A program made the translations under genes and the position numbers. DNA of 64,000 nt from Lachnospiraceae bacterium P6A3 (GTDB taxonomy: Bacteria; Bacillota; Clostridia; Lachnospirales; Lachnospiraceae), in contig JNKP01000001.1 of the NCBI GenBank assembly GCA_000702085.1, forward strand, positions 979,693-1,043,692, written 5' to 3'. Below, in pieces: positions 1-64,000 of this stretch. The notes below the pieces were generated by a model. It saw only the letters and a list, made by a program, of their open reading frames with translations. It did not search any database and was not told the origin of the DNA. How positions within the stretch are numbered: the stretch's first letter is position 1; every line of letters starts with the position of its first letter.

Positions 1-382
1 CTTCGCTTCCCATATGCTGAATGATATTCTTAAGGCCGTTATGCCCTCCGGCGCTTCCCTTTACACGGATCCTTATATGCCCCGTGGGGAGAGCCACATC
101 ATCGGATATCACGATAAGATCGCTTACACCTTCAAGCTTGTAATAATCATTCAGTGCGCGCACCGCTTCTCCGGAAAGATTCATGTAGGTCTGAGGCTTA
201 ACGAGAATAACCTTCTCAGTTCCTATCATTGCCCTCGCGGTGTGTGCTCTGTGCTCCGCTTTCCACGCGCCTGCTCCTATATCAAGATCCTTCGCAAGCC
301 TGGTGATGACATCAAAGCCTACGTTATGTCTTGTGTGTTCATAATCCTTGCCCGGGTTACCGAGTCCGACTATCATCTTCAT
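1..382 (-). CDS. pth: Peptidyl-tRNA hydrolase (3' part beyond window)
   Basis: This reading frame enters at ATG 382 and runs off the left edge, so only about 127 N-terminal codons are visible. The translation begins MKMIVGLGNPGKDYEHTRHN, the Pth signature, with Asn9 and the catalytic His19 in the NVGF context. Further on are KPQTYMNLSG and GSAGGHNGLKNI, both diagnostic of the family. Pth cleaves peptidyl-tRNAs dropped by stalled ribosomes. A GGAG lies 9 nt upstream of the ATG. It is separated from the upstream glgD by a strong terminator, so it has its own promoter. The frame is open to the edge with no sign of damage. Confidence 0.93.
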   Translation of the reverse strand, partial: MKMIVGLGNPGKDYEHTRHNVGFDVITRLAKDLDIGAGAWKAEHRAHTARAMIGTEKVILVKPQTYMNLSGEAVRALNDYYKLEGVSDLIVISDDVALPTGHIRIRVKGSAGGHNGLKNIIQHMGSE

Positions 383-460
383 ATCATAAATCTCCGTTAT
401 TCGGGAATTGTGTCCGTTTATTTATACATGGGTTTTTTATTATAAAGTATTTTTCCGCAT

Positions 461-500
461 AAAAAAAGCCTTTGGCAACGGCGTAAGCGCCCTGCCAAAG
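461..500 (-). terminator. Rho-independent terminator of glgD
   Basis: CTTTGGCA (470-477) pairs with TGCCAAAG (493-500), with an inner GGCG/CGCC. On the minus strand the stem is followed by seven T (461-467). It separates glgD from pth. Confidence 0.85.
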
Positions 501-546
501 ACTTTTTCTTCCCCCTCATCCAGCTTCGTATTTCAGTCCCTGAATG

Positions 547-1668
547 TTACATAACAAACCGTTCTCTTTGTTCCACCACGACTTTGATCCGTCCCCCCTC
601 GCCTCTGTGGACTTCTCCGCCGTTTACGGTACTGTGACTTTCAACGATGCAGTTTTCTATGACGGCATTGTCACCAATATAAACATCGTTGAGGATAATG
701 GAATTTCGGATCACGGTATTGTTTCCGATGTAGCTCGATTTGAAGAGTATCGAGTTCTCTACGCTTCCGTTTACTATACAACCGCTCGATACAAGGGAGT
801 TCTTAAGGCTCGCGCCCGGATTGTATTTTGCGGGAGGAAGGTCATCAACCTTGGAATAAATATTCGGATACTGATTGAAATAATAATCTCTGATCTCTGG
901 ATTGAGGAAATCCATATTGGTCTCAAAATAATCCTCTACCGATGCGATGTTCTTCCAGTAAGAAGTGATCTTGTATCCGAAGATCCTCTTTACGTCTTTG
1001 TATCTTATGATGACGTCTCTTACGAAATCATATCTGTCTTCTTCCGCACACTTCTCGATAACATCGATGAGAAGTCTTCTGCGGATAATGTAGATACCGC
1101 AGGAGATGGTCCTGGTCTTGGGCTGGAGAGGCTTCTCCTCAAATCCCACCACCCTCATCTCTTCGTTCATCATAACGGTACCGTATCTGGACATATCATA
1201 GCCCTCAGGCAGATCCTTGCAGACTACGGTAATATCCGCCTTCTTGTCCACATGATACTCAAGGAGAGTATTGAAATCCATTTTGTAGACGCAGTCGCCG
1301 GGGGCGATTATAACGTAAGGCTCGTGACTTTCCTTGAGAAATCCAAGATTCTGATAAATGGCATCCGCGGTTCCTCTGTACCAGCTGCTGTTGTCGCATG
1401 TCATTGCAGGAGTGAGTACATAAAGTCCGCCCTGTTTACGTCCGAAGTCCCACCACTTGGATGAGTTCAAATGTCTGTTAAGACTTCCGGCATTGTACTG
1501 AGTAAAGACCGCAACCTTCTGAACATGCGAATTGGACATGTTACTGAGGGTAAAGTCTATGCTGCGATAGCTGCCCGCTATAGGCATGGCACAGACCGCC
1601 CTCTTCTGGGACAGCTCAGCCATTCTGTGATTGTTTCCGCCGGCAAGTATTATTCCGATCGCTCTCAT
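547..1668 (-). CDS. glgD: ADP-glucose pyrophosphorylase GlgD subunit (copy 1)
   Basis: This 373-aa protein is the non-identical partner of GlgC in Firmicute ADP-glucose pyrophosphorylase, the committing enzyme of glycogen synthesis. The N-terminal nucleotidyltransferase domain starts MRAIGIILAGGNNHRMAEL, which departs from the GlgC consensus GGQGSRL and suggests a regulatory role. It keeps GTADAIYQN and GDCVYKMDFN. The C-terminal third (about 290-373) carries left-handed beta-helix hexapeptide repeats such as ILFKSSYIGNNTVIRNSI. It begins 10 bp after glgC ends with its own AGGAG, so the two are co-transcribed. A second, diverged glgC-glgD pair lies at 57.7-60.1 kb. Confidence 0.93.
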   Translation of the reverse strand: MRAIGIILAGGNNHRMAELSQKRAVCAMPIAGSYRSIDFTLSNMSNSHVQKVAVFTQYNAGSLNRHLNSSKWWDFGRKQGGLYVLTPAMTCDNSSWYRGTADAIYQNLGFLKESHEPYVIIAPGDCVYKMDFNTLLEYHVDKKADITVVCKDLPEGYDMSRYGTVMMNEEMRVVGFEEKPLQPKTRTISCGIYIIRRRLLIDVIEKCAEEDRYDFVRDVIIRYKDVKRIFGYKITSYWKNIASVEDYFETNMDFLNPEIRDYYFNQYPNIYSKVDDLPPAKYNPGASLKNSLVSSGCIVNGSVENSILFKSSYIGNNTVIRNSIILNDVYIGDNAVIENCIVESHSTVNGGEVHRGEGGRIKVVVEQRERFVM

Positions 1669-1678
1669 ATCCTACTCC

Positions 1679-2947
1679 TTACTCTTCAGCAGTGATAAGG
1701 GTCTTACCGCATCCGAGATAATCATCCTGATAATCATCCTTTGTGGTCACTCCATATACAACGGAGTTCTTGCCTATTCTCACTCCGTCGGGAATAACAC
1801 TTCTTTCTCCGATCGTTACAAGTCCGTCGGTATAGATCTGAGGTGCGGTGTCATTGGGTGCCTCATCTCCGAATCCCATCACCACATTGTTTCCGACCTT
1901 AACGCGTTCGGCAACAATGCCCTTGGTGATATCGCATCCTTCGCCGATCACGGTTTCGTTCATGATTATCGAATCCCTGATCACCGTATTCTTGCCGATC
2001 CTTACGCCGCATCCGATAACGGAGTTGTATACCTTACCGCATATCTCACTTCCGACACCTATGATGCATTTTGATACTTCGGAATCGGGTCCGAAATACT
2101 GAGGCGGCTGAATATCGCTCTTGGTATAGATCTTCCAATACTCTTCATAGAGATTGAACTCGGGAACAATATCAATAAGCTCCATATTGGCCTGCCAGTA
2201 AGAATGAAGAGTTCCTACATCCTTCCAGTACGAATTGAATTCGTATGCATACAGTCCCGCACCTTTGTCTCTGCAATAAGGGATGATGTGCTTACCGAAA
2301 TCAAGACCGGGGAGATCCTTGAGTGCAAGCATTCCCTCTCGTAATGTTTCCCAATTGAAAATATAGATACCCATTGAAGCAAGATTGGAACGGGGATTCT
2401 TGGGCTTTTCTTCAAAGTCTATGATCCTCTTGTCTTCGTCGGTTATCATGATTCCGAATCTGCTTGCTTCTTCAAGGGGAACGGGCATTACGGCAATCGT
2501 AAGATCCGCACCCTTTGCCTTGTGGAAATCAAGCATGACCTCATAATCCATCTTATAAATATGGTCACCGGATAATATCAGAACATAATCGGGATTGTAA
2601 TTCTCGATATATTCCATATTCTGGTAGATCGCATTTGCGGTACCCGAATACCACTCACTTCCCTGAACACTTTCGTAGGGAGGAAGTACGCTTACACCAC
2701 CGATGTTTCTGTCGAGATCCCAGGGAATACCGATACCTATATGGGAGTTAAGCCTGAGGGGCTGATACTGGGTAAGTACGCCTACCGTATCAACACCGGA
2801 GTTGATGCAGTTTGACAGAGGGAAATCGATTATTCTGTATTTTCCTCCGAAAGATACGGCGGGTTTAGCGACTTTGGAGGTGAGAACCCCGAGTCTTGAA
2901 CCCTGTCCGCCTGCCAGAAGCATGGCTATCATTTCTTTTTTTACCAT
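1679..2947 (-). CDS. glgC: Glucose-1-phosphate adenylyltransferase GlgC (copy 1)
   Basis: 422 aa, makes ADP-glucose from ATP and glucose-1-phosphate. The canonical motifs are present: [10 protein letters not shown] near residue 10 (nucleotide binding), [30 protein letters not shown], and the catalytic [11 protein letters not shown]. The C-terminus (about 300-420) is a beta-helix. The start has GGGAGG 9 nt upstream. It heads a glgC-glgD operon on the minus strand. Its active-site motifs look more canonical than those of the second copy at 58878-60086, which reads GDQICKQDY at the same place. About 100 nt of leader precede it downstream of a candidate promoter at 3061-3089. Confidence 0.95.
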
Positions 2948-3060
2948 CTAAAGAGCCTCCCGCTTCAGTACTTGATGAAACTTTTTCAAAAAAATCCGAC
3001 GTTTACGAGAATACGTTTTCTTGTAGTGCTCATCGGACGTTTCGTCTATTTATATAATGT

Positions 3061-3089
3061 ACTATAGCACTATAATCTGAAAAATTGAA
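3061..3089 (-). promoter_or_regulatory. Candidate glgC promoter
   Basis: On the minus strand, TTCAAT (3084-3089), a 17-nt spacer and TATAGT (3061-3066) fit a weak sigma-A promoter. The surrounding 2948-3280 stretch is AT-rich and holds no gene that I can support. Confidence 0.4.
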
Positions 3090-3285
3090 TAGTTTTCGCT
3101 AAAATTATCAAACAATTTATAAAATTTCACATAATTTACTATATTTTGTGGCCATATAGCTTAATATACACAATTCGAAACGCCTTTTATAACGAGCGTT
3201 TCCTGCCGTAAAAATGCTCTCAGGATTCTCCGAAACCCGCATATTTACAGGCTTTGACGCAAAGTCATAACGCCACAGCGCTCAA

Positions 3286-3316
3286 TTGTCAACCTCATGT
3301 ATTTTATGGTTGACAA
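3286..3316 (+). promoter_or_regulatory. BirA-type operator, site 1
   Basis: TTGTCAAC-N15-GTTGACAA, a perfect inverted repeat that extends to 12 bp arms (3283-3294 and 3308-3319). Architecture and spacing match the Firmicute BirA operator (TTGTTAAC-N15-GTTAACAA). It lies about 60 bp upstream of the biotin transporter gene bioY, where BirA repression by biotinyl-AMP would be expected. Confidence 0.85.
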
Positions 3317-3328
3317 TTGTATTTTCTA

Positions 3329-3359
3329 ATGTTAACATCATCATCGTTTGAGTTAACAA
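3329..3359 (+). promoter_or_regulatory. BirA-type operator, site 2
   Basis: ATGTTAAC-N15-GTTAACAA, differing from the classical BirA consensus only in the first base. It lies 12 bp downstream of site 1 and ends 2 bp before the bioY Shine-Dalgarno sequence. Confidence 0.8.
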
Positions 3360-3377
3360 TTCGGAGGTACTACAGAA

Positions 3378-3929
3378 ATGGAAAAAAGTAAACTTACACA
3401 GACGGTATTCATCGGCTTATTCGCAGCTCTCATCGCTGTCTGTTCACAAATACAGATTCCCGGCGCCGTTCCTTTTACATTGCAGACCTTTGCCATCTTT
3501 CTTGCCGCAGGACTTCTCGGAGGCAAAAGAGGCACCATATCGGTTCTCATATATATTCTTCTTGGCGCAATCGGTCTTCCCGTGTTTGCGGGATTCAAAG
3601 GAGGCATAGGTGCACTCTTCGGGACAACGGGCGGATACATAATCGGATTTGTTTTTTCGATGCTTGTCATGTGGCTCTTTGAACATTTTTTCATCAAGGA
3701 AAAAACAAAAAAAATATTCCTTCTCGGAATATCCATGGTAACAGGTCTCATTATATGCTATACCTTCGGCACGGCATGGTTTATCATTGTTTACACCAAT
3801 ACAAAAGAACCGATCGGTATCATCACGGCTCTTTCCTGGTGCGTATTTCCTTTCATCATTCCCGATATCATCAAGATCGTGCTGGCTCTTACTCTGACAT
3901 CAAGACTGAAAAGATATATTCCTTTTTAA
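3378..3929 (+). CDS. bioY: Biotin transporter BioY (ECF S component)
   Basis: 183 aa, hydrophobic, with about six membrane segments. It is the substrate-binding S subunit for biotin uptake and would work with a shared ECF module encoded elsewhere. Family hallmarks are the early AVCSQIQIPGAVPFTLQTFA segment, then FLAAGLLGGKRGTISVLIY and the glycine-rich GFKGGIGALFGTTGGYIIGF. The start is supported by CGGAGG (3361-3366). Two BirA-like operators sit directly upstream, so expression should rise when biotin is scarce. It is a single-gene unit closed by a terminator and convergent with the sensor kinase gene. Confidence 0.95.
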   Translation: MEKSKLTQTVFIGLFAALIAVCSQIQIPGAVPFTLQTFAIFLAAGLLGGKRGTISVLIYILLGAIGLPVFAGFKGGIGALFGTTGGYIIGFVFSMLVMWLFEHFFIKEKTKKIFLLGISMVTGLIICYTFGTAWFIIVYTNTKEPIGIITALSWCVFPFIIPDIIKIVLALTLTSRLKRYIPF

Positions 3930-3936
3930 AATATCA

Positions 3937-3961
3937 GGGGCGGATAATCCGCCCCTTTTTT
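3937..3961 (+). terminator. Terminator of bioY
   Basis: GGGGCGGA-TAA-TCCGCCCC, a perfect 8-bp stem followed by T6. It sits between convergent bioY and the sensor kinase gene. Confidence 0.9.
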
Positions 3962-4961
3962 AAAACATTATCTTAACTGTGGTTCCTTCGCCCTCTTTGG
4001 ATTCTATGGCAATCTCATGCTCGAGTCTTAAGCAAAGCTTCCTGCACAGATATAATCCGATGCCCGTGGATGCTCTTCCGCTTCTTCCGTTGGTTCCGGT
4101 AAAGCCCTTTTCAAAAGCTCTCGGAATTTCCGAAGACTTCATACCCACTCCGTTATCTTCAAGATTCAAAACCTGTCTTCCTGCTTCTTCCGTCAAATAA
4201 AAAGATAACTTCAGATTACGATCCGGCGATGCATATTTAATGCTGTTATCTACTATCTGGCTTACGATAAAGGAAAGCCACTTTCCGTCACTGAGAATCT
4301 TCTTATCGCCCTGCAGCGTGCCGATATCGATGGATGCATGCATGGGGATGAGAGTTTTTCGTCTCTTGGAAATAATTCCTTTTATTATTTCCTCAAGATC
4401 AACTTCTTTGATGAAAAAGTCTTTCTCCACATAAGAGCTTCTCGCATAGAAAAGCGCCTGATCCACATAGCCTTCCAGTCTGTCCAGTTCATCCGCAATC
4501 CCGCTTTCGGATACACTGTCTTCTCCGTGATTTTCAATGATCATCCTTGATGCGGATATGGGAATCTTTATCTCATGAACCCATGTCTCGATATAATCCC
4601 TGTATTCCTCCGAGCCCCTGCGATACTTCGCAACATTTTCGCTCATGGACACTTCGGCTTTCTTAAGCAGAGACCAAAGGCTCTCGCTTTCCTGCGTGCC
4701 CTGATCTTCCAAAACTTCCGACAGCAGATATTTCTTATCCAGTGCTTCGATTCCCGACTGTGCATCATCGAATAGATTTTTCAATTTCCTGTAATCGACG
4801 TACATACATACAAAAAAGGAAAAAGCACATATCGCGGCAACATAGATCATAAGTGCCGTCGATCCTTTTATGGTCATAAGTAATATGTCCGTCGTCACTA
4901 TGATAAACAGACATGCGATCACATGGATAAAGTGTTCTTTTATATATCGGAGAAAATTCAA
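3960..4961 (-). CDS. Sensor histidine kinase, BceS-like (intramembrane-sensing)
   Basis: 333 aa. Two membrane helices (about 12-30 and 35-54) with almost no extracellular loop are typical of intramembrane-sensing BceS/VraG-type kinases, which take their signal from a partner ABC transporter. The phosphoacceptor is in ETWVHEIKIPIS (His129). The ATPase domain shows DNGVGMK and GIGLYLCRKL boxes. The start overlaps the response regulator gene by 4 nt, so translation is coupled. It is the last gene of a transporter-regulator unit. In this family the stimulus is usually a cell-wall-active peptide such as bacitracin, but the specific ligand cannot be read from sequence. Confidence 0.9.
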   Translation of the reverse strand: MNFLRYIKEHFIHVIACLFIIVTTDILLMTIKGSTALMIYVAAICAFSFFVCMYVDYRKLKNLFDDAQSGIEALDKKYLLSEVLEDQGTQESESLWSLLKKAEVSMSENVAKYRRGSEEYRDYIETWVHEIKIPISASRMIIENHGEDSVSESGIADELDRLEGYVDQALFYARSSYVEKDFFIKEVDLEEIIKGIISKRRKTLIPMHASIDIGTLQGDKKILSDGKWLSFIVSQIVDNSIKYASPDRNLKLSFYLTEEAGRQVLNLEDNGVGMKSSEIPRAFEKGFTGTNGRSGRASTGIGLYLCRKLCLRLEHEIAIESKEGEGTTVKIMF

Positions 4962-5671
4962 TTCAGCAGATACCCCATTCCTCTCTTGGTAGTAATGGCA
5001 CCCATGATGCCAATCTGTTCAAGCTTGCCTTTAAGGCGTGTCATGTTAACGGTAAGAGTATTGTCATCCACGAATGCTTCGTTGTCCCAAAGTTCTTCCA
5101 TGATCCTGTCTCTTGATACGATCTTGCCCTGCTGAGAAACAAGCAATTTGAGAATATGGAATTCATTCTTGGTAAGTTCCGTATCTTCTCCGCTTTCAGA
5201 TCTTATTTTCCCCTTTGACATATCAATGGTAAAAGTCAAACCGTCCGCAGTCTTAACTGTCTTCGTATCCGATACGGAAGATGCTGCGGCATAAACTCTT
5301 CTTATGACGTTTTCGATCCTTGCAAGAAGTATCCTTGTGTTAAAAGGCTTGGGAACAAAATCATCCGCACCGTTTTGAATGCTCATAAGTTCCGTAAGTT
5401 CGCTGTTATCGCTGGTGATCATAATGACGGGAACTCCGGTACGTTCCCTGAAAGCCTTACAGATCCTTATCCCGTCAAATCCGGGAAGAGATATATCAAG
5501 CAGCAAAAGTGACAGATCCGCTTCCAATAGCAGATCTGTCATCTTATCTTCACTTATTCCGGCATAACTTTCGGGAGTGATAAACTCCGCTTCGTATCCG
5601 TTTTTTTCAAGAAATATTTTTAATTCGGAACCGATCTTAAGATCATCTTCCAAAATTCCGATTCGGTACAT
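4958..5671 (-). CDS. Response regulator, OmpR family, BceR-like
   Basis: 237 aa. The receiver domain (1-120) has the acidic pocket ILEDD, the phosphorylation site Asp59 in LLLDISLPGFDG, and the conserved Lys in VPKPFNTRILLARI. The winged-helix DNA-binding domain (about 140-237) contains TKNEFHILKLL and DNTLTVNMTRLKGKL. It is encoded between the ABC permease and the kinase on one strand. By analogy with BceR it should activate the adjacent transporter genes, but I did not find a convincing BceR-type operator upstream of the ATPase gene. Confidence 0.92.
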   Translation of the reverse strand: MYRIGILEDDLKIGSELKIFLEKNGYEAEFITPESYAGISEDKMTDLLLEADLSLLLLDISLPGFDGIRICKAFRERTGVPVIMITSDNSELTELMSIQNGADDFVPKPFNTRILLARIENVIRRVYAAASSVSDTKTVKTADGLTFTIDMSKGKIRSESGEDTELTKNEFHILKLLVSQQGKIVSRDRIMEELWDNEAFVDDNTLTVNMTRLKGKLEQIGIMGAITTKRGMGYLLN

Positions 5672-5689
5672 AAGTGCATCTCCATCTTT

Positions 5690-7669
5690 TTATATACCGA
5701 CTATTTTTCTACATCCCTCGTATGTTGTCAAGAAATAGCCGCCATATATAAGTACCATTATGAAAAGAGAAAGCATGATGCCCTGCCCCATATTGATCAT
5801 ACCGATAGAGTTCATGAAGCCCTTTACAAATCTCACTCCGAATACGGTATCGAGGATCGCAAGTGCAAGAGGAAACATGAAGAAAGAAAACACCCTGGTA
5901 AACAAAGCTTTTTTCCGTTCGAATCCGCTCGCTCCGATATTTTTAAGGATCTTAAAATTCGATGCGGAGTCAATGGAATCGGAGAGCATCTTAAGTCCTA
6001 TGATCGCAGCACTTGATATTACAAATACAATACCCAGATACAAAACCACAAATACGATTATTACGGTCATGCCTATGCTGCTTGCTCTGATCTCCTTTTT
6101 GGCAGTGTAGTAAACATCATCGTAAAGCTCGCTCAATATAGCTTCCGTTTTTTCACCCGCTTCCTCGCTCACATAATCTGCGGCTATGAAATTGCTGACC
6201 TGTTTAAGTGTCCGTTCGGGTGAATCGATTACTCTGTCGGGAAGAACAACTATGCCGAGATTGGCTTCCAGTCCCGACATAAGCACGCATTCGGATATTA
6301 CATGATCGTATGCGGGATTAAGACTCGCGCCTGATACGGTAAGTACATTTCCGTCCTCAAGTGCACTGTTTGCAAAAGACCCCATCAGATCGAAATCCAG
6401 GATGAATGCATACTGATCATCCGTCATTTCAAGTCTGTTCCGGTCGTACATATCCTCTATAAGGTTGTAATCCGAAAGACGCATGACTCCGACCATGGAA
6501 TCCCATTCAGCCATCCTGAATGTTTCGGATGCCTCTTCGATATGGTCACCCAGAAGCGTCCTTAAGGTAACTTCCTCTCCCTTATAAATGGGAATCGTAA
6601 TGTAATCCGATGACCACTCTTCCATGGGAATACCATGCTCTTCGAAAAAGCTTTCCGGATCGAGTGAAAACAGATCCATGGTAATATCCACTGGAGTGTG
6701 ATTACCGAGTCTTGCATTAAAATAATTCCTGATGGAAAAACCGGTTGAGAAGAATAAAAGCGCAAGGAATAAAAGCAGTGATATGACCGCCATGGATATG
6801 GATGAACTGTTTACACCTGCAGTGAACTGTCTTACCACGAATGAATTGAGTCCCTTCGTATAAAACTTTCTGCAGGAGGAACCTGCCTTTTGTAAGAATC
6901 CTCCCGCCGAGCGGAAGAATATAAAAGTACATACAAATCCGATGACAACGCATACCATAAAAGATTTCATGGTAAGGTTTTCCGCATAAAAACCCACACG
7001 GATCCAGGCATATACAAGTCCGATAACGGAAACAATAAACAGAGAAAGAGATGCGGATGTATTTCTGATAACTTCCTTCTCATTCTTTTTCGAAGCGGTA
7101 AGAAGATCTATAAGCTTATTTTTCCGGACGGATCTTTTATTGAGCAAAAAGACCACTACATAGATTCCCGCAAAACAAAGAAGCGTTTTAACAAGAGCCT
7201 GTCCTGATATATCGAAGGCAAATCCGGAAAGATCCATTACAAACATCTTTGCCACAATAACGGACAGACACTGTGATGCCACGATGCCGAGGAGTATTCC
7301 AATCACCAGAGAGAAAACTCCGACAATACATGTTTCGTATAAGAGAATTCTCGCCACCTTGGAAGAGCTCATACCGAGAAGCATGTATATACCGAATTCT
7401 TTTTTACGTCTTTTGATCAGGAAATTATTCGCATAGATAATAAGCAGTCCGAATATGATGGCAACGGCTACGGAAACCATTCCGATGACGGTGACGAAAT
7501 TATCAACCGCCACATTGGAAGAACACATGGCTTCTTTCATGATACCCTGGGTGCCCACAGCGTTAAACATATAGAAAATGGTGACGCCCAGTATCAGGGT
7601 AAAGAAATATATGGAATAGTCGCTGCGGCTTTTTTTGATATTCTTAAGAGCTATATCAAACGATCTCAT
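5690..7669 (-). CDS. ABC transporter permease, BceB-like (FtsX family)
   Basis: 659 aa from the preferred start (GGAGGTGAACTTG then ATG at 7669). An in-frame upstream ATG at 7699 lacks a ribosome binding site. Ten or so membrane helices are expected: one at about 15-40, FtsX-like bundles around 50-270, and a C-terminal bundle at 510-655. A large extracellular domain of about 200 residues (roughly 310-510) is typical of BceB permeases that bind peptide antibiotics or their lipid complexes. The gene overlaps the ATPase gene by 14 nt. It likely forms a detoxification and sensing complex with the downstream kinase. Confidence 0.9.
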   Translation of the reverse strand: MRSFDIALKNIKKSRSDYSIYFFTLILGVTIFYMFNAVGTQGIMKEAMCSSNVAVDNFVTVIGMVSVAVAIIFGLLIIYANNFLIKRRKKEFGIYMLLGMSSSKVARILLYETCIVGVFSLVIGILLGIVASQCLSVIVAKMFVMDLSGFAFDISGQALVKTLLCFAGIYVVVFLLNKRSVRKNKLIDLLTASKKNEKEVIRNTSASLSLFIVSVIGLVYAWIRVGFYAENLTMKSFMVCVVIGFVCTFIFFRSAGGFLQKAGSSCRKFYTKGLNSFVVRQFTAGVNSSSISMAVISLLLFLALLFFSTGFSIRNYFNARLGNHTPVDITMDLFSLDPESFFEEHGIPMEEWSSDYITIPIYKGEEVTLRTLLGDHIEEASETFRMAEWDSMVGVMRLSDYNLIEDMYDRNRLEMTDDQYAFILDFDLMGSFANSALEDGNVLTVSGASLNPAYDHVISECVLMSGLEANLGIVVLPDRVIDSPERTLKQVSNFIAADYVSEEAGEKTEAILSELYDDVYYTAKKEIRASSIGMTVIIVFVVLYLGIVFVISSAAIIGLKMLSDSIDSASNFKILKNIGASGFERKKALFTRVFSFFMFPLALAILDTVFGVRFVKGFMNSIGMINMGQGIMLSLFIMVLIYGGYFLTTYEGCRKIVGI

Positions 7670-8426
7670 CAAGTTCACCTCCGAGAACCGTGGTAACATC
7701 GACTATCCTTCTGAAAAAATCCTTTCTGGTTTCATTTTCGTCTTTTACGATCTCGGTAAAGATCTTACCGTCCTTGATAAAAAGAATACGTCCCGCATAG
7801 CTTGCGGAAAATGTATCATGAGTAACCATAAGGATTGTGGAATGTCTCTCTTTGTTTAATTTACCGAGACTTTCCATGAGGGCCTTCGATGATTTGGAAT
7901 CAAGCGCACCGGTAGGTTCATCCGCAAGAACAAGCTCGGGATCCGTTACGACGGCTCTTGCTGCGGCCACGCGCTGTTTTTGTCCTCCGCTCATCTCGTA
8001 AGGAAATTTATCCAGGATATCCCCTATTCCCAAAAGCTTTGCGATATCCTCTATCTTCGAATCGATCTTACCGAGTTCCTCTCCTCTTACGGAAAGAGCA
8101 AGGGAAATATTTTCACGCGCGGTCATGGTATCCAGAAGATTAAAATCCTGGAAAATAAAACCGAGACACTCCGCGCGGAATCTGTCCAGTTCCTTACCCT
8201 TAAGTGTTGCGACATTTTTATCTCTTATAAGAACCCTTCCGGCAGAAAGCGTATCGATGGTGGATATGCAATTAAGGAGCGTTGTTTTACCGCTTCCGCT
8301 CGCACCCATGATTCCTACAAATTCGCCTTCGCTTACGGTAAAGCTTAAGTCGTTTAATGCGGGTGAGATGTTTCCTTTGTTTCCGTAATACTTCTCTGCG
8401 TTTTGTACTTCCAGGATAACTGACAT
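7656..8426 (-). CDS. ABC transporter ATP-binding protein, BceA-like
   Basis: 256 aa. Walker A is GASGSGKTT, the Q-loop is FIFQDFNLL, the signature is MSGGQKQRVAAARA, Walker B is LVLADEPTGALDSK and the H-loop is MVTHD. This is the MacB/LolD-type ATPase subfamily that pairs with BceB permeases. The start has GGAGG 6 nt upstream. It is the first of four genes (ATPase, permease, regulator, kinase). A 9-bp GC-rich hairpin separates it from the upstream DUF4003 gene. Confidence 0.93.
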   Translation of the reverse strand: MSVILEVQNAEKYYGNKGNISPALNDLSFTVSEGEFVGIMGASGSGKTTLLNCISTIDTLSAGRVLIRDKNVATLKGKELDRFRAECLGFIFQDFNLLDTMTARENISLALSVRGEELGKIDSKIEDIAKLLGIGDILDKFPYEMSGGQKQRVAAARAVVTDPELVLADEPTGALDSKSSKALMESLGKLNKERHSTILMVTHDTFSASYAGRILFIKDGKIFTEIVKDENETRKDFFRRIVDVTTVLGGELDEIV

Positions 8427-8443
8427 TTATTCCTCCGAATACC

Positions 8444-8469
8444 GGCCTGCCGTCGTTAACCGGCAGGCC
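8444..8469 (-). other. Strong intercistronic hairpin upstream of the ABC operon
   Basis: GGCCTGCCG (8444-8452) and CGGCAGGCC (8461-8469) form a perfect 9-bp stem. No T-run follows on the minus strand, so it may be an mRNA processing or stability element rather than a classical terminator. Confidence 0.55.
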
Positions 8470-8485
8470 TGCAATTTATTACTTA

Positions 8486-9466
8486 TTAATGGGAAGAGCT
8501 TGTTGCTGCGGATGTTGCAACAACGACAAGCATAACTTCCATTGCTATGATGGTCTGAAGTGTCTCGACAATGATGGGATCTTTAATTCCTTTTCCTGCA
8601 GTACCTTCGCAATCTGCTACGATAAGGGCTGCAAACATAAGTCTGTCGGATTTGCCCATAATGGACATTCCCATGCCCTTCCTGCTTGCAAGATATCTTT
8701 CTGCCTCACAGATTTCTTTTACGAGAGTGTCGGGATCTTTCTTACTTCCGATGAGAGCACCGAGAGAAGCAAGTCCGTACTCTCTGCTGTATCTTCTGTG
8801 ATTTGCCTTGAAAGCATTGTAGATATCGATAACCTTGCCGGCCTTACGAGCGGGATCACCTTCCTGAAGAGTAAGAACCTCTGCAAGACCCTGTACGGAA
8901 TCGGAATTTCCCTTGAAGAAAGTCTTTAAAGTCCTGTAGTTCTCTTCCAGCTCAGCAGCGATCTCCTCCACACTTCTGTCCGTCATCGCAAGGCTGACGA
9001 CAAGGGGCATATCTGCTCTTCCGGTAAGTACGGGATGATCCTTCTTCATAGCCTTCATGATACGGTTGAACTTTGCTACTATCGCATCAGCATCGCTCTG
9101 ACGACCCGCATCTACGATATTGGCTGCGGCAACGACCATGAAAGAATCGGCCATCATACGGCCTTTCTTAATCTTACCATATACCGAAACCAGATCTTTA
9201 ATGTACTTTTCGGGATCTGCGGAAAGAGCCATCTTACTTACGGTGAAGAGTCTTTCGCTGCTTCTGAAGGGAGAGAACACTCCTGTATTCTTCTTGAGAA
9301 CCTTAAGGCTGTTCTTCATCGCATCGATATCGGCTTCCTTGTTTTCCATGGTAAATACCATGCCGGAAAGTACGCTCATAAGATGATAATCCCATACAAA
9401 TTTCTTATGGATCAGATTCTTATTGGAAGCAAACAGGTCTATTTTTCTCATTACATTTTCAGTCAT
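8486..9466 (-). CDS. DUF4003 family protein
   Basis: 326 aa, predicted soluble and mainly helical. The N-terminus (NKNLIHKKFVWDYHLMS) and the later NTGVFSPFRSSERLF segment match DUF4003, a family without known function found in Firmicutes. A short hydrophobic, small-residue C-terminal segment (AMEVMLVVVATSAATSSSH) follows. A strong AAGGAG precedes the ATG. It lies 28 bp after an unknown 109-aa gene and is followed by the ABC transporter unit, all on one strand. The context hints at a role tied to that transporter, but this is inference only. Confidence 0.8.
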   Translation of the reverse strand: MTENVMRKIDLFASNKNLIHKKFVWDYHLMSVLSGMVFTMENKEADIDAMKNSLKVLKKNTGVFSPFRSSERLFTVSKMALSADPEKYIKDLVSVYGKIKKGRMMADSFMVVAAANIVDAGRQSDADAIVAKFNRIMKAMKKDHPVLTGRADMPLVVSLAMTDRSVEEIAAELEENYRTLKTFFKGNSDSVQGLAEVLTLQEGDPARKAGKVIDIYNAFKANHRRYSREYGLASLGALIGSKKDPDTLVKEICEAERYLASRKGMGMSIMGKSDRLMFAALIVADCEGTAGKGIKDPIIVETLQTIIAMEVMLVVVATSAATSSSH

Positions 9467-9494
9467 TTTAAGTTCTCCTTTTTAATAATAATCA

Positions 9495-9824
9495 TCAGTT
9501 GATGGGAAATGCGGGCATTAACCAAATCATTCTGTATGCGATCCTGCGGATGAGGCTGTCACCGCCGTCTTCAATATCCACTCCGTCGGAAGCGCTTCTT
9601 AAGATCTTTTTGAAAAGATCAGTTTTGCCAAGCTGCTTAGGAACAAATCTGAAGTTGTAGAAGACATAAGCGTGTGCGAAAATCTCGCATGAAAGCTGGC
9701 TTTCGGTCATACCTTCGATCCTTCCGGATTCAAGAAGCTTTTCCGCTATGACCTTACAGCCTTTCTTAGCGTACAGCCTCTCGTTCATCGGTATTCTTAA
9801 TGTCTTTTTCTTAATGCTCATCAT
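9495..9824 (-). CDS. Unknown protein, 109 aa, upstream of DUF4003
   Basis: I do not recognise a family. The preferred start is ATG 9824 (ATGATGAGC with GGAG 5 nt upstream); an upstream in-frame start at 9854 lacks a good site. The protein is basic at the N-terminus (MMSIKKKTLRIPMNERLY), helical and soluble looking, and ends in a hydrophobic stretch (AYRMIWLMPAFPIN). It is the first gene of the apparent unit that includes DUF4003. Its upstream region carries a 13-bp direct repeat resembling a paired activator site. Confidence 0.65.
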   Translation of the reverse strand: MMSIKKKTLRIPMNERLYAKKGCKVIAEKLLESGRIEGMTESQLSCEIFAHAYVFYNFRFVPKQLGKTDLFKKILRSASDGVDIEDGGDSLIRRIAYRMIWLMPAFPIN

Positions 9825-9890
9825 TTTGATCTCCTTTTGTGTTCCTGTGATCATAGAATATCAATATGTGAGCTTTATATACATCGAATT

Positions 9891-9923
9891 ACCTTACAGT
9901 TTTATTCCTAACCTTACAGTTTT
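9891..9923 (-). promoter_or_regulatory. 13-bp direct repeat, possible two-site activator operator
   Basis: ACCTTACAGTTTT occurs at 9891-9903 and exactly again at 9911-9923, a 20-bp period (about two helical turns). It lies 67-99 bp upstream of the 109-aa gene start on the minus strand. The ACAGTT cores resemble paired LytTR-type boxes; the match is suggestive only. Confidence 0.45.
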
Positions 9924-9930
9924 GTAAGAT

Positions 9931-9961
9931 AAAAAAAGCGCACGGGAAAAACCCCGTACGC
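9931..9961 (-). terminator. Terminator of prs
   Basis: A nine-pair stem (9938-9946 with 9953-9961, one G-U) is followed on the minus strand by seven T (9931-9937). Confidence 0.85.
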
Positions 9962-9979
9962 CATAATTTTATTGATGAT

Positions 9980-11176
9980 TTACTCTGCCATCTCAAGCTC
10001 GCCTGCGTTGTACTTGCGGACAATGCTCTGGATCCTCTCGTTGGGATTGAGAAGGTCGGAAATTGATGAATCGTGATTGAGAGTATCAATGATGTATGCG
10101 ATATACTTGCTCAGATCACAGCTGATGTACCACTCTTTCTCGAGAAGCTCGGGAGTCTGGTAGATCAGGTTGGTGGTAAGAACTCTTGAAATGAGTCCCT
10201 TCTCGTAAGCTTCGTCAAATCTTGCAAGACCGCCGGTGAAAAGACCGAATGTTGCAAATACGAAGATATTTCCTGCATTTCTCTTCTTGAGCTCTGCGGC
10301 AACCTCAAGAACGGAATCTCCGGATGAGATCATGTCATCGATGATGATCATATCCTTGCCGGCAACATCACTTCCGAGGAACTCATGGGAGATAATGGGA
10401 TTTCTGCCGTTTACGATCCTTCTGTAATCGCGTCTCTTATAGAACATACCCATATCAAGTCCGAGTACGTTGGCGATATAAATGGCTCTTCTCATTCCGC
10501 CTTCATCGGGGGAAATGACCATCATATGGTCCGCATCTATCTTGAGACCCTTAACATGCTTTAAAAGTCCCTTGATGAACTGATAAGGAGTCTGAACGGT
10601 CTCAAATCCGCTGAGGGGAATGGCGTTCTGGACTCTGGGCTCGTGTGCATCGAAGGTGATGATGTTATCAACACCCATTCTTACAAGCTCCTGAAGAGCG
10701 ATCGCACAGTCGAGTGATTCTCTGGAAGTACGTCTGTCCTGGCGGCTCTCATAAAGGAAAGGCATGATAACGGTGATTCTTCTTGCCTTACCGCCCACAG
10801 CTGCGATGATCCTCTTAAGATCCTGATAATGATCATCCGGGGACATGTGATTCTCATGTCCGCAAAGTGAATAAGTCTCGGAATAATTAAGTACATCAAC
10901 AAGGATGTAAAGATCGGCTCCTCTTACGGATTCAAGGATTTCTCCCTTTCCTTCACCGGATCCGAATCTGGGTACTCTTGCTTTAAGAAGATACGAATCT
11001 CTCTGATATCCCGAAAATGCAAGTGAGCCTTTGTGTTCGCTCTCTCTTTCGAAACGCCACTTGACCAGATATGAGTCTACTTTCTGGGCAAGATTCCTGC
11101 ATCCGTCCAGGGAAATGATCCCCAGGCTTCCTACGGGAATGCTTTCAAGATTTCTTTTCTCTTCACGCTTGGGCAT
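9980..11176 (-). CDS. prs: Ribose-phosphate pyrophosphokinase (extended form)
   Basis: 398 aa, makes PRPP from ribose-5-phosphate and ATP for nucleotide, His and Trp synthesis. The family motifs are FDAHEPRVQ, VISPDEGGMRRA and the PRPP loop MIIIDDMISSGDS. It is about 80 residues longer than the usual 310-320, with extra sequence at the N-terminus (a 50-residue lead) and C-terminus. This long form is one I associate with Lachnospiraceae. The start has GGAG 8 nt upstream. It follows the helicase loader and DnaD genes on the same strand, ending the unit before a terminator. Confidence 0.92.
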   Translation of the reverse strand: MPKREEKRNLESIPVGSLGIISLDGCRNLAQKVDSYLVKWRFERESEHKGSLAFSGYQRDSYLLKARVPRFGSGEGKGEILESVRGADLYILVDVLNYSETYSLCGHENHMSPDDHYQDLKRIIAAVGGKARRITVIMPFLYESRQDRRTSRESLDCAIALQELVRMGVDNIITFDAHEPRVQNAIPLSGFETVQTPYQFIKGLLKHVKGLKIDADHMMVISPDEGGMRRAIYIANVLGLDMGMFYKRRDYRRIVNGRNPIISHEFLGSDVAGKDMIIIDDMISSGDSVLEVAAELKKRNAGNIFVFATFGLFTGGLARFDEAYEKGLISRVLTTNLIYQTPELLEKEWYISCDLSKYIAYIIDTLNHDSSISDLLNPNERIQSIVRKYNAGELEMAE

Positions 11177-11190
11177 AATATATTCTCCTG

Positions 11191-12150
11191 TTATAGTACG
11201 TTCCGGAGATCCGGTCCGTATAATCTTAAGACATCATATGACCCCGTTATCCTGGAGAATATCCTGTCAGAATAACGGTCTCTGAGGAGTGCCAGTTCCA
11301 GATTCGTCGATATTATAACGGATCTGCGGGAATTGTACCTCTCATTAATGATCGTAAAAAGCTCCGTTCCCACAAAAGAATTCGTCATCTCCGTACCCAG
11401 GTCGTCGATGATGAGCAGGTCGCAGTCATAGATCCTCTCCCTTACGGCAGAGATCTCGGGAAGATTTTCCCTGGAAAACTGAGCCTGGGCAAGAGTGTCA
11501 AAAAGCGTCTTGGCGCTCATATAAACAACACTGTGGTATGAATCAAGAAGTTCCGATGCAATACAACAGCTAAGGAACGATTTGCCGGTACCTACTGTAC
11601 CACAAAACAGTATATTTCGGTAGTCCGTATCAAAAGAATCGATATAACCTTTGCAATAATCCACGGCTTTTACGAAGTGATCTTTTGTCTCTTCGTCAAA
11701 AATATCCGTGCGCATTACGGAAAAGTTATTGTCTTTGAGGAGTTCGGACATTCCGGACTGCTCCAAGAGTATCTCGGATTCCCTTTTTCTGAAACATCTG
11801 CACTTTTCCGCGGGCCCGTCAGATTTTACGATAAATCCCGTATCTTTGCAATAAGGACATGTATAAATTCTGTCCTCGTATGAAGGATCCACGCCTGCTG
11901 CCTTAACCAACGTTTCCTTCTCCGCCTTTGCAGCGGCAATCTTATCATCAACCGCCTTCTCATCGTTTCCTTTGAGGGCGGCAAAAGCTTTTTGCGTAAG
12001 AAGATCCATGATCTTCAAGTCGGCCTCTTTGATCTCAGGGTGCTCGGAATAAACCTTTTCAAGCCTTTCGTCCCTGATTCTTTCATTTTCCATCCTTATG
12101 CTGCTGTATTCTTCCTGCAGCCTTTCAAAGGCCCCGTTCTGAAGTGCCAT
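11191..12150 (-). CDS. DnaC/DnaI-like helicase loader ATPase
   Basis: 319 aa from ATG 12150 (GGAG 7 nt upstream; ATG 12156 is too close to it). The N-terminal helical region (1-110) is followed by a zinc-knuckle-like CPYCKDTG...CRCF (about 120-140). The AAA+ domain has Walker A FCGTVGTGKSF, Walker B LLIIDDLG and the sensor STNLEL. It should load the replicative helicase DnaB, present at 42824-44209, onto single-stranded DNA. It is translationally close (14 bp) to the upstream DnaD-like gene, the classic dnaD/dnaI pairing of Firmicutes. Confidence 0.9.
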   Translation of the reverse strand: MALQNGAFERLQEEYSSIRMENERIRDERLEKVYSEHPEIKEADLKIMDLLTQKAFAALKGNDEKAVDDKIAAAKAEKETLVKAAGVDPSYEDRIYTCPYCKDTGFIVKSDGPAEKCRCFRKRESEILLEQSGMSELLKDNNFSVMRTDIFDEETKDHFVKAVDYCKGYIDSFDTDYRNILFCGTVGTGKSFLSCCIASELLDSYHSVVYMSAKTLFDTLAQAQFSRENLPEISAVRERIYDCDLLIIDDLGTEMTNSFVGTELFTIINERYNSRRSVIISTNLELALLRDRYSDRIFSRITGSYDVLRLYGPDLRNVL

Positions 12151-12164
12151 AGGCATGCTCCGTT

Positions 12165-13319
12165 TCAGTTCTTGATGAGTTTTTTCTCAAGTTCCTTAAA
12201 ATCTATGTCGTTTCTCTGCGAAAATCTGTTGAATCTGTTGGAAGAATTCTCTCCAGCAGAGCCTGATGATGCTGTTTTCTTTTCCGAAGGAGAAGCGTGA
12301 AGCTTATCGAGATTCTCCACATCTCCCAGGCTGCCTACGCCTTTATCCTTCCAGTTTTTAAGAATCTTGTCGGCATACTGGAAACGGTTCTTCTCGGTGG
12401 CCATTACGGTCCTGTCGCAGGCCTCGAGGATGATATCGTCGGAAAAACCGTACTCTCCGGTCCATTTTGTTATGTAAGAGACCTCTTTATCGGTAGGGGT
12501 GTTGCCCGTCTTACCCAGCTGTCTCATGATCTCATATACTTTTCTGTCGTACCTTCCGGGTGCGTTTTCCGCTTCCTCCGGAGTGGTTATCCCGCTCTCT
12601 TTCCAGGATATCGCAACCTTCTCTATATATCTGAAATCGGACTTATCTTTGGAAGCACAGTATTGGAGGAGGTGATCGAAAAGTTCGTCCGAAAAACCGA
12701 GTTCATCGCAGATATAAATGATGGTGCTGATATCCGAGGGTGAAAGAGGCTTCTTCCTATATTCTTCGGCAAGATAGAAGATATCTATTCCGTTGTCCGA
12801 AGCGGTATGGGAGGATTTGAATTCCCTTACCATGGAAGGTGTATAGGAAGGCTTGACGGGTATCGCTGCAGCCTTGTTTTCGGCCTCTGCATTACTTTCC
12901 GCAGCCTTTCGTTCGCTTTCGCTGAATACGGTCTGTTTTCCCGGAGTCGATACAATCGTCTGGGGAATTATCAGCGACTGAGGGAAATGAGTGGATTCCA
13001 CGGAAGGCTCCACGCTTTCACATTTGCACAGATTCTTCAGATGCACGCCGCAAAGAGCGCCGGAAGCATCATAATCAAGATCCAGTATCCCCTTACCCTG
13101 CCAGTATTTAAATGCTCTGAGAACATCCTTCTCGGTGTAATTGAACCTGTCAGCTATGTCGGTGACCGATGTCTCGAGATTTGCACTCATCATACGCACG
13201 GTATAAAGATATACTTTAAGCTGTGCATCGTTGGCATCAGTCATGTAATCGTCGATGAACCTGTTTGAAAGGATCGTCGCATTTATATAGCTGTCCTGAT
13301 AAATAGTTAACTGTGACAA
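12165..13319 (-). CDS. DnaD-domain replication initiation protein (two DnaD domains)
   Basis: 384 aa. I place the start at TTG 13319 because it gives MSQLTIYQDSYINATIL, the usual N-terminus of this group, with GGGGGT 5 nt upstream; an in-frame ATG at 13367 would add 16 unlikely residues. The N-terminal winged-helix part (1-110) includes DIADRFNYTEKDVLRAFKYW. Two DnaB_2/DnaD-type repeats follow, at about 190-265 (ends ISWKESGITTPEEAE) and 275-350 (ends ILKNWKDKGVGSL). It helps recruit the DnaI-DnaB helicase during initiation or restart. Its upstream region carries clustered DnaA-box-like 9-mers. Confidence 0.87.
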   Translation of the reverse strand: MSQLTIYQDSYINATILSNRFIDDYMTDANDAQLKVYLYTVRMMSANLETSVTDIADRFNYTEKDVLRAFKYWQGKGILDLDYDASGALCGVHLKNLCKCESVEPSVESTHFPQSLIIPQTIVSTPGKQTVFSESERKAAESNAEAENKAAAIPVKPSYTPSMVREFKSSHTASDNGIDIFYLAEEYRKKPLSPSDISTIIYICDELGFSDELFDHLLQYCASKDKSDFRYIEKVAISWKESGITTPEEAENAPGRYDRKVYEIMRQLGKTGNTPTDKEVSYITKWTGEYGFSDDIILEACDRTVMATEKNRFQYADKILKNWKDKGVGSLGDVENLDKLHASPSEKKTASSGSAGENSSNRFNRFSQRNDIDFKELEKKLIKN

Positions 13320-13452
13320 AAAAGTGACCCCCGTTCGCCGCCTGATCCAAATCAGCGGTAATATCACTTATATCACAAAGAGGTCACCGGCAAAATGGAC
13401 AAAATGACGATTTATCAGAAGCCATGCGGTTTTCGCGGTTAGTCACCAAATG

Positions 13453-13588
13453 TGTGGATTAAGTGGATTAAGTGGATAACGGGTGTAAGGTGCGCATGAA
13501 TACTGGATTTAAATATCCACATAATAATTAAATAATCCACGGTATTTTCAATCGCTTCCGATCGAAATACCGTGGATATGGTGGATAG
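13453..13588. promoter_or_regulatory. Cluster of DnaA-box-like 9-mers
   Basis: Three directly abutting 9-mers TGTGGATTA, AGTGGATTA, AGTGGATAA occupy 13453-13479. ATATCCACA is at 13513-13521, TAATCCACG at 13533-13541, CGTGGATAT at 13571-13579 and GGTGGATAG at 13580-13588. Each differs from TTATCCACA (either strand) at one or two positions. They fill the 270-bp gap between the dnaD-like gene and murC. Confidence 0.6.
13537..13577 (-). terminator. Long hairpin after murC, probable terminator
   Basis: CCACGGTATTT and AAATACCGTGG form a perfect 11-bp repeat; with G-U pairing the stem reaches about 16 bp around loop GGAAGC. It is followed on the minus strand by ATTATTTAATTATT rather than a pure T-run. 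Confidence 0.6.
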
Positions 13589-13589
13589 A

Positions 13590-14984
13590 TTATCCGTTCA
13601 GTAAAGAATCGCCTATTTTATATACATCTCCGGCCCCCATAGTTATCAACATGTCTCCCTCTTGGCAATTTTTTCGGAGGAAGTCCTCAATTTCTTCAAA
13701 AGAGGGGAAATAATAACTTGCGGTGCCCCTTTTTCCGACAGCTTCGGATAAAAGTTCGGAACTCATCCCCAATGTATCCGTCTCTCTTGCGGCATATATA
13801 TCCGCAAGCACCACGTTGTCCGCCATACTCAGAACATCCGCAAAATCATCAAAGAATGCCTTTGTACGTGTATAGGTATGAGGCTGGAAAACAACCCAGA
13901 GCTTCTTATGCTTAACAGAAAGTGCCGCTTTCATCGTGGCTCTTATCTCGGTGGGATGATGTGCGTAATCATCCACAAGCATTACTCCGTTTAATATTGT
14001 TCCCTTTTTCTGGAATCTTCTGTCGGTTCCTTCAAATGTATTAAGCGCCTTGGAAACCGCGGTTTCTTCCGCACCAACTGCATCCGCAAAAGCACACGCC
14101 GCAAGGGCATTCAGTACATTATGCTCACCGGGAACTCCCAGATGGATATGCATCCTGTCTTTTCCGCGGACTTTGAGATCGAACTCGGGACATCCCATAT
14201 CATCATAGAAAACATTATCCGCGGTATAATCGGGTTCTTTTCCGTCCCCTGTGGCGAGTCCGAATGTAACCACATTACAATCGAGCCCGTCCGTGATATA
14301 TCCGGTGTTTTCGATACCTGCGTTAATTATCAGTGTTCCGTCCTCGGGAACGAGTGATGCAAATTTTCTGAAAGAAGACCTTATATCGTCCAGATCTTTG
14401 AAGAAATCCAGATGATCTTCTTCTATATTAAGAATAAGTGCGATATCCGGGAAAAAGTCCAGAAAGCTGTTGGTATATTCGCATGCCTCGGTAACGAAAT
14501 AATCCCTGCCTCCGACCCTGATATTACCGCCTATTGAAGGGAGCATTCCGCCTACGGTGATGGTGGGATCCGTTTCCTGTGCAAGAAGGATCTCGCTTAT
14601 CATGGAAGTTGTGGTGGTCTTTCCGTGAGTTCCGCTTATGGCGATGGAAGTTTTGTAATTCTTCATCAGCTGTCCCACAAGCTGTGCACGGGTAAGTGAG
14701 GGGATTCCCAGCCTCTTAATCTCGATATATTCGGGATTGTCGGGATGGATCGCAGCCGTAAATACCGCAACCGCTATATCATCCGTAATATTTTCGGTCT
14801 TCTGACCGTAGAAAACCTTAATTCCTTCTTTTTCCAGAAGATCGGTAACTTCCGAAGGGGCTCTGTCCGAACCCGATACATCGAAGCCCGCACGCTTAAG
14901 TATAGTGGCCAGTCCGCTCATACTTATGCCGCCGATTCCCACAAAATAAACCTTTACAGGCTTGGAAAAATCGATATTATACAT
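13590..14984 (-). CDS. murC: UDP-N-acetylmuramate--L-alanine ligase
   Basis: 464 aa, adds L-Ala to UDP-MurNAc in the cytoplasm, the first amino acid of the peptidoglycan stem peptide. The N-terminal Rossmann domain shows VYFVGIGGISMSGLA and SGSDRAPSEV. The ATP loop is ISGTHGKTTTTSMI, followed by the central EACEYTNSFLDFFPDIA motif, EEDHLDFF and the C-terminal DDYAHHPTEI. Length is normal. AGGAGG lies 7 nt before the ATG. It is a single-gene unit, divergent from the queT riboswitch. Confidence 0.96.
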   Translation of the reverse strand: MYNIDFSKPVKVYFVGIGGISMSGLATILKRAGFDVSGSDRAPSEVTDLLEKEGIKVFYGQKTENITDDIAVAVFTAAIHPDNPEYIEIKRLGIPSLTRAQLVGQLMKNYKTSIAISGTHGKTTTTSMISEILLAQETDPTITVGGMLPSIGGNIRVGGRDYFVTEACEYTNSFLDFFPDIALILNIEEDHLDFFKDLDDIRSSFRKFASLVPEDGTLIINAGIENTGYITDGLDCNVVTFGLATGDGKEPDYTADNVFYDDMGCPEFDLKVRGKDRMHIHLGVPGEHNVLNALAACAFADAVGAEETAVSKALNTFEGTDRRFQKKGTILNGVMLVDDYAHHPTEIRATMKAALSVKHKKLWVVFQPHTYTRTKAFFDDFADVLSMADNVVLADIYAARETDTLGMSSELLSEAVGKRGTASYYFPSFEEIEDFLRKNCQEGDMLITMGAGDVYKIGDSLLNG

Positions 14985-15114
14985 TTCATGCCTCCTAATT
15001 GCTTAAAAAGCAGTAGACATAATTCGGATAATGAGATATTATCTCCCTTGTGTCCTAATCAGACATTATAGCATTTCTCACAAAAGTCTGCATCTTTGGG
15101 CACATAAGTAACTC

Positions 15115-15155
15115 GGTCAGTTCGAAACCTTCCTGACCTAAAACAAAACTAGAGG
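15115..15155 (+). ncRNA. preQ1 riboswitch (class I)
   Basis: The P1 stem is GGTCAG (15115-15120) with CTGACC (15133-15138). The loop between them is TTCGAAACCTTC, and the A-rich tail TAAAACAAAACTAGAGG follows. This order (short stem, C-rich loop, A-rich tail ending in a purine run that pairs back to the loop CC) is the preQ1-I H-type pseudoknot. The purine run GAGG is also the Shine-Dalgarno of queT, 8 nt before its ATG, so ligand binding should block translation. Confidence 0.85.
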
Positions 15156-15163
15156 AAAGAAAA

Positions 15164-15694
15164 ATGAAAAACAAAAACGTTCTGTTCATCACCTACGCTG
15201 CGGCAATCGCAGCGCTCTACACCGTGCTCACATGCTGGGCAGGTGCTCTCAACCTCGCGAGCGGGGTTATCCAGGTAAGATTCTCCGAAGCACTTACCAT
15301 ACTTGCGGCATTTACTCCCGCCGCCATTCCCGGACTCTATATCGGATGTCTTCTCAGTAATATTTTAACGGGATGCTATATGCAGGATATTATTTTCGGA
15401 TCTCTTGCAACTCTTATCGGTGCAGTAGGAACCTATCTTCTTACTCATACGAGAAAAGACGGAAAATGGAAGTTTATTCCCGGCAAAAGAAGCATGTTCC
15501 TTGCTCCCCTGCCTCCCGTTCTTTCAAACACCATCATCGTTCCTTTTATCCTGGCATATGTATACGGGTATGAAGGAGGAGTTCCCTTCTTCATGGCTAC
15601 AGTGGGAATCGGTGAGATCCTCAGCTGCTATGTACTGGGACTTCCCCTATACAGCGCTCTTTTGGTCAGAAAAGATCAGATTTTCAAGGCTTAA
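15164..15694 (+). CDS. queT: Queuosine precursor transporter QueT
   Basis: 176 aa, integral membrane S-component-like protein of the QueT family, thought to import preQ0/preQ1 for queuosine tRNA modification. The early WAGALNLASGVIQVRFSEAL motif and the following AAFTPAAIPGLYIGCLLSN segment are family markers. About five to six hydrophobic segments are visible. The riboswitch directly upstream independently supports the substrate. The stop at 15694 is followed by an 80-bp gap before a lipoprotein gene. Confidence 0.92.
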   Translation: MKNKNVLFITYAAAIAALYTVLTCWAGALNLASGVIQVRFSEALTILAAFTPAAIPGLYIGCLLSNILTGCYMQDIIFGSLATLIGAVGTYLLTHTRKDGKWKFIPGKRSMFLAPLPPVLSNTIIVPFILAYVYGYEGGVPFFMATVGIGEILSCYVLGLPLYSALLVRKDQIFKA

Positions 15695-15721
15695 TAAACC
15701 TTTAAACAAGTCTTAAACGCA

Positions 15722-15769
15722 CTCCTATGCGATCCCATGCTATATTCAAAGCGCAGGATCACATAGGAG
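15722..15769. promoter_or_regulatory. Inverted repeat spanning the lipoprotein gene's -10/RBS region
   Basis: CTCCTATG-C-GATCC (15722-15735) and GGATC-A-CATAGGAG (15756-15769) form a 14-bp inverted repeat with one mismatch. The right arm contains the GGAG ribosome binding site and the 20-nt loop contains TATATT, a possible -10. It could be an operator or a translation-blocking hairpin. Confidence 0.5.
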
Positions 15770-15776
15770 ATTTTTT

Positions 15777-16916
15777 ATGAAAAAAAGACTTATTGCAGCA
15801 GTTCTTATAACTGCATTTTCAATAACCGCATGCGGAAAATCAACTGGAGAAGCGCTTGAAGAAATAATCACCGCCACCGAAGAGATCATGGAATCGGATA
15901 CGGTTTCGGAAGATGAAGATGTGGAAATCTCCCTGGAAGAAAACGAGCCCGCTCATGCACCCGCCGTCATGGATGATACCAAAGAGGACGAAGCTCTGTA
16001 CGAATTCAATCCTCATGTATTCTCCGCAAGGGATGCAGAGCTTTGGGGCGAAGAAACGAAAGTTGCATTCTTCAATTTCGTTGATGCCATAAGAAACGGT
16101 GAAGACACCTTCGAATGTCCAAACGAAACGGTTTATTACAACGTTGTCGGAGGAAGGCTCATTAACTACTATTTCCCCGTAGCATCTACTCTCATCAAGG
16201 ACGGCTATTATGAGAGCACCAAATATGACAACGGTGTCGGTCTCATCCCCTACGATCCCGATAAGGAAAGCTTCCTTAAAGAGGAAAAAGAATTCGAAGA
16301 GATCATTACGGATATCCTGAACGATACGGTAAAACCGGATTACTCGGAATTTGAAAAGGCCCTGGCCCTCTACCTCTACATGACCCAAAACTATACATAC
16401 GATTACGATATGTATGCCGAGATGTACACCACAAGAGGCGATGAGATATTAACCTACAGGGCACTTAAGGAAAATCAGGGAATCTGTCAGGAGCTTTCGG
16501 GAGTCTACAATTACCTTCTGCTGCAGTGCGGTGTGGAATCCGATGTAATGACTGGAGACAATCCCTCACTGGGAGAGGGACATCAGTGGAACTACGTTAA
16601 TATCGGCGGTACCGATTATCACATCGATCCCACCTTCGGTCTCTCACTTCCCTATGTATGCAACGGACATACACAGCTTGATTTCTTCCTGATGACCGAT
16701 GAAGTAAGAGAAAACCGTGACGGCTTCCCCGCAGAAAGCTTCGGATTATGCGGAAGAGGCGATGAAAGCAGAGAGTATTTCGTTTTTTCCGCAACTGACG
16801 ATTCATACGCAGACTTAAGATGGGGATACTTCCTGGAAATGGATACGGATAACAACATCGTGACATTTTGCGATTACTCGGATTACGAAACTAAAGAATT
16901 CAAATACAGCGCATAA
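15777..16916 (+). CDS. Transglutaminase-like lipoprotein
   Basis: 379 aa. A lipoprotein signal peptide ends in lipobox SITAC (Cys19), followed by a Glu/Asp-rich linker to about residue 75. The transglutaminase/protease-like domain lies around 190-300 with the full triad: Cys237 in NQGICQELSG, His269 in EGHQWNYV and Asp284 in HIDPTFG. Such surface proteins are presumed peptidases or cross-linking enzymes acting on cell-wall or exported proteins; the substrate is unknown. GGAG precedes the ATG by 7 nt inside an inverted repeat. It is monocistronic, ending at a strong terminator. Confidence 0.85.
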   Translation: MKKRLIAAVLITAFSITACGKSTGEALEEIITATEEIMESDTVSEDEDVEISLEENEPAHAPAVMDDTKEDEALYEFNPHVFSARDAELWGEETKVAFFNFVDAIRNGEDTFECPNETVYYNVVGGRLINYYFPVASTLIKDGYYESTKYDNGVGLIPYDPDKESFLKEEKEFEEIITDILNDTVKPDYSEFEKALALYLYMTQNYTYDYDMYAEMYTTRGDEILTYRALKENQGICQELSGVYNYLLLQCGVESDVMTGDNPSLGEGHQWNYVNIGGTDYHIDPTFGLSLPYVCNGHTQLDFFLMTDEVRENRDGFPAESFGLCGRGDESREYFVFSATDDSYADLRWGYFLEMDTDNNIVTFCDYSDYETKEFKYSA

Positions 16917-16921
16917 GATTC

Positions 16922-16953
16922 AAAAAGAGACCGGCTTAATCCGGTCTCTTTTT
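16922..16953 (+). terminator. Bidirectional terminator
   Basis: AGAGACCGG-CTTAAT-CCGGTCTCT is followed by T6 on plus and flanked by A-rich sequence for the minus strand. It separates the lipoprotein gene from the convergent ferredoxin gene. Confidence 0.9.
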
Positions 16954-16955
16954 TA

Positions 16956-17777
16956 TTATCTCTTACATGAATAAGAAAGTGATTTTTCGGGACACTTGCC
17001 GATACATTTTCCGCATCTGATGCAGTCCGCATGATTGCATTCTTTTACGGGATTTAATCTCATGGGGCAGACTTTCTCGCACGCTCCGCAACCGGTGCAG
17101 GTTGTTTTATCGTACTTTATCCTGATCAGCGCTATCTTATTGAACAGTCCGTATATCGCTCCCAAAGGGCATACAAACCTGCAAAAAGGTCTGAAAACAA
17201 AAGCCGAACATATAAGTATTCCCGCAAGGATGATGACCTTTATCACAAATGTAAGTCCCGCCTGATTTCTCAGGGTCTCATTGAATCCTGTGAGGAACAG
17301 GCCGCCTATAGTTCCCTGAGGGCAGATGTATTTGCAAAACGCGGGATATCCCATTCCTTTTTCGGCGAAAATAACTATGGGAAGTGCGATGACAAAAACA
17401 ATCAGGAATACGTATTTAAGCCATCCGAGTGCCTTAAGTCTCTTTGTGCATTTGGGAAGAGGTATCTTGTACAAAAGCTCCTGAATAAGTCCGAAAGGAC
17501 ACAGCCATCCGCAAACGAATCTTCCGAAAAGCGCGGCAAAAAACAGAATTGAACCGAGAACATAGGTGTTTACACCCTTTTTCAGATTCCCGAGATTTTG
17601 CTGAAGGGATCCCAAAGGGCAGGAGCCTGCTGCCGCAGGGCAGGAATAACAGTTAAGCCCCGGAACGCATACACCCTTGGAAGACCCCGTATGAAGCTTT
17701 CCCTTAAAGAGGTTTGTCAAAAAGGGATTGTATATAAGGGTTGTGATAAATTGTGTTATCTTCCGTCGTTTATCCAA
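16956..17777 (-). CDS. NapH/MauN-like membrane ferredoxin (two 4Fe-4S clusters)
   Basis: 273 aa from TTG 17777, which yields MDKRRKITQFI, the usual start of this family; ATG 17804 would add nine unlikely residues and has poor ribosome-site spacing. Cys-rich GVCVPGLNCYSCPAAAGSCP is followed by four to five membrane helices with internal CGWLCP, CKYICP and CRFVCPLG motifs. Two classical 4Fe-4S motifs (CTGCGACEKVCP and CIRCGKCIGKCP) lie at the C-terminus. It probably passes electrons across or along the membrane. It overlaps the CXXC peptide gene by 8 nt and follows a TlpA-like gene, which suggests thiol reduction as its partner function. Confidence 0.87.
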   Translation of the reverse strand: MDKRRKITQFITTLIYNPFLTNLFKGKLHTGSSKGVCVPGLNCYSCPAAAGSCPLGSLQQNLGNLKKGVNTYVLGSILFFAALFGRFVCGWLCPFGLIQELLYKIPLPKCTKRLKALGWLKYVFLIVFVIALPIVIFAEKGMGYPAFCKYICPQGTIGGLFLTGFNETLRNQAGLTFVIKVIILAGILICSAFVFRPFCRFVCPLGAIYGLFNKIALIRIKYDKTTCTGCGACEKVCPMRLNPVKECNHADCIRCGKCIGKCPEKSLSYSCKR

Positions 17778-17919
17778 GTCCGATACACTCCAGACACAAA
17801 GCATTACCTTTTCTTTCGGTCTCTTTTACCTTGCCGGTATAAGCGCCGAGGGTAATAAGAATTATCGAAAGGATCAGCAGAATTATTGCGGGAAGATTAA
17901 TCGTTTTCTTTTTATCCAT
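17770..17919 (-). CDS. Small CXXC membrane peptide (CD1871A-like), 49 aa
   Basis: A 49-codon frame starts MDKKKTINLP, has one membrane helix (about residues 9-27) and ends NALCLECIGLG with a CXXC near the C-terminus. This architecture and its position next to a NapH-like ferredoxin and TlpA gene match the small CD1871A family of CXXC proteins from Clostridia. It overlaps the downstream ferredoxin start. The paired cysteines may relay electrons between ferredoxin and thioredoxin; that is inference. Confidence 0.78.
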   Translation of the reverse strand: MDKKKTINLPAIILLILSIILITLGAYTGKVKETERKGNALCLECIGLG

Positions 17920-17942
17920 ATAGCCTACCGGATCCTGCACTC

Positions 17943-18995
17943 TTACTTTGCGGAATTGATCGCATCGTTTACGGTATCGTCCATCCAGTCATATGAAGCC
18001 TGACCGAGGCAGTTACCGTATACGACTCCGTTTGCGTCTATGACAATACTGAGGGGAACCGCATTTATCTCCAGGCCTTCTATCTTCCATGAATCCACGT
18101 AATAGATGGGGATCGTGACGTCATAATCCTCTGCATACTGAGTTCCGAGTTCCGGTCCTTCCTGCAGATCTATCATGATAAATACTGCATCATCCGAATA
18201 CTTATCATTTACATCTTCCATATCGGGAAGTTCATAGAAACAATATGTGCACCACGTGGTGAAGAAATTGATGTACACAGCCTGTCCGCGGAATTCGGAA
18301 ATGCTGTGATATTTGCCGTCCTCGTCATAGAAAGTAAAATCGGGAATAAGATTTCCTTCTTCATATCCGGTTTCGCGGGATACATCAGGCTTTTCGGGCG
18401 TATCCGCAGCCGGCTCTTCATCCTGAGGCTCATCATCTTCCGGCTTGTCACCGTAGATGTCATTGTACCAGGGAATGGCCATGAAATATTCATCGCGGAT
18501 TTCCTGAGCTCTGTCCTCGTTTATCTCCTCAAGTTTATCCGCAAGTTCAAATGCAGCCGATTCTTTGCCGTTATCCACTGCATATTCGATCGTATTCTCC
18601 ACCACATCAAAGATATAATCTTCGAGTTCTTCCAGATCATCCGAAGACAGATTACCCTCGGCGCTTTCATACAGCCCAACCAGTTTATTTATCTTCATAC
18701 GTATGGAATACACTCTTGCAAGAGCCATATATGCTTCGGGTCTTTCGGGCATCATCTCTCTTGCTGCTTCAAACTGCTCTATGGCAAGCTCCAGATCCCC
18801 GGAAGGAATTGTCGCGGGATCCGTTACATCGAGATAACTGTTTCCGAGATTCATCATGGATGCATATCTTGTCTCGGGACCGTTTTTGGATATCATCACT
18901 GCAATTCCAAGGATGGCCCCTATCGCAATAACAAGAGCAATGACTGCTATCAAAACGGTTTTACTTTTATTGGTGGTATTGTTTTCGGGATTCAT
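17943..18995 (-). CDS. Membrane-anchored TlpA-like thioredoxin with TPR-like region
   Basis: 350 aa from ATG 18995 (AGGAAAGGA upstream). A single N-terminal membrane anchor lies at about 12-35. A helical TPR-like region (about 40-180) contains AIEQFEAAREMMPERPEAYM, then an acidic Pro-rich linker (182-210), then a TlpA/ResA-type thioredoxin domain (215-350) with active site WCTYC (Cys249, Cys252) and the cis-Pro loop INAVPLS. It should act outside the membrane on protein disulfides. Next to it are a CXXC peptide and a NapH-like ferredoxin, forming a plausible trans-membrane thiol-reduction unit. Confidence 0.88.
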   Translation of the reverse strand: MNPENNTTNKSKTVLIAVIALVIAIGAILGIAVMISKNGPETRYASMMNLGNSYLDVTDPATIPSGDLELAIEQFEAAREMMPERPEAYMALARVYSIRMKINKLVGLYESAEGNLSSDDLEELEDYIFDVVENTIEYAVDNGKESAAFELADKLEEINEDRAQEIRDEYFMAIPWYNDIYGDKPEDDEPQDEEPAADTPEKPDVSRETGYEEGNLIPDFTFYDEDGKYHSISEFRGQAVYINFFTTWCTYCFYELPDMEDVNDKYSDDAVFIMIDLQEGPELGTQYAEDYDVTIPIYYVDSWKIEGLEINAVPLSIVIDANGVVYGNCLGQASYDWMDDTVNDAINSAK

Positions 18996-19011
18996 ATAAT
19001 TCCTTTCCTGC

Positions 19012-21564
19012 TTACAATGTCTTATCGGCCCAGATCTCCGAGCCTGCATACGCATAGGTTATGAACTGGTTTCCGTTATTTTCAAACAGCTCTGCCATTT
19101 TGGTGATATCCCTTTTATACAGTTCTCCGCTTGCGGGATCTAAGATGACAAGCTCTTTTTCGTTATGTCCCGTGATAAGGACCGCACCTCCGCCCTGGAG
19201 CATGGCCATGATCGGAATGTCTCTGTCCATATAATAGTAAAGCTGATCCAGAGTACATCCGGTAAGGTCAAGAACAGTTACATTATCCATGTTTTCCTGA
19301 AGGATATCGCTTACCGCACTTCCGCTTCCGAGAAGAAGCTCCGAATTTCTGATAACTCCTTCATGGTCCATCATGATATCCATACATACGCTGAGGGAAC
19401 TTTCGCCTTCACCAACCTCGGTCGCCACAATATCAAGTATCTGATTTACCGTCTTTCTCGAAGAATATTTCCAGATAACATTTCCGTTTTCTTCGATCGC
19501 GGTTCCGCCGCATTCATATGCCGCTTCCACCGCCGCACTCTCGGACAGATAGATCCTGCATCCGCCTCTTGCGTCGAATACGTAGAATCTCTTCAGATCT
19601 TCGGACAGATCGGGATTAAGTACGGTTACTTCCTCCGTCAATATCTCACCGGGCGTGGTTACTTTCAGGCTGTTTACCTTAATGGGATTTCTCGTCTGAA
19701 TCTGGACATATCTTTCGTATTTGTCTATTACCGCAACCGACAGATAATTTCTTCCCGTAGAATCCTCACTCATTGCGGTGATGCTGTCTTCCGATGCGGG
19801 AGCATATGCTCCGGGGGTTCCTGAGAGTCTCGACAGCATGATCATATTGCCTTTAACATCCGCTTCCGTTACATAGAATCCTTCTTTTTCATAATATGTA
19901 AGAAGTTTTCCCGTTCCGTCGCAGATGCAGATCCTGTACATGGGGAACAGCAGATTTCCGCTGGTCTCGGTCTGAAGATCTTCCTGTCTTGCAACTCCGT
20001 AGATCATATCCTCACCGATAAATCCCAGGAATCTGATGTACTCATTTGTTCCCGCGGATACGGTGACGGAAGTTTCGTTATTAAGATCGGTAACCGCAAG
20101 ATCTCTTGAAAGCTCGTTCGTATCTTCACCGATGGTAACGATATATCTCTGATCCTCACTGGTCTGCAGAACGTCTCCCGACCAGTACATACCGGTGGTG
20201 ACCATCTTCTTTGCATTAAGATCGATCCTGAATACGGAATTCTCCATCGTAAAATACAGATGCGAATCATCATTCATATACAGGAGTCTTCCGGCTTCCT
20301 CAAGCAGTATATCCGAGGATTTCTCATAGGGTATGTAAAGGATTTCCTGTATGGAATTGATGGCATCTTCGTAGGAATAAACGCATATTCCCACATCACC
20401 TTCATGATCTCCGCGGTTCATGTATCCGTAAACCGCAAATACCATATTGCCGTCGTCTTCGACCCTTAAAATTCTGATATCATGTCTTGAATTGATATTT
20501 CTTACATCAAAGACACCGTAATCATAGAAGCTGTAAACGGATGCAAGTTTTCCCGATCCTTCGTTGTACAGGAACAGTCTTCCTCCGGATACAAAAGCCA
20601 CGCATCCGCCTTCCTCGCTTTCCATCATCTCGGGATGTTCATCGGCGATTCCGAGGATTATCTTATCGTTGACACACATATCCGTGGGATTGGCGATTTC
20701 TTCCATGGTCCTTTCATAGGACATGATGTATACGCCTTTATCCGTGTATCTGACCGTTATGGCTTCATGTGCTTTATATGCGGTAAGTGACATTCCGTAA
20801 CCGCTTCTGAGCATGTAATCGATGCACACGGTGGCATTGGGACCGCAATCCTCGCGAAGATATATCAGAGGATCTCCGTAGGGGGTAACTTCCAGATCTC
20901 CGTATGTTATCTGTGAGAATGATGAATGGATATCAACGTATGCAAAGGTTGAATTATCACTGAGGGAAGAATTCGTCTCGAGATGCTTCTTGATATTCTC
21001 TGCCTCATGCTTATCAAACAGGCAATCGTGAAAATACTTCGCATATGCCACCTTATTGTAGGCAAGCTCCGCATCTCCCGAGATCACGCGGGTATAGTAA
21101 TAAATTTCCCTTCCGTCTTCCATGGAAAGCTTTATCGACATCGAATACTCGGCACCGGGTTTATACAGGTCCTTGAGCGATATCTTCGAAGTCATGTTAC
21201 CTATGTTGTTGAGCAGAAGCTCTGCCTCGCCTTCTTCGATGAGTCTGTTATCCTCAATATTTCTCATCTCATAGGATGCGGAAGCCACCTTTTCTCCGAG
21301 AGTGGTAATAACAAGAGAAACCCTTCTGTTATCGTCCATATAAGTAAGGGTATCTCTGTCGTAAGAAATGTCCCTGGGATTCGAATAACCGAAGAGCGGA
21401 TTATATGTAATATCGCCCATGGACATATAAATTACCGGTTGCGACGCCGGATCCATATCCACGGTCATATTATTTTGTTTACGGCTGAATATGTGCCCGA
21501 ATATCAATACCGATGATATAAAGACAAGCACATAAACAGCTGCTTTCAACAGAATTTTCTTCAT
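19012..21564 (-). CDS. Large membrane-anchored protein with degenerate C39-like C-terminal domain
   Basis: 850 aa from ATG 21564; no ribosome binding site is evident, but a TATAAT at 21574-21579 suggests a near-leaderless message. One N-terminal anchor (about 8-28) is followed by a long beta-rich, probably propeller-like exterior region. The last about 150 residues resemble a papain-like C39 fold: a possible Cys in SLSVCMDIMMD, then LYYYMDRDIPIMAML, VLITGHNEKELVILDPASGE. The normal Q...CG active-site context is not seen, so peptidase activity is doubtful. It is the first gene of the redox cluster on this strand. Confidence 0.65.
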   Translation of the reverse strand: MKKILLKAAVYVLVFISSVLIFGHIFSRKQNNMTVDMDPASQPVIYMSMGDITYNPLFGYSNPRDISYDRDTLTYMDDNRRVSLVITTLGEKVASASYEMRNIEDNRLIEEGEAELLLNNIGNMTSKISLKDLYKPGAEYSMSIKLSMEDGREIYYYTRVISGDAELAYNKVAYAKYFHDCLFDKHEAENIKKHLETNSSLSDNSTFAYVDIHSSFSQITYGDLEVTPYGDPLIYLREDCGPNATVCIDYMLRSGYGMSLTAYKAHEAITVRYTDKGVYIMSYERTMEEIANPTDMCVNDKIILGIADEHPEMMESEEGGCVAFVSGGRLFLYNEGSGKLASVYSFYDYGVFDVRNINSRHDIRILRVEDDGNMVFAVYGYMNRGDHEGDVGICVYSYEDAINSIQEILYIPYEKSSDILLEEAGRLLYMNDDSHLYFTMENSVFRIDLNAKKMVTTGMYWSGDVLQTSEDQRYIVTIGEDTNELSRDLAVTDLNNETSVTVSAGTNEYIRFLGFIGEDMIYGVARQEDLQTETSGNLLFPMYRICICDGTGKLLTYYEKEGFYVTEADVKGNMIMLSRLSGTPGAYAPASEDSITAMSEDSTGRNYLSVAVIDKYERYVQIQTRNPIKVNSLKVTTPGEILTEEVTVLNPDLSEDLKRFYVFDARGGCRIYLSESAAVEAAYECGGTAIEENGNVIWKYSSRKTVNQILDIVATEVGEGESSLSVCMDIMMDHEGVIRNSELLLGSGSAVSDILQENMDNVTVLDLTGCTLDQLYYYMDRDIPIMAMLQGGGAVLITGHNEKELVILDPASGELYKRDITKMAELFENNGNQFITYAYAGSEIWADKTL

Positions 21565-21579
21565 AACAGATCTATTATA

Positions 21580-21618
21580 AAATAAAAAGATCCTGCGGTC
21601 TATCAAAGGCCGCAGGAT
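21580..21618 (-). terminator. Terminator of the atp operon
   Basis: ATCCTGCGG (21590-21598) pairs with CCGCAGGAT (21610-21618), followed on the minus strand by CTTTTTATTTT. It lies just after atpC. Confidence 0.9.
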
Positions 21619-21632
21619 GCTTGTTATACATT

Positions 21633-22028
21633 TTATTTAAGAGCATTGATTCTGGTGATAGCTCTCTGAAGTGCCATCTCTTCGCGGGACATATCAATAT
21701 CGTCCGTTTTGCTCTCGAGTCTCTTTTTGGCTCTTTCCATGGCAGCCCTTGCTCTTTCTTCATCGATCTCGTCGGGCCACTCAACAGCCTCAGCGAGGAT
21801 GTTGAAAGAATCGGGAAGGATCTCGGCAAATCCGGAATGAAGAGCTGCTGTCTTAATCTCATCACCTTCATGGATGGTAAGGATTCCGGGCTTACAGATA
21901 ACGGTAAGCGGAATATGTCCGGGATAGCAGCCTATCTCGCCTTCTGTCGTATTCATTTCTACCATGTCCGCCTCGCCCTCATAGAAGACTCTTTCGGGGG
22001 TGACGATCCTGAGTTTGAATTTTTCCAT
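21633..22028 (-). CDS. atpC: ATP synthase F1 epsilon subunit
   Basis: 131 aa, normal length. The N-terminal beta-sandwich contains LRIVTPERVFYEGEADMVEM and GYYPGH-like GCYPGHIPLT. The C-terminal helical hairpin (about 90-131) contains ERARAAMERAKKRL. In the F1 central stalk it couples rotation and can inhibit ATP hydrolysis. It is the last gene of the atp operon, starting 19 bp after atpD. Confidence 0.95.
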   Translation of the reverse strand: MEKFKLRIVTPERVFYEGEADMVEMNTTEGEIGCYPGHIPLTVICKPGILTIHEGDEIKTAALHSGFAEILPDSFNILAEAVEWPDEIDEERARAAMERAKKRLESKTDDIDMSREEMALQRAITRINALK

Positions 22029-22047
22029 GAGACTGATGATCTCCTAA

Positions 22048-24326
<2,279 letters not shown>

Positions 24327-24341
24327 TGCACTTACCTCATG

Positions 24342-25859
24342 TTATTCTTCGGGTTTAAGGAATGTCTCCTTGAACTGGTCGATAGCCTTCTTCAGACTCT
24401 CTTCGTTCTCGTCGCTGAGCACCTTATCCTGTCTGATACCTGAAAGGATCTCGGGATATTTCTTGGAAAGGAATTCGATGAATTCTTTTTCGAACCTGGT
24501 GATCTCGCTTACGGGAACATCAAGCAGGTACTTCCTTGTTACGACGTAGATCATGATAACCTGATTCTCAACGGGCATGGGTGAGTACTGAGGCTGTTTA
24601 AGAACCTCTCTGATTCTTTCGCCCTGTGCCAGCTTTTCTTTGGTATCATCATCAAGTTCGGAACCGAACTGTGCGAATGAAGCAAGCTCTCTGTACTGAG
24701 CAAGCTCGGTTCTGATGGGAGCCGAGATCTTCTTCATTGCCTTGATCTGTGCGGCACCGCCGACTCGGGATACGGAAAGACCTGCGTTAATAGCGGGTCT
24801 GAAACCGGAATTGAACATTTCGGTCTCAAGATAGATCTGTCCGTCGGTAATGGAGATGACGTTGGTGGGAATGTATGCCGAAACGTCGCCTGCCTGAGTC
24901 TCAATGATGGGAAGAGCGGTAAGTGATCCTCCGCCGTACTCTTCGCTCATTCTTGCAGCTCTCTCGAGAAGTCTTGAGTGGAGATAGAAAACGTCTCCGG
25001 GATAAGCTTCTCTCCCGGGAGGTCTGTGAAGGAGCAGAGAGAGTGTTCTGTATGCAGCGGCGTGTTTACTCAAATCATCATAAATGACAAGAACGTCACC
25101 GCCGTTCTCCATCCACTCTTCTCCGATAGCACATCCCGAATAAGGAGCGATGTACTGGAGGGGAGCAAGATCCGATGCGGTTGATACAACAACCGTCGTA
25201 TATGACATTGCTCCGTATTCTTCAAGAGTCTTAACGATATTTGCTACGGTTGATGCCTTCTGGCCGATCGCAACATAGATACAGTTAACACCCTGACCCT
25301 TCTGGTTGATGATCGTATCGATTGCAATAGCGGTCTTACCGGTCTGACGGTCTCCGATAATAAGCTCACGCTGTCCGCGTCCGATGGGGATCATGGAGTC
25401 GATAGCCTTGATACCTGTCTGAAGAGGGGTATCAACGCTCTTACGTGTGATAACGCCGCTTGCGACTCTCTCAATACGACGATACTTTGTAGTCTGGATA
25501 GGTCCCTTGCCGTCTATGGGCTGTCCGAGTGAGTTAACTACTCTTCCGAGAAGTGCATCACCTACGGGTACCTCAACAACTCGTCCGGTTGTCTTGACGG
25601 TATCACCTTCGCTTATATTCTTGGTAGATCCAAGCAGAACGGCACCAACGTTATCTTCCTCAAGGTTGAGGACCATGCCGTAGACTTCTCCGGGGAACTC
25701 GAGCAGCTCGCCCTGCATAGCCTTCTCAAGACCGTGCACTCTGGCGATACCGTCGGCAACCTGGATAACCGTGCCAACGTCAGCAACCTCTAAGGTAGAA
25801 GCGTAACGTTTAATCTGCTCCTTTATAACGGAACTGATTTCTTCAGGTTTCAAATTCAT
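24342..25859 (-). CDS. atpA: ATP synthase F1 alpha subunit
   Basis: 505 aa, non-catalytic nucleotide-binding subunit. The P-loop is [14 protein letters not shown], with [36 protein letters not shown] (in part [12 protein letters not shown]) and [11 protein letters not shown] as further alpha-specific motifs. It lies 29 bp after atpH. Confidence 0.97.
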
Positions 25860-25888
25860 GCCTTCGTTTTTCCTCTCTTCCGGTCGGG

Positions 25889-26437
25889 TTATCCCAACTG
25901 GATATCTAAAAGCCTGGAAGTAAGATCATCGAGTCTGGTCTTGACCGATGCATCCGCTACGCGATCTCCTATGCGGATGACTATTCCACCTATTATCGAC
26001 GGGTCCACTTTGTAATGGGTCTCAAGCGACTGATAGGAAGTAGTCTCGCGTATCTTAGCCTCGACAGCCAGTCTCGTATTTATGTCAAGATCCATGGGCG
26101 AGGTTATATACACAACCCCGATCCCGCGGTCTGCTTTGATACGGTCGGTAAAATATTCAAATATGGAATCCAGTTCTTTAAAGCGCTCTTTATCGACAAC
26201 AGTCAGCAAAAAGCCCGTAAGTTCGTCCATTACTCTTCCGCGGAAAGTCTCTTCGACTATCTTTTTCTTCTCCTCTTTGGAGACGGAAGGATGAAGCATG
26301 AGCTTGGTGAAATCCGGGTTATCATTCAGTATCTTCCTGATAACCGTTATTTCCTGCATCATATCTTCGGACAAATTCGAGCTGACGGCAGTCTCATATA
26401 ACGCTTCTCCGTAAACACCGGATATTAATTTTGCCAT
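25889..26437 (-). CDS. atpH: ATP synthase F1 delta subunit
   Basis: 182 aa, peripheral-stalk subunit linking F1 to the b subunits. It begins with the helical [18 protein letters not shown] region, has the conserved [11 protein letters not shown] segment in the middle and ends with the family's [21 protein letters not shown]. Its start overlaps the atpF end by 13 nt, which fits translational coupling. Confidence 0.94.
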
Positions 26438-26964
26438 GTGCTCTCACCTATTTCCTTCAGTGCTTCGTCAACAAGCTGGTCCTGCACCTTAGTATCGATG
26501 GATGCCGAAACGACCTTGCCTGCGATCATAGATGCAAGCACGACCATTTCCTTCTTAACATCATCAGCCACTTTCTGTTTCTCGAGCTCGGCCTCTCTGG
26601 ATGCATGTTCTACAATCCTGTCAGCCTCCTCATGAGCACGCTTAACGATCTGCTTTTCATTTTCGATTCCGCGCTTATGAGCATCCGACAGGATGGCTTC
26701 GGCCTCTGTATCGGCTTCCTTCATCTTGGCCTCATACTGCTCCTTAAGTTCCTCAGCCTTCTTCTCGTTCTCGGCTGCGGAATTGATGGAATCTTCAATG
26801 TGCTTTTTTCTGGCTTCCAGATACTTCTTGGCAGGATTCCAGAGAAAATAGCTCATGAACAGAAAGAGAACAAATATGGCGATGATCATCAGGCAAGAAT
26901 CGGCAATGAGCTGGAAGTCCAGACCAAAAAGTCTTGGCTGCATTGTTTCAGTCATTAACAGCAT
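26425..26964 (-). CDS. atpF: ATP synthase F0 b subunit
   Basis: 179 aa. One membrane helix (about 20-42, DSCLMIIAIFVLFLFMSYFL region) is followed by the typical LWNPAKKYLEARKKHIEDSI entry into a long charged coiled coil. AGGAGG lies 7 nt before ATG 26964. It lies between the c and delta genes in the conserved order. Confidence 0.95.
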   Translation of the reverse strand: MLLMTETMQPRLFGLDFQLIADSCLMIIAIFVLFLFMSYFLWNPAKKYLEARKKHIEDSINSAAENEKKAEELKEQYEAKMKEADTEAEAILSDAHKRGIENEKQIVKRAHEEADRIVEHASREAELEKQKVADDVKKEMVVLASMIAGKVVSASIDTKVQDQLVDEALKEIGESTWQN

Positions 26965-27011
26965 TAACTTGCCTCCTTTCTTCTAAAAATGATGATTATC
27001 ACTATACTTGT

Positions 27012-27308
<297 letters not shown>

Positions 27309-27326
27309 TCAGTCCCAAATACCTGA

Positions 27327-28079
27327 TTAATTGTCGCCTCTTGCACTTGAGATGTATGTCATCGTCAGCATGCAGAAAACGTATGTCTGGATCGCACCGG
27401 AAAAGAGATCGAAGTAAACATGAAGTGCTGCGGGCCATCCTGTAGCTATCCATCCCAGCAATCCGTAGATAAGAGCCATCATAACCGTTCCAGAAAGGAC
27501 GTTTGCGAAGAGACGCAGGGAAAGCGAAATGGGAACCGCTATATCCGAAATGATATTGATGGGAAGCCAGATGGGAAGCCAGGGAGGAAGGGGTGAACAC
27601 TTATCCTTCCAGAGCTGTGAGGGCTTGGAGAATCTGACCTCGCTGTAATGAATGATCGTGAAAGTAATGAGGGCCAGAGGAAGCGTTACGCCGTAATCGG
27701 CCGTAGGCGGTCTCAGTCCCAGAAGTCCGGAAATATTGGACAGTAATATGAAACAGAAAAGAGTTGCAATGTAATTGAAAAATACCGGAGCGCCTTTTCC
27801 CATTCCGCCGTTAACGGTGTTCATGAGGAATTCCACAAGGAGTTCGACTCCGTTCATAAATCCGCTCTTAGGAGCGAAGTTTTCTTCAGCAAGTGCTTTC
27901 TTGAATCCGCGACCCGCAATCACCGAAAAGCACATCAGTATAAGCATCACGATCAAAATACTTACATGAGTATTTGTGATGTATACAGTGTGTCCGAAGA
28001 ACGAGTAATCAAACAGTCCGTGGACCATGAAATCGATATTATCTGCTGACAGCAGTAATCCGTATCCCAAATCCTTCAC
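27327..28079 (-). CDS. atpB: ATP synthase F0 a subunit
   Basis: 250 aa, stator channel subunit with five to six helices. The conserved stator Arg lies in the SLSLRLFANVLSGT motif, and the late YVFCMLTMTYI segment is typical. The N-terminal region includes SYFFGHTVYITNTHV-like text (FFGHTVYITNTHVSILIV). Its start overlaps the end of the atpI-like gene by 4 nt. Confidence 0.95.
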   Translation of the reverse strand: MKDLGYGLLLSADNIDFMVHGLFDYSFFGHTVYITNTHVSILIVMLILMCFSVIAGRGFKKALAEENFAPKSGFMNGVELLVEFLMNTVNGGMGKGAPVFFNYIATLFCFILLSNISGLLGLRPPTADYGVTLPLALITFTIIHYSEVRFSKPSQLWKDKCSPLPPWLPIWLPINIISDIAVPISLSLRLFANVLSGTVMMALIYGLLGWIATGWPAALHVYFDLFSGAIQTYVFCMLTMTYISSARGDN

Positions 28080-28591
28080 CCTCCGTGTTCTTTATCTTTC
28101 GGCTTTTCATCATCCGGAACAAGCTCCGGATGCAATGCGTCGTATTCTTCCTGGCTTAATGATACCGGGTCCGTTTCGCCAAAAAAGGCGTTGTAGATCT
28201 TATGTGTAAGCGGCTGCATGTATGCTGCGATCTTGAGACACATATAAGCCGCGAAAAATGCAATGGGATTAAGTCTGTCGGACATACAGAAGATCGCGAT
28301 CAGTATTCCGAGGATCACATACCTCTTCAAATATCCGAAGTAAATCTTCTTTCGTGCATCTCCCTCGGGAAGATCAAGTGCCTTATCGAGGGTCCTGTAC
28401 ATATCGAGCGCCGAGACAATTGCGGTCAGTATTCCGAAGATCCAGGAAAACACCGGGGGGAATACCTTGAACTTCCCGCATAGAACTATTATAAGTACTA
28501 CTGCAATTCCTGTAAGACCTAAAAACACTATCCCGCTTACAAGCTCCAAAAGCGTTCTATTTCTTTTTTTCAGAACCGCCTTCAGACTCAT
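28076..28591 (-). CDS. atpI: ATP synthase subunit I-like protein
   Basis: 171 aa from ATG 28591 (AAGGA upstream; an in-frame ATG at 28615 with a weak site would add 8 residues). Four membrane helices (about 20-40, 48-64, 92-110, 115-132) then a charged cytoplasmic tail ending in DDEKPKDKEHGG. Position between atpZ-like and atpB genes and topology identify it as an AtpI/UncI-type protein, believed to aid c-ring assembly. It is longer than typical AtpI (about 130 aa) because of the tail. Confidence 0.75.
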   Translation of the reverse strand: MSLKAVLKKRNRTLLELVSGIVFLGLTGIAVVLIIVLCGKFKVFPPVFSWIFGILTAIVSALDMYRTLDKALDLPEGDARKKIYFGYLKRYVILGILIAIFCMSDRLNPIAFFAAYMCLKIAAYMQPLTHKIYNAFFGETDPVSLSQEEYDALHPELVPDDEKPKDKEHGG

Positions 28592-28826
28592 TTCTATCGG
28601 GATCCTTTTTGTCATCCGTTATGCTCATGGCAAAACGGTATATATTCCTGAAACCTGCCAAAGCACCGATAAAAAAGAACAATATGGCTATCCATTTTGT
28701 TCCCAACTTCCTGTCCAGGAAGAATCCCAGTGCGCCCATACCGCATATGGGTACAAGAAGAAACAGCGTAAACTGAAACATCATGGACAGCGCCCGGATC
28801 ACTTTGCGGTCATTATCCCTTCTCAC
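28557..28826 (-). CDS. AtpZ/AtpI-family small membrane protein, first gene of atp operon
   Basis: 89 aa with two membrane helices (about 15-35 and 44-62) and the family motif FFIGALAGFRNIYRF, then a charged tail. The reading frame opens at GTG 28826; the -10 TATAAT at 28836-28841 would place the transcript start within a few bases of this codon, so the message may be leaderless or start slightly downstream. AtpZ-type proteins have been linked to cation (Mg/Ca) handling beside F-ATPase. Confidence 0.8.
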   Translation of the reverse strand: MRRDNDRKVIRALSMMFQFTLFLLVPICGMGALGFFLDRKLGTKWIAILFFFIGALAGFRNIYRFAMSITDDKKDPDRNESEGGSEKKK

Positions 28827-28835
28827 AACAGTGCA

Positions 28836-28841
28836 ATTATA
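28836..28841 (-). promoter_or_regulatory. -10 element of the atp operon
   Basis: Perfect TATAAT on the minus strand, about 10 bp before the first atp gene; no good -35 is visible at 17 bp. Confidence 0.5.
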
Positions 28842-28962
28842 CCGCTAATTTGCCGAAAAGTCTATCAATTCAATATCAATTTATGCTATAGTCAATGCAA
28901 CTTGGAGCTGTTTCCGTAAGTGTCATAAATAATTTCCGATAATTGCAGAAAAAGGAGGACCC

Positions 28963-29442
28963 ATGGGCATCGAAAAACTATTCCGTAAAAGGATTATCCC
29001 CTCAGAGTGCAGGCTTCTCGAAGATGACGAAATCGTCTATTCCGACGAATCAATCCTCGTAACCAAATGGAAAACTCTTAATCCCAAGACGGATTTTTCC
29101 CACGGATCCAGCGTTTACGATTACGAAAAAGGCATCAAAGTAAGCAAATTCTACAGAGACGATGATTCTCTCCTCTACTGGTACATCGATATCGTCGAAT
29201 TCTCATCCGGTGCGGATAAAACGGAGCTGATCGTCACGGACCTTCTTGCGGACGTCATCATATCCCCCTCGGGCAAAATGAAAGTCGTGGATCTGGACGA
29301 GCTGGCGGAAGCCCTGGAAAAGGGCCTCATCACCCAGGAACAGACCATCAACTGCATGAAGCAGTTAAACGATCTTCTCACCCTGATATACAGAGATAAA
29401 TTCGATACGTTAACGGAGCCTCTGGACTCCAGAGGATTATAA
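28963..29442 (+). CDS. DUF402 domain protein
   Basis: 159 aa. The DUF402 core lies at about 60-150: LYWYIDIVEF, then LIVTDLLADVIISPSGKMKV and DLDELAEALEKGLITQ. In characterised relatives (FomD and others) this fold is a divalent-metal nucleotide phosphohydrolase; the specific substrate here is unknown. GGAGG precedes the ATG. It is monocistronic, divergent from the atp operon and convergent with yhaN. Confidence 0.85.
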   Translation: MGIEKLFRKRIIPSECRLLEDDEIVYSDESILVTKWKTLNPKTDFSHGSSVYDYEKGIKVSKFYRDDDSLLYWYIDIVEFSSGADKTELIVTDLLADVIISPSGKMKVVDLDELAEALEKGLITQEQTINCMKQLNDLLTLIYRDKFDTLTEPLDSRGL

Positions 29443-29446
29443 AAAA

Positions 29447-29478
29447 ATGACCCTACATAGTATGTAGGGTCATTTTTT
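29447..29478 (+). terminator. Bidirectional terminator
   Basis: TGACCCTACATA and TATGTAGGGTCA form a near-perfect palindrome flanked by A7 and T6; it can serve both the DUF402 gene and yhaN. Confidence 0.9.
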
Positions 29479-29494
29479 ATTTACGGTTATCTTT

Positions 29495-31864
29495 TCAGAA
29501 CTTTCTTCCCTGCTGGCAGGTGAAGTATACAACCTGATACTCATTTGCAAGGGTCTTGATGAATTCGGAAGCGCCCTTAAGCTTGGCATCGTCCAGATTG
29601 ACGAATGGATCGTCGAGGACAAGGAAGGGCTTTTCTCCGGTATACATCGCATCAGCCATCGCAACTCTTCTGCAGAGTCCGACGAGATCCTTGTAGCCTT
29701 CGGAAAGGGTATCGGGAACTCTGGGCTGTCCCTGCTCGAGGTAAGTTACGTTCAGATTGGCATCGATGGTATATTTCTTCTCATCGCTTCCGGTGAGCAT
29801 AGCATAATACTTATCAAATGCAGCCTGAATGTCCTTGATGTATCTGGTATTGAAATTATCTCTTGCGGTTGCAAGATACTCTCTGGTCTTGCTGACTGTC
29901 TCATATCTGACCTTGAGAGCCTTGAGTGCTTCGTCGCGTCCTTCGAACTCTTCACGCGCATTATCCATAGCGGTAAAGATCTCTTCTGCCTCGGCAAGCT
30001 CTTTCTTGCAGGCATCCATGAGCTTCTCGTCATCTTTGACTGCCTGCTCGCTCTTTGAGAGAGCGTCTTCAAGGTCGTCGATGGTGATAACGGATTCCTC
30101 GGGACTTTCAAGTTTATCGTACTTGGAAACATCGTGATCTGCTTCAAATACGGATACTCTCTTTGCAGCCTCCTTGGCATCGTTTTCCCTGAGAGCGATC
30201 TGCTCGACTCTCGTAGCAATCTCGCTTACGGGAATGGATATCTCTGCGGCATCGGATTCGGGGATTGAAGATCTGGTTCCCATTACCGAGCACTTCTTTA
30301 CATATTCTTTGACCGCTGCGAGTCTTCCCTCGTAGTCGATCTCTTTGATCATCTCTTCGTAGCGCTTCTTCTTTTCTCCGAGAGCCTCATATTCCCTTAC
30401 CTGGTTTCTAAGGTTCATAAGGTCTCCGGTAGCGGATTTTCCTACGAGCCTGATTCCTACGGTTCCGAGAAGATCCTGGGCATCCATCTCGGTACCCTCT
30501 ACAAGCTCTTCGTCCTCGGCAATCTTGGTCATCAGTTCGTTATACTTACGGGCAACGCCCTCACCGCTTGTTCTGGTCTCGTCATTATGCTTCTTGTTCA
30601 GGATAGCACCGTATACGATAAGTGCCACGCCCAGAACGGCAGCAACGGCTATGGGATAGATCTTGGTGATGATCGCTGCCGCAACCGCAGCGAGGATGAT
30701 TACGATTCCTCCTATAAGCATTGCGATAAACGGCTTATACTTCTCTCTCTGTGCTTCGAGAGCCTGGTTCTTGATAAGCTCTGCTTCGTCTCTTCTGTCG
30801 GGAAGTTCATCCTTAAGTTCCTGGATCATGTTCCACTGATGGATCAGTTTGTCGATCTCTTTGGAATCGGGGATCTTCTTGCTGAATCTCTTGGTCTCTT
30901 CCTCAAGCCTCTCGGCTTCAGCGGGGGTAAGATTGTGATTTCTGAGCTCCTTCTCATCCTCTCTGAGCTTGGTGGTATCCTCAACCCACTTCTTGGCAGT
31001 GGCTTCGTCGGGGATTTCTCCTTCGAATACGCTCTTAGCAGCTCTTAAGTCATCTTCGGCCTTAAGCTTTGCTTCCTTGAGATTCTCGTAATTAGCCTTC
31101 TGTTCCTTCAGATCGAGATACTTTCTGAGTGCATCAAGGCGGGCTCTGAGCTCACCGGACCTCTTGGTATCGGCCTTAGCCTTCTCCGAAGCCTGCTCGT
31201 TCTTGTAAATAAGCTCGTCGCAAAGGCCTTTCTGCGAGTCGATATTTCTGAACAGATCCTTTAACTTGGAGAGCTCATTCTCCTCTTTGTTGATAAGGCC
31301 GGTAGCTCTGCCGGGGTTAAGTCTGTCACACTCTTTCTTAAGTGCTTCGTCGGCTGCGGCAAAATTTCTCATGTCGTCATCTTTTTCGGAGACGCCGCCG
31401 ATACGTGCACTGATGTCGCTGGTTACGCTGGTCGCACAATCCTGTTGTGACACGAATGCCGTTTTTTCAAAAGAATCGGAATCGATACCGAAAAGTGCGA
31501 TACCTATAACGGGCTCGAAATCATGCGAAGCCATTCCGGTCTCGGTATTCATGACCTTTGCCACATCCTCGGATTCCTTGGTTCCGAAGGTTCTGTAGAT
31601 ACAGTACTTTACGCCGTCTTTTTCAAAAGTAAGATTTCCGCCGTAACTTCCGCCCTGCCAGGGTCTGTAGAACTTTCTCTCATTCTCGATTTCAGATCTG
31701 GACTTTTCTCCGGAGAAGCCGTAGAACATTATCCTGATGAATGCGGCAAGCGTAGATTTACCGCTTCCGTTATCATTGATGATAGAGTTGAGTCCGTCGG
31801 TAAAATCCCTGTCCACATTACTAAGCAAACCGAAATTCTCTATATGACAAGAAACGAGCTTCAT
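29495..31864 (-). CDS. YhaN-like SMC-type ATPase
   Basis: 789 aa. The N-terminal ATPase half has Walker A INDNGSGKSTL and a Q-loop in AFVSQQDC. Long coiled coils (about 190-370 and 430-660) flank two central membrane helices (about 375-415). The C-terminal half has the LSEGYKDLVGLCRR signature and Walker B PFLVLDDPFVNLDD. This layout, with a membrane insertion, is that of B. subtilis YhaN, partner of the nuclease YhaO. The start overlaps yhaO by 4 nt. It presumably acts in DNA end processing near the membrane. Confidence 0.85.
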   Translation of the reverse strand: MKLVSCHIENFGLLSNVDRDFTDGLNSIINDNGSGKSTLAAFIRIMFYGFSGEKSRSEIENERKFYRPWQGGSYGGNLTFEKDGVKYCIYRTFGTKESEDVAKVMNTETGMASHDFEPVIGIALFGIDSDSFEKTAFVSQQDCATSVTSDISARIGGVSEKDDDMRNFAAADEALKKECDRLNPGRATGLINKEENELSKLKDLFRNIDSQKGLCDELIYKNEQASEKAKADTKRSGELRARLDALRKYLDLKEQKANYENLKEAKLKAEDDLRAAKSVFEGEIPDEATAKKWVEDTTKLREDEKELRNHNLTPAEAERLEEETKRFSKKIPDSKEIDKLIHQWNMIQELKDELPDRRDEAELIKNQALEAQREKYKPFIAMLIGGIVIILAAVAAAIITKIYPIAVAAVLGVALIVYGAILNKKHNDETRTSGEGVARKYNELMTKIAEDEELVEGTEMDAQDLLGTVGIRLVGKSATGDLMNLRNQVREYEALGEKKKRYEEMIKEIDYEGRLAAVKEYVKKCSVMGTRSSIPESDAAEISIPVSEIATRVEQIALRENDAKEAAKRVSVFEADHDVSKYDKLESPEESVITIDDLEDALSKSEQAVKDDEKLMDACKKELAEAEEIFTAMDNAREEFEGRDEALKALKVRYETVSKTREYLATARDNFNTRYIKDIQAAFDKYYAMLTGSDEKKYTIDANLNVTYLEQGQPRVPDTLSEGYKDLVGLCRRVAMADAMYTGEKPFLVLDDPFVNLDDAKLKGASEFIKTLANEYQVVYFTCQQGRKF

Positions 31865-32973
31865 AAGCTGATCTCCTCCCCCTTAAGCACCTGTACGGCG
31901 CATCTGACTATACGTCCTTTCTCCTCCTCGCTCAGGCCCTCTTCGGACTGAAGCAGCCTGACAAGCTCTCCTTTAAGGGAAGCTTCATGGAGATATTCAT
32001 CATAATCGATAGCAATCTTGCTCTCATCTTTGACTTCGGCATAGAAAAATCTGTCGACCGCATTTCTCTTGATGTGCTCGAAATCTTTTTCGATATTTAC
32101 GTCGGCTTCACCGGTAAGGATGATTCTTACAAGGTCATCCGAAGTCGCATCGGAAGCCTTGACGGCATCGGAAATGCACTTATCGATCTCGGGAGTTGTC
32201 ATGCACTCCGAGATATCAGCCTTGATCTCGTATATATTTCTCTTTGCAAAGGGAACAAATTTGGAATCAAATGAAAGATCATCCTCGTTGATATCGATCA
32301 GGACGAATCCGTGCTCACCGCACTCATCGAATCCGCGTCCCTCGATGCATCCGGGATAACAATATTTTCCTCTGGAAGGAAGCTCGCCTTCGGCAAAAGT
32401 ATGATAGTGTCCCAGTGCGAGATAATCGATATTTCTGTTTTTAAGTCTTCCCAGATCGATGCTGTCGGCCTTATCCTTGCCCTGGTATTTGTCGGCGCAT
32501 CCGTGCATGATCACGATATTCATCGACTCATATTCAAGGTTGAGTTCGGTATAAGCTTTATCGAATCCGTCTTCTCCGGGAATAATTCCGGTGATGGTAA
32601 TCTTCTTGCCGCCGGGAATGGTGAGAGAATAATTCTGAATTCCTTCTTTGTCGAAGATCTTCAGGTTTGCGGGAATACTGCCCGATTCGAAATAACCGGT
32701 CTCATCATGATTACCCTTCAGATAGTAAAAGAGAACGCCGGGATGCTTTTCAAACGCATCGCGAACCCTGTTGACCGCACCGACTCTCGCACGGCTTGTA
32801 TCAAACAGATCGCCTGCTATAATAACGGCTCTGACTCCGTTTTCATCCGCATAATCCGCGATATTACAGAACGTATCAAGGATTTCGTCCCTTCTTACCG
32901 CAGCTTTTGACTTGTCCAGCTTGGATTCCATTTTGGAATCAAGATGGGCGTCTGCCAAGTGAATAATCTTCAT
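31861..32973 (-). CDS. YhaO-like metallophosphoesterase (SbcD/Mre11 family)
   Basis: 370 aa. The calcineurin-like phosphoesterase motifs are in order: LADAHLDS, VIIAGDLFD, LKGNHDE, IVIMHGCAD and ALGHYHTF. It is the nuclease partner of the YhaN-like ATPase, whose start overlaps its stop. The ATG has AGAGGGG 1-2 nt further upstream than ideal. It follows an SleB-like gene on the same strand across a 57-bp gap. Confidence 0.88.
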   Translation of the reverse strand: MKIIHLADAHLDSKMESKLDKSKAAVRRDEILDTFCNIADYADENGVRAVIIAGDLFDTSRARVGAVNRVRDAFEKHPGVLFYYLKGNHDETGYFESGSIPANLKIFDKEGIQNYSLTIPGGKKITITGIIPGEDGFDKAYTELNLEYESMNIVIMHGCADKYQGKDKADSIDLGRLKNRNIDYLALGHYHTFAEGELPSRGKYCYPGCIEGRGFDECGEHGFVLIDINEDDLSFDSKFVPFAKRNIYEIKADISECMTTPEIDKCISDAVKASDATSDDLVRIILTGEADVNIEKDFEHIKRNAVDRFFYAEVKDESKIAIDYDEYLHEASLKGELVRLLQSEEGLSEEEKGRIVRCAVQVLKGEEISL

Positions 32974-33030
32974 ACCCCTCTTCCTTTCCTATATATCCGA
33001 GCCTTTTGCCTCCCGCAAAAAGCTGTCGTA

Positions 33031-34212
33031 TCAGTAAAAGATGTGACCGCCTATCTGAATGCCGGTAAGGCCTTCGATCGGCGTTCTGAAATACACACAA
33101 GTTCCGACGTTCGTAACACCCCTCATAGCTTCATCCGCAGCCTGATAGCAGCTGGATGTGGCCTTGTTCTGAGCAAGGGCTATTGCCAGTCTTCCGCTTC
33201 CCGCAGGCGAGAACTGGCTCCTCTGATATATTACCCCCGTAATGGTATCGGGATATCTGGCGCTTAGAAGTCTGTTGATAACAACAGCTCCCACGGCAAC
33301 CTGTCCTTCGTAAGGTTCCCCTCCCGCTTCGCAATAGATCAGATTTGCGAGAAGGTATCTGTCGTTTTCTTCAAAAGTAACCTGGGAGATATCTCTCCAC
33401 ACACCGTTTGCCGCAGCTCTGGACATGGCCATTTCCTCGGCAAGCTTTGCTTTCAGGTAAGCAAGGTCCGCTTCTTTGGCTTTGATTGCAGCCTCATAAG
33501 CAAGTGCCGCAGCTTCGCCGTCTTCGATCTGTCCCGAGTATACATTTATGGTATCCCTTGTCTGGGAAATGATATCGGTAACCTTATCCTGCTCGGCTTC
33601 GGTCTGTGCGAAAAGCTCTTCAAGTTCGGCTTCTTCCATTTCAAGGCGATCTTTCTGATCCGCTATGAACGCTCTGTTTTCTTTGAACTCAAGAAGTTTT
33701 CTCTGATCGTATTCCTCGATCTTTTCGAAAAACTCCGCAGCGTTAAGCATCTCCGAAATAGACTTGGCACTGAGAAGTGCGGAGATGAAATCCTGATCTC
33801 CTCTTTCGTACATGTCACGGACTCTTATGACCATGCATTCGTACTGCCACTCTTCGGTGGCGATTGCCTCATCGAGCGCTATTCTGGTAGCTTCGATTTC
33901 AGCCTGTTTCTCCGCCATCCTGGCTTCAAGATCGGTGAGGTTATCGCTTATGGTTTCAAGCTCCCCGCTAAGCTCCCCGACTCTCGTCATCAGTTCGCCG
34001 TGCTGGGTCCTGAGCTCGTTAAGTGCCTGCTCATTGGCCTGCTGCTGTGCTTCGAGCAGTTCCTTCTCGGCCTGAGCCTGATCTATCTGCTGCTGAGTCG
34101 TCGCATATACTTCGCCCTTGGGTATGAAGATGAGCGTGGAAACAAGTGCCACCGTTACCACACCGCTGACAATCGCATGAAAGATTCTGTTTTGACCGTT
34201 TACTCTGATCAT
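33031..34212 (-). CDS. Secreted cell-wall hydrolase, coiled coil plus SleB domain
   Basis: 393 aa. A signal peptide ends near VYATTQ (residues 35-40). A long coiled-coil region (about 40-260), similar in style to PcsB/CwlO N-termini, precedes an SleB-type Hydrolase_2 domain (about 285-393) with Glu in LIYCEAGGEPYEGQVAV and the ending YFRTPIEGLTGIQIGGHIFY. It should cleave peptidoglycan outside the cell; the coiled coil probably controls its activity. Its start overlaps the dCMP deaminase stop (ATGA). Confidence 0.88.
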   Translation of the reverse strand: MIRVNGQNRIFHAIVSGVVTVALVSTLIFIPKGEVYATTQQQIDQAQAEKELLEAQQQANEQALNELRTQHGELMTRVGELSGELETISDNLTDLEARMAEKQAEIEATRIALDEAIATEEWQYECMVIRVRDMYERGDQDFISALLSAKSISEMLNAAEFFEKIEEYDQRKLLEFKENRAFIADQKDRLEMEEAELEELFAQTEAEQDKVTDIISQTRDTINVYSGQIEDGEAAALAYEAAIKAKEADLAYLKAKLAEEMAMSRAAANGVWRDISQVTFEENDRYLLANLIYCEAGGEPYEGQVAVGAVVINRLLSARYPDTITGVIYQRSQFSPAGSGRLAIALAQNKATSSCYQAADEAMRGVTNVGTCVYFRTPIEGLTGIQIGGHIFY

Positions 34213-34697
34213 AAAGAAATATTTATGTTCCTGCCTGTTTCTTTATACTGCGTATATTTTACGCCTGCTGCATCAAACATTCTCTTGGCCGCAAGATTTG
34301 TATCGGTGCCGTTGTATTTATCGCTGTGATAAACAACTTCCTTGATGCCGGCCTGAATGATGGCTTTGGCGCACTCATTGCAGGGGAAGAGAGATACATA
34401 AAGGATCGTATCTTCAAGAGAGCCTCCCCTGTAATTCAGGATCGCATTCAGTTCACTGTGCGTTACATATGCGTATTTATTTGTTCCGGGATTTCCTTCC
34501 CTGCTCCAGGGGAATTCGTCATCGCTGCATCCCTTGGGGAGTCCGTTATATCCCATGGAAAGAATCTTATGATCACGGCTTACTATACAGCAGCCCACCT
34601 GGGTGTTGGGGTCTTTGCTCCTGAAACCGGAGAGATGTGCGACTCCCATGAAATACTCATCCCAGCTGATATAATCTTCTCTTTTCTTATCATCCAT
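34209..34697 (-). CDS. dCMP deaminase (ComEB family)
   Basis: 162 aa. Zinc-site motifs are THSELNAIL (His-x-Glu) and FPCNECAK (PCxxC), with the N-terminal SKDPNTQVGCCIV typical of deoxycytidylate deaminases. It would supply dUMP for thymidylate synthesis. The start ATG shares a base with the upp stop (TAATG), so the two are translationally coupled; the end overlaps the hydrolase gene. Confidence 0.93.
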   Translation of the reverse strand: MDDKKREDYISWDEYFMGVAHLSGFRSKDPNTQVGCCIVSRDHKILSMGYNGLPKGCSDDEFPWSREGNPGTNKYAYVTHSELNAILNYRGGSLEDTILYVSLFPCNECAKAIIQAGIKEVVYHSDKYNGTDTNLAAKRMFDAAGVKYTQYKETGRNINISL

Positions 34698-35326
34698 TAT
34701 TTGGTACCGAAAATTCTGTCGCCGGCATCGCCGAGACCGGGAACGATGTAATTGTGATCATTGAGCTTCTCATCAACCGCACCGATGAAGATATCAACAT
34801 CGGGATGAGCTTCCTTGAGAACTTCGATTCCCTTGGGAGCAGCGATGATGCAGAGGAAGTGAATATTCTTGCATCCTCTGAGTTTGAGCATTGAAATAGC
34901 TTCTACGGCAGAGCCGCCGGTAGCAAGCATGGGATCTACCACGAAGATCTCACGCTCCGCACAGTCTGCGGGTATCTTGCAATAATACTCAACGGGCTTG
35001 GAAGTATCGGGATCTCTGTAAAGTCCGATATGTCCGACCTTTGCGGTGGGGATCATTGACAGCATGCCGTCAACCATTCCGAGTCCTGCTCTTAAAATAG
35101 GGATAACCGCAAGCTTCTTACCTGAAAGCTGCTTAACGGTAGTCTTGCAAATGGGAGTTTCGATCTCGACATCCTCAAGCTTAAGATCACGTGTTGCTTC
35201 ATAGCAGATCAGCATTGCAATCTCGCTGATAGTCTCGCGGAATTCCTTGGTTCCGGTTTCCTTTCTTCTGATAAATCCGATCTTGTGTCCTATCAAAGGA
35301 TGATCCATTACCACTATTTTTCCCAT
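34697..35326 (-). CDS. upp: Uracil phosphoribosyltransferase
   Basis: 209 aa, the standard length. It salvages uracil to UMP with PRPP. The PRPP loop is [15 protein letters not shown], and the N-terminal [15 protein letters not shown] and C-terminal [16 protein letters not shown] motifs are diagnostic. AAGGAG precedes the ATG. It sits in a run with rpiB and dCMP deaminase, all serving pentose or pyrimidine metabolism. Confidence 0.96.
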
Positions 35327-35356
35327 ACTGCTTCTCCTTGTTTGTAAAACTGATTT

Positions 35357-35791
35357 CTATACATTCTCTATTTGTCTGATTCTTCTCTCGTGGCGCTGTG
35401 CTCCGGAGAACGCGGTATCCACGAAGGCATCGGTTATTGCCTCAGCCAGGTTGGGTCCGACGATTCCGGCTCCGAGTGCCAGCATGTTGGCATCATTATG
35501 AAGCCTTGTCATCTTGGCGCTTAAAGGATCCGAGCAAAGTGCGCATCTGATTCCTTTTTCCTTGTTTGCGCAGATGCTTACGCCGATTCCGGTGGTGCAG
35601 ACTACGATACCCTTCTCGCATGTTCCGTCGGCAACGAGTCTTGCCGCAGCATGAGCATACTTGGGATAGTCGCAGGAATCGTTTGAATAGGTTCCAACAT
35701 CCTCGACTTCATGTCCCTTATCCTCAAGGTATGCCTTAAGGTGCTCCTTGAGATCGTATCCGCCGTGATCACAACCGATTGCAATTTTCAT
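35357..35791 (-). CDS. rpiB: Ribose-5-phosphate isomerase B
   Basis: 144 aa, interconverts ribose-5-phosphate and ribulose-5-phosphate. The motifs are the start MKIAIGCDHGGYDLKEHL, the catalytic Cys region VCTTGIGVSICANKEKGIR and the C-terminal AFSGAQRHERRIRQI. It starts directly after the sua5 stop and 30 bp before upp. Confidence 0.95.
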   Translation of the reverse strand: MKIAIGCDHGGYDLKEHLKAYLEDKGHEVEDVGTYSNDSCDYPKYAHAAARLVADGTCEKGIVVCTTGIGVSICANKEKGIRCALCSDPLSAKMTRLHNDANMLALGAGIVGPNLAEAITDAFVDTAFSGAQRHERRIRQIENV

Positions 35792-36856
35792 TTATGCTTC
35801 CTCCCACTCGGAACCCGCGGACTTAAGAAGTCTGTTCCAGAACGCTTCCCCGAATCCGTGTTCCGTAAAATTTTCAACAAAGATGATGTCTGCATTTTCA
35901 TCATCCATATCGCGCAGAGCCGAATAGAAAAAGTGAGCTGCCGCTTCGGCATCGTCCAGACTCCCGGCGCATCTTATGACATCCGCGTCATATTTGCCCG
36001 CATTTTCTTTGCTGCAAAATACACCGGTCTTTTTGTTTTCCGCCTTTGCTTCGGAAAGCTTCGCGCGGATATGCTCAAGCACCTTCTCGGGGTCTCCCTT
36101 TACCGGGTGAACCTGACCCTTAGGTGCATAGTGCCTGTATCTCATTCCGGGCGCCTTGGGCCTGTCCTTGCAGGAAGGATCAAGAAGTGCCGGATCCGTT
36201 TCTATGTTTCTTCCCAGAGCTTCACCGAGTTTTTCGTTTGTGATATATCCCGGGCGAAGCACCTGCATAGAGCCGTCGGTAAGATCGATTATCGTGGACT
36301 CAAGTCCGATTGCATTGTCGCCGCCGTCTATCACGGCATCGATACGTCCGTCCATATCTTCCAGAACGTAGCACGCTTTTGTCGGCGATGGTCTGCCCGA
36401 AATATTCGCACTCGGGGCTGCTATAAATCCGCCCGATGCTTTTATGAATTCGAGTGCCACTTTGTCCGAAGGCATTCTGACCGCCACCGTATCCAGGCCG
36501 CCGGTTGTTTTGAGCGGGACGCTTCCCGATGACTTAAGTATCATGGTAAGCGGACCGGGCCAGAACTTTTCGGCAAGTATATATGCTTCTTCCGGAATGT
36601 CCCTTGCTATCTTTTCAAGGGCCGGTATTTCACAGATATGAACTATGAGCGGATTGTCGGAAGGTCTGCCTTTGGCGGCATATATCCTGCCCGATGATTC
36701 TTCGTTAAGCGCATCTCCTCCGAGTCCGTAAACCGTCTCCGTGGGAAAAGCAACCAGACCGCCCCTTTTTATTATCTCACCGCATTCCGCAATCATCTTA
36801 AGATCGTCTTCATCCGGCGATGACGGGTTTTTAATTGTGTATACTTTGGTTTCCAA
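35792..36856 (-). CDS. sua5: L-threonylcarbamoyladenylate synthase (Sua5/YwlC)
   Basis: 354 aa if started at TTG 36856, which fits the 340-350 aa usual for the two-domain form and avoids a 70-nt overlap with the upstream gene implied by a start at 36940. The YrdC domain shows GGLVAFPTETVYGLGGDA, AAKGRPSDNPLIVH and FIAAPSANISG. The C-terminal Sua5 domain follows GMRYRHYAPKG. It makes threonylcarbamoyl-AMP for t6A37 modification of tRNA. It starts 14 nt after the GH18-like gene stop. Confidence 0.92.
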   Translation of the reverse strand: METKVYTIKNPSSPDEDDLKMIAECGEIIKRGGLVAFPTETVYGLGGDALNEESSGRIYAAKGRPSDNPLIVHICEIPALEKIARDIPEEAYILAEKFWPGPLTMILKSSGSVPLKTTGGLDTVAVRMPSDKVALEFIKASGGFIAAPSANISGRPSPTKACYVLEDMDGRIDAVIDGGDNAIGLESTIIDLTDGSMQVLRPGYITNEKLGEALGRNIETDPALLDPSCKDRPKAPGMRYRHYAPKGQVHPVKGDPEKVLEHIRAKLSEAKAENKKTGVFCSKENAGKYDADVIRCAGSLDDAEAAAHFFYSALRDMDDENADIIFVENFTEHGFGEAFWNRLLKSAGSEWEEA

Positions 36857-36869
36857 TTTTCTATCCGGA

Positions 36870-38591
36870 TCACTGTCCGTAGGTGTACAGGCGGAGCAGG
36901 TTCCATGCATCGGCAGTTCCGTATCCGATTCTCCAGACACCGACTCCTCCCAGATCCATGGTGTTCATCACGTTGAGTTTTGCTGTGATGGACATGGTAT
37001 CTTCAAGCCATACCTGGTAAAGGGTCGTACCCTCACGCCATTCGATATAATTCTGGCCGGTGGCATCGTCCCATACGGGAGTCTGTCCGATCTGAGTCAC
37101 ATAGTCGGCCTGATTTACAAGAGTCAGGTACTTACCCGAAGTAGCGCCGTCCTGCGTGGTCCAAACAACCGTGTAGAAGGGAAGTGCATTGATGACCTTC
37201 TGTGAAGGAACCTTCTCCAAAGTTGCATTAAGTCCGTTCTGTACATATCCGAGGCTGGCTACGCTTCCCGCAACTCCTCCGCCGGGATAATGCTCGTCAT
37301 ATCCCATGATAAGGACATAGTCCACAAACTGTCCCTGAAGGTCCAGCCTGTAGTGACTGTTGTAATCGAAGGGAACGTAATTGTCTGTTGAAAGGCATAT
37401 TCCGTTCAGCCTGCAAAGAACCGATACTTCCCTGAGGAACTGGATAAAATAATCGCTGCTGTCCTGAGGGAGTCCCTCAAAGTCGAAATTAAGTCCGTCC
37501 GCTCCCACCGCTATAACGGCATTTACAAGATCCTCTCCAAGCTTTCTTCTGCGGATCGTATCCGAAAGAAGAAGTGTCTCGTCTATATCGAATTCATTCT
37601 CGTTGGCATAGTTGAAGTTATCTACCACAACCCATACCTTAATACCGTTGTTATGAGCTCTGGTTACATAATCGGCGGATGCAAAGCTTCTGAAACCGCC
37701 GTTCTCATCCGTAAGTGATATCCAGCTGGGAGCGATGACATTCATTCCGAATGCTTCATTAATGGCTTCTCCGAGGGTGTCGTTTCCGCCAAGTCCGTAG
37801 ATCGCATGGAATCCCAAATCGACCTTGGTATCAAGTCTTACCGTGGTATATTCGGGAAGTTCGGGAGCCATGGGAGTAATGTCCGTATAGCTGTCGGCGG
37901 AAGTCATTCTTTTATTCTCGATATATCCGATGAATCCGTCCGATGTCTTGACCTTGCTCCAGTCCTCCATCGCCTCGATCAGTTCCACGGTTTCGCCTTC
38001 TTCGACCGCACGAAGAATCGGACTCTTGATTCCGCCCTTTTCGCGGATCCAAGTGTCTTTGGTAATTCTTCTCATCTCATGGGTCTGCCCCCACTGGGTG
38101 TAAAGCTGGATATGTCTGTCATATATATCCACCGTAAAAGTCGCAAACATCCTGAGATAGTCGGCGGCTATGTATAATTTGTCGTTTTCCCTGAAAGTAA
38201 GAGGATAACCGAGATCCGTGGAAACTCCGGAAACGGAATAAGAGGTCGCTCCGTCCGAAACTTCATATGTCTCCCTTGCGGTCGTATACATCAGAGTTCC
38301 GCCGTTATAGGCAGGATCGTAAAAGAAACCGCTGGTAAGATAAGCCTCTACGGTAGACAGATCAAAATAGCATCTTCCTTCCCTGACGAGTGCCTGCTCC
38401 GGGATCTGGGTATTCTGAAGGATAATTGCGGACATTTCTCCGGACACGCCGTAATGTTCGCTGAGATCGGCCATTTCCTTGCCGTACGAATATTTCTTAT
38501 ATAAAGGTACACCTACTGAAACAGCAGCAACAACGATTATAAGTATCAGTGGAATAAGTACCACCAAAAAGCGTCTTTTTCTTCTTTTCAT
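36870..38591 (-). CDS. Membrane-anchored GH18-like glycoside hydrolase with SH3 domain
   Basis: 573 aa. One N-terminal anchor (about 8-30). Copper-amine-oxidase-like or stalk region (50-170), bacterial SH3 domain around 175-245 (WSKVKTSDGFIGYIENKRM), then a GH18 barrel (255-573) with the catalytic DGLNFDFEG (DxxDxE) and the late VLIMGYDEHYPGG motif. Relatives act on peptidoglycan or spore cortex linkages. It heads the long minus-strand train through sua5, rpiB and upp. No clear ribosome binding site precedes ATG 38591. An inverted repeat GTATGT-N7-ACATAC lies at 38621-38639. Confidence 0.85.
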   Translation of the reverse strand: MKRRKRRFLVVLIPLILIIVVAAVSVGVPLYKKYSYGKEMADLSEHYGVSGEMSAIILQNTQIPEQALVREGRCYFDLSTVEAYLTSGFFYDPAYNGGTLMYTTARETYEVSDGATSYSVSGVSTDLGYPLTFRENDKLYIAADYLRMFATFTVDIYDRHIQLYTQWGQTHEMRRITKDTWIREKGGIKSPILRAVEEGETVELIEAMEDWSKVKTSDGFIGYIENKRMTSADSYTDITPMAPELPEYTTVRLDTKVDLGFHAIYGLGGNDTLGEAINEAFGMNVIAPSWISLTDENGGFRSFASADYVTRAHNNGIKVWVVVDNFNYANENEFDIDETLLLSDTIRRRKLGEDLVNAVIAVGADGLNFDFEGLPQDSSDYFIQFLREVSVLCRLNGICLSTDNYVPFDYNSHYRLDLQGQFVDYVLIMGYDEHYPGGGVAGSVASLGYVQNGLNATLEKVPSQKVINALPFYTVVWTTQDGATSGKYLTLVNQADYVTQIGQTPVWDDATGQNYIEWREGTTLYQVWLEDTMSITAKLNVMNTMDLGGVGVWRIGYGTADAWNLLRLYTYGQ

Positions 38592-38689
38592 AAATATAAT
38601 AATTCCGATCGGTAAAAATAGTATGTCCTAATAACATACAAAGTCATTTTACCATAATACAGCGGCTTGCGTCATTAAAATTTGCCCCC

Positions 38690-39172
38690 GAAAGAGACTG
38701 CGGGACCCCGCAAAAAGACAGGGTCCCGTTCTCTCATTTAGCATATACCGTTTCCCACCGCAAACTTAATCAATTAAGTATGTTCGGGTTTTCGGAACCG
38801 CCAAAAGGCAAAAAAAATCCCGTGATATTTTTTCCTTCGGTTCCGGCATCTTACGCCTATGGCCCGGATCTGTAGGATCCTTTATTACGCATTATTCTTT
38901 CCCTACGGAAAGTCGACGCGCCATCAGTTCGGGCGCATATTTTATTTTGTTATTGTTCGGAGTTGTTAAACCGGATAATTTGGTTGGTTTTATCAGTCGG
39001 AATTGAATGATTCCATAAAAGATAAGCCCGGCATGCAATGTGAAGTTGCCTGCGGTTCTTTTTTGCCCGCAGATAAGAGGCTGCGGGCCGAAAAATGTAT
39101 ATTGCCGGTCATTTGCCGGCCATTCCAAAGTTTCATCTCCTTTCCGCCATACATTGGGCGGAAGATGCATAA
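38690..39172 (-). ncRNA. Candidate large structured noncoding RNA
   Basis: This gene-free stretch is AT-rich but holds at least ten hairpins. The stems are 39134-39137/39164-39167 with inner 39142-39148/39157-39163; 39104-39108/39116-39120; 39065-39072/39081-39088 (8 bp perfect); 38999-39003/39010-39014; 38918-38922/38932-38936; 38897-38902/38907-38912; 38866-38870/38876-38880; 38793-38800/38838-38845 (8 bp perfect, long-range); 38765-38769/38774-38778; and 38701-38708/38721-38728 (8 bp, flanked by AGAGA/TCTCT). The strand is chosen because a TATGAT (39179-39184) precedes it on minus. It could be a member of a known large RNA family such as ROOL or raiA, or something new. Confidence 0.5.
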
Positions 39173-39362
39173 ATAATTATCATAAAATCAAAAAATCCCC
39201 TCAATGGGTAAAATTACCGATTTTTCAATGACACATACGTCATAACCCTTTACAAAAAGGTCAAAAAGTACGATATATATTGAAATTCACCGATTTAGTG
39301 ATTATTTTTTTATTAAGATTATTACCTTAACCGAAATAGTGTATAAATATACCGAAATTCTG

Positions 39363-39391
39363 TTGACGGGTATATGAATTAAGGCTATTAT
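39363..39391 (+). promoter_or_regulatory. Promoter of mecA
   Basis: TTGACG (39363-39368), 17-bp spacer, TATTAT (39386-39391); transcription should begin near 39398, giving a 25-nt leader with GGGGAGG. Confidence 0.8.
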
Positions 39392-39422
39392 AGGAAAAAT
39401 CTTAAAAAGGGGAGGAAAACCT

Positions 39423-40205
39423 ATGGAAATTGAAGTAGTAGGCAATCTTCGCATCAAATGCACCCTTACAAAAGAATACCTTGAGTCCCGCTGGATCAGT
39501 CTGAAAGACCTGGCATACGGAAACTACGCAGCCACCGAGCTGTTCAGAGATATAATCGAAGAGACTAAAGCCCGCTTCGGGATTGATTTTCAGGCCAAAG
39601 AAAACCATCCCGTCATGATCGAGGCGATTCCCATGGGAGAAGATTCCCTTGTGGTCTATATCAGCAAAGCGGAGGACGTGGACGAGCTGGATACCAGATT
39701 TTCCAGATTCCTGCCCAAGCCCATGTCCGGCGGAATCACCCCCTATGAGGACGACGATGACGATTTCTTCGATGCGGACGACGAAGACGAGGATGCACTG
39801 GCAGGCTTTGCACCTTTCTCCAAGCCCGATAAGCCGGTGGTCAGAAAGACCGCTCCTTCTTTCGGAAAGTCGTTTTTCGATCTCCTTGAGCAGGAAAAAG
39901 AAAACATCCGTAACCGCGGCTGCATCCTGACCGTAAGTTTCGACAGGCTCAGCGATCTTATTGAGCTTGCTTCCTCAAGTCTCAAATACGAGGGAGAAAC
40001 TTCCGTATACAAGAACAGAGCAGACGGCAAATATCTGCTGGTGATTTCTGCTTCGGCCGAAGATTTCGCAAAAGTCATGAATTTTGCGGAGCAGGCCACC
40101 GAGTTCGGAGCCACCAGATTTATCCCCAAAGCGGACGCAGGTTTCCTTGATAACGGCTATGATGTGATAATCGCCACAAAAGCCCTTCAGAAACTGTCAG
40201 TATAA
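39423..40205 (+). CDS. mecA: Adaptor protein MecA
   Basis: 260 aa. MecA adaptors deliver substrates to ClpC. The N-terminal domain (1-95) starts MEIEVVGNLRIKCTLTKEYL and the acidic linker (about 105-130) contains DDDDDFFDADDEDEDAL. The C-terminal domain (150-260) contains CILTVSFDRLSDLIELA. GGGGAGG precedes the ATG. It is a single gene closed by a terminator at 40224-40258. Confidence 0.9.
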   Translation: MEIEVVGNLRIKCTLTKEYLESRWISLKDLAYGNYAATELFRDIIEETKARFGIDFQAKENHPVMIEAIPMGEDSLVVYISKAEDVDELDTRFSRFLPKPMSGGITPYEDDDDDFFDADDEDEDALAGFAPFSKPDKPVVRKTAPSFGKSFFDLLEQEKENIRNRGCILTVSFDRLSDLIELASSSLKYEGETSVYKNRADGKYLLVISASAEDFAKVMNFAEQATEFGATRFIPKADAGFLDNGYDVIIATKALQKLSV

Positions 40206-40223
40206 GCATTTTAACCAAATACG

Positions 40224-40258
40224 GCAGGTCGGATTCGGATATCCGGCCTGCTGTTTTT
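40224..40258 (+). terminator. Terminator of mecA
   Basis: GCAGGTCGGAT (40224-40234) and ATCCGGCCTGC (40241-40251) pair over 11 bp (one U-G), followed by TGTTTTT. Confidence 0.88.
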
Positions 40259-40271
40259 ATGTGCCCTTTTA

Positions 40272-40280
40272 TGCTATAAT
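40272..40280 (+). promoter_or_regulatory. Extended -10 promoter of gdpP
   Basis: TGC-TATAAT (TATAAT at 40275-40280) is an extended -10 about 39 bp before the gene; the -35 is poor. Confidence 0.6.
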
Positions 40281-40318
40281 GTCAGAGATCTTTTTCTACG
40301 GTCAGAAAGGTAAAGGCA

Positions 40319-42376
40319 ATGATGAAAACCCGCTTGAAAGTTAAGGGGCACTTAAGATCGTATATGCGTTTCAACATATACCTCGGTTTCCTGCTCCTTG
40401 CCTTAAACGCAGCAGTATTTCTTGTAAGTATTCAGGCCGGAGTGCTTCTGAGTGCTTTTACTGTCTTCTATTTTGCGGTCACTCTGACTCTCTATTACAA
40501 CAACAAGCCCATGATCATGAATGAGCTTGTAAGCTTCGCGACCGAATACGGTCAGATCCAGAGAAAACTTCTCAGAGAGCTCGACATACCTTACGCCCTC
40601 CTCGACGAGGACGGCAAAGTAATGTGGACCAACTACGCCTTCGAGCAGGTTACCGAGATCGAAGGCAAGTACAACAAGTCCATTACCTCTCTTTTCCCCG
40701 TGATTACGGGCGACAAGCTTCCCAGAGACGAGGATTCCACAGAAGCCGAGTTTGACATCGAGCATTCCGGCAAGGACTACACCATCAAGCTCAAGAGGAT
40801 CCCCCTCAAGGAAATGGCGGAAAACAGTGCCATCATCGAAGCCGAAGGATACAACGGCTACCTGATAGCGATGTTCATGTTCGACAAGACCGCACTCAAC
40901 ATTGCCCTCCAGGAACTGGACGATCAGTCCCTCTGTGTCGGAATGATCTATCTGGACAACTTCGATGAAGCCATGGAAAGCGTTGAGGAAGTCAAGCAGA
41001 GTCTCCTTGCAGCTCTCATAGACCGTAAGGTCAATAAATACATCTCAAGCGTCGACGGCATCTGCCGCAAGATGGAGAAGGATAAGTACCTCATCATTCT
41101 GAGAAAGAAAGCCATCTCCGAGATGCAGGACAAGCATTTCGAACTCCTCAGTGATATCAAGACCGTCAAGATCGGTGAAAACAGCATGTCCGTAACCACC
41201 AGTATCGGACTGGGAACCGACGGCCTCACATATGCCCAGAATTATGAATACGCACGTAACGCCATAGACCTTGCCCTCGGACGAGGCGGCGACCAGGCGG
41301 TCATTAAGACCAAGGATCAGGTAACCTACTACGGCGGAAAATCCCAGACGGTTGAAAAGAATACGAGAGTCAAGGCAAGAGTCAAGGCTCAGGCACTCAG
41401 AGAGATCATCACCGCCAAAGAAAACGTCCTCATCATGGGACACAGAAATCCCGATGCCGATGCTTTCGGTGCTGCGGTAGGTATCTACTGTATCTCCAAA
41501 GTCCTGGGAAAAAATGCTTATATCGTAATGGATAATCCCAACTCCGATATACAGCCCGTTGTCGATACATTCGTAAACGGAAGTGAAGAATTCGAAGAAG
41601 TGCTGATCACTTCCCAGCAGGCCATAGATTTTGCATCAACAGGTTCCGTACTGGTAGTCGTAGACGTCAATAAGCCTTCGATCACCGAGTGCCCCGACCT
41701 GATCAAGTATTGCAAGACCATCGTTGTGCTCGACCACCACAGAGCAGGAAACGAAGTCATCGAAAACGCTACACTTTCGTACATCGAGCCTTACGCATCC
41801 AGCGCATGTGAGATGATCTCCGAGATTCTCCAGTATGCTGCGGATAACGTTAAGATCAGACCCGAAGAAGCGGACTGCATGTACTCCGGAATCATGGTTG
41901 ACTCAAACAATTTCCAGAGCAAAGCAGGTGTAAGAACATTCGAAGCGGCGGCATTCCTCAGAAGATGCGGTGCCGACGTAACCAGAGTCCGTAAGCTGTT
42001 CAGAGCGGACGCATCCGAATACAAAGCAAAAGCAGATGCCGTATCACAGGCAGAGATTTACCGCGGATCATATGCGATAAGCATTTGTACCGCAGACGAT
42101 TGTCCCAGCCCCACCGTCATCGGCGCACAGGCTGCCAACGAGCTTCTTAACATCAGAGGCATTAAGGCAAGCTTCGTACTTACGGAGTTCGGCAGCAAGA
42201 TCCATATAAGTGCAAGGTCCATAGACGAAGTCAACGTACAGCTCATTATGGAGCGTATGGGCGGAGGCGGACATCTCTCAGTAGCGGCATGTCAGCTTGA
42301 AGGCACACAGATAGAAGAAGCTATCGGTGAGCTTAAAAATACAATAGATTCTATGATGGAAAGCGGTGAGATCTGA
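40319..42376 (+). CDS. gdpP: Cyclic-di-AMP phosphodiesterase GdpP
   Basis: 685 aa. Two N-terminal membrane helices (about 17-58), a PAS-like domain (80-190), a degenerate GGDEF domain (about 200-345) and a DHH/DHHA1 phosphodiesterase (365-680). The DHH motifs are MGHRNPDADAFGAA, VVVDVNKPS and VVLDHHRAG; the DHHA1 end is RMGGGGHLSVAACQLEG. It hydrolyses the second messenger c-di-AMP, which governs osmotic and wall homeostasis. The stop overlaps the rplI start (ATGA type, TGATGA). The gdpP-rplI-dnaB order is conserved across Firmicutes. Confidence 0.94.
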   Translation: MMKTRLKVKGHLRSYMRFNIYLGFLLLALNAAVFLVSIQAGVLLSAFTVFYFAVTLTLYYNNKPMIMNELVSFATEYGQIQRKLLRELDIPYALLDEDGKVMWTNYAFEQVTEIEGKYNKSITSLFPVITGDKLPRDEDSTEAEFDIEHSGKDYTIKLKRIPLKEMAENSAIIEAEGYNGYLIAMFMFDKTALNIALQELDDQSLCVGMIYLDNFDEAMESVEEVKQSLLAALIDRKVNKYISSVDGICRKMEKDKYLIILRKKAISEMQDKHFELLSDIKTVKIGENSMSVTTSIGLGTDGLTYAQNYEYARNAIDLALGRGGDQAVIKTKDQVTYYGGKSQTVEKNTRVKARVKAQALREIITAKENVLIMGHRNPDADAFGAAVGIYCISKVLGKNAYIVMDNPNSDIQPVVDTFVNGSEEFEEVLITSQQAIDFASTGSVLVVVDVNKPSITECPDLIKYCKTIVVLDHHRAGNEVIENATLSYIEPYASSACEMISEILQYAADNVKIRPEEADCMYSGIMVDSNNFQSKAGVRTFEAAAFLRRCGADVTRVRKLFRADASEYKAKADAVSQAEIYRGSYAISICTADDCPSPTVIGAQAANELLNIRGIKASFVLTEFGSKIHISARSIDEVNVQLIMERMGGGGHLSVAACQLEGTQIEEAIGELKNTIDSMMESGEI

Positions 42377-42822
42377 TGAAGATTATTTTACTCAAAGACG
42401 AAAAGAAATTAGGCAAGAAAGGCGATATCATCGAAGCAAGCGACGGATACGCAAGAAATTATATTCTCCCCAAGGGAGTAGGCGTAGAGGCAACTCCCGC
42501 CAACATGAACACTCTTAAACTCCAGAAAGCAAACGCTCAGAAGGTTGCCGAAGAAAAACTCGAAGATGCCAAGGCTCTCGCAGAGAAGCTTGCATCCATC
42601 ACGGTTAAGACCACCATCAAGACCGGTGCGGGCGGACGAGCATTCGGCTCCGTCTCTTCCAAGGAAATCGCAGAGGAATGCAAGGCTCAGCACGGCATCG
42701 AACTCGATAAGAAAAAGATCGTTCTCGATGATGCCATCAAGGCACCCGGAACATACAACGTCCAGGTTAAGATCCATCCCGAAGTAACCGGCACATTAAG
42801 CGTCAAAGTCGAAGAGGCTTAA
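42376..42822 (+). CDS. rplI: 50S ribosomal protein L9
   Basis: 148 aa, normal length. The N-terminal RNA-binding domain starts MKIILLKDEKKLGKKGDI and contains SDGYARNYILPKG. The connecting helix and C-terminal domain follow, with GGRAFGSVSSKEIAEECK. It overlaps gdpP by one base and is followed by dnaB after 1 nt. Confidence 0.97.
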   Translation: MKIILLKDEKKLGKKGDIIEASDGYARNYILPKGVGVEATPANMNTLKLQKANAQKVAEEKLEDAKALAEKLASITVKTTIKTGAGGRAFGSVSSKEIAEECKAQHGIELDKKKIVLDDAIKAPGTYNVQVKIHPEVTGTLSVKVEEA

Positions 42823-42823
42823 C

Positions 42824-44209
42824 ATGGACGGATACAGCGAAAATGTCATCAAAAAAATAATGCCCCATGACGACGACGCGGAAAGAGCCGTTCTTACCAG
42901 TATGCTCATGTCCTCCAAGGCAATATCCGAGGCACAGGAGATCATCAAAAACGGCGACGAATTCTTTAACCGCGTATACGGTATCATCTACGACACCATA
43001 GTCGAAATGGAAAATAACGGTCTTAAGGTCGATCCCGTCACCCTCAAGGATAAGCTGGGAGAAAAGGAACTTCCTTCCGAAGTTGCAAGCCTCTCCTATC
43101 TCATGGAGATTGTGAGGGATTCAACTTCAAGCACCAGTGCCAACGTTATCTACTATGCGCAGATCGTTCACAAAAAGGCGGAATCACGAAGTCTTATCAA
43201 GGCAGCGGAGTCAATTGCGGAGGAAGGATACCGTGATGATACGGATGTTTCCGAACTCTTTAACGTAGCCGAAAAGAAGATCTACGATGCGACGCAGTCC
43301 AGAATAGTAAGAGACATCAGACCCATCGAAGAAGTCTTCTTCGATGCTCTCACCAATGTTTCCAACGCATACAGACTGCAGGGTAACATCACAGGACTTG
43401 CTACCGGCTTCACCGACCTGGATTATTTCACATCGGGATTCCAGAGATCCGACTTTATCCTCATCGCGGCAAGACCTTCAATGGGAAAGACCGCTTTTGC
43501 TCTTAACATCGCAGAACACATGGCTCTTAAGAACGGCAACGGTGTCGGCATATTCTCACTGGAAATGAGCTCGACCCAGCTTGCAAACAGACTTATGGCC
43601 ATGAACTCCAGAGTAAGCGTTTCGCTCCTCAGAAGCGGTAAGATCTCCGGTGACGATTATCAGAAGATCACGGACAGCGGTACTCTTTTCGGAAGAAGCG
43701 GACTCTTCATCGACGACACACCCGGAATCAGCGTAGCGGAGCTCAGATCAAAATGCCGCAGGCTTAAGAGTGCAGGCAAGCTGGACATCATCTTCATCGA
43801 CTACTTACAGCTGATGACAGGCTCTGGACGTGCGGAGAGCAGACAGCAGGAAGTCTCCCAGATATCGAGAGAATTAAAGGGACTTGCCAGAGAACTGGAT
43901 ATCCCCGTCGTAGCACTCTCCCAGCTCTCACGTACCGTTGAAAGCAGAAAGCCTCCCAAGCCCATGCTTTCCGACCTTCGTGAATCCGGTGCGATCGAGC
44001 AGGATGCCGACGTCGTTATGTTCATCTACCGTGAGGACTACTACAACAAAGACACCAAGCGTAAGAACGTTTCGGATATCATCATCGCCAAGCAAAGAAA
44101 CGGCCCGGTCGATGAATTCCCTCTCGTATGGCTGCCCGAATATACCAAGTTCGCCAATATGAGCAAGGATGAAAAAGAAAAACTCAAATCGAATTCAAGC
44201 GAAGAATAA
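42824..44209 (+). CDS. dnaB: Replicative DNA helicase DnaB
   Basis: 461 aa. N-terminal helical domain (1-110) with PHDDDAERAVLTSML. The RecA-like motor (175-450) has the P-loop ARPSMGKTAFALN, Walker B LDIIFIDYLQLM and the late LRESGAIEQDADVVMF motif. It is the hexameric helicase at the replication fork and the target of the DnaI-like loader encoded at 11191-12150. Last gene of the gdpP unit. Confidence 0.96.
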   Translation: MDGYSENVIKKIMPHDDDAERAVLTSMLMSSKAISEAQEIIKNGDEFFNRVYGIIYDTIVEMENNGLKVDPVTLKDKLGEKELPSEVASLSYLMEIVRDSTSSTSANVIYYAQIVHKKAESRSLIKAAESIAEEGYRDDTDVSELFNVAEKKIYDATQSRIVRDIRPIEEVFFDALTNVSNAYRLQGNITGLATGFTDLDYFTSGFQRSDFILIAARPSMGKTAFALNIAEHMALKNGNGVGIFSLEMSSTQLANRLMAMNSRVSVSLLRSGKISGDDYQKITDSGTLFGRSGLFIDDTPGISVAELRSKCRRLKSAGKLDIIFIDYLQLMTGSGRAESRQQEVSQISRELKGLARELDIPVVALSQLSRTVESRKPPKPMLSDLRESGAIEQDADVVMFIYREDYYNKDTKRKNVSDIIIAKQRNGPVDEFPLVWLPEYTKFANMSKDEKEKLKSNSSEE

Positions 44210-44211
44210 AA

Positions 44212-44245
44212 AAAGCGCAGGTCCGAAGACCTGCGCTTTCTCTTT
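44212..44245 (+). terminator. Bidirectional terminator
   Basis: AAAGCGCAGGTC-CGAA-GACCTGCGCTTT, a 12-bp perfect stem with A-rich left and T-rich right flanks, between dnaB and the ferredoxin gene. Confidence 0.9.
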
Positions 44246-44254
44246 GCTATTAAA

Positions 44255-44425
44255 TTAAGCCTGCTCGATACAAGCAACGGGGCACTGACCTGCGCAAGCG
44301 CCGCAGTCGATGCACTTTTCCTTGTCGATCTCGAACTTGCCATCGCCCATGCTGATAGCTCCAACAGGGCACTGAGCTTCACATCCGCCACAGCAGATGC
44401 ATCCTTCGCCAATCTGATATGCCAT
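44255..44425 (-). CDS. 2[4Fe-4S] ferredoxin, 56 aa
   Basis: A short frame encodes a clostridial-type ferredoxin starting MAYQIGEGCICCGGCEAQCP. Two 4Fe-4S motifs are seen: CICCGGCEAQCP and CIDCGACAGQCP. The length (56 aa) is exactly that of classical small ferredoxins. It carries low-potential electrons for pyruvate oxidation, hydrogenase or Rnf-type complexes. AGGAGG precedes the ATG. It lies immediately downstream of the PFL locus but behind a gap of about 100 bp, so co-transcription is uncertain. Confidence 0.93.
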   Translation of the reverse strand: MAYQIGEGCICCGGCEAQCPVGAISMGDGKFEIDKEKCIDCGACAGQCPVACIEQA

Positions 44426-44532
44426 AATACATTTCCTCCTTACAAAACTTCTAACCCTACAACCGATATTTTAAACTAATAGTCTGACAATTACAAGAAA
44501 ATCGAGAGTTAGTCAGAACTAATTCTTTTTAG

Positions 44533-45315
44533 TTATTTGTGACTAAAATCCTCGCCCGCTTCTGTAAGTTCTGCTCTTCTCTTCTTGATGCCGTCGATGA
44601 TAACCTGCTTCTTGGTCAAAAGGATCTTGGGATCCATAGGCTTAACATCCTTGAGAGGATAATCGATGCCAAGTTTCTCGTACTTAACCTTACCCATGTC
44701 ATGATAAGGAAGTGCGTCCAGTGCTCTGAGATTGTGGAACTGTCCGAGGAAATATCCCAGATCATAGAGATACTTATCATCATCGGTCCATCCGGGAACG
44801 ACTACGTGGCGGATCCACATATCCACGCCCTTCTCCTGAAGATAAAAAGCAAACTTAAGGATATTGGTATTCGGCTGGGATGTAAGTTTCTTGTGATGCT
44901 CGTTATCGATATGCTTGATATCAAGCATAACCAGATCCGTTACCTTCATGAGTCTGTCATGCTTGGCCATCATCTCAGGATTATCGGGATTAAACATGAT
45001 TCCCGATGTATCAAGGCAGGTGTGGATTCCCTCTTTCTTACAGAGCTCAAAAAGTTCCGTTACGAAATCAATCTGAACGAGGGGCTCTCCGCCGGTAACG
45101 GTGATACCGCCGCCGTTCATGTAGAAGCTCTCATTTCTGTGATACTGCTCCAATATATACTTAGGCTCCATTTCCGTTGCGCCTACCTGATCCCAGGTAT
45201 CCGGGTTATGGCAGTAGAGGCATCTCATGGGACAGCCTTTTGTAAATACAACGAATCTTGTGCCGGGACCGTCGACGGTTCCGAAGCTTTCAAGAGAATG
45301 GATTTTTCCTATCAT
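44533..45315 (-). CDS. pflA: Pyruvate formate-lyase activating enzyme
   Basis: 260 aa from ATG 45315 (GGAGG upstream; the longer frame to 45369 lacks support). Radical SAM enzyme with the cluster motif CPMRCLYCHNPDTW (CxxxCxxC), preceded by SFGTVDGPGTRFVVFTKG. The GGE motif is TVTGGEPLVQ. It installs the glycyl radical on PFL. Here its substrate would be the separate 81-aa glycyl-radical protein encoded just upstream at 45414-45659. Confidence 0.95.
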   Translation of the reverse strand: MIGKIHSLESFGTVDGPGTRFVVFTKGCPMRCLYCHNPDTWDQVGATEMEPKYILEQYHRNESFYMNGGGITVTGGEPLVQIDFVTELFELCKKEGIHTCLDTSGIMFNPDNPEMMAKHDRLMKVTDLVMLDIKHIDNEHHKKLTSQPNTNILKFAFYLQEKGVDMWIRHVVVPGWTDDDKYLYDLGYFLGQFHNLRALDALPYHDMGKVKYEKLGIDYPLKDVKPMDPKILLTKKQVIIDGIKKRRAELTEAGEDFSHK

Positions 45316-45368
45316 ATTCTCACCTCCGTTACCCCAATATCTTACCACATTTAAGACTTCTTCGGACA

Positions 45369-45400
45369 TAAAAAAAGGACTGCCGCATTTGCGACAGCCC
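45369..45400 (-). terminator. Terminator or attenuator between the glycyl-radical gene and pflA
   Basis: A ten-pair stem (45377-45400, two G-U) around loop AAAT is followed on the minus strand by T7. It would lower pflA expression relative to the PFL subunits. Confidence 0.8.
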
Positions 45401-45413
45401 TTTGTCAGACTTA

Positions 45414-45659
45414 TTAGATGGACTCGTGGAATGTACGAGAGATAACGTCTGCCTGCTGCTCGGGAGTAAGCTTAATGAAGTTTACTGCGTATCCGGATAC
45501 ACGGATGGTGAGCTGAGGATAATTCTCGGGATGCTGCTGAGCATCGAGAAGAGTTTCTCTGTTGAGAACGTTTACATTAAGATGGTGGCCACCCTTGGTA
45601 GCATAACCATCGAGAAGATTCACAAGGTTGGAAACCTGTGCGGTAGCTGCTTCTGCCAT
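45414..45659 (-). CDS. Stand-alone glycyl-radical domain of a split pyruvate formate-lyase, 81 aa
   Basis: 81 aa from ATG 45659 (AGGAGG 8 nt upstream). The sequence is the C-terminal domain of [22 protein letters not shown], then [17 protein letters not shown] with the radical glycine at Gly56, ending [13 protein letters not shown]. Its closest classical comparison is the last about 80 residues of E. coli PflB or the spare-part protein GrcA/YfiD. Because the local pflB gene lacks this part, this gene is likely an essential subunit rather than a repair module. It lies between a 67-aa gene and pflA. Confidence 0.92.
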
Positions 45660-45694
45660 GATTTTTTCCTCCTGGTAATATATTGGTAAACTCA

Positions 45695-45714
45695 GAAATC
45701 GCTGATACGATTTC
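45695..45714 (-). other. Intercistronic hairpin before the glycyl-radical gene
   Basis: GAAATCG (45695-45701) and CGATTTC (45708-45714), 7 bp perfect, between the 67-aa gene and the 81-aa gene. No T-run follows. Confidence 0.5.
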
Positions 45715-45758
45715 TTCGTGATATGATTAAAAATCAAACCTGGGATTTCAGATCATAT

Positions 45759-45962
45759 CTACTGATAATCGTCGATACCCTGATGGAGCGTAGGAACGCT
45801 GCAAGCCAACGGGGTTCTGGAACAATCCGTGCAACCCATGGTCGTAACATCCTTAACATCTGACTGATCTTCCGACGTGTCTACATTGACATGTCCGGTG
45901 CCGCTTGCGAATCCATCATCGAGCATCTTTACAAGATCATCTATCATGTCTTTCTGATCCAT
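45759..45962 (-). CDS. 67-aa PFL-like Cys-rich mini-protein
   Basis: Starts MDQKDMIDDLVKMLDDGFAS and continues GTGHVNVDTSED. This aligns by eye to the segment just before the radical loop of PFL ([21 protein letters not shown] in the neighbour). The radical-loop RVSGY motif is absent. Instead the second half is TTMGCTDCSRTPLACSVP with three cysteines, then LHQGIDDYQ. GGAAAGGA precedes ATG 45962. It is encoded between the two halves of the split PFL, same strand. I do not recognise a named family; a regulatory, scaffolding or redox role for the split enzyme is possible but unproven. Confidence 0.72.
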   Translation of the reverse strand: MDQKDMIDDLVKMLDDGFASGTGHVNVDTSEDQSDVKDVTTMGCTDCSRTPLACSVPTLHQGIDDYQ

Positions 45963-46004
45963 AGTGGTATCCTTTCCGTTTATTTATTTATATCCGGCCC
46001 TTCC

Positions 46005-46035
46005 GGCCAAGGTACCGGGAACCCGGTACGTGGCC
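46005..46035 (-). other. Intercistronic hairpin after pflB
   Basis: GTACCGG/CCGGTAC around loop GAAC (46012-46029) with outer GGCC/GGCC (46005-46008, 46032-46035). It sits between the pflB stop and the 67-aa gene and has no T-run, so mRNA stabilisation or partial termination is more likely than full termination. Confidence 0.6.
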
Positions 46036-46057
46036 TTCGGAGCTTCGAGGCATTTAA

Positions 46058-48100
46058 TTACTTGCTGAGGTCAAGATCGATGTCGCCTGCAAATACCTTG
46101 TCATCCTTGCCGAGTGCACCGGGGATGATGGTGAAGGTATTGGAGATTCCGTCCTGAGCATCGTTGAAAGGAAGCTTGGATACGGAAGAAAGGGAAGCGA
46201 CAGCACCGTGGGTGTCACGACCATGCATAGGGTTAGCTCCGGGAGCGAAAGGCATGCCCTTCTTACGTCCGTCGGGAGTGTTTCCGGTTGCCTTACCATA
46301 GGTAACGTTTGAAGTGATGGTAAGGATTGAGGTGGTAGGAACACCATCTCTGTAGGTGTGATGACGACGAACTGCGGTCATGAACTTGTGAACGATCATC
46401 TGAGCGATATCGTCTACACGGTCATCGTCGTTACCATACTTAGGGAACTCACCGGTGGTCTTGAAGTCGGTGATGATACCGTCCTCATCGCGGATAACTT
46501 CAACCTTAGCATACTTGATAGCTGAAAGTGAGTCAGCAACGATTGAAAGACCTGCAATACCGGTTGCGAAATATCTCTTAACGTTCTTGTCATGAAGAGC
46601 CATCTCTGCTCTCTCATAGCAATACTTGTCGTGCATGTAGTGGATGATGTTGAGGGTGTTAACGTAAACCTCAGCCTGCCACTCCATCATGTCGATGAAC
46701 TTGTCCATAACATCATCATAGTCAAGGACGTCACCGGTAACAGGGCGATACTTAGGACCAACCTGCTTCTTGGTAACTTCATCGATACCACCGTTAAGAG
46801 CATAAAGGAGACACTTAGCAAGGTTAGCACGTGCTCCGAAGAACTGCATCTCTTTACCGATAACCATTGAGGATACGCAGCATGCGATACCGTAGTCATC
46901 GCCGTGAACAACTCTCATGAGATCGTCGTTCTCGTACTGGATTGAAGAAGTGGTGATGGAGATCTTAGCGCAGTACTTCTTCCAGTTCTGAGGAAGTCTG
47001 GTTGACCAGAGAACGGTAAGGTTGGGCTCGGGAGCTGCACCAAGGTTCTCAAGGGTGTGGAGATAACGGAAAGAGGTCTTGGTAACCATGTGTCTTCCGT
47101 CAACGCCTACGCCGCCGAGAGACTCGGTAACCCAAACGGGATCGCCTGCGAAGATCTGGTTGTACTCGGGAGTTCTTGCGAACTTAACGCAACGAAGCTT
47201 CATGATGAAGTGATCTACGAATTCCTGGATCTGCTCCTCGGTGAAGGTTCCGTTTGCGAGGTCACGCTCTGCATAAATATCAATGAAAGTGGAGGTACGG
47301 CCAAGGCTCATTGCTGCACCGTTCTGCTCCTTAACGGATGAAAGATATCCGAAGTAGGTCCACTGGATAGCTTCCTGAACGTTTGCTGCGGGCTTGGAAA
47401 TGTCGCATCCGTAAGATGCAGCCATCTCTTTCATCATCTTGAGAGCCTTGATCTGCTCGCTGAGCTCTTCACGAAGACGGATAACGTCATCGGTCATAAC
47501 GTAATCGGTGGAGAGCTTCTGCTCTTCCTTGTCCTCGATAAGTCTGTCGATACCATAGAGAGCAACTCTACGATAGTCACCGATGATACGTCCTCTTCCG
47601 TAAGCATCGGGAAGACCGGTAACGATGTGTGAAGAACGGCAATTTCTCATCTCGGGGGTGTAAGCATCGAAACATCCCTCGTTGTGAGTCTTACGGTTTA
47701 CTGCGAAGAAAGCGGAAACCTCGGGATCAACTTCGTATCCGTTGTCCTGGCAAGCTTTCTCTGCCATTCTGAGTCCGCCCCAAGGCTGAAGTGAACGCTT
47801 GAAAGGCTTGTCGGTCTGGAATCCGACGATCTTCTCCTTGCTCTTGTCGAGATATCCGGGGCCGTGAGAAACGATGGTTGATACAACCTTGGTGTCCATA
47901 TCAAGAACGCCGCCTGCTTCTCTCTCCTTCTTCTGAAGATCGAGAACCTGTGCCCAAAGATCCTTGGTAGCCTGTGTAGGTCCTGCAAGGAAGCTCTCAT
48001 CTCCGTCATAGGGATGATAGTTTCTCTGGATGAAGTCACGGACATTTACTTCTCTGTCCCACTTACCTGTTTTGAAATCCTGCCATTCAGGTCTTTCCAT
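46058..48100 (-). CDS. pflB: Pyruvate formate-lyase main chain lacking the glycyl-radical domain
   Basis: 680 aa. Strong PFL identity: [23 protein letters not shown], the catalytic Cys pair Cys407-Cys408 in [12 protein letters not shown], and near the end [26 protein letters not shown] and [12 protein letters not shown]. It then stops (GDIDLDLSK) about 80 residues short of the usual 750-760; the missing part, with the radical glycine, is the separate 81-aa gene at 45414-45659. 680 plus 81 equals 761, almost exactly E. coli PflB (760). GGAGG precedes the ATG. Converts pyruvate and CoA to acetyl-CoA and formate under anaerobiosis. Confidence 0.94.
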
Positions 48101-48174
48101 TTAGTAGTTCCTCCTATTAAAATATAGAATTAAATTGTTACGAAGTTCTGTGTTCACGGAGTTTTTTCGCCATT

Positions 48175-48300
48175 GTATACCGACTCCTAAACCGCTTCGT
48201 GAGTGATTCAATTATAGTTAAGATTGTATACAGAAGTCAAGGTGAAGCCGTGTACTTTTTTACGTACAAAGCCCATGAAACCTGACTTTTTCGTGTATAC
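48175..48300. promoter_or_regulatory. Three GTATAC-centred operator-like sites at pflB
   Basis: ATTGTATACC (GTATAC at 48175-48180), GATTGTATACAG (48226-48231) and GTGTATACAATG (48295-48300). The shared TTGTATAC/GTATACAA core is palindromic. The middle one lies inside the pflB promoter spacer. Confidence 0.6.
48211..48240 (-). promoter_or_regulatory. Promoter of the pfl locus
   Basis: On minus: TTGACT (48235-48240), 18-bp spacer and a perfect TATAAT (48211-48216). Transcription should start near 48204, giving a leader of about 100 nt. The 48101-48428 interval otherwise holds no gene. Confidence 0.85.
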
Positions 48301-48428
48301 AATGTTTCACGGAACATAAATTTTTCATTAAAATCAAAAACATATTGTTCAAATTGGTTTTAATGAGATATACTGTCTTTTCGTAACAGGTTATTTTCGA
48401 AATAAACAATCACTGTATGGAGCAGATT

Positions 48429-48731
48429 ATGGATACCGAAGTAAAAGAAAACCTTGATATGGAATTTGAAGACGAAGAAGTTTCCATGGACGGACAGCCC
48501 GTAAGGGAAGTATGCGGGATCAGATCCAACATGACCCTTGGTGACATTATGGCCAAGAAACCCGAAGTCATCCCCATTCTCATGGAAGCGGGAATGCACT
48601 GCGTAAGCTGTCCCGCAGCGCTTATGGAAACCCTTGAAGAAGCCGCCATCGTGCACGGAATCCTCATTGACGAACTCATGGATTATATCAAAGAGTCTCT
48701 CGAAAGAGACGCCAAGCCTGAGGAAGAATAA
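48429..48731 (+). CDS. DUF1858 domain protein
   Basis: 100 aa from ATG 48429, chosen because GGAG lies 6 nt upstream; an in-frame ATG at 48417 has none. An acidic N-terminal extension (1-35) precedes a DUF1858 helical domain with MTLGDIMAKKPEVIPILMEAGMHC (in part) and the CVSCPAALMETLEEA motif. This CxxC-bearing domain also occurs fused to hybrid-cluster or ScdA-type redox proteins; function unknown. It is divergent from pflB, and shares the intergenic region holding GTATAC sites. Confidence 0.85.
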   Translation: MDTEVKENLDMEFEDEEVSMDGQPVREVCGIRSNMTLGDIMAKKPEVIPILMEAGMHCVSCPAALMETLEEAAIVHGILIDELMDYIKESLERDAKPEEE

Positions 48732-48746
48732 ACACTACGAATAACA

Positions 48747-48780
48747 AAAAGCCCGTCCGGATATTCCGGACGGGCTTTTA
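48747..48780 (+). terminator. Bidirectional terminator
   Basis: AAAAGCCCGTCCGGA-TAT-TCCGGACGGGCTTTT, 15-bp perfect stem, between the convergent DUF1858 and chemoreceptor genes. Confidence 0.95.
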
Positions 48781-48803
48781 TCATGCCTGAAGCATGCCTG
48801 CAA

Positions 48804-51260
48804 TTACAATCTGAACTTATCAATGATTTCGGTAAGGCTCGATACAACTTCCTTGGTCTCGTTAACCTTATCGATGCTGTCCGCGGTTTCAGCAGACATC
48901 TCGGAAGTCTTCTCCGCAATATCAACAACACCGTGAGATGCTTCGGTAACGGTGGTATCGATTCCCTCGATGGAGGATACGATCATGTCCATATCCTGAG
49001 CAAGCTCCTGGATGCTGGTTCTGATCTCGTTCATGCTGTTTCCGAATGTATCGGCATCAACCTTATACTGCTCACTGACTTTACCGAATTCCTCGTAATC
49101 CGCAAGGACGTTGGTCTCGAGGAAATTGGTGGTCTGAGTAAGGCACTCGGACATCTGACCGACAGCGCTGTTAACTTCGTCAACGATGCTTCCGATGTTC
49201 TTAACAGCTTCGGAAGTCTGGGTAGCCAGATTTGAAATCTCGGTTGCAACAACCGCAAATCCTCTTCCTGCCTCTCCCGCTCTTGCTGCCTCGATGGAAG
49301 CGTTGAGAGCAAGGAGCCCGGTCTGTGAGGAAATAGCCATGATGGTTCCGGTGAGTTCGTTAATCTTGTTAACTGCCTGTGAAGCAACGATTGCTTCTTC
49401 GGACTTAACCTTAACGGACTCGTAGATCTCGATGGTCTTCTTGCTGGCCTTCTCGGTAGTTGCGGCAAGTTCTCCCGCACGGCTGAGAACTTCATCGGAA
49501 AGCTTGGTTCCTTCGCCTGCAAGATCGTCTATGCCGCGAGCGCTTTCGCGAACATTTGCTACATTCTGGGCAATGGTAGTGGTAGAAGCTGCGGTCTCCT
49601 GCATTCCTGCAGCAAGCTCTTCGGTAGTAGCGGAGTTATCTTCGCAGATATTTCCGACCTTATCGATGGTAGCCTGAAGTACGTCAACATTCGAATTGAT
49701 ATTGTTTCCTGCCTCGGAGATGGATCCGACCATTTCTCTGAGGTTGTTTCTCGTCTTGCCGAGAGCCTTGGCAATAAGTCCGACTTCGTCCTTTCTTCTC
49801 TCAAGAGCAGCTGAATCCTTGTCTTCGGTGAAGTCGTAATTTGCCGTCTTGTTGATAACGGGCACGAGCTGTTCAAGAGCCTTAAGAAGGAACATTGAGA
49901 ATACGGCAACAAGAGCGATTGCCAGGATGACGCCGACGATGCCGAGGATGATAAGGCTTCTCTTCATGGCATCAACGCCTGCCATCATCTTATCTCTGTC
50001 AGCGGTAACGATTACGATGTTACCGTCTCTGGTAAATGCATATCCTGCAACTTTAAACGATCCTTTGTACTCATAAGTACATGATCCGTTTTCTACGGTC
50101 TTACCCTGCTGAAGATCGCTGACGATGCCTTTAACGGCTGCGTTCTCAACAGGCTGTCCGATCTTCTCGGGATTGGTATGGTAAAGCATGGTTCCGTCGG
50201 GAGATACCATGTATGCATAAGATCCCTCAACACCGGACATCTCGATCTTACCGATCAGAGTATCATAGTCGATCCTGATGAGCTTATCGTAATCCGCTGT
50301 TACAAGAACTATATTACCGGTATCTGTGAACGAATAACCGGCAAGCTTTAGTGCATCTTTATACTCATAAATGACATAACCGTCACTTACTGTTTTGCCT
50401 GCCTGAATATCGGCAACGATTCCTTTTACCGCTGCGTTCTCAACAGGCTGTCCGATCTTATCGGGATTGGTGTGCCAAAGCATGGTTCCGTCGGGAGATA
50501 CCATGTAAGCATAAGATCCCTCAACTCCGTCGATCTCGATGTTTCCGAGAAGAGTGTCGTAATCGATCTTCATGAACTCATCGTAGTCTGCAGTAACGAT
50601 GAGGATATTTCCTGCGTTGGTAAATGCATAGCCCGCAAGCTTAAGGGCTTCTTTGTATTCGTATAAAACAGAACCGTTCTCAACAGTCTTGCCTGCCTGA
50701 AGGTCTGCAACGATTCCCTTAACTGCCGCATTTTCTACGGGATTGCCTATCTTCTCCGGATTGGGATGCCAAAGCATGGTTCCGTCGGGAGATACCATGT
50801 AAGCATAAGAACCTGCCACATCCTTGATGGCAACATTCTTAAGTACAGTGTCGAGCTGAGCGGTCGTAAGTCCTGCTCCTCCCGCAAGATCAACTGCTTT
50901 CGCAGCTTCCTCCGCAAGGTTCTGTGCGTAAGACTTGTAAACCGTCTCACCGAACTCTCTTGAGAAATTGATGGAAATAGCAGCTTCCTGTGCAAGGTTC
51001 ATTGCGTATCCGCCATAAGCCTGCTCTCCGAACTCGGTTGCAAAATCAACACCTATTGCCGCTTCTTCCGCCAGATTCTGAGCGTAGTTGAGGTATGTAT
51101 CCTCCAACTCCTTCGATGATCTGTTTGAAGCCACGATCACCTGTACGACTACGGCAACCAACACGATAACGCTTGATGCCAATGCAATCTTGGTGCTCAT
51201 CTTGTTGAAAAACGTAAGCTTACCCTCGCTCGTTAGCGACTTGGAACTGTTTGCCGCCAT
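48804..51260 (-). CDS. Methyl-accepting chemotaxis protein with triplicated sensor domain
   Basis: 818 aa from ATG 51260 (GGAGG upstream; the GTG at 51269 overlaps that site). First membrane helix about 25-45. Then three about 26-aa repeats built on [10 protein letters not shown] (about 59-136), then three 98-residue copies of a Cache-like unit (about 148-441), each containing [16 protein letters not shown] and [15 protein letters not shown]. Second membrane helix about 442-467, HAMP about 468-520, and the signalling hairpin with [20 protein letters not shown] near residue 650. It should report an extracellular small molecule to CheA. Chemotaxis partners are not in the window. Confidence 0.92.
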
Positions 51261-51428
51261 AAATTTCACCTCCGCTTAATTAATCAATATATCAATCGGT
51301 TCCATCCGATCAATTAACAAAAAAGAGATGCAAAACCAAGAACTTAAGAATCTAACAAGCCAAAACGCCGAACAGATAAAGCAAAAAAGCTAAAAAAGAA
51401 CAAAAAATCGGCCATTTGAAACGAGCCG

Positions 51429-51443
51429 AATTGTCAGACAATT
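51429..51443. promoter_or_regulatory. Palindrome in the chemoreceptor leader
   Basis: AATTGTC-A-GACAATT, perfect 7-bp arms, just downstream of the predicted transcription start, a position typical of repressor operators. Confidence 0.45.
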
Positions 51444-51453
51444 ACTTGAAATT

Positions 51454-51482
51454 ATTATATTCCGTATACCCAATTCTTGCAA
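51454..51482 (-). promoter_or_regulatory. Promoter of the chemoreceptor gene
   Basis: On minus: TTGCAA (51477-51482), 17-bp spacer and perfect TATAAT (51454-51459). The leader is about 187 nt. A GTATAC sits in the spacer, as at pflB. The 51261-51518 stretch holds nothing else. Confidence 0.75.
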
Positions 51483-51518
51483 ATTAAAACTTCATAAATT
51501 ACCGCAGATTGCAAAGAA

Positions 51519-51546
51519 AAAGACCGGATAAAATATCCGGTCTTTC
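51519..51546 (-). terminator. Terminator of rpsF-ssb-rpsR
   Basis: GACCGGATA-TTT-TATCCGGTC followed on the minus strand by TTTTTCTTT. Confidence 0.92.
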
Positions 51547-51574
51547 AATACCTTTATTTTGATCAAAAAAGGGA

Positions 51575-51841
51575 TCAATCCTGGGTATAAGGAAGAATTG
51601 CCATCTGACGAGCACGCTTGATGGCGGTGGTAAGCTCTCTCTGGTGCTTAGCACAGTTGCCGGTGATACGGCGGGGAAGGATCTTTCCTCCCTCAGAGAT
51701 ATACTTACGAAGCTTGTTAGCATCCTTGTAATCGATTACGTTGTCCTTACCGCAGAAAACGCACACCTTTCTACGTCTTGCGTGCATTCCGCCCCTTCTT
51801 CTGGCCGGTCCTTCCGGTCTCTCAGATTTGGTATATGCCAT
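51575..51841 (-). CDS. rpsR: 30S ribosomal protein S18, zinc-binding form
   Basis: 88 aa from ATG 51841 (GGAGG 5 nt upstream; a longer frame to 51856 would include the ribosome binding site). The core [24 protein letters not shown] is typical. The cysteines in KVCVFCGKD and the later [10 protein letters not shown] form a C+ zinc-ribbon arrangement. It binds S6 in the 30S platform. Last gene of rpsF-ssb-rpsR, as in B. subtilis. Confidence 0.96.
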
Positions 51842-51868
51842 GATTGCCTCCTGCAAACTAAAAACGTG

Positions 51869-52297
51869 TTAGCTGAATGGGAGCTCTTCTACAAGTCCGT
51901 CGGGAATGTTCAGGAAATCATTTCCGCCTGCTGCGGAACCCTGGGACTGTGATCCTGAGTTATAAGAACCTTCGGAAGAAGCATTCTTGCTCTCAGCAAA
52001 TTCAACATCTTCAACCATGATGCGAACGTCGTAAACCTTCTGGCCATCCTTATTCGTATAGTTGTTATTCTGAAGTCTTCCGGTCACAACAACTTTTGTG
52101 CCCTTCTTAAGATATCTCTCTACGAACTCGGCCTGTTTGCCGAAGGATGTACAATTGAAGAAATCCGCATCAGGCTCGCCTTCACGCTTAAACCTGCGGT
52201 CCACCGCGATACTGTACCTGGCAAAAGTCGTGCCTGAAGTTGAACTGCTTACCTCGGGGTCTCTGGTGAGTCTGCCCATTAAAATAACTTTATTCAT
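51869..52297 (-). CDS. ssb: Single-stranded DNA-binding protein
   Basis: 142 aa. OB fold (1-105) with MNKVILMGRLTRDPEV, FARYSIAVDRRFKREGE and KKGTKVVVTGRLQNNNY. A Ser/Gly/Gln-rich linker leads to the protein-interaction tip VEELPFS, a slightly divergent form of the DDIPF tail. It lies between rpsF and rpsR. Confidence 0.95.
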   Translation of the reverse strand: MNKVILMGRLTRDPEVSSSTSGTTFARYSIAVDRRFKREGEPDADFFNCTSFGKQAEFVERYLKKGTKVVVTGRLQNNNYTNKDGQKVYDVRIMVEDVEFAESKNASSEGSYNSGSQSQGSAAGGNDFLNIPDGLVEELPFS

Positions 52298-52309
52298 AAG
52301 TTTATCTCC

Positions 52310-52600
52310 TTATGCTTCGTCCTGTCTTACGCATAAGTATCTGATGACGCCGTCCATAATTCTCATGCGGCTCTCGATCTCTGAATTCTGATCGCCTTCT
52401 GCTTCAAAATGAATGAAGTAGTAGTAGCCTTCGGTCATCTTCTGGATTTCGTAAGCGAGCTTTTTCTTGCCCCACTCTTCTACATCCGCGATTTTTCCGC
52501 CGAATCTCTCAACAAGTGCCTTGCACTTATCAACTACAGCGGTGCGTGCGTCGTCTTCGATCATTGCGCTGACAACGACAGCTAATTCATACTTTTTCAT
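52310..52600 (-). CDS. rpsF: 30S ribosomal protein S6
   Basis: 96 aa from ATG 52600 (GGAGG upstream); the extension to 52636 is not supported. It begins MKKYELAVVVSAMIEDDART and carries WGKKKLAYEIQKMTEGYY, a hallmark of S6. It is the first gene of the S6-SSB-S18 operon. Two promoters precede it. Confidence 0.96.
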   Translation of the reverse strand: MKKYELAVVVSAMIEDDARTAVVDKCKALVERFGGKIADVEEWGKKKLAYEIQKMTEGYYYFIHFEAEGDQNSEIESRMRIMDGVIRYLCVRQDEA

Positions 52601-52669
52601 GCTGTTACCTCCTTTTGGTCTCTGGCTCGCACCCATAGTGCGAACAAGGAAAATATATCACGGAGTTTC

Positions 52670-52698
52670 AATATATCATCCCCCGTTCCTTAAATCAA
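52670..52698 (-). promoter_or_regulatory. rpsF promoter P2 (proximal)
   Basis: On minus: TTGATT (52693-52698), 17-bp spacer, TATATT (52670-52675). A short hairpin TCGCAC/GTGCGA follows in the leader (about 52627-52642). Confidence 0.6.
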
Positions 52699-52743
52699 GC
52701 GTTTTTTCTTCCCAAAAAACATTTATTAAGAAGAATCGCCCTT

Positions 52744-52772
52744 TTTATACCCTTTTTTCACTCAAAACACAA
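52744..52772 (-). promoter_or_regulatory. rpsF promoter P1 (distal)
   Basis: On minus: TTGTGT (52767-52772), 17-bp spacer, TATAAA (52744-52749). Confidence 0.55.
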
Positions 52773-52847
52773 CCGTAAAAGCATACATAAAACGATATAT
52801 TATTCCCGTGATTTGATATTAATTTATCGTGTTGCAATAAATTTGTG

Positions 52848-52876
52848 TTGACATCCGATAATTTAGGGTTTATATT
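52848..52876 (+). promoter_or_regulatory. Promoter of the DUF2975 operon
   Basis: Consensus TTGACA (52848-52853), 17-bp spacer, TATATT (52871-52876); start near 52883. Confidence 0.88.
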
Positions 52877-52914
52877 GTCCGAGGAAAGGCAATAAGCCTT
52901 CAAGGGAGGTTATT

Positions 52915-53400
52915 ATGAGTCAGAAAAATTTGGCCGGATGGATCAAGGGTATTCTGCTGGGGTTTGCAGCCTTCGGAATAATATTCTGCGTATGCGCCGT
53001 ATACTTCGGAATCATCCCCCTCTTCGGCAGAGACATCATCTATGACGAAGCCTGCATGTTTACGCCCTGGATGGTTTTCCTGCTGATCACCGCAGTTCCC
53101 TGCTACATCTTTCTGGTCATGGGATGGAAAATAGCGGTCAATATCGAGAATGACAGATCATTTTCCACGGAGAATGCATCCTATCTTAAAAAGATGGCAT
53201 ACCTCGCTCTCGGCGATACCATATTTTTCTTCCTCGGAAATATCGTTCTTTTATTCCTTGGCATGAGTCACCCGGGAATGCTTCTCGGCTCACTTGTCAT
53301 CGATTTCCTCGGTGTCTCGGTTTCGGTAGGATGTGCGGCACTGTCCCATCTCGTACAGAAGGCTTCCGAGATCCAGGCCGAGAACGAACTTACAATCTAA
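52915..53400 (+). CDS. DUF2975 membrane protein
   Basis: 161 aa with four membrane helices (about 11-32, 50-72, 97-120, 125-146). The architecture and the pairing with a tiny XRE regulator directly downstream are typical of DUF2975 proteins, which are thought to work with these regulators; function unknown. GGGAGG precedes the ATG. First gene of a three-gene unit. Confidence 0.85.
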   Translation: MSQKNLAGWIKGILLGFAAFGIIFCVCAVYFGIIPLFGRDIIYDEACMFTPWMVFLLITAVPCYIFLVMGWKIAVNIENDRSFSTENASYLKKMAYLALGDTIFFFLGNIVLLFLGMSHPGMLLGSLVIDFLGVSVSVGCAALSHLVQKASEIQAENELTI

Positions 53401-53411
53401 GAGGGCACGCT

Positions 53412-53630
53412 ATGGAAGAAGACAAGATCATATTCAACATAGACGTAATGCTCGCCCGGAGAAAAATGAGCGTGAGCGAGCTTGCGGACAAGGTAGGAAT
53501 CACACTCGCCAACATGTCGATCCTTAAAACAGGCAAAGCAAAAGCCATCAAAGTAGACACACTTTGCAAGCTTTGTAAGGCACTGGACTGCCAGCCCGGG
53601 GATCTTCTGGAATATCAAAAAGGAAATTAA
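53412..53630 (+). CDS. Small XRE-family regulator (YozG-like)
   Basis: 72 aa from ATG 53412 (GAGG upstream). Almost entirely a helix-turn-helix: IDVMLARRKMSVSELADKVG, then ITLANMSILKTGKAKAIKV and ALDCQPGDLLEY. Such minimal Cro/C1 regulators typically pair with DUF2975 membrane proteins. It lies 11 nt after the DUF2975 gene and 17 nt before the DUF4173 gene, so it may autoregulate the unit. Confidence 0.92.
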   Translation: MEEDKIIFNIDVMLARRKMSVSELADKVGITLANMSILKTGKAKAIKVDTLCKLCKALDCQPGDLLEYQKGN

Positions 53631-53647
53631 GGCTTAGGAGAAATATT

Positions 53648-55108
53648 ATGGAACTTTTCAGATTTAAACGATCATTCAAAAAAGCCCTTATATGGGCGGC
53701 ACTTGCAATACTGTTCATATACAGAAACAGAGCATCGATAACTTATCCTTTGTTTATGGCTTCAACCCTTGCCATCCTCGCATGGGATGCAAAGAGCATG
53801 GGTAAAAGCCTTATCAGAAACATCGAAGGCAAGATCGATATCAAGTTATTCTATTGCATCAGCCTCATGCTGCTGTCCATAGATAAGTGTCTTACATCCT
53901 CCGTCGATCTTCAGTGGGGAAACGGACTGGGAATACTTCTTCTCTTTACATGCCTGCTCTTAAAGCTTTACTCCAATCAGGAAGATAAAGAGATCACCAC
54001 CATGCTCATTAAGTTTGCAGATTTCTTTATAGTTCCTCTCGCAAACATTGCCAAGCCCTTTACCGATGCCGCTGCTGCTAAACAGGCAAAGGCCATGGCT
54101 GTATCCGCAGGAGAAGCGCCTGCTGAGGAAAGCAAAGGAAAGAAGACCTTCAAGAGTGTAATGATCGGTCTCCTGATCGCAATCCCTCTTCTCTGGATCA
54201 TCATCGCACTTCTTGCATCCGCGGATATGGTCTTCGGAGACATAGTCCATGATATTATTTCCTGCATCGAACTTCCCGAACTCGACGAAGACTGGCTTGG
54301 AGTTCCCTTCAAATTCTTCCTTTCCTTCCTTGCTTTTTATGCCTGGACCGCATGCCTTCCCGCAGAGAATTTCTATCAGAAAAAAGAAGGAAAGAAACTT
54401 GATGCCGTTGTAGCAATTACCTTCAACAGCCTTATCGCACTCGTATATCTCCTTTTCAGCGGAATCCAGTTTGTATATCTCGTAGGAAAGATGGAACTTC
54501 CCGGAGGCTATACTTATGCGGAATATGCACACGAAGGATTCTATCAGCTTCTCGCAGTCACTATTTTAAATCTGGCACTCGTGTCATTTTGCAAGAAGCA
54601 CTTTGCAGATAACAAAGTCCTCAAGGCAATACTTGTTATCATCAGTCTCTGCACATATGTAATGATCGCATCATCCGCTCTCAGAATGTACCTCTATGTG
54701 AAGGTATACGGTCTGTCCCACTTAAGAGTATATGTTCTCTGGCTCCTGGTGGTACTGGCTGTTTGGACCACTATCCTCATCGCGGGAATCTTCAAAGAAG
54801 GCATTCATTATTTCAGGATCATAACCGTATTTGTAACCGTATGGTATCTGGTATTTGCTTTCTCATTCCCCGACAAGTGGATTGCGGCATATGACCTGAG
54901 CCTTGCAAACCCTCCCGACGATCTCATATACGAAGTATATCCGGATGCCGCACAGATTCTTTATGAAGACGGCAGATACTGGGAAAAGTATTGCAAATTC
55001 ATGAAGACCGAAGTGGAAGAATATAATGAGAAAAACATTCTTAAGCATATCCGCGAATATAACTTCGGCGAAGACGCTGCAATGAAACTCATCGACAAAA
55101 CATTCTAA
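53648..55108 (+). CDS. DUF4173 (DUF4153-like) polytopic membrane protein
   Basis: 486 aa with about ten to twelve membrane helices. The late segment TYAEYAHEGFYQLLAVTILN and the YGLSHLRVYVLWLL motif match DUF4173. A soluble C-terminal tail of about 60 residues follows. Function unknown; relatives often sit with PadR or XRE regulators, as here. Last gene of the unit before a strong terminator. Confidence 0.82.
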   Translation: MELFRFKRSFKKALIWAALAILFIYRNRASITYPLFMASTLAILAWDAKSMGKSLIRNIEGKIDIKLFYCISLMLLSIDKCLTSSVDLQWGNGLGILLLFTCLLLKLYSNQEDKEITTMLIKFADFFIVPLANIAKPFTDAAAAKQAKAMAVSAGEAPAEESKGKKTFKSVMIGLLIAIPLLWIIIALLASADMVFGDIVHDIISCIELPELDEDWLGVPFKFFLSFLAFYAWTACLPAENFYQKKEGKKLDAVVAITFNSLIALVYLLFSGIQFVYLVGKMELPGGYTYAEYAHEGFYQLLAVTILNLALVSFCKKHFADNKVLKAILVIISLCTYVMIASSALRMYLYVKVYGLSHLRVYVLWLLVVLAVWTTILIAGIFKEGIHYFRIITVFVTVWYLVFAFSFPDKWIAAYDLSLANPPDDLIYEVYPDAAQILYEDGRYWEKYCKFMKTEVEEYNEKNILKHIREYNFGEDAAMKLIDKTF

Positions 55109-55118
55109 ATAATTCAAA

Positions 55119-55157
55119 CCAAAAGGACGGCTCCCTTCCGGGAACCGTCCTTTTTTT
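55119..55157 (+). terminator. Terminator after DUF4173 gene
   Basis: GGACGG-CTCCC-TTCC-GGGAA-CCGTCC stem (55123-55151) followed by T7; convergent with the esterase gene. Confidence 0.9.
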
Positions 55158-55168
55158 ATGTCCGCTTA

Positions 55169-56887
55169 TTAATCGACTATTCCGAATCCGAAGAAAGTAA
55201 ATCTCTTACTCTTATCGGTTATTCTGATCTCCACATCCCTCTCTTTAACCGGGCCTCCTCTGTGTGCTATGAGCACGTTGCAGTGCTGCCATCCGATTAT
55301 GTGAGGATCTATGGTCAAAACTTTTTCCCCATCGATATAAACTTCTGCAATTCCCACACCGGGATCTGCGGAATCCATATAGCCTACCAGTATTACGGAA
55401 GATTTGATACGTGCCCTAAACACTGCATCTGTATCTCCCTTTCCATCATAGAACCAGTCGCCCTTAAACTCGGGAGTGCCTTTCATATCCAGATCGCGTT
55501 CAACCATCTGAAGCTCATTGCTTTCACCCGTAAAAGCTCCGATGTCGTAACTTAATACGGCAGGACATGAATCTATGTTATATCTGTTTACGAGATATAC
55601 GTTTTCAAATTCTCCGCCCTTGGGAGGTGTGATTCCGGTTATGTCCGCATCACCCGGATCTTTGGCCTCATCCGCTGCCTTAAACAGATTGATAAGTCCG
55701 TCCGCCATAATGCGGTGTCCCACATTCGTAGGATGGTACATGTCATAGAAGAATCTGTTCTTACTTACGACGCCGCCCTCATCGGAGCTTAAATAGAACT
55801 GATCGTAAACCGCATCTTTGATGCTGACCATCGGAAGTTTGTATGCCTCACCCACACACTTTAATCTGTCCTGAAGATTATATCCGTCTACGAATACGGA
55901 ATACAGAAGGATTACCGCAGGCTTCTGAGGAGAGTTGTAAATCTTCCTTACCAGTGAATCGAAGAACTCTCCCTTAGTCTCATCACCTTCATCGTTAACC
56001 GCAAATTCCACGACGACCACATCGGGAGCTTTCTTTCCGTCATCCAGAACATCATGAGCATAACGGAGTATTCCTACCTCGGAAGGAGTTCCGCCCACAC
56101 CGGCCTTTGTATATCCGATGTTGTCTTCATATCCTTTGCCCGCTAAATCACAGAATCCTTTGAATGCATTATATGCATAGCAGTTAACATTGATGGGTAT
56201 GGCTCCCGCACCCTGAGTAATGGAGCCTCCGATAAATGCGACTTCGGTTCTCTCTCCCTTACGTGCTTTCTCAAGAGCCTTCTTGATGCGGTGTACATTA
56301 CCGAGCTGCATCAGAGACTTTCCGATCATCTTCTTGTAATCTGCGCTTCCGGTATCAACTTCCTTATCATCCTTCTGAACAGGTGCTGTATATCCGTCAT
56401 TCAGATAAAAGCATACGGATGCCTTCGCCATGATACCGCCTTCGGGAAATTCAAAACGAATCTGCCCGGGAACATTGTCATCATCCGACCACTCATACTT
56501 CGACAGATCCATTACCATTTCCATTCCGTCGGAATCGATGTCCATGGAAAGAGTCGTTCCGGAATTATAAGGATCCTTCACGCCATACATCTGAAAACAG
56601 AACTTAACATTAACAGGCTCTCCCGATTTCTGAACGGAGACGCCGATGCTGTGTATCTGCTTACGAAAGCCCGCCACGGTATCAAGTTCCTTAAGCATAT
56701 CTTCGTCTTCGACGCTTCCCACAAGCTTTGCGCTTGCCTTAAGTCTTCCGTCGCTTTCAAAGATATACTGGATTCCCTTGCCGTCGGGCATGGGAGATGC
56801 ACAGATATCCTTATCTCTCATTACGTAATAAAACGGTCTTTTGGCAGTGGGGTCTTTGGGTGCCACAGGTCCGCGTGATTCAGACAT
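55169..56887 (-). CDS. SGNH/GDSL hydrolase, probable carbohydrate esterase
   Basis: 572 aa from ATG 56887 (GGAGG 8 nt upstream; the TTG at 56902 lies inside that site). N-terminal beta-sandwich (about 1-185), SGNH domain (about 215-415) and C-terminal beta-sandwich (about 430-572). SGNH blocks: FIGGSITQGAG (Ser), GVGGTPSEVG (Gly), VEFAVNDEGDE (Asn) and DMYHPTNVGHR (Asp/His). No signal peptide, so intracellular. Relatives deacetylate oligosaccharides taken up from plant polysaccharides, which suits a rumen fibre degrader. Starts just before a terminator-separated sirtuin unit. Confidence 0.87.
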   Translation of the reverse strand: MSESRGPVAPKDPTAKRPFYYVMRDKDICASPMPDGKGIQYIFESDGRLKASAKLVGSVEDEDMLKELDTVAGFRKQIHSIGVSVQKSGEPVNVKFCFQMYGVKDPYNSGTTLSMDIDSDGMEMVMDLSKYEWSDDDNVPGQIRFEFPEGGIMAKASVCFYLNDGYTAPVQKDDKEVDTGSADYKKMIGKSLMQLGNVHRIKKALEKARKGERTEVAFIGGSITQGAGAIPINVNCYAYNAFKGFCDLAGKGYEDNIGYTKAGVGGTPSEVGILRYAHDVLDDGKKAPDVVVVEFAVNDEGDETKGEFFDSLVRKIYNSPQKPAVILLYSVFVDGYNLQDRLKCVGEAYKLPMVSIKDAVYDQFYLSSDEGGVVSKNRFFYDMYHPTNVGHRIMADGLINLFKAADEAKDPGDADITGITPPKGGEFENVYLVNRYNIDSCPAVLSYDIGAFTGESNELQMVERDLDMKGTPEFKGDWFYDGKGDTDAVFRARIKSSVILVGYMDSADPGVGIAEVYIDGEKVLTIDPHIIGWQHCNVLIAHRGGPVKERDVEIRITDKSKRFTFFGFGIVD

Positions 56888-56916
56888 TAATACTTCCTCC
56901 AAAACTTTTATTCAGA

Positions 56917-57660
56917 TCAAATATTGATCTGTGAAAAAACTTTTCCGATGGGTGCGGGTATTACAAGATCCGCTCCCGAATCTCTGGCGGTGGGTGCCAT
57001 GTTGATAACAACAAGCTTATCGCCCTTGAAATAATCTATAAGTCCCGCTGCGGGATATACCGCAAGAGAGGTTCCGCCGATGATCAGCACCTGTGCATTG
57101 GATATATAATGAACCGCCGACTGAAGAGTCTCCATATTAAGACCTTCTTCATAGAGAACGACGTCCGGTTTGATATCTCCGCCGCACTTCGAACACTTCG
57201 GAACGGGATCGGTAGAATCCGCGATGTAATCTATATCATAAAACTCACCGCATTTAATGCAATAATTTCTTAAAGTCGATCCGTGAAGTTCCAGAACAGT
57301 CTTCGAGCCCGCAGCCTGATGCAGTCCGTCTATGTTCTGTGTGATGACCGCTCTGACCTTACCTGCCTTTTCAAGCTCGGCCAGTTTTAAATGAGCTGCA
57401 TTCGGTTTTACACCTTTTATGATCAGCTTGTCCCTGTAGAATTTATAGAATTCCGCCGTGTGTCTTACATAGAAGGTATGTGACAGAATGGTTTCGGGAG
57501 GATAATCATATTTCTGATTATACAGACCGTCCACGCTTCTGAAATCCGGAATGCCGCTTTCCGTTGAAACACCGGCTCCGCCAAAAAAGACAATGTTGTC
57601 ATATTTTGCAACTATTTCATTTAATTCCGCTATCTCTTTGGTACAGTCTCTCTCAGCCAT
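56917..57660 (-). CDS. cobB: NAD-dependent protein deacylase, Sir2 family
   Basis: 247 aa. FFGGAGVSTESGIPDFRS binds NAD; TQNIDGLHQAAG and VLELHGS contain the catalytic His region; the zinc ribbon is CIKCGEFYD...CSKCGG; and GGTSLAVYPAAG is the late motif. It removes acyl groups from lysines. It lies 29 bp upstream of the esterase gene and has GGAGG before its ATG. Confidence 0.95.
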   Translation of the reverse strand: MAERDCTKEIAELNEIVAKYDNIVFFGGAGVSTESGIPDFRSVDGLYNQKYDYPPETILSHTFYVRHTAEFYKFYRDKLIIKGVKPNAAHLKLAELEKAGKVRAVITQNIDGLHQAAGSKTVLELHGSTLRNYCIKCGEFYDIDYIADSTDPVPKCSKCGGDIKPDVVLYEEGLNMETLQSAVHYISNAQVLIIGGTSLAVYPAAGLIDYFKGDKLVVINMAPTARDSGADLVIPAPIGKVFSQINI

Positions 57661-57684
57661 GCTTACCTCCTTATCCGCTATTCC

Positions 57685-57718
57685 TAATAAAACGGGCCTT
57701 CCCGGGGGGAAGACCCGT
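57685..57718 (-). terminator. Terminator of glgD copy 2
   Basis: ACGGG-c-CTTCCC and GGGAAG-a-CCCGT (57692-57718) form the stem; on the minus strand TTTTATTA follows. Confidence 0.85.
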
Positions 57719-57735
57719 AAGAACTTATTTACTTA

Positions 57736-58884
57736 TCAAAGGATCTTCTTGTACGCAGGTACAAATACGGGGAATGTCTTGTCTCCCCTTATGGACTTGC
57801 CGGAAGCCACATTGACTTCCTTATCCATGATACAGTATTCGATATCACAATTACCGGCGATCACCGTATCCTGCATCACGATGCTGTTCTTGATACGTGT
57901 TCCCTTGCCGACATGAACTCCTCTGAAGAGTACACAGTTATCGACTTCACCTTCGATAACGCATCCGTCCGCAATCAGTGAATTGGATACCTTGGATCCG
58001 GAGCAGTATCTGGCAGGGTTATCGTCTCTTACGGTGGTATATACATGGAAGCCGTCAAAGAGAGCATTGAGATTCTCGGGATTGAGAAGCTTCATATTCT
58101 CATCGAAGTAACTTACCATATCGGTAATTCTTGCCGAATAACCCTTGAACTCATAACCGCAGATCTTATCTGTTCCGAGCATGGGAGCAAGAACGTCTCT
58201 CTCGTAGAATACATGTCCCTGAGCATATGCTCTTTCGATCTGAGCGATAAGCTTTTCTCTCTCAATCAGATACAGATTCATGGAAAGATTCTGAGGTCCG
58301 TACTCTTTGGAATTCGTATTGATCTGAGTGATCTTATCTCCGTCCATATCGAATGTGTAATACAGGTCTGTGGTCTGGGTTGTCTGCAGATTCATGAATC
58401 CGTAAGGGATGGGCTCGTTCTTATACGCGATGGTCACATCCGCACCGCTCTCCTGATGTGCACGGATCATATCCGCAAAATCAAAATTGTAAGCGATGTT
58501 TGAATCTGTCATGAAGACATACTGCTCTTTGCAGGCCTTGAGGAATTCAACTATGCTTGCAACCGCCTCTACACGGCCGTTGTAAACCTTTATTCCTTTT
58601 TCCGCATAAGGAGGAACGATATTAAGACCGCCGTTCTTCCTCACAAGGTCCCAGGGTCTTCCGCTTCCCAGATGTCTCATAAGAGATCTGTAATTCTTCT
58701 TAACGATTATCGATACATTATCGATACCGCATTCAACCAGTGATGAAAGAGTAAAGTCGATCAGCCTGTATCTTCCAGCAAAAGGAATCGATGCCATCAG
58801 ACGTTCGTTTACAAGTGAGGGAACCTCATTGTCATAGCTGTTGGCAAAAATAATTGCCATTGCATCATGTTTATTCTTCAGCAT
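57736..58884 (-). CDS. glgD: ADP-glucose pyrophosphorylase GlgD-like subunit (copy 2)
   Basis: 382 aa. Overall fold of the family, with [20 protein letters not shown] and C-terminal hexapeptide repeats ([17 protein letters not shown]). The nucleotide-binding glycine loop is lost ([14 protein letters not shown] instead of LAGGQGSRL) and the metal site reads [11 protein letters not shown], so it is almost certainly a non-catalytic regulatory partner. Its start overlaps glgC copy 2 by 7 nt, with GAGGAGG inside glgC. Confidence 0.9.
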
Positions 58885-60086
58885 TTTCCGCCCTCCTCAA
58901 CATCTTCCTTGACCATGGCGGTTCCGCCTACACACGCGTTCTTCCCGATCTTAACGCCGGGGCCTACCGTTGCAACATTTTTCTCATTGCCGGGTTCGGG
59001 ATGTTCGCCTACAACGGCACCTGCACCGATAACGGCATCTTCACCGACTATGCAGTGATAGACCCTTGCACCCGCACCTATCTTAACATTGCCCATTACT
59101 ACGGCATCTTCAACAACAGCGCCTTCTTCAACTTCAACGCCCGCAAACAGGATTGAGTGCTTGACGTTACCGAAGATACGGCAGCCGTTTGTGATCATGG
59201 CATTATCTACAACTGCACCTTCCGCAATATACTGGGCGGCCTTACCCGAAGATCTTGAATAGATCTTCCAGTCATCATCGAAAAGATTGATTCCGCTGCT
59301 CTCGGGATTAAGAACCTCCATATTTGCTTCCCAGAGAGATGAGATGGTTCCTACATCCTTCCAATATCCGTTGAAGCGATATGCAAACATCTTCTTTCCG
59401 TCGCGTAAAAGTGCGGGCAGAATGTCATTTCCGAAATCGTTGGATGATTCCGGATTTGCTTCATCAGCTTCAAGATACTTCTCAAGAACATCGAAATTGA
59501 AAATATAGATACCCATTGAAGCCAGATTACTCTTGGGCTCCTTGGGTTTTTCCTGGAATTCGCTTATGCGTCCGTCGGAATCCGTAACCATGAGACCGAA
59601 GCGGCTTGCTTCATCCCAGGGCACTTCCATAACGGCTACGGAAAAGTCTGCTCCCTTTGCTTTGTGGAACTCAAGGAAGTCATTATAATCCTGCTTACAG
59701 ATCTGGTCACCGGAGAGGATTATTACATACTCGGGATCATATCTGCGGAGGAAAGAAAGATTCTGATATATAGCATTTGCGGTTCCCTTGTACCAGTCGG
59801 AACCCTGTGCCTTCTGATATGGAGGAAGGACGTGAACGCCGCCGTGAAGCCTGTCCAAATCCCAGGGCTGTCCGTGTCCGATATATTCATTAAGAACGAG
59901 GGGCTGGTACTGTGTGAGGATACCGACGGTATCAATGCCGGAATTAACACAGTTTGAAAGCGGGAAATCAATGATTCGATACTTTCCGCCGAAAGGAACA
60001 GCCGGTTTAGCCAGCTTATCAGTCAGCGCATAAAGTCTTGATCCCTGCCCGCCGGCGAGGATCATAGCTACCATTTCCTTAGCCAT
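58878..60086 (-). CDS. glgC: Glucose-1-phosphate adenylyltransferase GlgC (copy 2)
   Basis: 402 aa. Motifs [35 protein letters not shown] and [10 protein letters not shown] are intact. At the active-site loop it has [11 protein letters not shown] where copy 1 and the family have GDHIYK, so kinetics may differ. C-terminal beta-helix (about 285-395). GGAG precedes the ATG. With glgD copy 2 it forms a second ADP-glucose pyrophosphorylase operon. Confidence 0.94.
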
Positions 60087-60349
60087 TACGTATCTCCTTT
60101 AAAAGATTTTGTCTTTAAAAGACGTAATTATTTTATCACAAATCGGTAATCTTTCACAATAAAAGACGAGTTTCCACGGAATTTTTGGCAATTTTGTATT
60201 ATTCTCACAGTAATATCATACAATTCGACCGTGACATAATTTTCGAATTACAACTCAACTTTTTATAGGAGTTTCTATATTCTCATGATAAAATGGCATT
60301 TGGGGGTAATTGATACCACGAATCAACAGAACATAACGGAGGATTTAAA

Positions 60350-60523
60350 ATGCTTGTTATCATCATTCTCATACTCGGTCTCTTTATGGCCATCGCACCT
60401 CAGCTTTCTGTTAAGAAAGAATTCCGCGACGATCCCGCTCAGATCAAGAGGATTAGGATCAGCGGCATTGTATTATCGGTTCTTGCAGTAGTTGTTATCG
60501 TAGTCCAGCTTGTACTGGCATAA
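60350..60523 (+). CDS. Small membrane protein, 57 aa
   Basis: A 57-codon frame preceded by GGAGG with 6-7 nt spacing. It encodes MLVIIILILGLFMAIAPQLS, a basic/acidic loop (KKEFRDDPAQIKRIRIS) and a second hydrophobic helix ending VIVVQLVLA, so two membrane helices. No family recognised with certainty. It is alone on the plus strand, closed by a strong terminator. Confidence 0.75.
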   Translation: MLVIIILILGLFMAIAPQLSVKKEFRDDPAQIKRIRISGIVLSVLAVVVIVVQLVLA

Positions 60524-60542
60524 TAAATTACGAATACGCAAA

Positions 60543-60570
60543 AAGGCGGCTTCGATATCGAAGCCGCCTT
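60543..60570 (+). terminator. Bidirectional terminator
   Basis: AAGGCGGCTTCGAT/ATCGAAGCCGCCTT, a 14-bp palindrome with T-rich right and A-rich left flank, between the small membrane protein and the TIR gene. Confidence 0.9.
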
Positions 60571-60578
60571 TATTATTC

Positions 60579-61715
60579 TCACACAGGAATTTCCTTATGG
60601 CAGTATATACATCCGTATTTATTGCGTTCCTGCTCTCTTCCGCAGAATGGGCATTTGATCCTATTTCTCACAAACAGCTCTGCATCGTTCATGATCATGG
60701 CACCGGCCACTATAAAAGGCTTTTTACACTGAGGGCAGATGGCAGCTTCTTTAGAAGGATCCAAGGGAATTACTTTATAGCAATTCGGGCATACTGCTGA
60801 AACAACCTCTTTTTTTTCACCTTTTATTTTAAGCACATAATCCCTGATGTTCTCAGCCATATTAAGTACTGCATCGGGTTCGGTAAGGAGCTGTGCCTGC
60901 TTCTGCCTAAACACCGGTGGAAGATCCTCTATATCATTGCATGCAAAGAACATAAGCTTACGATCATTTGACTCTCTTAGCTTATAAAATCTTGCCCATT
61001 CGTTTCTGACCCATACAGCACTGAAATAATCAGCCTTTGTACCTATAACCGCCATGACAGTGGCACTCTTTAATGCCGCAAATATATAAGGCTCGTAATT
61101 TACACCCAGCTTATCCTGAAGAGTAACTCTGGAAAAGAAAACCTTTAAACCGTAGCTTACAAGTTTTTCGTAAAGCTTAAGGGCAATGTCGCTGTCAGCG
61201 GTACGCTCTCCGGTTTCCTCATCCGTTTCCTTATAACAAATGAAAACGTCATAAGGCTTCTCTCCGGCGGCAATGTTCAGATAGTCATCCTGGATCTTTG
61301 CAATCTCCATTGCGGCATTTTTCAGTTCTTCCTTCTGAGCATCGTCTGCCATGCTCACAGCTTCGGTAAATGATTCGGAATTTAAGATACTTTCATCCTT
61401 AATTCTGTGAAGCGTAGGCATGTACTTGCCGGATGTAGGATCCTGAACATATTCTATTCCGTACTCGCAGAGAGTCTGAGCCCACAATACATCAACATAT
61501 GATCCGTTCTCCGCAAGAATCTCATCATACACTCTGAAGGCTCTGTCAAACTCACACTGCTGCCTGAGCTTATTTGCTCTGTTAAGCAGATCAATATATT
61601 TGCCGGTACTTCCGCTGACAATGTTGGTAGTACCGCAATAATCACATGTACATACGGAATTACCTAATTTAAGAGGTGCTCCGCAACACTGACAACTTAA
61701 TGCTTCTACGTTCAT
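60579..61715 (-). CDS. TIR-domain protein with N- and C-terminal zinc ribbons
   Basis: 378 aa. N-terminal zinc ribbon CQCCGAPLK...CTCDYCG (residues 8-27), helical TPR-like stretch (40-140), TIR domain (about 152-300) starting KPYDVFICYKETD and containing GVNYEPYIFAAL with the putative NADase Glu208, then two C-terminal zinc ribbons (CPNC...CPQC around 309-330 and CPFCG...CIYC). Bacterial TIR domains often hydrolyse NAD and act in immunity. It follows a NUDIX gene by 17 bp on the same strand; AGGAG precedes the ATG. Confidence 0.88.
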   Translation of the reverse strand: MNVEALSCQCCGAPLKLGNSVCTCDYCGTTNIVSGSTGKYIDLLNRANKLRQQCEFDRAFRVYDEILAENGSYVDVLWAQTLCEYGIEYVQDPTSGKYMPTLHRIKDESILNSESFTEAVSMADDAQKEELKNAAMEIAKIQDDYLNIAAGEKPYDVFICYKETDEETGERTADSDIALKLYEKLVSYGLKVFFSRVTLQDKLGVNYEPYIFAALKSATVMAVIGTKADYFSAVWVRNEWARFYKLRESNDRKLMFFACNDIEDLPPVFRQKQAQLLTEPDAVLNMAENIRDYVLKIKGEKKEVVSAVCPNCYKVIPLDPSKEAAICPQCKKPFIVAGAMIMNDAELFVRNRIKCPFCGREQERNKYGCIYCHKEIPV

Positions 61716-61732
61716 TTAATACTCCTGTATAT

Positions 61733-62209
61733 TTACAACAATTCTTTCAGCGCAGTATATTCTCTCAGATACATGCCGCGCCTCATCTCATCGGTAGCCG
61801 CATAGTCCGCATGCTTTGAAAAGATTTCAATGATCTCTTCAACAGACTTCCACCTTGGTTCCATTCCGACTTCGATCTCCCTCTCCGTCAGATTTTGCTC
61901 CGTCTCCCCCGTGATATCTCCGAAGAAATATCTGTTGACCCATTTCCAGTCTTCATAATACTCATCAATCTCAAGAAGACATTCGGAAGGCTTTATCACA
62001 AAGCCTGTCTCTTCCGCGGTTTCCCTGATGACGCATTCCTTCTCATCTTCATCCGCTTCCAGGCCTCCGCCGGGGAGCATCCACTGGTCCGTCCCTGTCT
62101 CATATGATAAAAGCATTTTCCCGTCTTTTATCACAACGGATCTGCAGGCGGTTCTTGTCTTATTCCATTTTCCGAAATAATTGTCACCGACGATATTTAT
62201 GGTTTTCAT
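61733..62209 (-). CDS. NUDIX hydrolase
   Basis: 158 aa. NUDIX box GGGLEADEDEKECVIRETAEETGF (key residues G, E, R-E-x-x-E-E) at about 47-70. N-terminal strand KTINIVGDNYFGKWNKTR resembles MutT/ADP-ribose-pyrophosphatase-type proteins; substrate not determinable. It lies directly upstream of the TIR-domain gene, so the pair may share nucleotide (NAD or ADP-ribose) substrates. Confidence 0.92.
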   Translation of the reverse strand: MKTINIVGDNYFGKWNKTRTACRSVVIKDGKMLLSYETGTDQWMLPGGGLEADEDEKECVIRETAEETGFVIKPSECLLEIDEYYEDWKWVNRYFFGDITGETEQNLTEREIEVGMEPRWKSVEEIIEIFSKHADYAATDEMRRGMYLREYTALKELL

Positions 62210-62267
62210 AGCGAGTCCCCAAACAAACTTTATTTACTATACCATATTTTCGGGTTTTTCATAGACT

Positions 62268-62299
62268 AAAAACTCCCGGAAGTAACCCCGGGAGTCTTG
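62268..62299 (-). terminator. Terminator of the 337-aa gene
   Basis: ACTCCCGG (62272-62279) and CCGGGAGT (62288-62295), followed on minus by a short T-run. Confidence 0.85.
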
Positions 62300-62318
62300 A
62301 AATACACGTTATAACCGA

Positions 62319-63332
62319 TTATTCTTCGTCATTTTCAGGTAATTCGGAAGATTCTTCCGGTTCGGGCAGAGTTTCAACAAATCCGATAAGCACCTGCAGT
62401 CCATCGGGATTATCCACATAATATACATCTTCCCCGTGTATAAGATACCGCCCGACTATAGTGTATTCATTCGTATATCCGTTTTTATCCGTAAACGACA
62501 GTACCGTATAATTTTCTGCCATAGCCAGTTCCGGGCGGGCTTCTTCCACTTCCGTAAGCCTAAGTTCATGGATTGCATCAACAAATGCTCTTACCTCTCC
62601 GGCATCGTCAGAATGATACTCAATTTCATTACCGAAGTCTGAAGAATAAATATCCACAGAAGTCAAACTGGGTTCAAGGCAGTACAGAAAATACTCACTG
62701 TCGAGAGTTGAATTTCCTATCACAAAGATATATTTTCCTGAGGGATCATAATAGATCGGCACCAAACAAGAAGCCTCCTCAGTGACCCACATGCCTCCTT
62801 CGGAAGCATTGAAGGGGTAGGTGCACGATCTGGTTATATCTATCTCCCATTCCCTGACATCAGGATAAGCATAGTAAGGAATCCTTACAATACAGACTTC
62901 ACCGTATCCGTCATCTGTATACCTTATCTCTCCAAATTCAGAAAAACGGTTGCAGAATTCATGGAATTCTTCGTCGGAAGATTCAACCTTCAGATCACAG
63001 TCACAGATGTATCCATCAGCCCAAAGCCGTTCTCCATTGGTATCGTATCTGCTGTGTAATCTGCCTCCGATGAAATCATAATCCGTTCCGAGCAGGATGA
63101 TCCCACGGTTTGCAATATATTCCGGCACCTCAGCCTGTGCAGTATACTCAATAGGATTACCGGTGACAGTCCCGTCTGTAATATCATCAGTCTCATTATC
63201 ATAAAGATCCTGACTGTCGACATTTTCATGTTTTTGGGAAAGTTTCATGAATAAAGGAATAACTATGAAAAAGATAATGATAATAAGAAAAAGTATTATC
63301 AATATCTTTGTGAAAACAGAAATTTTCTTCAT
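62319..63332 (-). CDS. Membrane-anchored hypothetical protein
   Basis: 337 aa, not recognised. One N-terminal helix (about 10-30: LIILFLIIIIFFIVIPLFM), then an Asp/Glu-rich extracytoplasmic region of about 300 residues with beta-rich pattern and a Glu-rich C-terminus (LPEPEESSELPENDEE). No catalytic motif seen. It is a single-gene unit between terminators, next to tRNA genes. Confidence 0.7.
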   Translation of the reverse strand: MKKISVFTKILIILFLIIIIFFIVIPLFMKLSQKHENVDSQDLYDNETDDITDGTVTGNPIEYTAQAEVPEYIANRGIILLGTDYDFIGGRLHSRYDTNGERLWADGYICDCDLKVESSDEEFHEFCNRFSEFGEIRYTDDGYGEVCIVRIPYYAYPDVREWEIDITRSCTYPFNASEGGMWVTEEASCLVPIYYDPSGKYIFVIGNSTLDSEYFLYCLEPSLTSVDIYSSDFGNEIEYHSDDAGEVRAFVDAIHELRLTEVEEARPELAMAENYTVLSFTDKNGYTNEYTIVGRYLIHGEDVYYVDNPDGLQVLIGFVETLPEPEESSELPENDEE

Positions 63333-63417
63333 ATTTTGATCCTCATAAAAATTTCTCCGTTACATCTGTAATGACGAAGAAATAAAGCCTCCGGTCACTT
63401 AAACATTAACATGAAAA

Positions 63418-63449
63418 CAAAAAAAGATACACCCGGTAACGAGTGTATC
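63418..63449 (-). terminator. Terminator after tRNA-Cys
   Basis: GATACACTCG/CGGGTGTATC 10-bp stem (63426-63449) followed on minus by T7-T8. Confidence 0.92.
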
Positions 63450-63454
63450 CTGAG

Positions 63455-63525
63455 AGGTGCCAGACGGATTTGAACCGCCGATCAGGGAGTTGCAGTCCCA
63501 TGCCTTACCACTTGGCTATGGCACC
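63455..63525 (-). tRNA. tRNA-Cys (GCA)
   Basis: 71-nt cloverleaf starting GGTGCCATAGCCAAGTGGTA; anticodon loop CTGCAAC gives GCA; TPsiC arm GGTTCGAATCC; acceptor end GGCACC with the tRNA-Cys-specific discriminator U. CCA is not encoded. Confidence 0.97.
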
Positions 63526-63540
63526 ATATTTATTTGGTAG

Positions 63541-63613
63541 CTCCCCGAGTAGGACTCGAACCTACGACACTTCGGTTAACAGCCGAATGCTCTACCGACT
63601 GAGCTATCGAGGA
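63541..63613 (-). tRNA. tRNA-Asn (GUU)
   Basis: 73-nt cloverleaf starting TCCTCGATAGCTCAGTCGGT; anticodon loop CTGTTAA gives GTT; TPsiC arm GGTTCGAGTCC; acceptor stem TCCTCGA/TCGGGGA, discriminator G. CCA is not encoded. 15 bp upstream of tRNA-Cys. Confidence 0.97.
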
Positions 63614-63656
63614 ATATTTAAACCAGCCACAAAAACTAGTTTATTATAAAACAAAA

Positions 63657-63672
63657 TCCCTGTAAACAGGGA
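63657..63672 (-). terminator. Hairpin between 23S and tRNA-Asn, possible terminator
   Basis: TCCCTG-TAAA-CAGGGA followed on minus by TTTTGTTTT, then TATAAT, which could serve as -10 for the tRNA pair. Confidence 0.6.
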
Positions 63673-63730
63673 ATTTTTGCTTCTTCAAAACCGAATCCGA
63701 ACTAATCAAATCATCCATCTTGGCAACAAC

Positions 63731-64000
<270 letters not shown>

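Follow-up and report, generated by a model that had tools for sequence, protein, structure and literature searches.

A predicted pyruvate formate-lyase in separate pieces in Lachnospiraceae, with a small cysteine-bearing protein related to the glycyl-radical domain

Introduction

Pyruvate formate-lyase (PFL) is central to anaerobic fermentation and serves as the model glycyl radical enzyme (GRE). The closest described systems are GrcA/YfiD of E. coli and Y06I of phage T4, small radical-domain proteins that are activated by the PFL-activating enzyme (PFL-AE) and complete PFL in trans, as is predicted for the locus described here (PMC8683613, PMC12338860). In E. coli, the variant PflB-G734A yields formate with GrcA and none without it (PMC12338860), and a truncated PFL (tPFL, residues 1-695) combined with YfiD equals the wild type in activity once activated (PMC8683613). 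However, the E. coli main chain cut at residue 695 binds YfiD too weakly for ITC and acquires 32-fold less radical (PMC8683613)—an observation that we count against the split-enzyme explanation developed below. Moreover, GrcA/YfiD and Y06I rescue damaged full-length PFL, whereas the main chain considered here is made without a radical loop. A two-gene operon also encodes the split class II ribonucleotide reductase NrdJa/NrdJb, a radical enzyme with redox cysteines on its small subunit (PMC4520616); its radical cofactor stays on the large chain, unlike in the present case, and no homology is claimed.

Individual parts of a split PFL have already been met by annotators and crystallographers, given that NCBIfam holds the radical-subunit family GrcA3 and the PDB holds 38lb_A and 38la_A (Formate acetyltransferase), the closest solved chains to our main chain. 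These two chains are nearly the same as two natural proteins without the RVSGYAV motif, P0121 (718 aa) and P0241 (666 aa), and 38la, which carries no cysteine tail, is 99% identical to a protein (P0244) named from Amygdalobacter nucleatus. The PFL named from A. nucleatus is a 666-aa, split-type chain (seen as the main chain alone), and the organism is reported to produce formate and to grow less in the presence of the PFL inhibitor hypophosphite (PMC12208373). For the small protein, the single matching PDB chain is E. coli YfiD (6owr). Our searches of the open-licence literature brought up no description of PFL as a naturally split enzyme or of the third component introduced below; passages of PMC11528403, PMC6325248 and PMC11194802 likewise mention neither.

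Organisation of the locus

The window, i.e., the whole 64,000-nucleotide stretch of DNA that was analysed, had been reported in a preliminary description to encode PFL as two parts, a main chain and a glycyl-radical domain. That gene listing was incomplete—a third small gene, S67, lies between the two and had been overlooked. The locus comprises the following features:

44255..44425, minus strand: 4Fe-4S ferredoxin, 56 aa (NF058577, 75.9 bits, cut-off 65)
44533..45318, minus strand: pflA, PFL-activating radical-SAM enzyme (TIGR02493, 291.2 bits, cut-off 231.75)
45374..45403, minus strand: terminator-like hairpin of 13 pairs plus a T run, between the 81-aa gene and pflA (consensus scan)
45414..45659, minus strand: GrcA3-type radical subunit, 81 aa (PF01228 positions 51-106, E=3.4e-23; NF038360, 157.9 bits)
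45759..45962, minus strand: S67, 67 aa, first half of a radical domain plus a Cys motif (C44, C47, C54)
46058..48100, minus strand: pflB main chain, 680 aa (PF02901, E=6e-219; TIGR01255, 1092 bits, cut-off 994.2)
48211..48240, minus strand: promoter-like site TTGACT-18-TATAAT, 11/12, upstream of pflB (consensus scan)

Read from its ATG at 45318, pflA encodes 261 aa; the translation that was searched began one codon earlier, at 45321. Ribosome-binding-like sequences, as judged by eye, precede the operon genes. Promoter-like sites in the consensus scan occur at chance level overall (6 vs. 5.8 expected), and a hairpin in the intergenic region between pflB and S67 is not significant (z = -1.14). 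The 56-aa ferredoxin gene recurs beside many related operons at the related loci, and we infer that its product is linked to PFL. Adjoining pflB and divergent from it, a 104-aa frame (48417-48731) with a CVSC motif possibly encodes a small redox protein; it is followed by an 821-aa frame (48804-51269), presumably a chemotaxis receptor, whose sensor part contains three near-identical repeats.

The main chain displays a PFL-like barrel with the vicinal active-site pair Cys407-Cys408 and lacks the glycyl-radical loop, which had been assigned to the 81-aa gene of the same operon with its RVSGYAV motif. Family models bear this assignment out: the TIGR01255 match of the main chain stops at model position 665 of 744, the radical loop being a separate gene, and PF01228 is cut in two, with positions 1-51 on the main chain and 51-106 on the 81-aa protein. 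In alignment with E. coli PFL, the main chain accounts for the residues up to 681, and residues 682-758 are covered by the 81-aa protein. As judged by the TIGR01255 score and the Cys-Cys active site, the main chain belongs to the pyruvate formate-lyase family. The two lengths do add up to 761, against 760 in E. coli PflB as previously noted, but this sum is partly coincidence, because the C-terminus of the main chain runs about 10 residues past the part that matches E. coli PFL, and five residues of the E. coli loop are missing from the 81-aa protein.

The radical subunit and the rest of the genome

The 81-aa protein is a stand-alone radical domain, with Gly56 as the radical position within RVSGYAV and without the 60-residue N-terminal region found in YfiD. 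Over residues 6-81 it aligns to NF038360 (rad_fix_GrcA3, autonomous glycyl radical cofactor GrcA3) at 157.9 bits, 0.1 under the cut-off of 158; radical subunits of this type are already named in NCBIfam. The distance between a conserved Asn and the radical Gly amounts to 28 in 57/57 GrcA3 sequences. The family name implies a spare part, whereas in this organism no radical loop for PFL was found other than that of the 81-aa protein.

In fact, a search of the rest of the genome (assembly 98.97% complete, 9 contigs) revealed no full-length PFL that the 81-aa protein could rescue. Apart from the split main chain, a PFL-like domain occurs in one further chain of the assembly; of the four Gly_radical matches, two are the halves of the split PFL. 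By sequence, none of the other glycyl-radical chains in the assembly is a PFL: the remaining matches belong to NrdD and to a GRE whose active site has a single Cys and in which RVWGFS replaces RVSGYAV, so that neither a full-length PFL nor another stand-alone radical domain was found. By analogy with the results on E. coli GrcA/YfiD, and with A. nucleatus as a formate producer, we take the 81-aa protein to be a working radical subunit. From the E. coli GrcA/YfiD work, exchange of the radical carrier after oxygen damage, as put forward in the preliminary description, appears plausible.

S67, a relative of the radical domain with a Cys motif in place of the glycine loop

Searches of S67 against Pfam and NCBIfam returned no family at the cut-off, and Pfam's own PF01228 model gave no match. 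Profile-profile alignment with hhalign, in turn, matched the S67 profile to GrcA3 with 95.9% probability (E=5.9e-9, 38 columns), and the profile also matches the radical domains of full-length PFLs. On this basis, the first half of S67 is homologous to the glycyl-radical domain. In the second half the glycine loop is swapped for a Cys motif, GCTDCSRTPLACSVPTL in the window copy, and the radical glycine of RVSGY is absent. Alignment A1, with 28 rows, contains seven invariant columns, including C47, A53, C54 and P57; at two loci outside A1 (L067 and L075), S67 stops short of the AC.xP motif. The distance from a conserved Asn to the conserved Cys in S67 is 28 in 66/114 and 27-29 in 101/114 frames (counts that include related sequences), with N26 to C54 spanning 28 in the window copy; the set behind these figures held 117 frames, 110 of them distinct, and three were unmatched by the pattern.

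Relatives of S67 number 1697 in a set of 5.8 billion proteins, the few named among the matches listed being called 'hypothetical protein'. There were 468 matches in GTDB contigs, and in the best 80 of these 468, the named loci that were kept, S67 is preceded by a short pflB and followed by a radical subunit in 80/80. Across a phylum sample of 398 genomes, the S67 profile retrieved true S67 in only two, both from the window's own family, indicating that S67 does not accompany PFL in general. The window's genome also holds a second, divergent S67-like frame of 69 aa (L260; G000:C1:521286-521417, minus strand; E=7.4e-5), and a comparably weak match occurs in genome G001 at C29 (E=2.8e-5).

Distribution of the split enzyme

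The preliminary description had suggested that the split might be the normal form of the enzyme. Among 150 genomes of the family examined with TIGR01255, 65 contain a full-length PFL, 55 a split main chain, three of these both, and 33 neither (18 of which gave no TIGR01255 match at all); these counts are our reading of the match table. A split main chain was defined as a match ending at model position 663-677, with two reaching 700 and 704 through stop codons. Including the window's genome, 52 of the 55 split genomes contain no full-length PFL, i.e., 52 of the 150 rely on the split form as the sole PFL found, so that the split form appears to be the ordinary PFL of a large lineage and the suggestion is well supported. 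The 666-aa PFL named from A. nucleatus, which secretes formate, is in line with it. The split is not a matter of chance and is hardly an assembly error, since 54 further genomes of the family show the same break, as do the 80 named contigs examined, some of them from isolates such as AC2028, YSD2013 and G11.

The 81-aa gene was present in 56/57 of the split loci or pieces fetched, the remaining one stopping at a contig end; at one locus (L090) it sits behind pflA. In an order-level sample of 117 genomes, all 16 places above the GrcA3 cut-off proved to be stand-alone frames of 82-101 aa, distributed over families f1, f8, f11 and f22. Likewise, each of the 16 GrcA3 loci fetched (14 from the order sample and two from family f154) adjoins a PFL main chain, one of them cut by a contig end; 13 have S67 and three a Cys tail. 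Short PFL main chains, seen as protein chains alone, are furthermore named from Olsenella and Thermophilibacter (695-697 aa, those read ending in DCGCC or DCACC) and from Amygdalobacter, Breznakia and Traorella (666-668 aa).

A regularity links S67 to the C-terminus of the main chain. Among 56 split main chains, 35 lie next to an S67, and in none of these does a Cys follow LGK (35/35); of the other 21, 19 bear at least two tail cysteines, and the two that bear none come from genomes with S67 elsewhere (G110 and G001; L263 and L270, detached from pflB). In 16/19 Cys tails the cysteines include the motif (A/S/P)C.(I/V/E)P, which resembles the ACSVP of S67, and the S67 profile itself matches the main-chain tail of one genome (G076; model positions 54-73, E=1.7e-5). 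S67 was not found in the 19 Cys-tail genomes, nor in any of 59 full-length-only genomes tested (three of the 62 being left out). Counted by genome, S67 lies beside pflB in 34 cases and elsewhere in two, and a Cys tail is present in 19; each of the 55 split family genomes thus has S67 or a Cys tail, none was found with both, and in all 55 the element contains at least two cysteines. The S67 and tail types interleave on the tree, with 10 changes, and a test of S67 against tail Cys by independent pairs did not reach significance (median p 0.125), because only five pairs fall on supported branches.

Beyond the family the rule weakens, and the Cys element is not universal: split PFLs in four genomes of family f154 (L273, L274, L301 and L302) carry a single tail Cys, within an AC.EPN motif, and no S67 was found in the two f154 genomes searched (G564 and G580), while the Amygdalobacter-, Breznakia- and Traorella-type chains, seen as protein chains alone, end in LGK(D/E) and have no tail Cys. 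As far as the literature was searched, the S67/Cys-tail element is undescribed.

Proposed mechanism and alternative explanations

We propose that the PFL of this organism is assembled from three gene products—a main chain lacking the radical loop, an 81-aa replaceable radical subunit that is predicted to dock onto it, and S67, which likely protects the empty site—and put the probability of this reading at roughly 60%. PflA would place the radical on Gly56, and the 81-aa subunit would then insert into the barrel of the main chain, bringing Gly56 to Cys408; after cleavage by O2, the 81-aa part alone would need replacement. More tentatively, S67 (or the tail) might occupy the vacant slot with its invariant Cys54 facing Cys407-Cys408, and Cys54 might either keep this pair as a reducible disulfide or quench stray thiyl radicals; S67 (or the tail) would do so until an active radical subunit takes its place. 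A cysteine stand-in in the slot of the radical subunit is our preferred, though more weakly inferred, reading of S67. AlphaFold predictions of read-through constructs were unusable as docking models, both for the main chain plus S67 (mean pLDDT 65) and for the main chain plus S67 plus GrcA3 (mean pLDDT 61; Foldseek rmsd of about 25 Å to E. coli PFL).

Several other explanations deserve consideration. The family of the 81-aa protein bears a spare-part name, and pflB could simply have lost its end through a gene break or an assembly artefact, leaving the 81-aa gene as a mere spare part; yet the arrangement is repeated in the 54 other family genomes and at 80/80 named loci, isolates among them, and the open frames sit behind ribosome-binding-like sequences, which makes such an accident extremely improbable. 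A different role for S67 would be to supply the truncated main chain, in trans, with a missing recognition element for the radical subunit or the activase, corresponding to E. coli residues 696-733. The homology of its first half to the early radical domain fits this idea, as does the requirement for residues 696-733 in YfiD binding in E. coli (PMC8683613). We nevertheless consider it unlikely, given that tail-type main chains dispense with that half and retain the Cys motif alone, and that this motif accounts for four of the seven columns that are invariant in S67.

The cysteines themselves invite two further readings. S67 or the tail could re-reduce an oxidised Cys407-Cys408 pair in the manner of the C-terminal redox Cys pair of class I/II ribonucleotide reductase (RNR), and tails such as CGNQACNIP and CPDEACRIP bear what we take to be a resemblance to the NrdA C-terminus. 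PFL, however, forms no disulfide during turnover. The cysteine counts cut both ways: all 55 split family genomes have at least two in S67 or the tail, but the four f154 genomes have one, so that a pair is not present in every member, and the Amygdalobacter-type chains seen have none. Even with the precedent of Pseudomonas NrdJb, where such a pair resides on the small subunit (PMC4520616), we regard an RNR-like tail as doubtful. S67 or the tail could instead be a regulatory subunit that binds a metal or an Fe-S cluster. Benzylsuccinate synthase and hydroxyphenylacetate decarboxylase are indeed accompanied by cluster-binding small subunits, but S67 and the tails have only two to four cysteines at variable spacing, and the first half of S67 is, by its profile match, a radical domain rather than a cluster fold; we hold this reading to be improbable.

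Extending the preferred reading, in which S67 stands in for the radical subunit, one may tentatively picture a three-part, plug-in GRE in a large lineage of anaerobes: a catalytic body that stays open, a disposable GrcA3 cartridge and a dummy cartridge (S67 or a fused Cys tail), with Cys in place of Gly, that would cap the active site until the live cartridge is loaded. If nature keeps the oxygen-sensitive part as a separate subunit at all times, the 'spare part' would become normal design instead of emergency repair. Split PFL thereby offers a ready system for studying radical loading, radical exchange and oxygen tolerance, and the S67/Cys-tail element marks where to seek how an empty active site is protected.

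Evolution of the split

A quick tree without bootstrap was built from 56 split and 70 full-length main chains, leaving out L037-L056 (cut loci mislabelled as full) and the fragments L110-L112. The split chains form one clade together with four full-length chains (L016, L017, L021 and L023; SH-aLRT 99), and the split versus full-length states require three changes on this tree. The AU test did not reject a single split clade (p = 0.40). One split followed by re-fusions fits these results, although we argue for re-fusion solely in the case of L021, since the test leaves a single split clade standing. Here, a 774-aa frame (L021:1465-3786) joins main chain, Cys tail and a GrcA3-like radical domain in a natural fusion, found in one of the 70 full-length PFLs; comparison of its radical domain gives scores of up to 0.89 with GrcA3 and of up to 0.73 with the domains of other full-length PFLs. 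A further alignment (A4) was set aside, as its full-length PFL rows fell on S67 and not on GrcA3.

Finally, a GrcA3 search of a phage collection returned 1539 records, the one annotated among the matches listed being a Klebsiella phage GrcA. Six records inspected (H1, H2, H5, H6, H7 and H9; L319-L324) all contain pflB, and five also contain pflA. These six are unverified and bacterial in appearance; L324 encodes a split PFL with a C..C tail and the rest are full-length.
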